Shown here: piece by piece, positions 1 through 34,539 of the stretch
Position numbering within the stretch: position 1 is the first letter of the stretch
Layout of the letters: each line of letters starts with the position of its first letter
Assembly (NCBI RefSeq): GCF_011044975.1
Contig: NZ_JAAKZV010000066.1
Span: 1 to 34,539 of the forward strand
Source: Streptomyces coryli
Lineage (GTDB): Bacteria; Actinomycetota; Actinomycetes; Streptomycetales; Streptomycetaceae
Direction of reading: 5' to 3'
Length of the DNA stretch: 34,539 nt
Notes under the pieces: generated by a model
The model's database searches: none
What the model saw: only the letters and a program-made list of their open reading frames with translations
What the model was told of the DNA's origin: nothing
Translations under genes and position numbers: made by a program

Positions 1-461
1 ATATTGGCCCCGGCCATCAGACTCACAATCGCCGTATTCGCCGGCACCAGCCGCTCCCGCCCCACCAGTTCCGGCAGCACGCTCTGTGAGCCGACGTCGA
101 AGAACACCGTGGCGCAGCCGTTCAGCAGCACCACCGCGTACAGCTGCGGCAGTGACAGCACGTCCAGCCACCACGCGACGGGCACCGACGCCAGCAGCAG
201 TGCCCGGGCCGCATCCGCCGCCACCAGCACCCACCGCCCCGGCAACCGGTCCACCCACGCGCCCGCCGGCAGGCCGATCAGCAGGAACGCGGCCGTCGAC
301 AGTGCGGCCAGCGCGCCCACCTGTCCCGGCCCCGCGTCCAGCGCGAGGACCGCGAGCAGCGGCACCGCGACGTAGCCGACATTGCTGCCGACGTGGCTGA
401 GCGCGCTGGCGGCGAAGAGGGTACGGAAGGCGGGCAGCCGCCAGGGAGAGGGCTCGGTCAT
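1..461 (-). CDS. MFS transporter, N-terminal part (runs off window start)
   Basis: The first 153 codons of a major facilitator superfamily exporter are present; the rest lies outside the window. Reading from the ATG at 461 the protein starts MTEPSPWRLPAFRTLF, then gives alternating hydrophobic helices (HVGSNVGYVAVPLLAVLAL; a second around AALSTAAFLLIGLPAGAW). These are followed by the cytoplasmic loop WVDRLPGRWVLVAADAAR, the D-R-x-G-R-like motif A between helices 2 and 3. This pattern resembles the MFS_3/enterobactin-exporter-like group. It is divergent from an ArsR-type regulator 55 bp away, a layout common for efflux pumps with a local repressor. Substrate unknown; drug or metabolite efflux is an inference. 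Confidence 0.85.
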   Translation of the reverse strand, partial: MTEPSPWRLPAFRTLFAASALSHVGSNVGYVAVPLLAVLALDAGPGQVGALAALSTAAFLLIGLPAGAWVDRLPGRWVLVAADAARALLLASVPVAWWLDVLSLPQLYAVVLLNGCATVFFDVGSQSVLPELVGRERLVPANTAIVSLMAGAN

Positions 462-492
462 GCGCGCCACGGTGCGCGAAGTCCCCTCCTCC

Positions 493-509
493 GCCTATTG
501 ATTTAGGCT
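493..509 (+). promoter_or_regulatory. Putative operator and leaderless -10 box between MFS and ArsR-type genes
   Basis: The perfect inverted repeat GCCTA-N6-TAGGC lies at 493-508. TAGGCT at 504-509 fits the actinobacterial -10 consensus TANNNT and ends 7 nt before the ATG at 517. There is no Shine-Dalgarno sequence, so the regulator transcript is probably leaderless. A repressor bound to the repeat would cover the -10, consistent with autoregulation. The -35 is not clear. Confidence 0.45.
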
Positions 510-516
510 GCGCTGA

Positions 517-1518
517 ATGATCGAGATGGAGTTCGACGCGGAGGACGTGGCCCGTACCCGCTTCGCGCTCTCCCCGCTGTGGGAGGTGGTGGCGAGCGTC
601 CGGGTGCTCAAGGGCGCGGACGAGCACGGCATGCACCGCGCCTGGGCCGAGCAGGTACGACCCCGCCTGGCGGCCGCCGACGCCGACCTGACCCCGCTCT
701 TCGATCTGGTGCCCGTGCCCCCGAATCCGCGCTGGACCGGGACCCTGCCGGGCTTCCTCTGCCCGTCGCCCTCCACCCCGCTGCCGTCGCTCGCCGTCGA
801 GCTGGCGACGATCCGGACCACCCCGCCCGAGCAGTTGCGCACCAGCGCCGACGTGCCGCCGCAGCGGCTGGCCGCGCTGCACGCGGACTCGGCGGGAGAG
901 CTGAGCCGGCTGGCGGACGTCATCGAGACGTACTGGGAGCTGGCCCTGGCCCCGTACTGGCCGCGCATCCTCACCCTGCTGGAGAGCGACATCCGTTACC
1001 GCGCCGACCGCCTGGTCGAGGGCGGCGCCCGGCACCTGCTGGCGGACCTGGACCCGCAGGTCACCTGGGCCGACGGCGACGGCGGGAGCGCCACGCTGCA
1101 CCTGGAGCACCGCGCCGTTAGCGTGGCCCGGCGGCTCGGCGGGCGCGGGCTGCTGCTGGTGCCGTCGGCGTTCGTCTGGCCGCGGGTCTTCACCGTCGTC
1201 ACCGAGCCGTGGCAGCCGACGCTGCGCTACCCGCCGCGCGGCGTCGGCACGCTCTGGGCCGACCGCCCGCCGGCCACGCCCTCCGCCGCCCTCGCGGGCG
1301 TGATCGGCCGCTCGCGCGCGGCCATCCTGACCGAGCTGACGGCGCCGGCGTCGACCACCGAACTGGCCCGGCGCACCGGCCTCACCGCCGGCGGCGTCTC
1401 CCAGCACCTGACCGCGCTGCGCACGGCCGGCCTGGTCGGCGGCCACCGCGCCGGGCGGCAGGTGCTCTACGCGCGCACGCAGGCCGGCGAGACGCTGGTG
1501 CAGGCGGCAGGGGCGTAA
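517..1518 (+). CDS. ArsR-family winged-helix regulator (DUF5937-type)
   Basis: This 333-residue protein has a long N-terminal domain of the kind called DUF5937 (starts MIEMEFDAEDVARTRFALSP, with a typical PLWEVVASVRVLK segment). Its C-terminal winged helix lies at about residues 265-325. The HTH reads TTELARRTGLTAGGVSQHL, followed by a wing ending in GRQVLYARTQAG, which is characteristic of ArsR-like repressors. No metal-binding cysteine pair is visible, so the ligand is probably not a metal. It is transcribed divergently from the MFS exporter at 461 and probably controls it and itself. The start at 517 is supported by the -10 box just upstream and the family N-terminus; it lacks a ribosome binding site. 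Confidence 0.85.
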   Translation: MIEMEFDAEDVARTRFALSPLWEVVASVRVLKGADEHGMHRAWAEQVRPRLAAADADLTPLFDLVPVPPNPRWTGTLPGFLCPSPSTPLPSLAVELATIRTTPPEQLRTSADVPPQRLAALHADSAGELSRLADVIETYWELALAPYWPRILTLLESDIRYRADRLVEGGARHLLADLDPQVTWADGDGGSATLHLEHRAVSVARRLGGRGLLLVPSAFVWPRVFTVVTEPWQPTLRYPPRGVGTLWADRPPATPSAALAGVIGRSRAAILTELTAPASTTELARRTGLTAGGVSQHLTALRTAGLVGGHRAGRQVLYARTQAGETLVQAAGA

Positions 1519-1537
1519 TCCTCAGGACCCTCAGGCG

Positions 1538-1951
1538 TCAGTCCCGCGGCTGCATGAACCGGATCATGTTCCCCGCCGGGTCGCGGAAAGCGCAGTCCCG
1601 CATCCCGTACGGCATGTCCATCGGCTCCTGCAGCACCTCGCCGCCCGCGGCGCGGACCTTCTCGAAGGTCGCGTCGCAGTCGTCGGTGTGGAAGTTCACG
1701 CCCCGCAGCAGGCCCTTGGCCAGGAGCTCCTCGGTGGCTCTGCGGTCGGCGGCGGAGGCGTTCGGGTCGGCGGCCGGCGTCTCGAGGACGATCTCCGGAC
1801 CTTCGCCGTCGGGCGACGCGACGGTCACCCAGCGCAGGCCCTCGTATTTGACGTCGTTACGGACCTCCAGGCCCAGGGCGTCGCGGTAGAAGGCGAGCGC
1901 CTTTTCGTGGTCGTCCACGGCGATGAAGCACTGCTGGAGTCTGAGGCTCAT
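1538..1951 (-). CDS. VOC-family (glyoxalase/bleomycin-resistance fold) protein
   Basis: The 137-residue protein has two beta-alpha-beta-beta-beta halves of the vicinal-oxygen-chelate fold. It begins MSLRLQQCFIAVDDHEKALAFYRDALGLEV, the classic first half with the helix AFYRDALGLEV. It ends with FRDPAGNMIRFMQP, the conserved D-P-x-G-N-x-I/L strand near the last metal ligand. Single-module VOC proteins of this size usually act as dimers on unknown small molecules. The gene lies tail-to-tail with the ArsR-type gene and head-to-head with the thioesterase at 1975. The start codons are only 23 bp apart, and both genes appear leaderless. Specific substrate not predictable. Confidence 0.88.
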   Translation of the reverse strand: MSLRLQQCFIAVDDHEKALAFYRDALGLEVRNDVKYEGLRWVTVASPDGEGPEIVLETPAADPNASAADRRATEELLAKGLLRGVNFHTDDCDATFEKVRAAGGEVLQEPMDMPYGMRDCAFRDPAGNMIRFMQPRD

Positions 1952-1958
1952 GAAGGCG

Positions 1959-1968
1959 ACGTTACCGT
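1959..1968. promoter_or_regulatory. Overlapping divergent -10 boxes of two leaderless transcripts
   Basis: In the 23-bp gap between divergent ATG codons (1951 minus, 1975 plus), the minus strand carries TAACGT (1964-1959) ending 7 nt before its ATG. The plus strand carries TACCGT (1963-1968) ending 6 nt before its ATG. Both fit TANNNT, and they share the TA at 1963-1964. Neither gene has room for an upstream ribosome binding site. RNA polymerase probably cannot occupy both -10 boxes at once. Confidence 0.5.
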
Positions 1969-1974
1969 GACCGG

Positions 1975-2430
1975 ATGGAAGAGCAGACCCAGCAGGAAGC
2001 CGCGAGTCCCGAGGTGCAGAAGCGCGTCCAGGACAGCTTCGACCGACAGGGGCTGATGGGCCACCTCGGCGCCCGGATCACCCACATCGGCCCCGGCCGC
2101 GTACACATCGAGCTGCCGGCCCGCCCCGAAGTCACCCAGCAGCACGGCTACTTCCACGCGGGCGCCACCAGCGCCATCGCGGACAGCGCGGGAGGCTACG
2201 CCGGGTACACGCTCTTCCCCGAGGACTCGGACGTGCTCACGGTCGAGTACAAGATCAATCTCCTCGCCCCCGCCGTCGGCGACTACCTGGAAGCGATCGG
2301 GACGGTCCTGAAGTCCGGACGCACCCTGACCGTCTGCCGCCTGGAGGTGTACGGCGTCGAGGGCGATCAGCGCACCCTCGTCGCCAACGGGCAGCAGACC
2401 CTGATCCGGGTGAACCGCCCGGCGGCGTGA
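1975..2430 (+). CDS. PaaI-family hotdog-fold thioesterase
   Basis: This 151-residue protein has the single hotdog domain of the PaaI/YbgC-like acyl-CoA thioesterases. The central helix motif is HGYFHAGATSAIADSAGGYA (residues 57-76). HGYFHAG corresponds to the family's HGG-type signature and D70 sits where the catalytic acid normally lies. The strand VEYKINLLAPAVGD follows as expected. Such enzymes hydrolyse (aryl)acyl-CoA thioesters in the cytoplasm as tetramers. The N-terminal helix (VQKRVQDSFDRQGLMGHLGA) is also typical of the family. The ATG at 1975 has a -10-like box 6 nt upstream and no ribosome binding site. Acyl substrate unknown. Confidence 0.88.
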   Translation: MEEQTQQEAASPEVQKRVQDSFDRQGLMGHLGARITHIGPGRVHIELPARPEVTQQHGYFHAGATSAIADSAGGYAGYTLFPEDSDVLTVEYKINLLAPAVGDYLEAIGTVLKSGRTLTVCRLEVYGVEGDQRTLVANGQQTLIRVNRPAA

Positions 2431-2434
2431 GAGA

Positions 2435-5721
<3,287 letters not shown>

Positions 5722-5725
<4 letters not shown>

Positions 5726-6627
5726 GCACTCGCAAGCACACCGCCCTGCCCAAGGCCCGCACCCTCATCGAGGCGCTGCCGTGGCTGACGAAGCATCACG
5801 GCAAAACGGTCGTCATCAAGTTCGGCGGCAATGCCATGGTCGACGACGAGTTGAAGGCCGCCTTCGCCCAGGACGTCGTCTTCCTCCACCACGCCGGACT
5901 CAAGCCCGTCATCGTGCACGGCGGCGGCCCGCAGATCAGCGCGCAGCTGGACCGGCACGGCCTGGTCAGCGAGTTCAAGGCCGGGCTGCGGGTCACCACG
6001 CCCGAGGCCATGGATGTCGTACGGATGGTGCTGGCCGGCCAGGTGCAGCGGGAGCTCGTCGGGCTGCTCAATCAGCACGGGCCGCTCGCCGTCGGCCTCA
6101 CCGGCGAGGACGCGCACACCATCACCGCCACCAAGCACCAGCCGCTGATCGACGGCGAGCTCGTCGACATCGGTCTGGTGGGTGAGGTGACCGAGATCGA
6201 CACCGGCGCCATCGAGGCGCTTCTCGCCGACGGCCGGATCCCGGTCGTCTCCTCCATCGCACGTTCCCAGGACGACGGACATGTCTACAACGTCAATGCT
6301 GATACGGCGGCTGCGGCACTCGCTGCGGCGCTGGACGCCGAAACCCTGATGGTCCTCACGGATGTCGAGGGCCTCTACGAGGACTGGCCGAACAGCGACG
6401 AGGTCATCAGCAGGCTCACGGCGAGCGAGCTGGAGAAGCTGCTGCCGGATCTGGCGAGCGGCATGGTCCCGAAGATGCAGGGCTGTCTGCACGCCGTACG
6501 CAATGGCGTGCACACCGCGCGCGTGATCGACGGGCGGGTCCAGCACAGCATCCTGCTGGAGATTTTCACGGACGAGGGGATCGGCACGATGGTCGTGCCG
6601 GACGCAGAGGAGGGGAAGGCAGCATGA
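5722..6627 (+). CDS. argB: Acetylglutamate kinase
   Basis: ArgB phosphorylates N-acetylglutamate with ATP, the second committed step. The 301-residue protein shows the amino-acid-kinase fold: [10 protein letters not shown] near residues 30-39 for ATP, and VHGGGPQIS for the substrate. YNVNADTAA marks the acetylglutamate site and SGMVPKMQ lies near the nucleotide. The extra N-terminal helix ([18 protein letters not shown]) is typical of the hexameric, arginine-inhibited form. Feedback inhibition by arginine is therefore likely, in addition to ArgR control. Both ends overlap neighbours by 4 bp, indicating translational coupling in the operon. Confidence 0.98.
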
Positions 6628-7841
6628 CGAACGACGAGCTGACCCAGCGGTGGCAGTCCAGCCTGATGGACAACTACGGCACCCCGCGTACCCCCCTCGT
6701 CCGCGGTGCCGGGGCCAAGCTGTGGGATGCCGACGGCAAGGAGTACATCGACTTCCTCGGCGGGATCGCGGTGAACTCCCTGGGCACCGGGCATCCGGCG
6801 GTGGTGCAGGCCGTCACCGAGCAGGTCCAGAGCCTCGGGCACGTATCGAATCTCTTCATCGCGCCGCCGCCGGTCGCGCTTGCCGAGAAGCTGCTCGGAC
6901 TCTTCGGCCGCCCCGGCCGGGCCTTCTTCTCCAACTCCGGTGCGGAGGCGAACGAGGCGGCCTTCAAGATCGGCCGGCTGACCGGCCGTACGCACATGGT
7001 GGCCACCGAAGGCGGCTTCCACGGGCGGACGATGGGCGCTCTCGCGCTCACCGGCCAGCCCAAGAAGCAGGAGGGCTTCGCCCCGCTGCCCGGCGACGTG
7101 ACCTTCGTGCCGTACGGGGACGCGGACGCACTGCGCGCCGCGGTCACCGAGGAGACCGCGCTCGTCATCATCGAGCCGATCCAGGGCGAGAACGGCGTCG
7201 TCGTGCCGCCGTCCGGCTATCTGGAGGCCGCCCGGCAGATCACTTACGCCACCGGCACCCTCCTCGTCCTGGACGAGGTACAGACCGGCATCGGCCGGAC
7301 CGGCCACTGGTGCGAGGCACTCGCCCAGGGTGTCGAGCCCGACGTCATCACCTTCGCCAAGGGCCTCGGCGGCGGGCTGCCGATCGGCGCCACCCTCGCC
7401 TTCGGCGACGCCGCCGGGCTGCTCCACCCCGGGCAGCACGGCACCACCTTCGGCGGCAACCCGGTCTCCTGCGCCGCCGCGCTCGCCGTCCTGGCCACCA
7501 TCGAGTCCGACGGCCTTCTCGACCACGTCAAGCGGGTGGGGGAGCGGCTGCGCGAGGGGATCTGGCGGCTCGGACATCCGCTGGTGGAGCAGGTACGCGG
7601 CAGCGGGCTGCTGCTGGGTATCGTTCTCACCGAGTCCGTCGCGCCCGTCGTTCAGCAGGCGGCGCAGGACGCGGGATTCCTGGTGAACGCGGCGGTGCCC
7701 AACGTCGTCAGGCTCGCACCGCCCCTGATCGTCAGCGAGGCGGAGGCCGACGCCCTGATCCAGGCGCTGCCCGCGATCCTCGACGCGGCGGACCCGGCCC
7801 AGCTTGCGACGGCGTCAGCCGCCCGATCCACCGGAGAGTGA
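6624..7841 (+). CDS. argD: Acetylornithine aminotransferase
   Basis: ArgD is a class III, PLP-dependent aminotransferase that converts N-acetylglutamate semialdehyde to N-acetylornithine using glutamate. In the 405-residue protein the PLP lysine is K246 in [14 protein letters not shown]. The pyridine-nitrogen aspartate is D217 in [14 protein letters not shown], and [13 protein letters not shown] (about 103-115) binds the phosphate. Related ArgD enzymes can also act on succinyl-diaminopimelate, so a double role in lysine synthesis is possible. The start overlaps argB by 4 bp; the stop is 4 nt before argR. Confidence 0.97.
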
Positions 7842-7845
7842 CGAG

Positions 7846-8373
7846 ATGCCCGAAGAGGAGCAGAGCGGTCCGCAGGTGCCGCAGACGCGTACGGCGCGCC
7901 ATCGCCGGATCGTGGACATCCTCAACCGGCAGCCGGTGCGTTCGCAGAGCCAGCTCGCCAAGCTGCTCGCCGACGACGGCCTGACCGTCACCCAGGCGAC
8001 GCTGTCGCGGGACCTGGACGAGCTGGGTGCGGTGAAGATCCGTAACACCGGTGGCGAGCTGATCTACGCGGTGCCCTCGGAGGGCGGCTTCCGCACCCCG
8101 CACGCCCCGCTGGGCGAGTCGGCGAAGGAGGAGCGGCTGCAGCGGCTCGCCGGGGAGCTGCTGATCTCGGCGGAGTCCTCGGCGAACATCGTGGTGCTGC
8201 GCACCCCGCCGGGCGCCGCGCAGTTCCTCGCCTCCGCCATCGACCAGGCCGAGCTGCACGCCATCCTCGGCTCCATCGCCGGCGACGACACCCTGATGCT
8301 CATCAGCCGCGATCCGGCCGGTGGCCAGGAACTCGCCGACCACCTGCTGAAGCTGGCCCAGCGCAATCACTGA
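7846..8373 (+). CDS. argR: Arginine repressor
   Basis: ArgR is the hexameric repressor that senses arginine and binds the boxes before argC and argG. This 175-residue protein has the N-terminal winged helix ([20 protein letters not shown], then [12 protein letters not shown]). Its C-terminal trimerisation and arginine-binding domain ends with [14 protein letters not shown]; the GDD aspartates contact arginine. The start at 7846 follows GGAG at 7832-7835 and gives the normal family length. As the last gene of the operon it repressors its own synthesis, giving negative feedback. A strong terminator follows. Confidence 0.97.
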
Positions 8374-8382
8374 GCCGGGTGA

Positions 8383-8410
8383 CCGCCGGGTGCGTCGCGC
8401 ACCCGGACGG
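8383..8410 (+). terminator. Intrinsic-type terminator after argR
   Basis: A hairpin of 12 bp with one bulged A (8407): the inner stem CCGGGTGCG / CGCACCCGG closes a TCG loop, flanked by CCG/CGG. It starts 10 nt after the argR stop. No T-run follows, as is usual for Streptomyces terminators. Confidence 0.75.
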
Positions 8411-8436
8411 CGGCCCCGGCTAGTGGACTGGCGGCC

Positions 8437-8979
8437 ATGGCCACCACCCCCCGCGAATTCGACCTGAGCTTCGCCGCCGCCCAGCCGCGCACGGCCACCA
8501 CCCGCGATGTCGGGCTGCTCCTGCTGCGCCTCGCACTCGGCGTGATCATGGTCGCGCACGGCACCCAGAAGCTCTTCGGCTATTTCGGCGGCCCCGGTCT
8601 CGACGGGGCCGCCAAGGGCTTCAGGGCCATGGGCTATCCGGCGAGCAAGTCGATGGCGACCGTCGCGGGCCTCACCGAGACCCTCGGCGGCGTCGGGCTG
8701 ATCTTCGGCTTCATCACGCCGCTCGCGGCGGCGGCCGTCATGGGCACGATGATCAACGCGATCGGCGTCCGCTGGGGCGCCTTCTTCGCGCCGGCGGGCA
8801 TGGAGTACGAGCTGCTGCTCGCCGCCGCGGCCGCCGCGCTCTGCCTCACCGGCCCCGGCCGGCTCTCCGTCGACAACTGGCTGCCGCGGCTGCGCGACGA
8901 GTCGCGCGCCGGTCACCGGTGGGTGGCGCTGGCGCTGGGGGCCCTGCTGGCGGCTGTCGCGCTGATCGTCAGGAACTGA
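8437..8979 (+). CDS. DoxX-family integral membrane protein
   Basis: This 180-residue protein carries four to five hydrophobic helices with the DoxX signature. LLLLRLALGVIMVAHGTQKLFGYFGG (written here as its two parts, LLLLRLALGVIMVAHG then TQKLFGYFGG, residues 28-53) is the defining first helix. It is followed by GLTETLGGVGLIFGFITPLA and a C-terminal anchor (LALGALLAAVALIV). DoxX proteins are linked in other actinobacteria to redox and thiosulfate or detoxification complexes; here only the family can be stated. It stands after the argR terminator and probably has its own promoter. Its end overlaps the convergent flavin-binding gene by 11 bp. Confidence 0.85.
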   Translation: MATTPREFDLSFAAAQPRTATTRDVGLLLLRLALGVIMVAHGTQKLFGYFGGPGLDGAAKGFRAMGYPASKSMATVAGLTETLGGVGLIFGFITPLAAAAVMGTMINAIGVRWGAFFAPAGMEYELLLAAAAAALCLTGPGRLSVDNWLPRLRDESRAGHRWVALALGALLAAVALIVRN

Positions 8980-9583
8980 CGGCCTCGTCCGGCGCCTCCG
9001 GCTGCGGCGGCAGCGGAAGCGGCAGCCCCGGCAGGCCGTCCATGCTGGTCCCGATCCACTCCTTCTTCTCCAGGTACGCGCCGAGCTGGGCGTCGTCCTT
9101 GCGCTCGAAGAACTTGCGGTGCAGGTCGCGGTCCTCGTCGTACGTCATGAACGGCACGGCATAGCCGCAGGTGTCCCGGATCAGCTCGGCATGCACGACG
9201 ACGATCGCGCGCAGGCCGTTCGCGTACGGGTCCTCGACCCTGGGGAAGTGCCGCAGCAGCTCGGTGAAGCGCGGGTCGTCGCGGAAGACCGGCTCGCCGC
9301 GGCCGTGCACGCGGACGATGTCCGGCGGGCCCTGGAAGGCGCACCACATGAGGGTGATGCGGCCGTTCTCGCGGAGGTGGGCGACGGTCTCGGCGTTGGA
9401 GCCTGAGAAGTCGAGGTAGGCGACGGTGTGCTCGTCGAGGACGGCGAGGGAGCCCGATACGCCCTTGGGAGAGAGGTTCACGGTGCCGTCGGCGGCGAGC
9501 GGCGCGGTGGCGGTGAAGAAGATGTGCTGCGCCTCTATGAACTCCCGCAGCCGGCCCTCGATGCGTTCGTGTGTCTTTCCCAT
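8969..9583 (-). CDS. Pyridoxamine 5'-phosphate oxidase-family flavin-binding protein
   Basis: The 204-residue protein has the split-barrel FMN-binding fold. Diagnostic stretches are FFTATAPLAADGTVNLSPKG near the N-terminus, VAYLDFSGSNAETVAHLREN in the middle and ITLMWCAFQGPPDIVRVHGR after it. The last contains the strand that usually contacts the flavin phosphate. The C-terminal tail is Pro/Leu-rich and probably unstructured. It is not a true PdxH; members of this group reduce or bind unknown substrates with FMN or F420. It reads away from argG, whose promoter lies 27 bp upstream, and overlaps doxX tail-to-tail. The role in arginine metabolism is probably nil. Confidence 0.85.
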   Translation of the reverse strand: MGKTHERIEGRLREFIEAQHIFFTATAPLAADGTVNLSPKGVSGSLAVLDEHTVAYLDFSGSNAETVAHLRENGRITLMWCAFQGPPDIVRVHGRGEPVFRDDPRFTELLRHFPRVEDPYANGLRAIVVVHAELIRDTCGYAVPFMTYDEDRDLHRKFFERKDDAQLGAYLEKKEWIGTSMDGLPGLPLPLPPQPEAPDEAVSS

Positions 9584-9609
9584 GGGGTGGATCCTCTCAC
9601 CGGGCCAGG

Positions 9610-9644
9610 TTGACGATTCATGCGGGGTTCTGCATACTCATGCA
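9610..9644 (+). promoter_or_regulatory. argG promoter with two ArgR boxes
   Basis: TTGACG (9610-9615), a 17-nt spacer and CATACT (9633-9638) form the promoter. The box TGCATactcATGCA (9631-9644) matches TGNAT-N4-ATNCA perfectly and covers the -10. A weaker box, TGACGattcATGCG (9611-9624), covers the -35. The 20-bp spacing is the same as at argC, showing that one regulator controls both units. Confidence 0.85.
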
Positions 9645-9676
9645 TAGCAGCGCATGAATTCGTTAGAGGAGACACC

Positions 9677-10873
9677 GTGACTGAGCGCGTCGTACTCGCC
9701 TACTCCGGCGGCCTGGACACGTCCGTCGCCATCGGCTGGATCGCCGAGGAGACCGGAGCCGAGGTGATCGCCGTGGCCGTGGACGTCGGCCAGGGCGGTG
9801 AGGATCTCGACGTGATCCGTAAGCGCGCGCTCGCCTGTGGCGCGGTCGAGGCCGAGGTCGCGGACGCGAAGGACGAGTTCGCCGACGAGTACTGCCTGCC
9901 GGCGATCAAGGCGAACGCCCTGTACATGGACAAGTACCCGCTGGTCTCCGCGCTGTCCCGGCCCACCATCGTCAAGCACCTGGTGGCCGCCGCCAAGAAG
10001 CACGGCGCCACCACGGTCGCGCACGGCTGCACCGGCAAGGGCAACGACCAGGTCCGGTTCGAGGCCGGCATCGTCGCGCTGGCGCCGGAGCTGAAGTGCA
10101 TCGCCCCCGTCCGGGACTACGCGATGACCCGGGACAAGGCGATCGCCTTCTGCGAGGAGAAGCAGCTCCCGATCGCGACCTCGAAGAAGTCGCCGTACTC
10201 CATCGACCAGAACGTCTTCGGCCGGGCCGTCGAGACCGGCTTCCTCGAGGACATCTGGAACGCCCCCATCGAGGACGTCTACGAGTACACCCAGAACCCG
10301 GCCGCCCAGCGGGAGGCCGACGAGGTCGTCATCACCTTCAAGCAGGGCGTCCCGGTCGCCCTCGACGGCAAGCCGGTCACGGTGCTGCAGGCCATCCAGC
10401 AGCTCAACGAGCGGGCGGGGGCGCAGGGCATCGGCCGGATCGACATGGTCGAGGACCGGCTCGTCGGGATCAAGTCCCGGGAGGTCTACGAGGCCCCCGG
10501 CGCGATCGCGCTGATCACCGCGCACCAGGAGCTGGAGAACGTCACCGTCGAGCGGGAGCTGGCGCGCTACAAGCGGCAGGTCGAGCAGCGGTGGGGCGAG
10601 CTGGTCTACGACGGCCTGTGGTTCTCGCCGCTGAAGCGGGCGCTGGACGGGTTCATCAACGAGGCGAACCAGCACGTGTCCGGTGACATCCGGATGACGC
10701 TGCACGGGGGCCGCGCGGTGGTGACCGGGCGGCGGTCGGACGAGTCGCTGTACGACTTCAACCTGGCGACGTATGACACGGGCGACACCTTCGACCAGTC
10801 GAAGGCGCAGGGGTTCATCGACATCTTCGGGCTGAGCCAGAAGATCGCGGCGAAGCGCGATCTGGCGCAGTAG
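9677..10873 (+). CDS. argG: Argininosuccinate synthase
   Basis: ArgG joins citrulline and aspartate with ATP to make argininosuccinate. The 398-residue protein begins [20 protein letters not shown] with the P-loop-like AYSGGLDTS (8-16) that binds ATP. It contains [16 protein letters not shown], which marks the citrulline and aspartate site, and ends with the usual C-terminal oligomerisation helix. The GTG at 9677 follows AGAGGAG (9666-9672) at the normal distance. Earlier in-frame starts lie in the ArgR-bound promoter and are rejected. It stands 52 bp before argH and probably shares its transcript. Confidence 0.98.
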
Positions 10874-10913
10874 CCTCGCCGCCATACGCGACACCCGCCC
10901 CCGAAAGATTTAG

Positions 10914-12353
<1,440 letters not shown>

Positions 12354-12367
12354 GCGGCACCACTCAC

Positions 12368-13678
12368 TCAGTGCGCCACCGGCGCCCTGCCGAGGTCGTG
12401 CTCGGGGACGCCCAGCCGGACGGCGTCCCGCTGCGGGCGCAGGAAGGCGGTGGCCAGCGCTCCGCCCACGGCCAGCAGAGCGGCGGTGAGCAGCCAGCCG
12501 TTGCGGTAGCCCGTGTCCGCGCTGGGCGCGGCGTCGACGATACGGCCCAGGACCGCCGGCGCGAGGACGCCACCCAGCGCGAAGACGGCGGTGAGCGCGC
12601 CCAGCACGATGCCGCGCTGGGAAGGCGGCGTGATCCGGGCGCAGGCGGTGGCGCCCACCGTCATCATCACCATGGCCAAGGACAGCGGGCCGAACATCAA
12701 AACCGTGGTCAGCCAGGGGGTGTCGGACAGCGCGAAGAGCGCCACCGCCGCCGCCGAGCCGAGCATCAGCAAACCCGCGCCGGCGCCCTGCCGCACCCGG
12801 GGAGCGGCCCGGCCGTCGCGGGTCGCCGACCGCTGCGCGAGCAGTCCGTGCAGCAGCAGCGCCGCGCCGTTGGTGAGCGCCACCGCGCCGACGGCCAGGC
12901 CGGCCTGGCGGCCGCTCCAGCCCATGACCGTCTCCAGATAGTCCGGCGCCCAGGTGAGCTTGGCGCTCATCAGCCAGTACGCCGCGAAGGTGGCGACGCA
13001 GGCGCTCAGGAACGTGCCGGAGGCCAGGATCCGGCGCAGCGGCAGCTCGGGCTGTGTGCCGTCAGCCCCTCCCACACCGTCCTCCGCCGCCGTCCCCGCC
13101 TCCGGCGCGAGCGGCCCCTCCGTCCCGTACCGCCACCACACCGCCGCCCACACCAGACCGATCAGGCCGACCGCCCCGAAGGCCCACCGCCAGCCCCACC
13201 ACTCGATCACCAGCGACAGCGTCGGCGCCGCGACCGCCACCCCGGCCGCCGCGCCGGCCATCAGGATCGCCGTGGGCAGCGTCCGGTCGCGCTGCGCGAA
13301 CCAGCCGTACACATGGTGGACGGCCACCGGCGCGGCCGGCCCCTCCGCCGCGCCCAGCAGCAGCCGGGTCGCCACCAGCGTCGCGAACCCGGCCCCCGCC
13401 CACAGCATCGGCAGCTGGGCGGCTGACCACAGCAGCGCCATCGCCAGCAGCAGCACGGTCGTCCGCACCGTACGGGTCAGATACGACACCCCGAGCGCGG
13501 CCAGCGAGAAGAGCGCGAAGAACGCGGACTGGGCGGTGCCGAACTGCTGCCGGGAGATGTCCAGGTCCCGCATCAGGTCAGGTCCCGCCAGGCCGAGCAC
13601 CGCCTTGTCGGCGAAGTTGACCAGCATGAACACCAGCAGCAGCCAGGTGGTGCCCCACGGAGAGCGCGGCCCGGCCAT
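12368..13678 (-). CDS. MFS transporter, probable substrate importer
   Basis: A 436-residue membrane protein with about twelve hydrophobic helices. The N-terminal part reads GTTWLLLVFMLVNFADKAVL, then DLDISRQQFGTAQSAFFALF, the latter typical of the anion:cation symporter (ACS) branch of MFS, as in tartrate and phthalate importers. The central loop (about residues 195-215) is rich in Gly, Ala and Glu. Its ATG at 13678 overlaps the stop of the metallo-hydrolase upstream (TGATG), so the two form an operon and the transporter probably imports that enzyme's substrate or a related organic anion. The in-frame extension up to 14092 is rejected, as it runs inside the hydrolase gene. Confidence 0.85.
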   Translation of the reverse strand: MAGPRSPWGTTWLLLVFMLVNFADKAVLGLAGPDLMRDLDISRQQFGTAQSAFFALFSLAALGVSYLTRTVRTTVLLLAMALLWSAAQLPMLWAGAGFATLVATRLLLGAAEGPAAPVAVHHVYGWFAQRDRTLPTAILMAGAAAGVAVAAPTLSLVIEWWGWRWAFGAVGLIGLVWAAVWWRYGTEGPLAPEAGTAAEDGVGGADGTQPELPLRRILASGTFLSACVATFAAYWLMSAKLTWAPDYLETVMGWSGRQAGLAVGAVALTNGAALLLHGLLAQRSATRDGRAAPRVRQGAGAGLLMLGSAAAVALFALSDTPWLTTVLMFGPLSLAMVMMTVGATACARITPPSQRGIVLGALTAVFALGGVLAPAVLGRIVDAAPSADTGYRNGWLLTAALLAVGGALATAFLRPQRDAVRLGVPEHDLGRAPVAH

Positions 13679-15042
13679 CAGGCGTCGGCGCCGGGGGCGT
13701 TCACATGCCCGACGCCGATCAAGCCGCTCGCTCGCCGGCGGCCCTCGGCGGTCCTGGTGAGCTCGGTGGCGATGTCCGTGCCCTCCACCACCGCCGCGGA
13801 CTCGGCAGCCGCCCAGGTGAAGATGCCGCGTGCCATGGTCGACGTCTCCTCCTCGACCCGCCGGCCGTACACCGCGGCGCGCACCCGCGCCACCTCCGCG
13901 TCGGTAGGGGCGGCGAGCGCGGCGGTCTCGGCCAGATGGCACGCGAGCCGCAGCTCGCCCTTTCCGGCCAGCTCCTCCGCCCGGCGCGCCAGCGCCATCG
14001 CGCCGCCAGCCGCAGCCGCCAGCTCGGCGGCGACCGCGGCCTCGGGGGCGGGCTTGAGGTGGGCCGGGTTCTGGTCGTACCAGCCGCCCCACAGGCGCCA
14101 GAGGTTACGGACGATGAACTCCGGCTCGTCGTACGCCGGGTGCAGATACGGGCGGTCGAGCAGCTCCGCCGGGACCCGCACCCGCTGCAGCACCGTGTCC
14201 AGGCGATGCCCCGCGTTCATCAGCTCCCGGGTCTGCTCGCACAGCGTCTCCAGCAGCCGCGCCGTATCGTCCAGCGCGCGGTCAACCCGCTCCGCGCCGA
14301 TGATCGGCACGCCGTGTCCGGGCAGCAGCACCTCCGCGCCGCACCGCTGCATCGCGCGCAGCGCGGCGGCCCACTCGTCGGGATAGCGCTGCACCTTCTG
14401 CGGATTGCCGGCGTTGGGGACGTTCCAGATGAACAGGTCGCCCGTGCACAGCACTTTCAGCTCCGGCACGAACACCCAGGTGTGGTCGTCGGTCTCGCCG
14501 CGGGCGTGCCGCAGCTCGAAGGTGAGGTCGCCGCGGCGCAGCGTCGCCTGGTCGCGGTAGGTGGCGTCGGGGTAGCGGTACTCGGTGGGCCACTCCAGGC
14601 CCGGGACGGTGAACTGGCGCTGGTTGATCGCGCTGTTGTAGCCGGCGGTGGCGCGGTAGCGGTCGAAGCGGGCGGGCATCGCCTCGTGCGCGTGCACGGT
14701 TGGGCGGGTGTCCTCGGCGTCGAAGGGGGCCAGGCCCATGACGTGGTCGACGTGCCCGTGGGTGAGGACCACGTCCCGGACGGGGGCGGGGGAGAAGGCC
14801 CGTACCGCCGTGTGCAGTTGCTCCGCGGTGAAGACGTCGCCGGAGTCGACCAGCACCACGCCGTCGCCGGTGTCGAAGGCGGTGACGTTCGCGAAGCCCG
14901 GGAAGAGGCCCACCCGTTCGGCGACGGGGATCAGCGCGTCGCCCCGGTACGCCCCCGACAGATGCGGCAGCAGCGTGTCCTCGCCGGTCCAGACGCGGTC
15001 GATGTAGGCCAGATAGTCGGGGTGGTTGTTGTGCTCGCTCAT
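13678..15042 (-). CDS. Metallo-beta-lactamase-fold hydrolase with alkylsulfatase dimerisation domain
   Basis: A 454-residue cytoplasmic enzyme (starts MSEHNNHPDYLAYIDRVWTG). The metallo-beta-lactamase motif THGHVDHVMG gives the first zinc ligands, and the HARGETDDHTWVF, CTGDLF and LLPGHG segments give the others. The part RNLWRLWGGWYDQNPAHLKP and the helices behind it match the alkyl-sulfatase dimerisation domain of SdsA1/BDS1-type enzymes. It is shorter than those (about 650 residues): the C-terminal SCP2-like domain and an export signal are missing. Hydrolysis of alkyl sulfates or similar esters is an inference. GGAGGAGCGG precedes the ATG at 15042. Operon with the MFS gene; divergent from a PucR regulator. 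Confidence 0.85.
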   Translation of the reverse strand: MSEHNNHPDYLAYIDRVWTGEDTLLPHLSGAYRGDALIPVAERVGLFPGFANVTAFDTGDGVVLVDSGDVFTAEQLHTAVRAFSPAPVRDVVLTHGHVDHVMGLAPFDAEDTRPTVHAHEAMPARFDRYRATAGYNSAINQRQFTVPGLEWPTEYRYPDATYRDQATLRRGDLTFELRHARGETDDHTWVFVPELKVLCTGDLFIWNVPNAGNPQKVQRYPDEWAAALRAMQRCGAEVLLPGHGVPIIGAERVDRALDDTARLLETLCEQTRELMNAGHRLDTVLQRVRVPAELLDRPYLHPAYDEPEFIVRNLWRLWGGWYDQNPAHLKPAPEAAVAAELAAAAGGAMALARRAEELAGKGELRLACHLAETAALAAPTDAEVARVRAAVYGRRVEEETSTMARGIFTWAAAESAAVVEGTDIATELTRTAEGRRRASGLIGVGHVNAPGADA

Positions 15043-15110
15043 AGCGGCCGCTCCTCCGTGCTGCAGGCTGATCGCTCCGGTTCCCGAGTCTGGGCCGGTG
15101 CGGGGGCGGG

Positions 15111-15150
15111 CAGTAGCGGCCGTCGTCACATGTGCCGGCGGCCGCTACTG
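15111..15150. promoter_or_regulatory. 40-bp dyad operator candidate between hydrolase and PucR regulator
   Basis: CAGTAGCGGCCG (15111-15122) and CGGCCGCTACTG (15139-15150) are perfect inverted repeats. They share the same centre (15130.5) with an inner palindrome CACATGTG (15127-15134). Counting the flanking CG/CG pairs, 18 of 20 half-site positions are symmetric. The core AGCGGCCGCT recurs at 15043-15052, next to the hydrolase start. TACTGT at 15146-15151 could be the -10 of the regulator gene. Confidence 0.6.
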
Positions 15151-15162
15151 TGACGCGTCACA
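15149..15162. promoter_or_regulatory. Second palindrome in front of the PucR regulator
   Basis: TGTGACGCGTCACA is a perfect 14-bp palindrome that begins in the last two bases of the 40-bp dyad. It lies just behind the -10-like TACTGT and before GGAGGAGG. A protein bound here would sit at the expected transcription start of the regulator gene. Confidence 0.5.
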
Positions 15163-15180
15163 CCGGAGGAGGCCATCCGC

Positions 15181-16365
15181 ATGTCCCAGCCGCCGATATC
15201 CGCGGCCGCGCGCCGGCTCGCCGCCCGCCTGGAGCCGCGGGTCAACGAACTCGCCCGGCGCATGACCCAGGACACCTTCACCGAGCTGCCGGGATACGGG
15301 GCGCTGCCCGCCGACATGCGGGACGTGGAGTTCGCCGCGACCGCCCGGCACGGCATGCGGCGGTTCCTGCGCGGCGTACGGGACGGGCGGCTGGACGACA
15401 CGGCAGGGGTGCTGTTCCTGGAGCGCGCCGCGCAGCGCGCCGAGGAGGGGCTGCCGCTGCACCTGCTCGTACGCAGCCACGCGCTCGGCTCGTACGCGCT
15501 CTGGCAGGCACTGCGCGAAACCGCCCGCCCCGGCGAGGAGGCGGCCCTGGTCGAACTCGCCGATCTGCTCCTGGACATCGCCCCCGCCGTGCTCGGCTCG
15601 ATCGTGCAGACCTACCTCGACGAGCACCACGCCGTGCACGCCGAGCAGCACGCGCTGCGCCAGGCCGTGGCCGGGAACCTCCTCGACGGCCTGCTGCCCG
15701 CGTCCCGGCCGATGCTCGGCCGGCTCGGCCTGGACGGCCCTGCCTGGGTGCTGGCCCTCGGCGCACCGCCGGGCGGCTCGGGCTACGTCGGCACGGTGGC
15801 GGCGCGGCGGCTGCGGCGCCGGATCCAGACGGCGCTCGACGGGGTGTTCGCCGCGGACACCGCGGTCTTCGTCGACGCGAGCGGCGGCCGCGCGCTGGTG
15901 CCGGGCGCGGACGCGCCGCCTGACGACCTCGCCGAGCGGCTCGCGCAGGTCTGCGGCGCCGGGATACGGGTCGCCGCGATGCCCGCGCCCGGCCCCGAGG
16001 AGGTGGCGGAAGCCGCCCGTACCGCCGCCGAAGTGCTGCGCATCGCCGCCGCCTGCGGCCGCCCGCCCGGGCTGCACCTGCTCGATGACGTGCTGCTCGA
16101 ATACCATCTGTCCCGCCCGGGCGAGAGCGGCCGCCGCATCGCCGCCCTCCTCGAACCGCTCGCTGACCAGCCGCAGTTGCGCGACACCCTGCGCACCCAT
16201 CTCGCGCACGGCCGGCAGCGCCGCGCCACGGCTGCCGCCCTCAAAATCCACCCGAACACCGTCGACAACCGCCTCGCCCGCACCGCCGAACTCACCGGCC
16301 TCGACCTCACCACCGTGCAGGGCACCGCCCTGGCGCTCGCCGCGCTGCTGCTCGCGGACACCTGA
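15181..16365 (+). CDS. PucR/CdaR-family transcriptional regulator
   Basis: This 394-residue protein has the layout of actinobacterial PucR-type regulators. The N-terminal helical sensing domain covers about residues 1-160, with RMTQDTFTELPGYGALPADM. A middle GGDEF-like degenerate domain follows. The C-terminal helix-turn-helix (about 345-394) reads LRTHLAHGRQRRATAAALKI, then HPNTVDNRLARTAELTGLDL. The HTH motif PNTVDNRL fits the PucR_HTH family, which usually responds to a small catabolic substrate. It is divergent from the hydrolase-MFS operon across two palindromes, so it most likely controls that operon. Start ATG 15181 follows GGAGGAGG. Confidence 0.85.
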   Translation: MSQPPISAAARRLAARLEPRVNELARRMTQDTFTELPGYGALPADMRDVEFAATARHGMRRFLRGVRDGRLDDTAGVLFLERAAQRAEEGLPLHLLVRSHALGSYALWQALRETARPGEEAALVELADLLLDIAPAVLGSIVQTYLDEHHAVHAEQHALRQAVAGNLLDGLLPASRPMLGRLGLDGPAWVLALGAPPGGSGYVGTVAARRLRRRIQTALDGVFAADTAVFVDASGGRALVPGADAPPDDLAERLAQVCGAGIRVAAMPAPGPEEVAEAARTAAEVLRIAAACGRPPGLHLLDDVLLEYHLSRPGESGRRIAALLEPLADQPQLRDTLRTHLAHGRQRRATAAALKIHPNTVDNRLARTAELTGLDLTTVQGTALALAALLLADT

Positions 16366-16391
16366 CCAGCGGGCACGTTGTCTTCTACGGT
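16362..16391 (+). promoter_or_regulatory. Candidate promoter of the aldo/keto reductase gene
   Basis: CTGACC (16362-16367), an 18-nt spacer and TACGGT (16386-16391, fits TANNNT). The ribosome binding site AGGAGG (16421-16426) and the ATG at 16432 follow. The -35 overlaps the pucR-type stop codon. Confidence 0.4.
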
Positions 16392-16431
16392 GGAGTTGTC
16401 GCCCTCGCAACCGACAGCTCAGGAGGCCACG

Positions 16432-17406
16432 ATGGGGTTCGACCGGCTCGCCGCCGTGACGACGCCGACCGCGCACATCGGCTTGGGCCTCGCCGCGGTC
16501 GGGAGGCCGGGGTACATCAACCTCGGCCGCGACGCCGACCTCCCCGCAGAGCGCACGGTCGACGCGCTGCGGGAGCGCACGCACGAGCTGCTCGACGCGG
16601 CCTACGCGCAGGGCATCCGCTACTTCGACGCGGCCCGGTCCTACGGGCGCGCCGAGGAGTTCCTCGCCGACTGGCTGCAGCAGCACCCCGACGCGGCGCG
16701 GGACGCCGTCGTCGGCAGCAAGTGGGGCTATACGTACACCGCCGACTGGAGCACGAACGCCGAGGTCCACGAGGTGAAGGACCACGGCGCCGACGTCTTC
16801 GACCGGCAGCTGGGCGAGTCCCGCAAGCTGCTCGGCGAGCGCCTGGACCTCTACCAGATCCACTCCCTCACGCCCGACAGCCCGGCGCTCACCGACAGCG
16901 CCCTGCACGACCGGCTGCGCCGCCTCGTCGACGACGGCGTCACGGTCGGCTTCTCGACCTCGGGACCCGAGCAGGGCGCCGCCATCCGCGCGGCGCTGAA
17001 CATCACGGCGAACGGCGGCACGCTGTTCCGTACCGTCCAGGCCACCTACAACCTCCTGGAGCCGTCCGCCGACGCCGCGCTCGCCGAGGCGCACGACGCC
17101 GGGCTCACCGTGATCGTGAAGGAGGGCCTGGCGAACGGCCGGCTGGCGCCGCCAGCCGCGCCCCGGGTCGTCAAGGAGATCGCCGAGGAGACCGGCGCTT
17201 CCCCCGACGCGGTCGCCCTGGCCGCGGTCCTCGCCCGGCCGTGGGCCGGCGTCGTGCTCTCCGGCGCGGCGACCGCGGCCCAGCTGCACGACAACCTCGC
17301 GGCGGCGGCGGTCGACCTCGTCGAGCAGGATTACGAGCGGCTGGCCGATGTGGCCGAACACCCCGGCCAGTACTGGGAGTACCGGGCCGGGCTGCCCTGG
17401 CAGTGA
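16432..17406 (+). CDS. Aldo/keto reductase
   Basis: A 324-residue (beta/alpha)8 NADPH-dependent oxidoreductase for small carbonyl compounds. The catalytic tetrad is visible: D66 and Y71 in YFDAARSYGRAEEFL, K97 in GSKWGY and H144 in YQIHSL. The late FSTSGP and VLSGAATAAQL segments are the usual nucleotide-binding strands. It resembles the D-threo-aldose dehydrogenase branch, where substrates are sugars or simple aldehydes. The start at 16432 is chosen because AGGAGG stands 5 nt upstream; the TTG at 16378 is rejected. It follows the PucR gene and may process the aldehyde or alcohol released by the divergent hydrolase; that link is inference. Confidence 0.9.
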   Translation: MGFDRLAAVTTPTAHIGLGLAAVGRPGYINLGRDADLPAERTVDALRERTHELLDAAYAQGIRYFDAARSYGRAEEFLADWLQQHPDAARDAVVGSKWGYTYTADWSTNAEVHEVKDHGADVFDRQLGESRKLLGERLDLYQIHSLTPDSPALTDSALHDRLRRLVDDGVTVGFSTSGPEQGAAIRAALNITANGGTLFRTVQATYNLLEPSADAALAEAHDAGLTVIVKEGLANGRLAPPAAPRVVKEIAEETGASPDAVALAAVLARPWAGVVLSGAATAAQLHDNLAAAAVDLVEQDYERLADVAEHPGQYWEYRAGLPWQ

Positions 17407-17453
17407 GCAGCCGGGGGGCGCTTTAAGCCGGTTTTCGCCCTCAGGTGGTGACA

Positions 17454-17476
17454 TTCCCTGGACAACGTCCAAGGGA
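17454..17476 (+). promoter_or_regulatory. Hairpin covering the ribosome binding site of the envelope operon
   Basis: TTCCCTGGAC (17454-17463), loop AAC and GTCCAAGGGA (17467-17476) pair with a single bulged base. The right arm holds most of the Shine-Dalgarno AAGGGAG (17471-17477) of the first gene. The structure could hide the ribosome binding site until it is melted. Confidence 0.45.
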
Positions 17477-17484
17477 GTCACACC

Positions 17485-17715
17485 ATGACACGTCGTACGC
17501 GCCGGCTCTCCGTCGCCGGCATATCCGTGCTCGCCGCCGCCGGGCTCGCCACCGGCGCCTCCGGGGCCCTGGCCGGCGACGCCGGGGATGACAAACCCGC
17601 CGTGCACTACGTCGTCAACGAAGAAGGCGGCAGCGGTTCCGCCGCCGACGGCAAGGACTGCCCCGGCGACAAGCAGGGCGGCCGGGGCTCCTCCGACGCG
17701 GCTTCCGAGCTGTGA
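17485..17715 (+). CDS. Small secreted acidic protein, first gene of MoxR operon
   Basis: This 76-residue protein has a clear Sec-type signal peptide: positively charged MTRRTRRLSV, a hydrophobic stretch AGISVLAAAGLATG and small residues before the cut near ALAGD. The mature part, about 47 residues, is charged and Gly/Ser-rich with a single cysteine and no known domain. The twin arginines lack the rest of a Tat motif. It has a good ribosome binding site (AAGGGAG). Its stop overlaps the GTG of the MoxR gene by 4 bp, so the two are translationally coupled. I do not recognise a family; a periplasm-side sensor or substrate of the module is a guess. Confidence 0.7.
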   Translation: MTRRTRRLSVAGISVLAAAGLATGASGALAGDAGDDKPAVHYVVNEEGGSGSAADGKDCPGDKQGGRGSSDAASEL

Positions 17716-18746
17716 GTACCCGGCATCCCGAGGCGGAGCTGCTCGAAGAGGCGCTCTTCGAGGTCAAGCGGGTGATCGTGGGTCAGGACCGGATGGTGGA
17801 GCGGATGTTCACCGCGGTCCTGGCCCGCGGGCACTGCCTCCTCGAAGGCGTCCCCGGCGTCGCGAAGACCCTGGCGGCCTCGACCCTCGCCCGCGTCGCC
17901 GGCGGCACCTTCCACCGGCTGCAGTTCACCCCCGACCTGGTCCCGTCCGACATCACCGGCACCCGCATTTACCGGCCGTCGAAGGAGTCCTTCAGCGTCG
18001 AACCCGGCCCCGTCGTCGCCAACTTCGTGCTCGCCGACGAGATCAACCGGGCCCCCGCCAAGGTGCAGTCCGCACTCCTGGAGGTCATGGCCGAGCGCCA
18101 GGTCTCCATCGGCGGCACCACCATTCCGGTCCCCGAGCCCTTCCTCGTCCTCGCCACCCAGAACCCCATCGAGTCCGAGGGCGTCTATCAGCTCCCCGAG
18201 GCCCAGCGCGACCGCTTCCTCCTCAAGGTCGACGTCGGCGCGCCGACCGAGGACGAGGAACTGGCCATCCTCTACCGCATGTCCACCGATCCGCCGACCC
18301 CCCGCCGGATCCTCACCCCGCTCGAACTCACCACCCTCCAGCGCCACACGGACCTGGTCTTCGTCCACCACGCGGTGGCGCGCTACGCGGTCCGGCTGGT
18401 CATGGCCACCCGCGAGCTCGCCGGCACAGGGGACGGCTCCCTCGCGTACGGCGCCGGCCCCCGCGCCACCCTCGGCCTCGTCGCCGCCGCCCGCGCGCTC
18501 GCGCTGCTCCGCGGCCGCGGCTACGTCCTGCCGGGCGACGTCCACGACCTCGCCCACGAGGTCATCGGCCACCGCCTGGTGCTCTCCTTCGACGCCCTCG
18601 CGGACGGCGTGAGCCCGGCCCGGCTCGTCGACCAGGTGCTGGCCTCCGTACCGCAGCCGCGCATCACGCCGCAGCAGGCCGAGGAAGAGGCCGCGGACCT
18701 GGAGGCCCGGCTGGACAAAGGCGAGAAGGAGGGGAGGGCGGCATGA
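17712..18746 (+). CDS. MoxR-family AAA+ ATPase
   Basis: The 344-residue protein is a MoxR AAA+ ATPase, a chaperone-like class that works with vWA proteins to mature or remodel protein complexes. Walker A is GVPGVAKT (46-53) and Walker B is NFVLADEINRAP, with the acidic pair at 109-110. Sensor 1 lies in LVLATQNPIESEGVYQLPEA and the arginine finger in EAQRDRF. The C-terminal lid domain ends in the charged tail KGEKEGRAA. It starts with GTG overlapping the secreted protein and ends overlapping the DUF58 gene (ATGA). That gene order, MoxR-DUF58-vWA, is a well-known association. Confidence 0.95.
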   Translation: MSTRHPEAELLEEALFEVKRVIVGQDRMVERMFTAVLARGHCLLEGVPGVAKTLAASTLARVAGGTFHRLQFTPDLVPSDITGTRIYRPSKESFSVEPGPVVANFVLADEINRAPAKVQSALLEVMAERQVSIGGTTIPVPEPFLVLATQNPIESEGVYQLPEAQRDRFLLKVDVGAPTEDEELAILYRMSTDPPTPRRILTPLELTTLQRHTDLVFVHHAVARYAVRLVMATRELAGTGDGSLAYGAGPRATLGLVAAARALALLRGRGYVLPGDVHDLAHEVIGHRLVLSFDALADGVSPARLVDQVLASVPQPRITPQQAEEEAADLEARLDKGEKEGRAA

Positions 18747-19681
18747 GCGGACGCTGGTCGTACGGGCCCGAGGGGCCCACGCTCGGCGAGCTCACCCCCG
18801 AGCAGGCGCTGCGCCACCTGGAGCTGATCTTCAGACGCCGCCCGGACGGCATGCTCCAGGGCGAACTCCCGGGCCTCACCCCGGGCCCCGGCACCGAACC
18901 GGACGAGACCCGCGCCTATGTCCCCGGCGCCGACGACGTCCGCCGCATGGACTGGAGCGCCACCGCCCGCACCGGTGAGCCGCACGTCCGGCTCACCCTC
19001 GCCGACCGTGAGCTGACCACGTGGATCGTCCTCGACGCCACCGCCAGCATGGACTTCGGCACCGCCCGGATGGAGAAGCGCGACCTGGCCGTCGGCGCCG
19101 CCGCGGCCGTCGCCTTCCTCACCGAGCGGGCCGGCAACCGGCTCGGCGCCCAGCTCGTCCGCCAGGACGGCGTCCAGCGGATCCCGCCGCTGCCGGGCCA
19201 GGCCCACCTGCTGCGGGTGCTGCAGACCGCTCTCCAGCGCCCGCGCGGCGCGCCCGGGCCGATGCCGTGCACCCTCGCCCAGGCGCTCACCGCGCTGCGG
19301 CGGGCGGAGCGGCGGCCCGGGCTCGTCGCCGTCATCTCCGACTATCTGGACGGCGACTGGCAGCAGCCGTTACGGGCCCTCGCCCGCCGCCACCAGGTGC
19401 TCGCCGTCGAGGTCGTGGACCCGCGCGAGCTGGAGCTGCCGGCCGTCGGGCTGCTGACCGTCGTCGACCCGGAGACGGGGCGGCTGCGCGAGGTGCCGAC
19501 GTATGCGCGCGGGCTGCGCGAGCGGTATGCGGACGCGGCGCTGGCGCAGCGCGCGGAGATCAAGACGGCCATCAGGGCCGCGGGCGCGGCGCACTTGCGA
19601 CTGCGTACCGACCGGGACTGGGTGCGCGACATCGTGCACTACGTGGCGGCCCAGCGGCGCCGGGCCGGAGGTGCGGCATGA
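18743..19681 (+). CDS. DUF58 domain protein with vWA-like fold
   Basis: The 312-residue cytoplasmic protein carries the DUF58 motif YVPGADDVRRMDWSATARTG (about residues 65-84), which marks partners of MoxR ATPases. Behind it is a vWA-like part with a MIDAS-type loop LDATASMDFG, a later acidic LVAVISDYLD strand and helices of the Rossmann core. MIDAS-like loops coordinate a divalent metal and bind partner proteins. No transmembrane segment is seen, unlike many DUF58 proteins with two N-terminal helices. It overlaps both neighbours by 4 bp and probably acts in a complex with the MoxR ATPase and the membrane vWA protein. Confidence 0.92.
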   Translation: MSGRWSYGPEGPTLGELTPEQALRHLELIFRRRPDGMLQGELPGLTPGPGTEPDETRAYVPGADDVRRMDWSATARTGEPHVRLTLADRELTTWIVLDATASMDFGTARMEKRDLAVGAAAAVAFLTERAGNRLGAQLVRQDGVQRIPPLPGQAHLLRVLQTALQRPRGAPGPMPCTLAQALTALRRAERRPGLVAVISDYLDGDWQQPLRALARRHQVLAVEVVDPRELELPAVGLLTVVDPETGRLREVPTYARGLRERYADAALAQRAEIKTAIRAAGAAHLRLRTDRDWVRDIVHYVAAQRRRAGGAA

Positions 19682-20628
19682 GCCTGAAGTCCCCCGGCTG
19701 GCTGCTGCTGTTGATCCCGCTGGCGGCGCTGATCGTCGCGTACGTGGTGATGCACCGCCGCCGCGGCCGCTACGCCGTCCGCTTCACCAACGTCGACCTG
19801 CTCGACAAGGTCGCCCCGCGCCGCCCGGGCTGGCGCCGGCACGTGCCCGCGGCGGCCTTCTGCGGGATGCTCTGCCTGCTCGTCGTCGGCTTCGCCCGGC
19901 CCACCACCGACCAGCAGGTGCCGCGCGAACGGGCCACCATCATGGTCGCGTTGGACGTCTCCGCCTCCATGGAGGCGACGGATGTCCGGCCCAGCCGCTT
20001 CGAGGCGGCCAAGGAGGCCGCGCTCACCTTCATCGACCGGCTGCCCGAGCGCTTCAACGTGGGTCTTGTCCCCTTCAGCGGCTCGGCGAACGTCGCCGTC
20101 CCGCCGGTCACCGACCGCGAGGCGCTGCGCCGCGCGATCGAGCAGCTCGACACGGGCAGCGGCACCGCCATCGGCGAAGCCGTCGTGAGCTCGGCGGAAG
20201 CCATCGAGCGACTGGACGCCCAGGCCCGCCGCGAGCCGCCACCGGCCCGCGTGGTGCTGCTCTCCGACGGCGAGAACAGCGCGGGCCGCCCCATCGAGGC
20301 CGGCGCCGAACTAGCCCGCGAGGCGCGGGTGCCGGTGTCGACCATCGCGTACGGCACCGAGGACGGCCGGGTCGAGCTGGACAACGGCCAGACGATCACC
20401 GTCCCTGTCGACGGCCCGGCGCTGGAGGACCTGGCCGAGACCACCGGCGGCAGCTTCTACGAGGCCGCCTCCGGCGAGGAGCTGGAGCAGGTCTACGAGG
20501 ACATCGGCAGCTCGGTCGGCCACCGCACGGTGCAGCGCGAGGTCTGGCCGTGGTTCGTCGCCGGCGGCCTGCTCGCCGCACTGGCGGCGGCGGCGATGTC
20601 GCTGGCGTGGTTCGGCAGGATCCCGTGA
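19678..20628 (+). CDS. Membrane-anchored von Willebrand factor A protein
   Basis: A 316-residue protein of the BatA type. Hydrophobic segments at about 7-25, 57-73 and 290-310 flank a vWA domain. Its MIDAS site is complete: D93, S95 and S97 in MVALDVSASMEA, a threonine in GSGTAIGEAV, and the aspartate in VVLLSDGEN. In the family topology the vWA domain faces the side between the second and the last helix; the MoxR ATPase is its usual cytoplasmic helper. Only one BatA-like gene is present where many operons have two plus TPR proteins. It starts in the DUF58 stop (ATGA) and ends 14 nt before the protease gene. Confidence 0.93.
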   Translation: MSLKSPGWLLLLIPLAALIVAYVVMHRRRGRYAVRFTNVDLLDKVAPRRPGWRRHVPAAAFCGMLCLLVVGFARPTTDQQVPRERATIMVALDVSASMEATDVRPSRFEAAKEAALTFIDRLPERFNVGLVPFSGSANVAVPPVTDREALRRAIEQLDTGSGTAIGEAVVSSAEAIERLDAQARREPPPARVVLLSDGENSAGRPIEAGAELAREARVPVSTIAYGTEDGRVELDNGQTITVPVDGPALEDLAETTGGSFYEAASGEELEQVYEDIGSSVGHRTVQREVWPWFVAGGLLAALAAAAMSLAWFGRIP

Positions 20629-20642
20629 GGAGGACGGAACCC

Positions 20643-21593
20643 ATGACCGCGAACGGAACCCGCCCGGGGGATTCGGCGCCCGCACGGCCGGACCGGGGCG
20701 TCGGCCTCGGGGAGCCGCGGGGCCCGGCCTTCCTGACGGTCGCGGGCCCGCCGGTGCCGCCGGTGGCGCGGCCTTCGGACCCGCCGTCGGCCTCGCCCAA
20801 CGGACAGCGCCCAGCCCCGTACGGAGCACCGCCGGCCCCGCCCCGTACCACCACGACCGGCCCGCGCACCGCGCTGATCACCGCCGTCGCGCTCGCCGTG
20901 CTCGGCGGCGCGGGCGCCGGCTACGCGGCCGGCGCGCTGGCCGACGACGACTCCGGTACGGACCCGGTGCCGCCCGCCGCCGCGGCCCCGCAGCGCGAGG
21001 GCCTCGGCGCCGTCGCCGCCCGGGTGCTGCCCAGCGTCGTGTCCGTGGAGGCCGGCTCCGGGCAGGGCACCGGCTTCGTCTTCGACCGGCGGGGGCGGGT
21101 GCTCACCAACGCCCATGTGGTCGGCGAATCCGATCGCGTGGAGCTCGTCACCGACGGCGGCCGCCGCATCGAGGCCGAGGTCCTCGGCCGCGACCGCGGC
21201 CGGGACGTAGCCGTCCTCGAACCGGACGACGACGCCGGCCTGCGCCCGCTGACCCCGGCCCGCTCCGGGCGGCCCGCCGTCGGCGACAGCGTGATCGCCG
21301 TCGGCTCGCCGCTCGGCCTCACCGGCACCGTGACCGCGGGCATCGTCTCCGCGCCCGACCGGCAGGTGTCGCTCTCCAGCGGCGGCCGCAGGTCCGCGAT
21401 CCAGACCGACGCCTCCATCAACCCCGGCAACTCCGGCGGCCCGCTGGTCGACGCCCGCGGCCGGGTGATCGGCATCAACACCGCCATCGCCTCCCTCGCG
21501 CGCGGCGGCCAAGGGGGCTCCATCGGCATCGGTTTCGCGATTCCGATGGCGGAGGCGCTGGACTCGGCCGAATCGATCATCGAGGGGAATTAG
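20643..21593 (+). CDS. Membrane-anchored S1C (trypsin-like, DegP-type) serine protease
   Basis: A 316-residue protease with a Pro/Ala-rich cytoplasmic N-terminus (1-75), one transmembrane helix (about 76-99) and an extracellular HtrA-type protease domain. The triad is H158 in LTNAHVVG, D188 in GRDVAVLE and S264 in INPGNSGGPLVD. Unlike DegP, HtrA and most S1C members it has no PDZ domain; it stops right after the last strand. The 14-nt gap to the vWA gene holds GAGGAGG as ribosome binding site. Position inside the MoxR operon suggests it degrades misfolded exported proteins, or cleaves a signal for the sensor kinase two genes on; the latter is a guess. Confidence 0.93.
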   Translation: MTANGTRPGDSAPARPDRGVGLGEPRGPAFLTVAGPPVPPVARPSDPPSASPNGQRPAPYGAPPAPPRTTTTGPRTALITAVALAVLGGAGAGYAAGALADDDSGTDPVPPAAAAPQREGLGAVAARVLPSVVSVEAGSGQGTGFVFDRRGRVLTNAHVVGESDRVELVTDGGRRIEAEVLGRDRGRDVAVLEPDDDAGLRPLTPARSGRPAVGDSVIAVGSPLGLTGTVTAGIVSAPDRQVSLSSGGRRSAIQTDASINPGNSGGPLVDARGRVIGINTAIASLARGGQGGSIGIGFAIPMAEALDSAESIIEGN

Positions 21594-21602
21594 GTTCGGT
21601 TC

Positions 21603-22271
21603 ATGAGGCTGCTGGTGGTCGAGGACGAAGAGGATCTGGTCGAGTCGCTCCGGGTCGGGCTCGTACGCTCCGGATACGCGGTCGACACCGCCCCCACGGT
21701 GGACACCGCCCTGGAGAAGCTCGCGGTCAACGACTACGACCTGGTGCTGCTCGACCTGATGCTCCCGGACGGCGACGGCTTCTCCGTCTGCCGCGAGATC
21801 CGCACCGCCCCCGGCGGCCCGCGGATCCTCATGCTCACCGCCCGCGACCGCCTCGCCGACCGGGTGCGGGGCCTGGACGAGGGCGCGGACGACTATCTGG
21901 TGAAGCCGTTCGCGCTGCCCGAGCTCCTCGCTCGTATACGAGCCCTGCTCAGACGCGACGACGGGGGAACGGCAGTGGTCGAGGTCGGCGAACTGCGCCT
22001 GGACACGGCCCGCTTCGAGGCCTTCCGCGGCGATCGCGCCCTGCAGCTGACGCCGAAGGAGTTCGGCGTGCTGCACTACCTGATGACCCGCCCCGGCGAG
22101 GTGATCGGCGCCGAGGAGCTCCTCGAGCACGTATGGGACGAGAACGCCGACCCGTTCACCAACACGGTGCGGGTGACGGTCGGTTCACTGCGGCGGAAGA
22201 TCACGGGGGAGGACGAGCCGTTGATCGAGACGGTGATACGACAGGGGTACCGCCTGAAGGACGCGATATGA
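21603..22271 (+). CDS. OmpR/PhoB-type response regulator
   Basis: The 222-residue regulator has a receiver domain with the acidic pair in VVEDEED, the phosphate-accepting D51 in LVLLDLMLPDGDG, and the lysine in DDYLVKPFALPEL. The C-terminal winged helix (from about 125) reads LTPKEFGVLHYLMTRPGEVI and NTVRVTVGSLRRKI, then ends IRQGYRLKDAI. It binds DNA as a dimer when phosphorylated. It starts 9 nt after the protease gene and overlaps the kinase gene by 4 bp (ATGA). Its natural targets are unknown, but the operon itself is the first candidate. Confidence 0.96.
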   Translation: MRLLVVEDEEDLVESLRVGLVRSGYAVDTAPTVDTALEKLAVNDYDLVLLDLMLPDGDGFSVCREIRTAPGGPRILMLTARDRLADRVRGLDEGADDYLVKPFALPELLARIRALLRRDDGGTAVVEVGELRLDTARFEAFRGDRALQLTPKEFGVLHYLMTRPGEVIGAEELLEHVWDENADPFTNTVRVTVGSLRRKITGEDEPLIETVIRQGYRLKDAI

Positions 22272-23512
22272 GGCGTCCGCGGCTCCCCGCCTTCACGCAC
22301 ACCATCCGTTTCCGGCTGACGGTGCTGTACTCGGCGATCCTGTTCGGGCTGACGGCGCTGGCGCTGGGCGGGGCGTATATCGCGGTGGACCGGAGCGGCG
22401 AAGCCTCGCCGGTGACCAGGGAGATCCAGGTCGAGGCACGTCAAGGGGACGTCGTCATCAAGGAGTTCCCCGCGGTGAAGGTCCACGACCTGGAGGCGCG
22501 GATCAACTACGAAACGCTCTCCAACCTCAGGAAGTTCGCCTTCCCCGCCCTCGGCGGCCTCGCCGTCGCCAGCCTCGGCATCGGCTGGATCCTCTCCGGC
22601 CGCGCCCTGCGCCCGGTACGCGCCATTGCCCGTACCGCCGACGACATCCAGGCCGCCGGGGACCTCTCCCGCCGCATCCGCCTCGCCGGACCGAAGGACG
22701 AGCTGCGGATGGTCGCCGACACGGTCGACTCGATGCTCGACCGTCTCGAGGAGTCCTTCAAGGCGCAGCGGCAGCTCGTCGACGATGCCTCGCACGAGCT
22801 GCGCTCGCCGCTGACGATCATCCGGGCGAGCCTGGACGCCGTCCTGACCAGCGAGGAGTCCGACGAGGACGAGCGGAAGCGGGCGGTACGCGTCGTGGAC
22901 CGGGCGACCACCCGGATGACCCGCCTGGTGGAGGACCTGCTGGCGACCGCCCGCCGCACCGCGCCCGCTTTCGCGGACACCGACACGGACCTCGCGGCTG
23001 CGGCGGCGGAAGCGTGCGAGGAGTTCCAGCCGCTCGCGGCCGAGCGCGGGTTGGTGATCCGCCCGCACCTCGCCACCGGCCTGATGCTCCTAGGCGACCA
23101 CGACGCCCTGCGCCGCGCCGTCGGCAACCTGCTCTCCAATGCCGTACGGCTCGCGCCCTCCGGCACGTGGATCACGGTGGCCGCGGGACGCGAAGACGGG
23201 TGGCTGTGGATCGCGGTGGAGGACGCGGGCCCAGGCATCGGAGAAGGCGAGCAGGGCCGGGTCTTCGACCGCTTCTGGCGCGATACGAACCCCGGCGGGT
23301 CCGGCCGCGACCGGCACGCGGGTCTCGGCCTCGCGATCGTCCGGCAGATCACCGAGTCCCACGGCGGCCAGGTGCGCCTCCACTCGCGCTTGGGGCACGG
23401 GAGCACGTTCGTGCTGTGGTTCCCGGCGGCGGACGAGGAGCGGGAGGGCGGGCCGCCGGAGGAGCGCCCGATCGTCGCCCAGGGTGCCTGGGGGCGGAGC
23501 CCCCAGGACTGA
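22268..23512 (+). CDS. Sensor histidine kinase with two transmembrane helices
   Basis: A 414-residue kinase with helix 1 (17-40), a short extracellular sensor (about 41-90), helix 2 (91-111) and a HAMP linker (112-163). The phosphorylated histidine is H176 in DDASHELRSPLT. The ATPase domain shows the N box GNLLSNAV, G1 EDAGPGIGEGE, the F box FDRFWR and G2 HAGLGLAIV. The extracellular sensor is only about 50 residues and lacks a known fold, so it may read a protein partner rather than a small ligand. The last codons contain a GC hairpin (23487-23507) that probably ends the operon. It overlaps its response regulator by 4 bp. Confidence 0.95.
   Translation: MRRPRLPAFTHTIRFRLTVLYSAILFGLTALALGGAYIAVDRSGEASPVTREIQVEARQGDVVIKEFPAVKVHDLEARINYETLSNLRKFAFPALGGLAVASLGIGWILSGRALRPVRAIARTADDIQAAGDLSRRIRLAGPKDELRMVADTVDSMLDRLEESFKAQRQLVDDASHELRSPLTIIRASLDAVLTSEESDEDERKRAVRVVDRATTRMTRLVEDLLATARRTAPAFADTDTDLAAAAAEACEEFQPLAAERGLVIRPHLATGLMLLGDHDALRRAVGNLLSNAVRLAPSGTWITVAAGREDGWLWIAVEDAGPGIGEGEQGRVFDRFWRDTNPGGSGRDRHAGLGLAIVRQITESHGGQVRLHSRLGHGSTFVLWFPAADEEREGGPPEERPIVAQGAWGRSPQD
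23487..23507 (+). terminator. Hairpin inside the last codons of the sensor kinase
   Basis: CCTGGGGGC / GCCCCCAGG make a perfect 9-bp stem with a GGA loop. It ends 2 nt before the stop codon (23510-23512). The GGGGGCGGAGCCCCC form is a repeated palindrome I know from many Streptomyces genomes. Here it encodes part of the kinase tail (GAWGRSPQD). Confidence 0.6.
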
Positions 23513-23537
23513 GAACCGCCGGACCGCGCCGGAGGCG

Positions 23538-24212
23538 CTACGCCGCTTGCTTGATCTTGGACGCGTATACGTCCACGTACTCCTGGCCCGAGAGCCGCAT
23601 GACCTCGCTCATCACCTCGTCGGCGACGGCCCGGAGCACGTACCGGTCGCGGTCCATGCCCTCGTAGCGGGAGAAGTCGAGCGGCTCGCCGAAGCGGACC
23701 TCGAAGCGGGCCAGCTTCGGGATGCCCGCGCCGCCCGGCTGGATCTTGTCGGTGCCGACCATCGCGAAGGGCACCACCGGTGCGCCGGTCATCAGGGCCA
23801 GCCGGGAGACGCCGGTACGGCCCCGGTAGAGCCGTCCGTCGGGGGAGCGGGTGCCCTCCGGGTAGATGCCGAAGACCTTGCCCTCCTCCAGCACCCGGCG
23901 GCCGGTCATGAGCGCCGCGACGCCGCCGTGGCCGCCGTCCCGGTCGACCGGGATCATGCCGCCGATCTCGCCGAAGAACCACGCCATGGCGCGGCCCTTG
24001 ATGCCCTTGCCGGTGACGTACTCGTCCTTGCCGATGAAGTACACCTGCCGCTTCACCACCAGCGACAGGAACATCGAGTCGATGAACGTCACGTGATTCC
24101 CGGCCACGATCACCGGGCCGGAACCGGGGATGTGCTCCGCGCCCTCGACCCGTGGGCGGAACAGGACGCGCATGAGCAATCCGAGAAACGCCTTGAGCAC
24201 GATGCGGAACAA
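23538..24212 (-). CDS. 1-acyl-sn-glycerol-3-phosphate acyltransferase (PlsC family)
   Basis: This membrane-associated 224-residue enzyme adds the second acyl chain to lysophosphatidate to make phosphatidate. The four acyltransferase blocks are visible: GNHVTFID (H40, D45; the H-x4-D motif), the middle FIGKDE/GGMIPVDRD region, YPEGTRSPDG (E119-R122) and PVVPFAMVGT. The hydrophobic N-terminus (IVLKAFLGLLMRVLF) probably sits in the membrane. The start TTG at 24212 is chosen because GGAGG lies 7 nt upstream and the family begins here; longer in-frame forms up to 24470 run through non-coding-like sequence. Divergent from the glycerophosphodiesterase gene, which also concerns phospholipids. Confidence 0.88.
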   Translation of the reverse strand: MFRIVLKAFLGLLMRVLFRPRVEGAEHIPGSGPVIVAGNHVTFIDSMFLSLVVKRQVYFIGKDEYVTGKGIKGRAMAWFFGEIGGMIPVDRDGGHGGVAALMTGRRVLEEGKVFGIYPEGTRSPDGRLYRGRTGVSRLALMTGAPVVPFAMVGTDKIQPGGAGIPKLARFEVRFGEPLDFSRYEGMDRDRYVLRAVADEVMSEVMRLSGQEYVDVYASKIKQAA

Positions 24213-24468
24213 CTTCAGGCCTCCGTGTTCTAAGTGTCTGCTGCGACTGATGTGACCCCCGCGACCTGCACGGACCGCACACTGCGCAGGCTTTGGACCA
24301 TACTCGCGCGGGTTCCCTGTTCGCACATCGGGTTCACCCCGTGGATACGCAGTGTTGACGGGGATTTGGGTGGTGTTCTGCCAGATGACTCCCGTAAGCC
24401 ACGTCCGGCGCCCTAGCATCAGCCCGACCTTTGTCAGGTGCGGGACACCGACGTGTGAGGAGCTACAC

Positions 24469-25602
24469 ATGACGAGTCTGGGCAGAAGAGCTGTGCTCGG
24501 TGCGGCGGCGCTCGGCGCCGCGGGCGCGGCTCTCGGGGCGTCCGCCGGGACCGCGAGCGCCGCGGGGGCGTCCGGGGGCTCGCGGCTTCCGGTCCCGGCG
24601 GTGGTCGGCCACCGCGGCGCCAGCGGCTACCGGCCCGAGCACACCATCGGCGCGTACGAGCTCGCCCTCGCCATGGGCGCGGACATCGTCGAGCAGGACC
24701 TGGTGATCACCAAGGACGGCCACCTGGTCTGCCGGCACGAGCCGGAGATCGGCGGCACGACCGACGTCGCGAACCACCCGGAGTTCGCCGACCGCAAGAA
24801 GACCAAGAAGCTGGACGGCAAGGACACCGTCGGCTGGTGGGCCGAGGACTTCACGCTCGCCGAGCTGAAGACGCTGCGCGCGATCGAACGCATCCCGGCG
24901 AACCGCCAGGAGAACACCATCTACAACGGCCGCTGGGAGGTCCCCACCTTCGAGGAGGTCCTGAAGTGGGCCGACAAGAAGGAGCGGGAGACCGGCCGCA
25001 AGGTCTGGCTGCACATCGAGACCAAGCACCCCACCTTCTTCATCGAGCAGGGCCTCCCCCTGGAGCCGCCCCTCGCCCGGCTGCTGAAGAAGTACGGCCG
25101 TGACGGGCGGCGGGCGCCGAACTTCGTGCAGTCCTTCGAGCCGACCTCGATCCAGCGGATGAAGAAGCTCGTCTCCTGCCCGGGCGTCGTGCTGCTGTCC
25201 ACCGCGAGCTCGCGCCCGTACGACTTCGTCGTGGCCGGCGACCCGCGCACGGTCGCCGACCTGATCAAGCCCGAGGGCCTGAAGTGGATCGCCGGCTTCG
25301 CACAGGGCATCGGGCCGACGCTGGACCTGGTCATTCCGAAGGACGCGACCGGCAAGCTCCTCCAGCCGACCACGCTGGTGAAGGACGCGCACGCGGCGGG
25401 CCTGGTGCTGCATCCGTACACGATGCGGAACGAAAACACCTTCCTGCCGCTGGACTTCAAGCGCGGCGACGACCCGAACGCGTACGGCGACGCCTTCGGC
25501 GCCTTCAAGACGTACTACGCCACCGGCATCGACGGCATCTTCTCCGACAACCCGGACACGGCGAAGCTCGCCGCGGAGGACTTCCGCGCCTCGCAAGGGT
25601 GA
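24469..25602 (+). CDS. glpQ: Tat-exported glycerophosphodiester phosphodiesterase
   Basis: A 377-residue GDPD-family enzyme that splits glycerophosphodiesters to glycerol-3-phosphate and an alcohol, outside the cell. The N-terminus has a Tat signal: LGRRAVLGAAALGAAGAALG, with twin arginines and an AxA cut near TASAA. Catalytic and metal residues are in VVGHRGASGYRPEHT (H48, R49, E57), DIVEQDLVITKDG (E75, D77) and VCRHEP (H90). HIETKHP gives the next metal site. The ATG at 24469 follows TGAGGAG. In Streptomyces this gene class is often phosphate-controlled by PhoP; I see no clean PHO box here. TAGCAT at 24414-24419 may be the -10. Confidence 0.93.
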   Translation: MTSLGRRAVLGAAALGAAGAALGASAGTASAAGASGGSRLPVPAVVGHRGASGYRPEHTIGAYELALAMGADIVEQDLVITKDGHLVCRHEPEIGGTTDVANHPEFADRKKTKKLDGKDTVGWWAEDFTLAELKTLRAIERIPANRQENTIYNGRWEVPTFEEVLKWADKKERETGRKVWLHIETKHPTFFIEQGLPLEPPLARLLKKYGRDGRRAPNFVQSFEPTSIQRMKKLVSCPGVVLLSTASSRPYDFVVAGDPRTVADLIKPEGLKWIAGFAQGIGPTLDLVIPKDATGKLLQPTTLVKDAHAAGLVLHPYTMRNENTFLPLDFKRGDDPNAYGDAFGAFKTYYATGIDGIFSDNPDTAKLAAEDFRASQG

Positions 25603-25622
25603 ACTCCGCGCCGTAACGGCAA

Positions 25623-25687
25623 CCGGCGCCGCACCGGGTACGTCCCGCCTGGCATGTACCAGCATCCAGGACCCGGTGCGGCGCCGG
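25623..25687 (+). repeat. 17-bp perfect inverted repeat enclosing the start of the sigma-like gene
   Basis: Arm 25623-25639 (CCGGCGCCGCACCGGGT) is the exact reverse complement of 25671-25687. The 31-nt loop contains the ATG at 25654 and a minor CTGG/CCAG stem directly around it. The left arm starts 20 nt after the glpQ stop, so it can act as terminator for glpQ. It also places the downstream start codon within an RNA structure. Confidence 0.7.
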
Positions 25688-26136
25688 CCGCTTTCCTGAT
25701 CCCCTCGCTCGCCCCGCTCCTCGCCGCCGAGGCGGCCGCCGCCGTGCCGGAAGGGGACGCCGCCGACCTGCGGCAGTCCGTATGGCTGCGGCTGCTCGAA
25801 CTGCCCGCCGCGCCCGCCGATCCGGCGGCATGGCTGCGCGTCGCGGTCCGTACCGAAGCGCGGCTCGCCCGGCGCCGGATCAGGCGTGAATTCCCGTGCG
25901 CCGCGCCGCCCGACGCCCCCGCCGCGGGGCTATCCACCGCGGAACGGGTCGCGTTGCACGACGCCGTCGCCCGGCTCCCGGGCTGCTGCCCGGTGCTGAT
26001 GGGTGCACTCCTGCGCGGTGACCGGCCCGGATACCGGGCCATCGCCGCCGAGTTGGGAATGTCACAGGGATCCCTCGGGCCGCTGCGTTCCCGCTGCTTG
26101 GCGGTGCTGCGGAGAATGTACGGAGTGCGGCCGTGA
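25654..26136 (+). CDS. Sigma-70-family (ECF-like) RNA polymerase sigma factor, short form
   Basis: The 160-residue protein looks like a reduced ECF sigma factor. The part AADLRQSVWLRLLELP then DPAAWLRVAVRTEARLARRR fits region 2. A linker follows, then region 4 with LHDAVARLPGCCPVLMGALL and the helix-turn-helix YRAIAAELGMSQGSLGPLRS, ending RCLAVLRRMYG. Region 2.1 is short, so promoter melting ability is uncertain. It could also be a sigma-like regulator. No anti-sigma gene follows. The start is at 25654 in the loop of a 17-bp inverted repeat and has no ribosome binding site; a GTG near 25750 would cut region 2. Its stop lies just before the GNAT gene. Confidence 0.7.
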   Translation: MYQHPGPGAAPAAFLIPSLAPLLAAEAAAAVPEGDAADLRQSVWLRLLELPAAPADPAAWLRVAVRTEARLARRRIRREFPCAAPPDAPAAGLSTAERVALHDAVARLPGCCPVLMGALLRGDRPGYRAIAAELGMSQGSLGPLRSRCLAVLRRMYGVRP

Positions 26137-26216
26137 AGCTCGCCGCTCCGCCGGGGGTTGGACGGTCGGTGTGGCGGGGAAGGGGGGCGGTAGGCGATGG
26201 GGAGGATGACGCGGAC

Positions 26217-26744
26217 ATGGGCACCAGCGTGACGATTTCCACGGCCGTCGATGGCGACGCCGAGCAGATCCTGAAGCTGCAGTACCTCTGCTACCAGCCC
26301 GAAGCGGCTCTCTACGACGACTACAACCTCGAGCCGCTCACCCAGACGCTCGACGACCTCCGTGCCGAGCTGCGCCGGGGCATCGCCCTGGTGGCGCGGC
26401 TGGGCAGCGAGATCGTCGGCGCGGTCCGGGGCGAGGTGGACGGCGACGGCACGGCCAAGCTGGCCAAGCTGATCGTCCACCCGCGGATGCAGGGCCACGG
26501 CATCGGCATCCGGCTGATGTCCGGCATAGAGGAGCGGCTCGCGAACGGCGACGGCGCCGCCAGCAGCTATCAGCTCTTCACCGGCCACCGCAGCGAGGCC
26601 AACCTCCGGCTGTACAAGCGGCTCGGCTACACCCCGGTCAGCACCCAGCGGGTGAACGCCAAGCTCAGCCTGATCACGCTGGAGAAGCCGGCTCCCGGCC
26701 GGGCTCCGGCTTCCGCTGCCGCGACAGCCACCACAGGCCGATGA
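26217..26744 (+). CDS. GNAT-family N-acetyltransferase
   Basis: A 175-residue acetyltransferase (MGTSVTISTAVDGDAEQILK...). The acetyl-CoA binding part is KLAKLIVHPRMQGHGIGIRL, where the V-x-P-x-x-Q-G-x-G-I-G core is the classical motif A. The later RSEANLRLYKRLGYTPV is motif B with the YKRLGY element. The acceptor substrate cannot be told. The ATG at 26217 follows GGGGAGG; the GTG at 26133, which overlaps the previous stop, would add 28 residues of atypical sequence and is rejected. Its last 71 bp overlap the convergent membrane protein gene, so the C-terminal tail (Ala/Thr-rich) is shaped by both. Confidence 0.88.
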   Translation: MGTSVTISTAVDGDAEQILKLQYLCYQPEAALYDDYNLEPLTQTLDDLRAELRRGIALVARLGSEIVGAVRGEVDGDGTAKLAKLIVHPRMQGHGIGIRLMSGIEERLANGDGAASSYQLFTGHRSEANLRLYKRLGYTPVSTQRVNAKLSLITLEKPAPGRAPASAAATATTGR

Positions 26745-27096
26745 CCGGCACGATCACCGGCAGGAAGAGGTAGCCGATCCCGTAGTCCGACCACACGGTC
26801 TGATCCGGGAAGGCGGACGGCTCCACGAGCGTCCACGTGCCGATCCCGAGCACGCCCGCGAGCTCGACGGCGCACAGCGCCAGCGCCAGCTTGCGGGCGC
26901 GTTCGCCGCCGCGGACGAAGGCGATCAGGATGACGACGTAGATCGCCGCGGCCACCGCGGAGAGCACGTAGGCGAGCGGGGCCTCGTCGTACTGCGTGCT
27001 GAGCTGGTAGATCGCCCGCGACGTGGCGCCGACGGCGAAGACGCCGTAGAGGGTGACCAGCAGGCGTCCGGGCCCCGAGGACAGTTCGCTACGCAC
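26674..27096 (-). CDS. Small integral membrane protein (about 140 residues)
   Basis: A 140-residue protein with four hydrophobic segments: LLVTLYGVFAVGATSRAIYQ, PLAYVLSAVAAAIYVVILIA, LALALCAVELAGVLGIGTWT and GIGYLFLPVIVPVIGLWWLS. The first loop holds RAIYQLSTQYDEAP. The C-terminal tail is charged and lies in the cytoplasm by the positive-inside rule. I recognise it as a conserved Streptomyces membrane protein of unknown function, not a known transporter. The GTG at 27096 overlaps the stop of the gene before it by 8 bp, so the two small membrane proteins are made from one message and may form a pair. Its 3' end overlaps the GNAT gene by 71 bp. Confidence 0.75.
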   Translation of the reverse strand: MRSELSSGPGRLLVTLYGVFAVGATSRAIYQLSTQYDEAPLAYVLSAVAAAIYVVILIAFVRGGERARKLALALCAVELAGVLGIGTWTLVEPSAFPDQTVWSDYGIGYLFLPVIVPVIGLWWLSRQRKPEPGREPASPA

Positions 27097-27457
27097 CGGC
27101 CGCCCCCCAAATGTCGTAGAGCCGCACCTGCAGCACGGCCAGCACGATGCCGCCCGCCGCGGCCGTCGCCGAGCCCCAGCGGGAGCGCTCGGTGAGCGAC
27201 ATGAACCCGGCCGCCGGGACGGTCAGTGTGGCGCCGATCAGATACGCCACGAACAGGCCCGTGCCCTGCTCCGGATCGTCGCCCCCGGCCAGCCGCACCA
27301 CGCCGACGATCAGCTGGCCGAGCGCGAGCGCGGTGACGACGCCCATCCCGATGTAGTGCCAGTCCTTGGCGGGCTGATCGCGGAACGCGGCCAGCGCACA
27401 CCACGCGCCGAGCGCAAGCGCGGCCACGGCCAGCGCGATGGTCAGGGGCTCGTACAT
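27089..27457 (-). CDS. Small integral membrane protein (about 122 residues)
   Basis: A 122-residue protein with about four hydrophobic segments: EPLTIALAVAALALGAWCAL, HYIGMGVVTALALGQLIVGV, GLFVAYLIGATLTVPAAGFM and TAAAGGIVLAVLQVRLYDIW. The loop after the second helix holds RLAGGDDPEQG. No enzymatic motif is visible. It is the first gene of a two-gene operon with the 140-residue membrane protein, with an 8-bp overlap. The start ATG at 27457 is preferred because the family N-terminus is MYEPLTIAL; longer in-frame forms to 27604 would run into the inverted-repeat element upstream. Function unknown. Confidence 0.75.
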   Translation of the reverse strand: MYEPLTIALAVAALALGAWCALAAFRDQPAKDWHYIGMGVVTALALGQLIVGVVRLAGGDDPEQGTGLFVAYLIGATLTVPAAGFMSLTERSRWGSATAAAGGIVLAVLQVRLYDIWGAAGA

Positions 27458-27483
27458 GGCCCCTGAGACTACTCGGCGGGCCA

Positions 27484-27658
27484 GGCGGGTGAGTCCGTGC
27501 CCCCGTCTGCGCCCCGACGCCCGGCACGCACGCTCGCCGCACGCTGGAACCGGACCGGTGGCTCCGCCACAGGACCGCTTCCAGCGCACGCCGATCGCAC
27601 GCACCGGACGCCGCTGCGCCGCGCTTCGCGCGACGACGGGGGCACGGACTCACCCGCC
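27484..27658. repeat. 175-bp element with 24-bp perfect inverted ends
   Basis: Positions 27484-27507 and 27635-27658 are exact reverse complements (24 of 24). Between them lies a second hairpin (27542-27586: CGCTGGAA ... GTGGC-TCC-GCCAC ... TTCCAGCG, with small internal mismatches) and a small CGCGC-TTC-GCGCG stem (27620-27632). No ORF longer than the surroundings and no clear target-site duplication are seen. It occupies most of the gap between a membrane-protein gene and a HAD gene. Confidence 0.7.
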
Positions 27659-27689
27659 CCCTCGCTGCGCGCGGTCCCGATTTCGGATT

Positions 27690-27695
27690 TACGAT
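27690..27695 (+). promoter_or_regulatory. -10 box for a leaderless HAD transcript
   Basis: TACGAT (fits TANNNT) ends 8 nt before the ATG at 27704. No ribosome binding site is seen. The -35 would fall just after the end of the 175-bp inverted-repeat element. Confidence 0.4.
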
Positions 27696-27703
27696 CACGG
27701 ACT

Positions 27704-28354
27704 ATGAGGATCTCGACAGACGCCCTGCTGTTCGACATGGACGGCACGCTCATCTCTTCCATGGACTCCGTGCTGCGCTGCTGGAACGCCTGGGCGCAGG
27801 AGTACGGCATCCCGGAGGAGACCTGGGCGGGCGTCCAGCTGCACGGACGGACGGCCCGCGAGATCATCGCGGACCTGCTGCCCGAGCACCAGGTGGACCA
27901 GGCCGTCGCCCGGATCGCCGAGCTGGAGATCGCGGACGTCTCCGCCGAGGGCATCACCGTGCTGCCCGGCACCCTCGACCTGCTCACCTCGCTGCCGGAC
28001 GAGTGCTGGGCCGTCGTCACTTCGGCCTCGCACCGGCTCGCCGAGGCGCGGCTGCACGCGGTCGGGATCCGTACGCCGCTGTGCATCGGCGCGGAGGACG
28101 TGCAGCACGGCAAGCCGGACCCGGAGCCGTTCCTGGTGGCGGCGGAGAAGCTGGGCGTGGACCCGGCGCGCTGCACGGTCTTCGAGGACGCCCCGGTGGG
28201 GCTCGCCTCCGGGCGCGCGGCCGGCATGACCACCGTGGCATTGACCACAACGCACCGCGCGGACGAGCTGCTGGACGCGGACGCCACCGTGCTGGACTTG
28301 TCCGAGGTCAGGGCGGAAGAGGCTGGTCAAGGGGTGGAGCTCACCGTCGGGTGA
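27704..28354 (+). CDS. HAD-superfamily sugar-phosphatase-like hydrolase
   Basis: A 216-residue HAD subfamily IA phosphatase. Motif I is LLFDMDGTLISS, with the nucleophile D11 and the acid D13. Motif II lies in AVVTSASHR, motif III in GKPDPEPF, and motif IV in CTVFEDAPVGLASGRAAGM. The helical cap between motifs I and II is the normal size for phosphatases acting on small sugar phosphates, such as 2-deoxyglucose-6-P or glycerol-3-P types. The substrate is not certain. The ATG at 27704 lacks a ribosome binding site but has a -10 box 8 nt away. The stop is part of a 12-bp tandem duplication (28351-28374). Confidence 0.9.
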   Translation: MRISTDALLFDMDGTLISSMDSVLRCWNAWAQEYGIPEETWAGVQLHGRTAREIIADLLPEHQVDQAVARIAELEIADVSAEGITVLPGTLDLLTSLPDECWAVVTSASHRLAEARLHAVGIRTPLCIGAEDVQHGKPDPEPFLVAAEKLGVDPARCTVFEDAPVGLASGRAAGMTTVALTTTHRADELLDADATVLDLSEVRAEEAGQGVELTVG

Positions 28355-28374
28355 GATGGGCTGTGAGATGGGCT
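28351..28374 (+). repeat. Tandem 12-bp duplication over the HAD stop codon
   Basis: GTGAGATGGGCT occurs twice in direct tandem (28351-28362, 28363-28374). The first copy contains the HAD stop TGA. It looks like a recent slippage or duplication. Confidence 0.6.
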
Positions 28375-28430
28375 GTCCGTATTGCGGACAGATTCTGATC
28401 GGGTGCGGACACGTGTTTTACTGGTCCGCA
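28373..28430. promoter_or_regulatory. Iterated GTCCGC/GCGGAC sites before the Met/Cys leader peptide
   Basis: CTGTCCG-N5-CGGACAG (28373-28391) and TGCGGAC-N13-GTCCGCA (28404-28430) form two inverted repeats built from the same half-site. The two GCGGAC copies begin 21 bp apart, two helical turns. The second repeat flanks the -10-like TTTACT (28417-28422), which ends 7 nt before the leader-peptide ATG. A repressor binding here would control the metN unit at transcription start. Confidence 0.5.
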
Positions 28431-28522
28431 TGACCACGACGAGCGACCGCACCCCTGCGACCGAGGCGATCAAGATGATCATGATGCCCGGTGCTCGTCG
28501 TATGTGTCGAATGTGCAACTGA
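28430..28522 (+). CDS. Met/Cys-rich leader peptide of the methionine transporter
   Basis: This 30-codon ORF (ATG 28430, TGA 28520-28522) starts MTTTSDRTPATEA and then contains IKMIMM and MCRMCN. Six of 30 residues are Met and two are Cys, most in the last half. It has no ribosome binding site and sits 7 nt after a -10-like TTTACT, so it would be translated from a leaderless message. Directly after the stop come several GC-rich palindromes, then metN. Such a layout is the classical form of transcription attenuation, where ribosome stalling at scarce-amino-acid codons decides which hairpin forms. The peptide itself is not expected to have another function. Confidence 0.65.
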   Translation: MTTTSDRTPATEAIKMIMMPGARRMCRMCN

Positions 28523-28699
28523 TCGGCGGCCGCCGAGGGCCCTCCGCGCTGCGGAACGTGCGCCCCACCCGCTGATGGACCCGTAGGTCCGCACTCCCTG
28601 AGCTTTGCCCTTCCCATGCCTCGCTTCGCGCTGCACGCGAACGGGGATGCGGCGCGCCCCTGCGCGTTCCGCGCCACCTCTCCAGGAGACGGAAGTCCT
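28523..28699 (+). promoter_or_regulatory. Leader region with competing hairpins before metN (attenuator candidate)
   Basis: Behind the leader peptide follow TCGGCGGCCGCCGA (28523-28536, palindrome), GAGGGCCCTC (28535-28544), TCCGC-GCT-GCGGA (28543-28555), GGACC-CGTA-GGTCC (28577-28590) and GGCGCG-N13-CGCGCC (28651-28675). GCGGAACG (28551-28558) can pair over distance with CGTTCCGC (28665-28672), which would break the last hairpin. No SAM-riboswitch core is visible. A GTG start and AGGAGA follow. The stretch 28355-28699 holds no other gene. Confidence 0.5.
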
Positions 28700-29752
28700 G
28701 TGATCACCACCAAGGGCCTGACAAAGGTCTACCGAACCCGAGACCGCGAGGTCACCGCCCTGGACGGCGTCGATCTGCACGTGCGGGAGGGGGAGGTGCA
28801 CGGCGTCGTCGGACAGAGCGGCGCCGGCAAGTCCACCCTCATCCGCGCCGTGAACCTGCTGGAGGTCCCCACCTCCGGCACCGTCACCGTCGACGGCACC
28901 GACCTCACCGCACTCGCCGGCAACGGCAAGCGCGCCGGCGCCGAGCTGCGCAAGGCCCGCGCCCGCATCGGGATGGTCTTCCAGCACTTCAACCTGCTGT
29001 CCGCCCGTACCGTCCAGGACAACGTCGAGCTGCCGCTCGAGATCCTCGGCCACTCCGGCGCCGAGCGCTCCCGCAAGGCCCTGGAGCTGCTCGACCTGGT
29101 CGGCCTGGCCGACAAGGCCAAGGCCTACCCGGCCCAGCTCTCCGGCGGCCAGAAGCAGCGCGTCGGCATCGCCCGCGCCCTGGCCGGCGACCCGAAGGTG
29201 CTGCTCTCCGACGAGGCCACCTCGGCGCTCGACCCCGAGACCACCCGCTCGATCCTGCAGCTGCTCCGCGACCTCAACCGCGACCTGGGCCTGACCGTGC
29301 TGCTCATCACGCACGAGATGGACGTCGTCAAGGCCGTCTGCGACTCGGCCTCGCTGATGAAGAACGGCAAGATCACCGAGTCCGGTGCCCTGTCCGACCT
29401 CCTCGCCACCCCCGGCTCCGAGATCGCCGCCGAGCTCTTCCCGCTCACCGGCGACCCGCTGGGCGCCCCCGACCGCACGGTCGTCGACATCACCTTCCTC
29501 GGCGAGAACACCGGCCAGCCGGTCATCTCGCACCTGGCCCGTACGTACAACATCGACGTCTCGATCCTCGGCGCGGCGATGGACACCGTCGGCGGCAAGC
29601 AGGTCGGCCGGATGCGGATCGAGCTGCCGGGTCCGTACGAGGAGAACGTCGTGCCGATTGGCTTTCTGCGTGAGCAGGGGCTGCAGATCGAGATCGTCGG
29701 CGCCGCCGACGCCGTCAAGGACACCCAGCTGGTCGCGGGAGTTGCACAGTGA
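28700..29752 (+). CDS. metN: Methionine ABC importer, ATP-binding protein
   Basis: A 350-residue ABC ATPase that powers methionine uptake. Walker A is GQSGAGKST (about 39-47), the Q-loop lies in IGMVFQHFNLL, the signature is LSGGQKQRVGIARAL, and Walker B is KVLLSDEATSALD; the switch histidine is in LLITHEMD. From about residue 270 there is the C-terminal NIL domain (VVDITFLGENTGQPVISHLA), which in MetN binds methionine and inhibits transport. The GTG at 28700 is chosen by homology and AGGAGA 10 nt upstream; the in-frame ATG at 28616 would extend into the hairpin region. Its stop overlaps the fused permease gene (GTGA). Confidence 0.95.
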   Translation: MITTKGLTKVYRTRDREVTALDGVDLHVREGEVHGVVGQSGAGKSTLIRAVNLLEVPTSGTVTVDGTDLTALAGNGKRAGAELRKARARIGMVFQHFNLLSARTVQDNVELPLEILGHSGAERSRKALELLDLVGLADKAKAYPAQLSGGQKQRVGIARALAGDPKVLLSDEATSALDPETTRSILQLLRDLNRDLGLTVLLITHEMDVVKAVCDSASLMKNGKITESGALSDLLATPGSEIAAELFPLTGDPLGAPDRTVVDITFLGENTGQPVISHLARTYNIDVSILGAAMDTVGGKQVGRMRIELPGPYEENVVPIGFLREQGLQIEIVGAADAVKDTQLVAGVAQ

Positions 29753-31269
29753 ACTGGTCAGAGATACGCCCCGAGCTCCTCACCGGCCTGTACGAGACCG
29801 TCGCCATGGTCGGCTGGGCGTCGCTGATCGCCGTCATCGGCGGTGTCCCGCTCGGCGTCCTGCTGGTCCTCACCGACCGCGGCCGCCCGCTGCAGAACGC
29901 CCTGATCAACAAGGTCATCGGCTTCGTCGTGAACGTCGGCCGGTCGCTGCCCTTCATCATCCTGATGCTGGCGCTCACCGCCTTCACCCGCGCCCTGACC
30001 GGCACCTCCATCGGCCTGACCGGCGCCATCGTGCCGCTTGCCATCAGCGCCATCCCGTTCTTCGCGCGGCTGGTCGAGACCGCGGTGCGCGAGGTCGACG
30101 GCGGGCTCGTCGAGGCCGTGCAGGCCATGGGCGGCTCCACCCGCACCGTCGTCTTCAAGGCGCTGCTGCCGCAGGCGCTGCCGTCGCTGGTCGCGGGCCT
30201 GACCACCACCGTCGTCGCGCTGATCGGCTACTCGGCGATGGCCGGCGCGGTCGGCGGCGGCGGCCTCGGCGACGTCGCCATCCGGTACGGCTACCAGCGC
30301 TACGAGGGCGGCGTCATGCTCGCGACCGTCGTGCTGCTGGTCGTGCTCGTCAACGTCGTCCAGCTGATCGGCGACTTCTTCGTCCGTACGCTCTCCGACC
30401 GCACCACCCGCTCCGCCGCGTGGCTGCGGGCCCCGCGCCGGACCCGTACCACGGTCACCGCCGTGGCGTCGGTCGGCCTGGTCGGCGCGCTCACCGCGGG
30501 CACCCTCGGGCTCACCTCCGAGGGCGACGCCGGCTCGGACGAGACCATTACGGTCGCGGCCACGCCGACCCCGCACGGCGACATCGTGAAGTTCGTCGCG
30601 GACAACCTGGCGAAGGACGCGGGGCTGAAGGTCGAGGTGAAGGAGTTCACCGACTACGTCAAGCCCAACGAGGCGCTCGCCAACGGCGATGTGGACGCGA
30701 ACTTCTTCCAGCACGTGCCGTTCCTCGACGACTTCAACAAGAAGAAGCACACGGACCTGGTCCCGACCGTCGGCATCCTGGTCGAGCCGATCGGCATCTA
30801 CTCCAAGTCCGTGGACGACGTCAGCGCCCTCGGCAGCGGCGACACCATCGCGTTGCCGAACGACACCACCAATGAGGGCCGCGCCCTGCATCTCCTGGAC
30901 GACCAGGGCCTGATCAAGCTCAAGAAGGGCACCGGGCTCGACGCCTCGTTGAACGACATCGCGGACGACGGCGGCCTGACCCTGAAGCCGCTGGAGGCAG
31001 CGCAGACCCCGCGCGCCCTCGAGGACGTGGACGCCGCCATCGTCAACGGCAACTACGCCATCGGCGCGGGCCTCACCCCCAAGAAGGACGCCCTGGTGCT
31101 GGAGAAGGCCAAGGGCAATCCGTACATCAACATCCTCGCGGTCAAGAAGGAGGACCGCGACGACCCGGCCATCAAGAAGCTGGGACAGCTGCTGAACTCG
31201 GACGCGACGAAGAAGTTCATGGAGAAGAAGTTCCCGTCGTCGATTCCCGTCTTCGGCCCGGTGAAGTAA
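29749..31269 (+). CDS. metI-metQ: Fused methionine permease and substrate-binding protein (MetI-MetQ)
   Basis: A single 506-residue protein. Residues 1-215 are a MetI-type permease with five helices (from MVGWASLIAVIGGVPLGVLL on) and the EAA loop EAVQAMGGSTRTVVFKALLP (122-141), which contacts MetN. A basic linker (RSAAWLRAPRRTRTT, 221-235) leads to a hydrophobic helix (about 236-255). Residues 262-506 are a NlpA/MetQ binding protein: ETITVAATPTPHGDIVKFVA, NGDVDANFFQHVPFLDDFN, ending FPSSIPVFGPVK. The helix resembles a lipoprotein signal peptide, but the lipobox cysteine is missing (TLGLTSEGD) and no start codon with ribosome binding site precedes it. The six-helix topology would put MetQ outside. 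It starts in the metN stop codon. Confidence 0.9.
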   Translation: MNWSEIRPELLTGLYETVAMVGWASLIAVIGGVPLGVLLVLTDRGRPLQNALINKVIGFVVNVGRSLPFIILMLALTAFTRALTGTSIGLTGAIVPLAISAIPFFARLVETAVREVDGGLVEAVQAMGGSTRTVVFKALLPQALPSLVAGLTTTVVALIGYSAMAGAVGGGGLGDVAIRYGYQRYEGGVMLATVVLLVVLVNVVQLIGDFFVRTLSDRTTRSAAWLRAPRRTRTTVTAVASVGLVGALTAGTLGLTSEGDAGSDETITVAATPTPHGDIVKFVADNLAKDAGLKVEVKEFTDYVKPNEALANGDVDANFFQHVPFLDDFNKKKHTDLVPTVGILVEPIGIYSKSVDDVSALGSGDTIALPNDTTNEGRALHLLDDQGLIKLKKGTGLDASLNDIADDGGLTLKPLEAAQTPRALEDVDAAIVNGNYAIGAGLTPKKDALVLEKAKGNPYINILAVKKEDRDDPAIKKLGQLLNSDATKKFMEKKFPSSIPVFGPVK

Positions 31270-31284
31270 GGCACTTACGGCTAA

Positions 31285-31317
31285 GGCGCGCGGATGTGCA
31301 TGGCGCATCCGCGCGCC
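31285..31317 (+). terminator. Terminator after the methionine transporter
   Basis: GGCGCGCGGATG and CATCCGCGCGCC are a perfect 12-bp stem around a 9-nt loop. It starts 16 nt after the stop at 31269. No T-run follows. Confidence 0.8.
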
Positions 31318-31399
31318 GATGCTGCATGCTGTGCAGGTCAGCTGATTAATCGCGTCCGGTTGATCGGGTACAGGTACAGGTCACGCTACGGAGCAGTGC

Positions 31400-32038
31400 A
31401 TGTCTTCGACGTTCCCCGACGTCTCCCTGAGCACGGACCGGCTGGTGCTGCGCCCCTTCGACGACCTGGACATCCCCGCGCTCGCGGAGATGATGAACGA
31501 CGAGCTGGTCACCGCCTGGACCACCGCCCCGCACCCGTACACCGAGGCCGACGCCCGCGCCTGGGCGATGCGCCTCTCGCACGCGGAGCGCACCGAGGGG
31601 CGCGGCATCGTCTTCGCCGTCTCGGAGTTCCTCACCCAGCGCCTGGTCGGCATCGTGCAGCTCCGGCACACCGACTGGCGCACCCTCGCCGCCGAGATCT
31701 CCTACGTCACCGCGCCCTGGGCCCGCGGCGAGGGTTACGCGACCGAGGCCGTGCTCGCCGTCGCGCACTGGCTCTTCGACAGCCAGAAGTTCGAGCGCCT
31801 CGAGCTGCGCACCGCCGCCGACAACGCCGCGGGGCAGCAGGTCGCGCAGAAGGCCGGCTTCATCAGTGAGGGCGTGCTGCGGGCGGCCTGGATAGCGCGG
31901 TCGAAGACCGAGGACGGCGGCTGGACCGACATCCGCACCGACCTGCTGCTGTGGAGCCTGCTTCCCGAGGACCTGGACGGAGCCATGGGCGACGCCGCCG
32001 ACGCCGGCAGCTTCTCGGCGTACCCCGACTGGCAATGA
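31400..32038 (+). CDS. GNAT acetyltransferase, RimJ/RimL type
   Basis: A 212-residue acetyltransferase (MSSTFPDVSLSTDRLVLRPF...). The N-terminal TDRLVLRPF and the middle SYVTAPWARGEGYATEAVLA are typical of the RimJ/RimL (Acetyltransf_3) branch, with R/Q-x-x-G-x-A as acetyl-CoA loop. The helix RTAADNAAGQQVAQKAGF and EGVLR follow, also typical. Substrates in this branch are ribosomal protein N-termini, but many members act on other amines. It has a ribosome binding site (GGAG, 8 nt from the ATG). It follows the metIQ terminator and two GTACAG repeats, so it probably has its own promoter. No functional link to neighbours. Confidence 0.9.
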   Translation: MSSTFPDVSLSTDRLVLRPFDDLDIPALAEMMNDELVTAWTTAPHPYTEADARAWAMRLSHAERTEGRGIVFAVSEFLTQRLVGIVQLRHTDWRTLAAEISYVTAPWARGEGYATEAVLAVAHWLFDSQKFERLELRTAADNAAGQQVAQKAGFISEGVLRAAWIARSKTEDGGWTDIRTDLLLWSLLPEDLDGAMGDAADAGSFSAYPDWQ

Positions 32039-32109
32039 TCGAAGTAACCTGCTCTTCTCGTCCACGGAAGCGTCACTTCATGAGCACGACCACGAGAGAG
32101 AGCTGAACG

Positions 32110-33336
32110 ATGGCCGACCGGGTCACGGTGATCGGCTGGGACGGCACGCCGCTCACCGCGGCGGCCCGCTCGGCCCTCGGCGCCGCGACGCTCGTCGCCG
32201 GCGCCGGACACCACCTCGAGCTCCCCGAGGTCCCGGCCCGCGCGGAGCGGATCCGGCTCGGCAGCGTGGCTCTCGCGGCGCGGCGGATCGCCCGGCACCG
32301 CGGCACGGCGGTGGTGCTCGCGGACGGCGACCCCGGCTTCTTCGGCGTCGTACGGGCGCTGCGCGCACCTGAGCACGGCCTGGAGGTGGAGGCGATCCCG
32401 GCGGTGTCATCGGTGGCCACGGCCTTCGCGCGGGCCGGGATGCCCTGGGACGACGCCCAGGTGGTGGTGGCCCACGGCCGCAACCTCCGCCGCGCTGTGA
32501 ATGTCTGCCGCGCCTTTACGAAGGTCGCCGTGCTGACGTCCCCGGGCGCGGGCCCGGCCGAACTCGCCCTGCTGCTGGACGGCGTCCACCGCACCTTCGT
32601 CATCTGCGAGGAGCTCGGCACGGAGCGCGAGGAGGTCTCCGTACTGACCTCCGACAAGGTCCACGGCCACACCTGGCGCGACCCGAACGTCGTCCTGGTC
32701 ATCGGCGGCCGCGGCGGCGAGACGGCGGCGTCGTCGAGCGGCTGGCTGCTGGGCCGGGAGCCCGACTATCCGGCGGCGGCGGTACGGGGCTGGGGCCTGC
32801 CCACGCCCGAGTACGGCGCCGGCACCGACGCGGGCTCCTCCGCACAGCTGCGCGCCGCCCAACTCGCCCGGCTCGGACCCCGGGTGGGCGACCTGGTGTG
32901 GGACATCGGCACCGGCAGCGGTGCGCTGGCGGTGGAGGCCGCGCGCTTCGGCGCCGCCGTGCTGGCCGTCGACTCGGACGCCGACGCCTGCGCCCGTACC
33001 ACCGCGACGGCCCGCCGCTTCGGGGTGCAGCTGCAGGTCGTGCACGGCACCGCGCCGCAGGTCCTCGAGGACCTGCCGCAGCCCGACGTGGTGCGCGTCG
33101 GCACCGGCGGCGTACCGGTGGTGGCGGCGTGCGCGGCGCGCCGTCCCGAGCGCATCACGGCGCACGCCGGGACCCGGGACGAGGCCGAGGCGATCGGCCG
33201 GGAACTGGCCGAGGCGGGCTACGAAGTGGAGTGCTCGCTGCTGCAGTCCGTCGAACTCAACACCTCCGCCACGTCCGTATGGACGGAGCGCGAACGCGTG
33301 GTCGTCTTCCTGCTGGCCGCTTCGCGCCGCGCCTGA
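32110..33336 (+). CDS. cobL: Precorrin-6B C5,15-methyltransferase (decarboxylating), CbiE-CbiT fusion
   Basis: A 408-residue bifunctional enzyme of the cobalamin pathway. It methylates C5 and C15 and removes the C12 acetate. The N-terminal CbiE half (1-200) is a tetrapyrrole methylase: VTVIGWDGTPLTAAARSALG, VVLADGDPGFFGVV and EAIPAVSSVATAFARAGMPW. The C-terminal CbiT half (from about 215) is a class I methyltransferase with the SAM loop LVWDIGTGSGALAVEAARFG, an acidic VDSDADA at strand 2 and PDVVRVGTGG. No other cob gene is in the window, apart from a possible one at the end. The ribosome binding site is weak (GAGAGAG) and no cobalamin riboswitch is seen. Confidence 0.95.
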   Translation: MADRVTVIGWDGTPLTAAARSALGAATLVAGAGHHLELPEVPARAERIRLGSVALAARRIARHRGTAVVLADGDPGFFGVVRALRAPEHGLEVEAIPAVSSVATAFARAGMPWDDAQVVVAHGRNLRRAVNVCRAFTKVAVLTSPGAGPAELALLLDGVHRTFVICEELGTEREEVSVLTSDKVHGHTWRDPNVVLVIGGRGGETAASSSGWLLGREPDYPAAAVRGWGLPTPEYGAGTDAGSSAQLRAAQLARLGPRVGDLVWDIGTGSGALAVEAARFGAAVLAVDSDADACARTTATARRFGVQLQVVHGTAPQVLEDLPQPDVVRVGTGGVPVVAACAARRPERITAHAGTRDEAEAIGRELAEAGYEVECSLLQSVELNTSATSVWTERERVVVFLLAASRRA

Positions 33337-33353
33337 GCCGTCCTCCGCGGGTC

Positions 33354-33368
33354 TCGGCCCCCGGCCGA
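33354..33368 (+). terminator. Small hairpin after cobL
   Basis: TCGGCC-CCC-GGCCGA, a 6-bp stem 18 nt after the cobL stop. Probable weak terminator. Confidence 0.4.
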
Positions 33369-33387
33369 AGCGGAACGCCGGGGCAGG

Positions 33388-33393
33388 TAGGCT
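33388..33393 (+). promoter_or_regulatory. -10 box before the TTA-containing small ORF and final gene
   Basis: TAGGCT fits TANNNT. It ends 8 nt before GTG 33402, so a leaderless small ORF would start here, and the larger gene at 33631/33652 would have a leader of over 200 nt. The -35 is not clear. Confidence 0.4.
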
Positions 33394-33401
33394 GGCGGAT
33401 T

Positions 33402-33512
33402 GTGTGCCGTGCCCGGGGGGTTCGGCGCTTCGCGGGTGAATTGGGCAGACGCGTGGCGTTACTTGCAGTTTGCGCGGCCGCTGTCGGCGGCGTCCTGTCG
33501 GTTTGTCTGTGA
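33402..33512 (+). CDS. Possible 36-residue membrane peptide with a TTA codon
   Basis: The ORF starts MCRARGVRRFAGELGRR with GTG and continues VALLAVCAAAVGGVLSVCL, basic then hydrophobic, like a small membrane peptide or signal. Codon 20 (33459-33461) is TTA, the rare leucine codon that in Streptomyces needs the bldA tRNA. AGA, GAA and TTG codons also occur, so third-position GC is lower than in the neighbours. It could be a non-coding leader with chance reading frame. If real, its translation would be development-dependent and might influence the gene behind it. Confidence 0.35.
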   Translation: MCRARGVRRFAGELGRRVALLAVCAAAVGGVLSVCL

Positions 33513-33651
33513 AGCTGAACACTCGGGTCAGGTCGTGCCGCGCGGCGGGTGCGCTCGTTCTTGCTAAGGGCGGCCGGTTCGCCGTGCAAGGGGGCGCGGC
33601 GTGCCTGTGCGGCTGGAAGGAGCACGAGCGATGGGCGAGGGGTACGTACGC

Positions 33652-34539
33652 ATGACTGACACCGGCAGCCTCCCGGAAGAGGGCCAGCCGGACCCGTCCG
33701 GCACCCACACTCCACCCCCGACCGCCCCCATCGCCGCGAGCCCGACTCCGGCGCCGGAGCCGATCGGTGATCCGCGCGTGGCGGCTCCGGTGAACTATGG
33801 CGACGGTGTGCACATGCAGCCGGCGGGTGTCGCGGCGCAGGCCGGGCCCACGGCTCAGGGGGTTGGCGCCCCGGTCCAGGGCGCGGGCGCCGCGGCCGCG
33901 GACTACGGCGTCGCGGCTCAGTCCCACGGCACCCCGGTCCAGGATGTCGCCGGCGGCGCGCCTGCGAGCGATGCAGGCGCGGCCCAGGTAGCTGACAACG
34001 GCGCCTCGATCCACGGCATCACGACCTCGACCACGGGCGAGACGACTCCCGCAGGCGGCACGGCGGCCCCGGCGCATGGCGACGGGCTTCCGGCGCATGG
34101 CGATGTGGCGGCCCAGGCTGCCGACGGCGCTGCTTCTGCGCATGGAGTCCCCGCTCAGTCGGCCGGCCACGTAGACGTCCAGGCCGCCGCCCATGGCCAG
34201 ACTCCCGAAGAGGCGCAGGTTGCCGGCGAATCCGCCGAGGCCCGGCCCGTCGGCTACGACCCCGGGGACGAGGGGCAGGGCCAGGAAGACGACCTGCTGT
34301 ACCTCCCCGGCGCCCAGGGCGCCTGGAGCGAGCAGCCGCGCGGCGACTCCGCGACGGCGGGCGCCACGGTCGGCGGGACGGTACCCGGCCGACAGCCCGC
34401 CGCAGCCGGCGGCACCCCGCCCGGCGGCACGCCCGCGCGCCGCCCCCTGCACCTCGGCCCGCCGGTACCGGACCAGTCCGGCGGCGTAGTCCGCTCTTTG
34501 GCCGACCGCGGCCCGGCCCACGGCCGCGGTCGGCCAAAG
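33652..34539 (+). CDS. Pro/Ala/Gly-rich protein, N-terminal part (runs off window end)
   Basis: An open frame without stop to the last base. The start is ATG 33652 (MTDTGSLPEEGQPDPSGTHT) or ATG 33631 in the same frame; the latter has GGAAGGAG upstream. The 296 visible residues are rich in Pro, Ala, Gly and Gln, with many AHG and AAQ/PVQ repeats, and probably unfolded. More conserved-looking islands are DDLLYLPGAQGAWSEQP and RPLHLGPPVPDQSGGVVRSL, then ADRG. I remember similar starts in Streptomyces proteins next to cobT, but a function cannot be assigned. The last bases (34522-34539) belong to a fold-back repeat, so the final residues after ADRGPA may be false. Confidence 0.65.
   Translation, partial: MTDTGSLPEEGQPDPSGTHTPPPTAPIAASPTPAPEPIGDPRVAAPVNYGDGVHMQPAGVAAQAGPTAQGVGAPVQGAGAAAADYGVAAQSHGTPVQDVAGGAPASDAGAAQVADNGASIHGITTSTTGETTPAGGTAAPAHGDGLPAHGDVAAQAADGAASAHGVPAQSAGHVDVQAAAHGQTPEEAQVAGESAEARPVGYDPGDEGQGQEDDLLYLPGAQGAWSEQPRGDSATAGATVGGTVPGRQPAAAGGTPPGGTPARRPLHLGPPVPDQSGGVVRSLADRGPAHGRGRPK
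34496..34539. repeat. 18-bp perfect fold-back at the window end
   Basis: 34496-34513 and 34522-34539 are exact reverse complements with an 8-nt loop. The right arm ends on the last base of the window. This could be a real hairpin or a contig-end artefact. Confidence 0.75.

Follow-up and report, generated by a model that had tools for sequence, protein, structure and literature searches.

We analysed a stretch of 34,539 nucleotides from Streptomyces coryli (hereafter the window), in which a metN gene is followed on the forward strand by a single open frame of 506 residues (29749-31269; Table 1), whose translation meets its first stop at 31267-31269. The preliminary description of this DNA had stated that MetI and MetQ are joined here in one frame, and our data confirm this: the MetI permease comes first in the frame, the MetQ/NlpA binding domain last, and the linker between the two holds an additional hydrophobic helix. 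In Pfam, BPD_transp_1 covers residues 48-215 above its curated cut-off, and Lipoprotein_9 (NlpA/MetQ family, PF03180) covers residues 267-495 with 289.9 bits (cut-off 27); PF03180 is the only binding domain detected in the fusion, and no domain of the glycine-betaine type was found by Pfam. The best NCBIfam models were PRK10782 MetI for the permease half (199 bits, below its cut-off of 212) and MetQ for the binding half (177 bits, below its cut-off of 374). Among solved structures, the MetI chain of 3dhw matches the permease half (E 1.7e-51) and chains of the MetQ family match the C-terminal half. The metN product carries PF00005 (ABC_tran) and PF09383 (NIL) above cut-off, with TIGR02314 as its best NCBIfam model (365 bits, below its cut-off of 499.7); since this last match starts at residue 30, the true start of metN probably lies further in. 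The GTG start of the fusion overlaps the metN stop by 4 bases. Rfam reported no family at gathering score in the window (1-34539), and thus no SAM riboswitch was detected before metN. Taking these data together with those that follow, we consider it very probable that the MetI permease and the MetQ binder are made here as a single chain, a subunit of a methionine importer, the former signal peptide having become a sixth helix.

Table 1. Coordinates of the metN-metI-metQ features in the window.
Feature	Position	Strand	Basis
metN, ATP-binding subunit (ABC_tran and NIL)	28616..29752	+	Pfam, NCBIfam
metI-metQ fusion gene, 506 aa, GTG start	29749..31269	+	translation, Pfam
MetI permease domain with its five hydrophobic segments, from residue 1 to about 214	29749..30390	+	Pfam, NCBIfam, hydropathy
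Basic stretch ahead of helix 6, residues about 215-235, expected to be cytoplasmic	30391..30453	+	charge count; side from the positive-inside rule
Helix 6, residues 236-254 (alternatively centred on 238-256), putatively derived from the MetQ signal peptide; no lipobox	30454..30510	+	hydropathy; separate-gene relatives
GTG of residue 239, sole in-frame start codon near the old metQ start	30463..30465	+	codon scan; no Shine-Dalgarno before it
Short linker from helix 6 to the MetQ domain, residues about 255-266	30511..30546	+	linker alignment, charge and linker count
MetQ (NlpA family) putative methionine-binding domain, residues 267-506, with stop	30547..31269	+	Pfam, NCBIfam, structure matches

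Six segments of 19 residues exceed the hydropathy threshold in the window's fusion protein (24-42, 56-74, 88-106, 147-165, 189-207 and 236-254), the last of them being the extra helix that the preliminary description had pointed out. On reading the full sequence we found no cysteine in any of the 506 residues, so that the lipobox is truly absent, as had been claimed from the loss of its cysteine. It had also been claimed that metQ lacks a start codon with a ribosome site, which agrees with our codon scan: the GTG of residue 239 (position 30463) is the only in-frame ATG, GTG or TTG within residues 206-265, and the 20 bases preceding it (CCCGTACCACGGTCACCGCC) hold no Shine-Dalgarno sequence, the best match being 3 bases. 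In each of the 21 fused copies that were compared, the window's among them, six hydrophobic segments are seen, the linker lacks cysteine and no in-frame linker start is preceded by a Shine-Dalgarno match of more than 3 nt, whereas all 82 separate-gene loci have a lipobox (by a loose pattern) and a Shine-Dalgarno match of at least 4 nt, a comparison in which a slightly longer stretch was scanned at the separate loci, some of the 82 may be one genome counted twice (the known duplicates L082, L083, L086, L088 and L099 were removed), and the outgroup loci L076-L078, L151 and later loci are left out. The join is not a plain read-through: the absent lipobox and the absent ribosome site go together without exception. 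In the 21 fused copies the net charge is +4 to +7 in the stretch of up to 25 residues before helix 6 and -4 to +1 after it, in keeping with the positive charge that had been read ahead of this helix, and the outer linker that follows measures 10-16 residues (14 in the window).

These traits bear on whether MetQ would in fact stay on the chain. Translation might begin anew inside the frame, for instance at GTG 239, and yield some or most of the MetQ; that codon is indeed present and in frame. We regard this as very improbable given the lack of a Shine-Dalgarno sequence before that codon and the clean division between fused and separate loci in this respect; as read from the sequence, the putative product would moreover have neither the positively charged N-region nor the lipobox. 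A single precursor might instead be cut after helix 6, leaving MetQ free or loosely held. Helix 6 sits at the position of the relatives' MetQ signal peptide, and signal peptidases are able to act on internal signals; however, none of the 21 fused copies shows an A-x-A motif of signal peptidase I between the midpoint of helix 6 and the eighth residue of the linker, none has a linker cysteine either, and a cut, unlipidated MetQ would be expected to escape from a Gram-positive cell into the medium. We therefore rate cleavage as improbable, and favour a chain that stays whole.

The preliminary description had proposed a search of related genomes for the fusion, and a scan of genome contigs found it well beyond the window: among the best 80 of 246 related stretches, 16 are fused and 64 have separate genes, the in-frame layout of most of the latter in this first scan probably being partly an artefact of match joining. 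The fused loci comprise the S. aculeolatus group (L001-L003; 76-77% identity to the window) and 13 loci at 59-62% identity, namely the S. albus/cacaoi/qinglanensis group together with Streptomyces sp. AJS327. Because relatives carry the same fusion, it is not a sequencing error; nothing was found to support a stop or frameshift lost through misassembly or misreading in one genome, and with the linker open in both groups the probability of such an error is negligible. A stop-free, full-length match occurred, among the matches listed, in at least 8 of 295 genomes of the genus, at least 3 of 150 of the family and at least 2 of 246 Actinomycetota, both of these in the known groups (149 of the 246 had any match). 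In Pseudomonadota every full-length match listed held an in-frame stop (299 genomes, 112 with any match). Many matches in these last two surveys were other permeases, and the stop-free, full-length criterion would miss fusions with very different linkers; Bacillota lay outside the sample.

Further loci were inspected one by one. Four in which the permease and binder matches shared an open-frame length (L141-L144) have separate genes, as do S. oceani (L145), L146 (genome G110), four plasmid matches (L147-L150), ten further relatives (L161-L170) and S. violaceoruber (L038). In the plasmid collection 508 records match and 298 cover at least 80% of the query; the four plasmid loci just named, all separate, were inspected from among the best 60. 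Within L151-L160, nine loci are separate and the tenth, L151 (G857:C5:999000-1004500), chosen for its stop-free full-length match, is a further MetI-MetQ fusion from the Kitasatospora side, of 527 aa and with a linker sequence of its own, whose MetI and MetQ parts are 63% and 48% identical to those of the window. It follows the plan of the other fusions, with a hydrophobic segment at 252-270 and no cysteine, although its third MetI helix does not reach the hydropathy threshold. An AAGG in its linker is followed at once by one in-frame GTG and after 15 nt by another, and may provide a weak internal start in this copy, which lies outside the 21.

Several separate-gene loci show features of their own. 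In S. oceani (L062, L145) the metI stop and the metQ GTG start are separated by 21 bases, in frame, with GAGAAGGAGG (Shine-Dalgarno) between them; this arrangement looks like the state just before a fusion, or like a later split. The locus of Streptomyces sp. MNU76 (L064) has a KLTTA unit repeated four times in tandem within the MetQ signal peptide. Two metQ-like matches or genes, one after the other downstream of metI, were seen at G090:C1:7738404-7740082, at G108:C4:82809-84490 and in L150 (D. wulumuqiensis plasmid pDrdA).

The linker bears the marks of coding sequence. Its third codon positions vary about twice as much as the first and second in the window's group (0.224 versus 0.126 and 0.112, 7 copies) and likewise in the albus group (0.380 versus 0.181 and 0.147, 14 copies), whereas the gap between metI and metQ in separate-gene relatives, picked by hand as an intergenic control, showed no excess at the third position (0.086/0.174/0.158, n=7; 0.047/0.140/0.113, n=8). 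Insertions and deletions in the linker preserve the frame among the fused copies, and the linker sequences differ much between the fused groups. The linker thus looks translated in frame, and the fusion is more than chance because it is found elsewhere at 59-77% identity with frame-keeping indels and an excess of change at third positions. An AlphaFold model of the fusion is good in the MetQ half only (pLDDT below 50 for residues 20-263, mean 58.2, pTM 0.46), and is silent on topology owing to its low confidence over the permease half and helix 6.

The fused and separate loci share a setting. Upstream lies metN in 16/16 fused and 63/64 separate loci; downstream a GNAT gene was found in 16/16 and 61/64, and a tetrapyrrole methylase gene in 15/16 and 61/64, respectively. 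All three genes are also present at L151. In the window the last of these neighbours (32110-33336) encodes one protein in which weak methyltransferase matches (PrmA, Methyltransf_25) come after a tetrapyrrole methylase domain, and adjoins the operon as in other Streptomyces. The genomes of all 21 fused relatives counted (16 plus 5, the window's own genome being outside this count) contain one PF03180 domain only, the fused one, and hence no spare free MetQ was found in them; each of the 8 separate-gene genomes likewise has one match. Judged by this gene content, the function must rest with the fused gene in the relatives. The lipoprotein-lipidating enzyme Lgt was present in 11 of 12 fused genomes, the one miss being G002, whose metI-metQ contig has only 3,389 bases, so that lipidation as such has not been lost.

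We then asked of the trees how many times the fusion arose. The 70-row trees were built after removal by hand of 36 near-duplicate separate-gene rows from 106, and a further 29 were removed for the 41-row tree. The careful MetI+MetQ tree (70 rows) and the careful MetN+MetI+MetQ tree (41 rows) each needed two changes within Streptomyces, and the careful operon tree that takes in L151 and ten relatives (52 rows) needed three; a single fused clade appeared in 0% of 200 bootstrap trees in every case. In the 52-row tree L151 stands apart on starred branches among the separate genes of the Kitasatospora side, though it is a long row. The tree of the two downstream flanking genes also calls for three changes, all forced by starred branches. 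For rpoB, in which the window is represented by its group and not by its own gene, the AU test rejected one fused clade with 28 rows (p 0.011) and with 39 rows (p 2e-6 for all fused, 7e-6 for the two Streptomyces groups). The third change in the 28-row rpoB tree comes from S. oceani, with its separate genes, beside AJS327 on a weak branch (83/61), and in the 39-row tree S. oceani is placed near or within the albus group at a position that is not firm.

An alternative is that a single Streptomyces fusion spread by lateral transfer, or that the two groups are sisters, which would make the repeated origin an illusion. A quick MetN+MetI+MetQ tree (70 rows) disagrees with the careful ones and groups the 21 Streptomyces fusions together as a single clade (SH-aLRT 85), and the AU test leaves one Streptomyces clade standing for MetI+MetQ (p 0.2), for MetN+MetI+MetQ (p 0.097) and for the flanking genes with the two Streptomyces groups as one clade (p 0.075). 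Against it speak the careful trees with their bootstraps, the rejections by rpoB, the isolated place of L151 despite its long row, the likeness of the flanking genes in fused and separate loci, and the much differing linkers of the groups. We hold a single origin to be unlikely, a live alternative being that the operon, once fused, passed laterally from one of the two Streptomyces groups to the other. On balance we favour the view that the genes fused independently two or three times, always at the native locus, and the sequences point to at least two origins and probably three. The fuller proposition, to which we lean, is that in the Streptomycetaceae a lipid-anchored MetQ became a helix-tethered domain three separate times at its native locus, each time losing the lipobox and start signals, by a convergent route from a MetNIQ to an OpuA-like design that would show the lipid to be chiefly a tether.

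The closest known systems are the MetNIQ importers of the MUT family (3dhw, 6cvl, 7mbz), the first two of which we take to be E. coli entries and the third Neisseria. All three of their parts belong to the same sequence families as the products of the window operon, whose gene order metN-metI-metQ is shared with separate-gene Streptomyces. In contrast to the window, MetI and MetQ of these importers are separate chains, with MetQ a lipoprotein or secreted, whereas here there is one chain and a membrane helix would replace the lipid. Separate-gene Streptomyces such as S. violaceoruber have the same locus and neighbours as the fused loci, but keep the metI stop and the metQ Shine-Dalgarno sequence, start codon and lipobox, which the fused loci do not.

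The preliminary description had likened the fusion to OpuA and GlnPQ. The comparison with OpuA of Lactococcus lactis (7ahc, 7ahd, 7ahe, 7ahh) is apt: in both, the binding domain lies in the same chain as the permease, and in OpuA a membrane anchoring helix and a linker of 11 residues connect it to the permease (PMC11065425), close to the 10-16 residues of the fused copies. Hydropathy, charge and linker length of the window's fusion fit such an anchoring helix and outer linker, in a region where the model has low confidence. Unlike the fusion, OpuA has a glycine betaine binder and a scaffold domain, and its match to the window is weak and confined to the permease (E 2.3e-10, residues 11-215); no sign of a shared origin of the two fusions was seen. 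The likeness to GlnPQ holds in part. The binding-domain and permease families of GlnPQ differ from MetQ and MetI, which makes it an analogy only, and GlnPQ has two tandem binding domains, unlike the fusion; what stands is that its binding domains are covalently linked to the transmembrane domain (PMC8025302). The sequence, then, places the protein in a MetNIQ importer, its architecture is like that of OpuA, and it is not a lipoprotein.

We propose that metI and metQ were separate neighbours in the ancestor, that the metI stop was lost and the metQ start and ribosome site decayed, in whichever order, and that the signal peptide of the MetQ lipoprotein, by then inside the chain and lacking a lipobox, would have become the sixth membrane helix. 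In MetNI structures MetI has five helices, with its C-terminus inside, and forms a dimer. With five helices ending inside, helix 6 would carry MetQ to the outside, where a linker of the length given above would hold it. The importer formed together with MetN would be MetN2-(MetI-Q)2 and have two binding domains for methionine, both tethered, a stoichiometry suggested by the MetI dimer. The fused design would keep the anchor and add a covalent bond, so that MetQ could not leave and each transporter should own two MetQ domains. We infer this topology, an intact, uncleaved protein and the transport of methionine, the putative substrate by family membership. By analogy, the fusion most likely works like OpuA, with an anchor helix, a short linker and a tethered binding domain, built here from MetNIQ parts.

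Several well-known importers have their binding domains built in, and to these this locus would add the NlpA/MetQ class. In our literature search, which had subscription papers and annotated protein databases outside its scope, a MetI-MetQ fusion was not described among the matches listed. Beyond what the preliminary description held, our data show the fusion to be common to many Streptomyces, where it probably arose more than once. This offers a natural experiment on an open point, namely why MetQ is lipidated and needs its lipid to work well with MetNI. For Neisseria MetNI it is reported that lipidated MetQ stimulates the ATPase to the full, that MetQ retaining its signal peptide uncleaved does so in part, and that the secreted form does so barely at all (PMC8416018), and a 2025 E. 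coli study recounts earlier work in which lipidation enhanced the interaction through the bilayer (PMC12357092). Here both the lipid and the freely moving partner appear to have been lost in evolution, with a tether alone retained. Separate-gene relatives, among them S. oceani with its short in-frame gap, give before-and-after pairs for building and comparison. If the fusion transports, the main job of the MetQ lipid would be to hold MetQ at the membrane.
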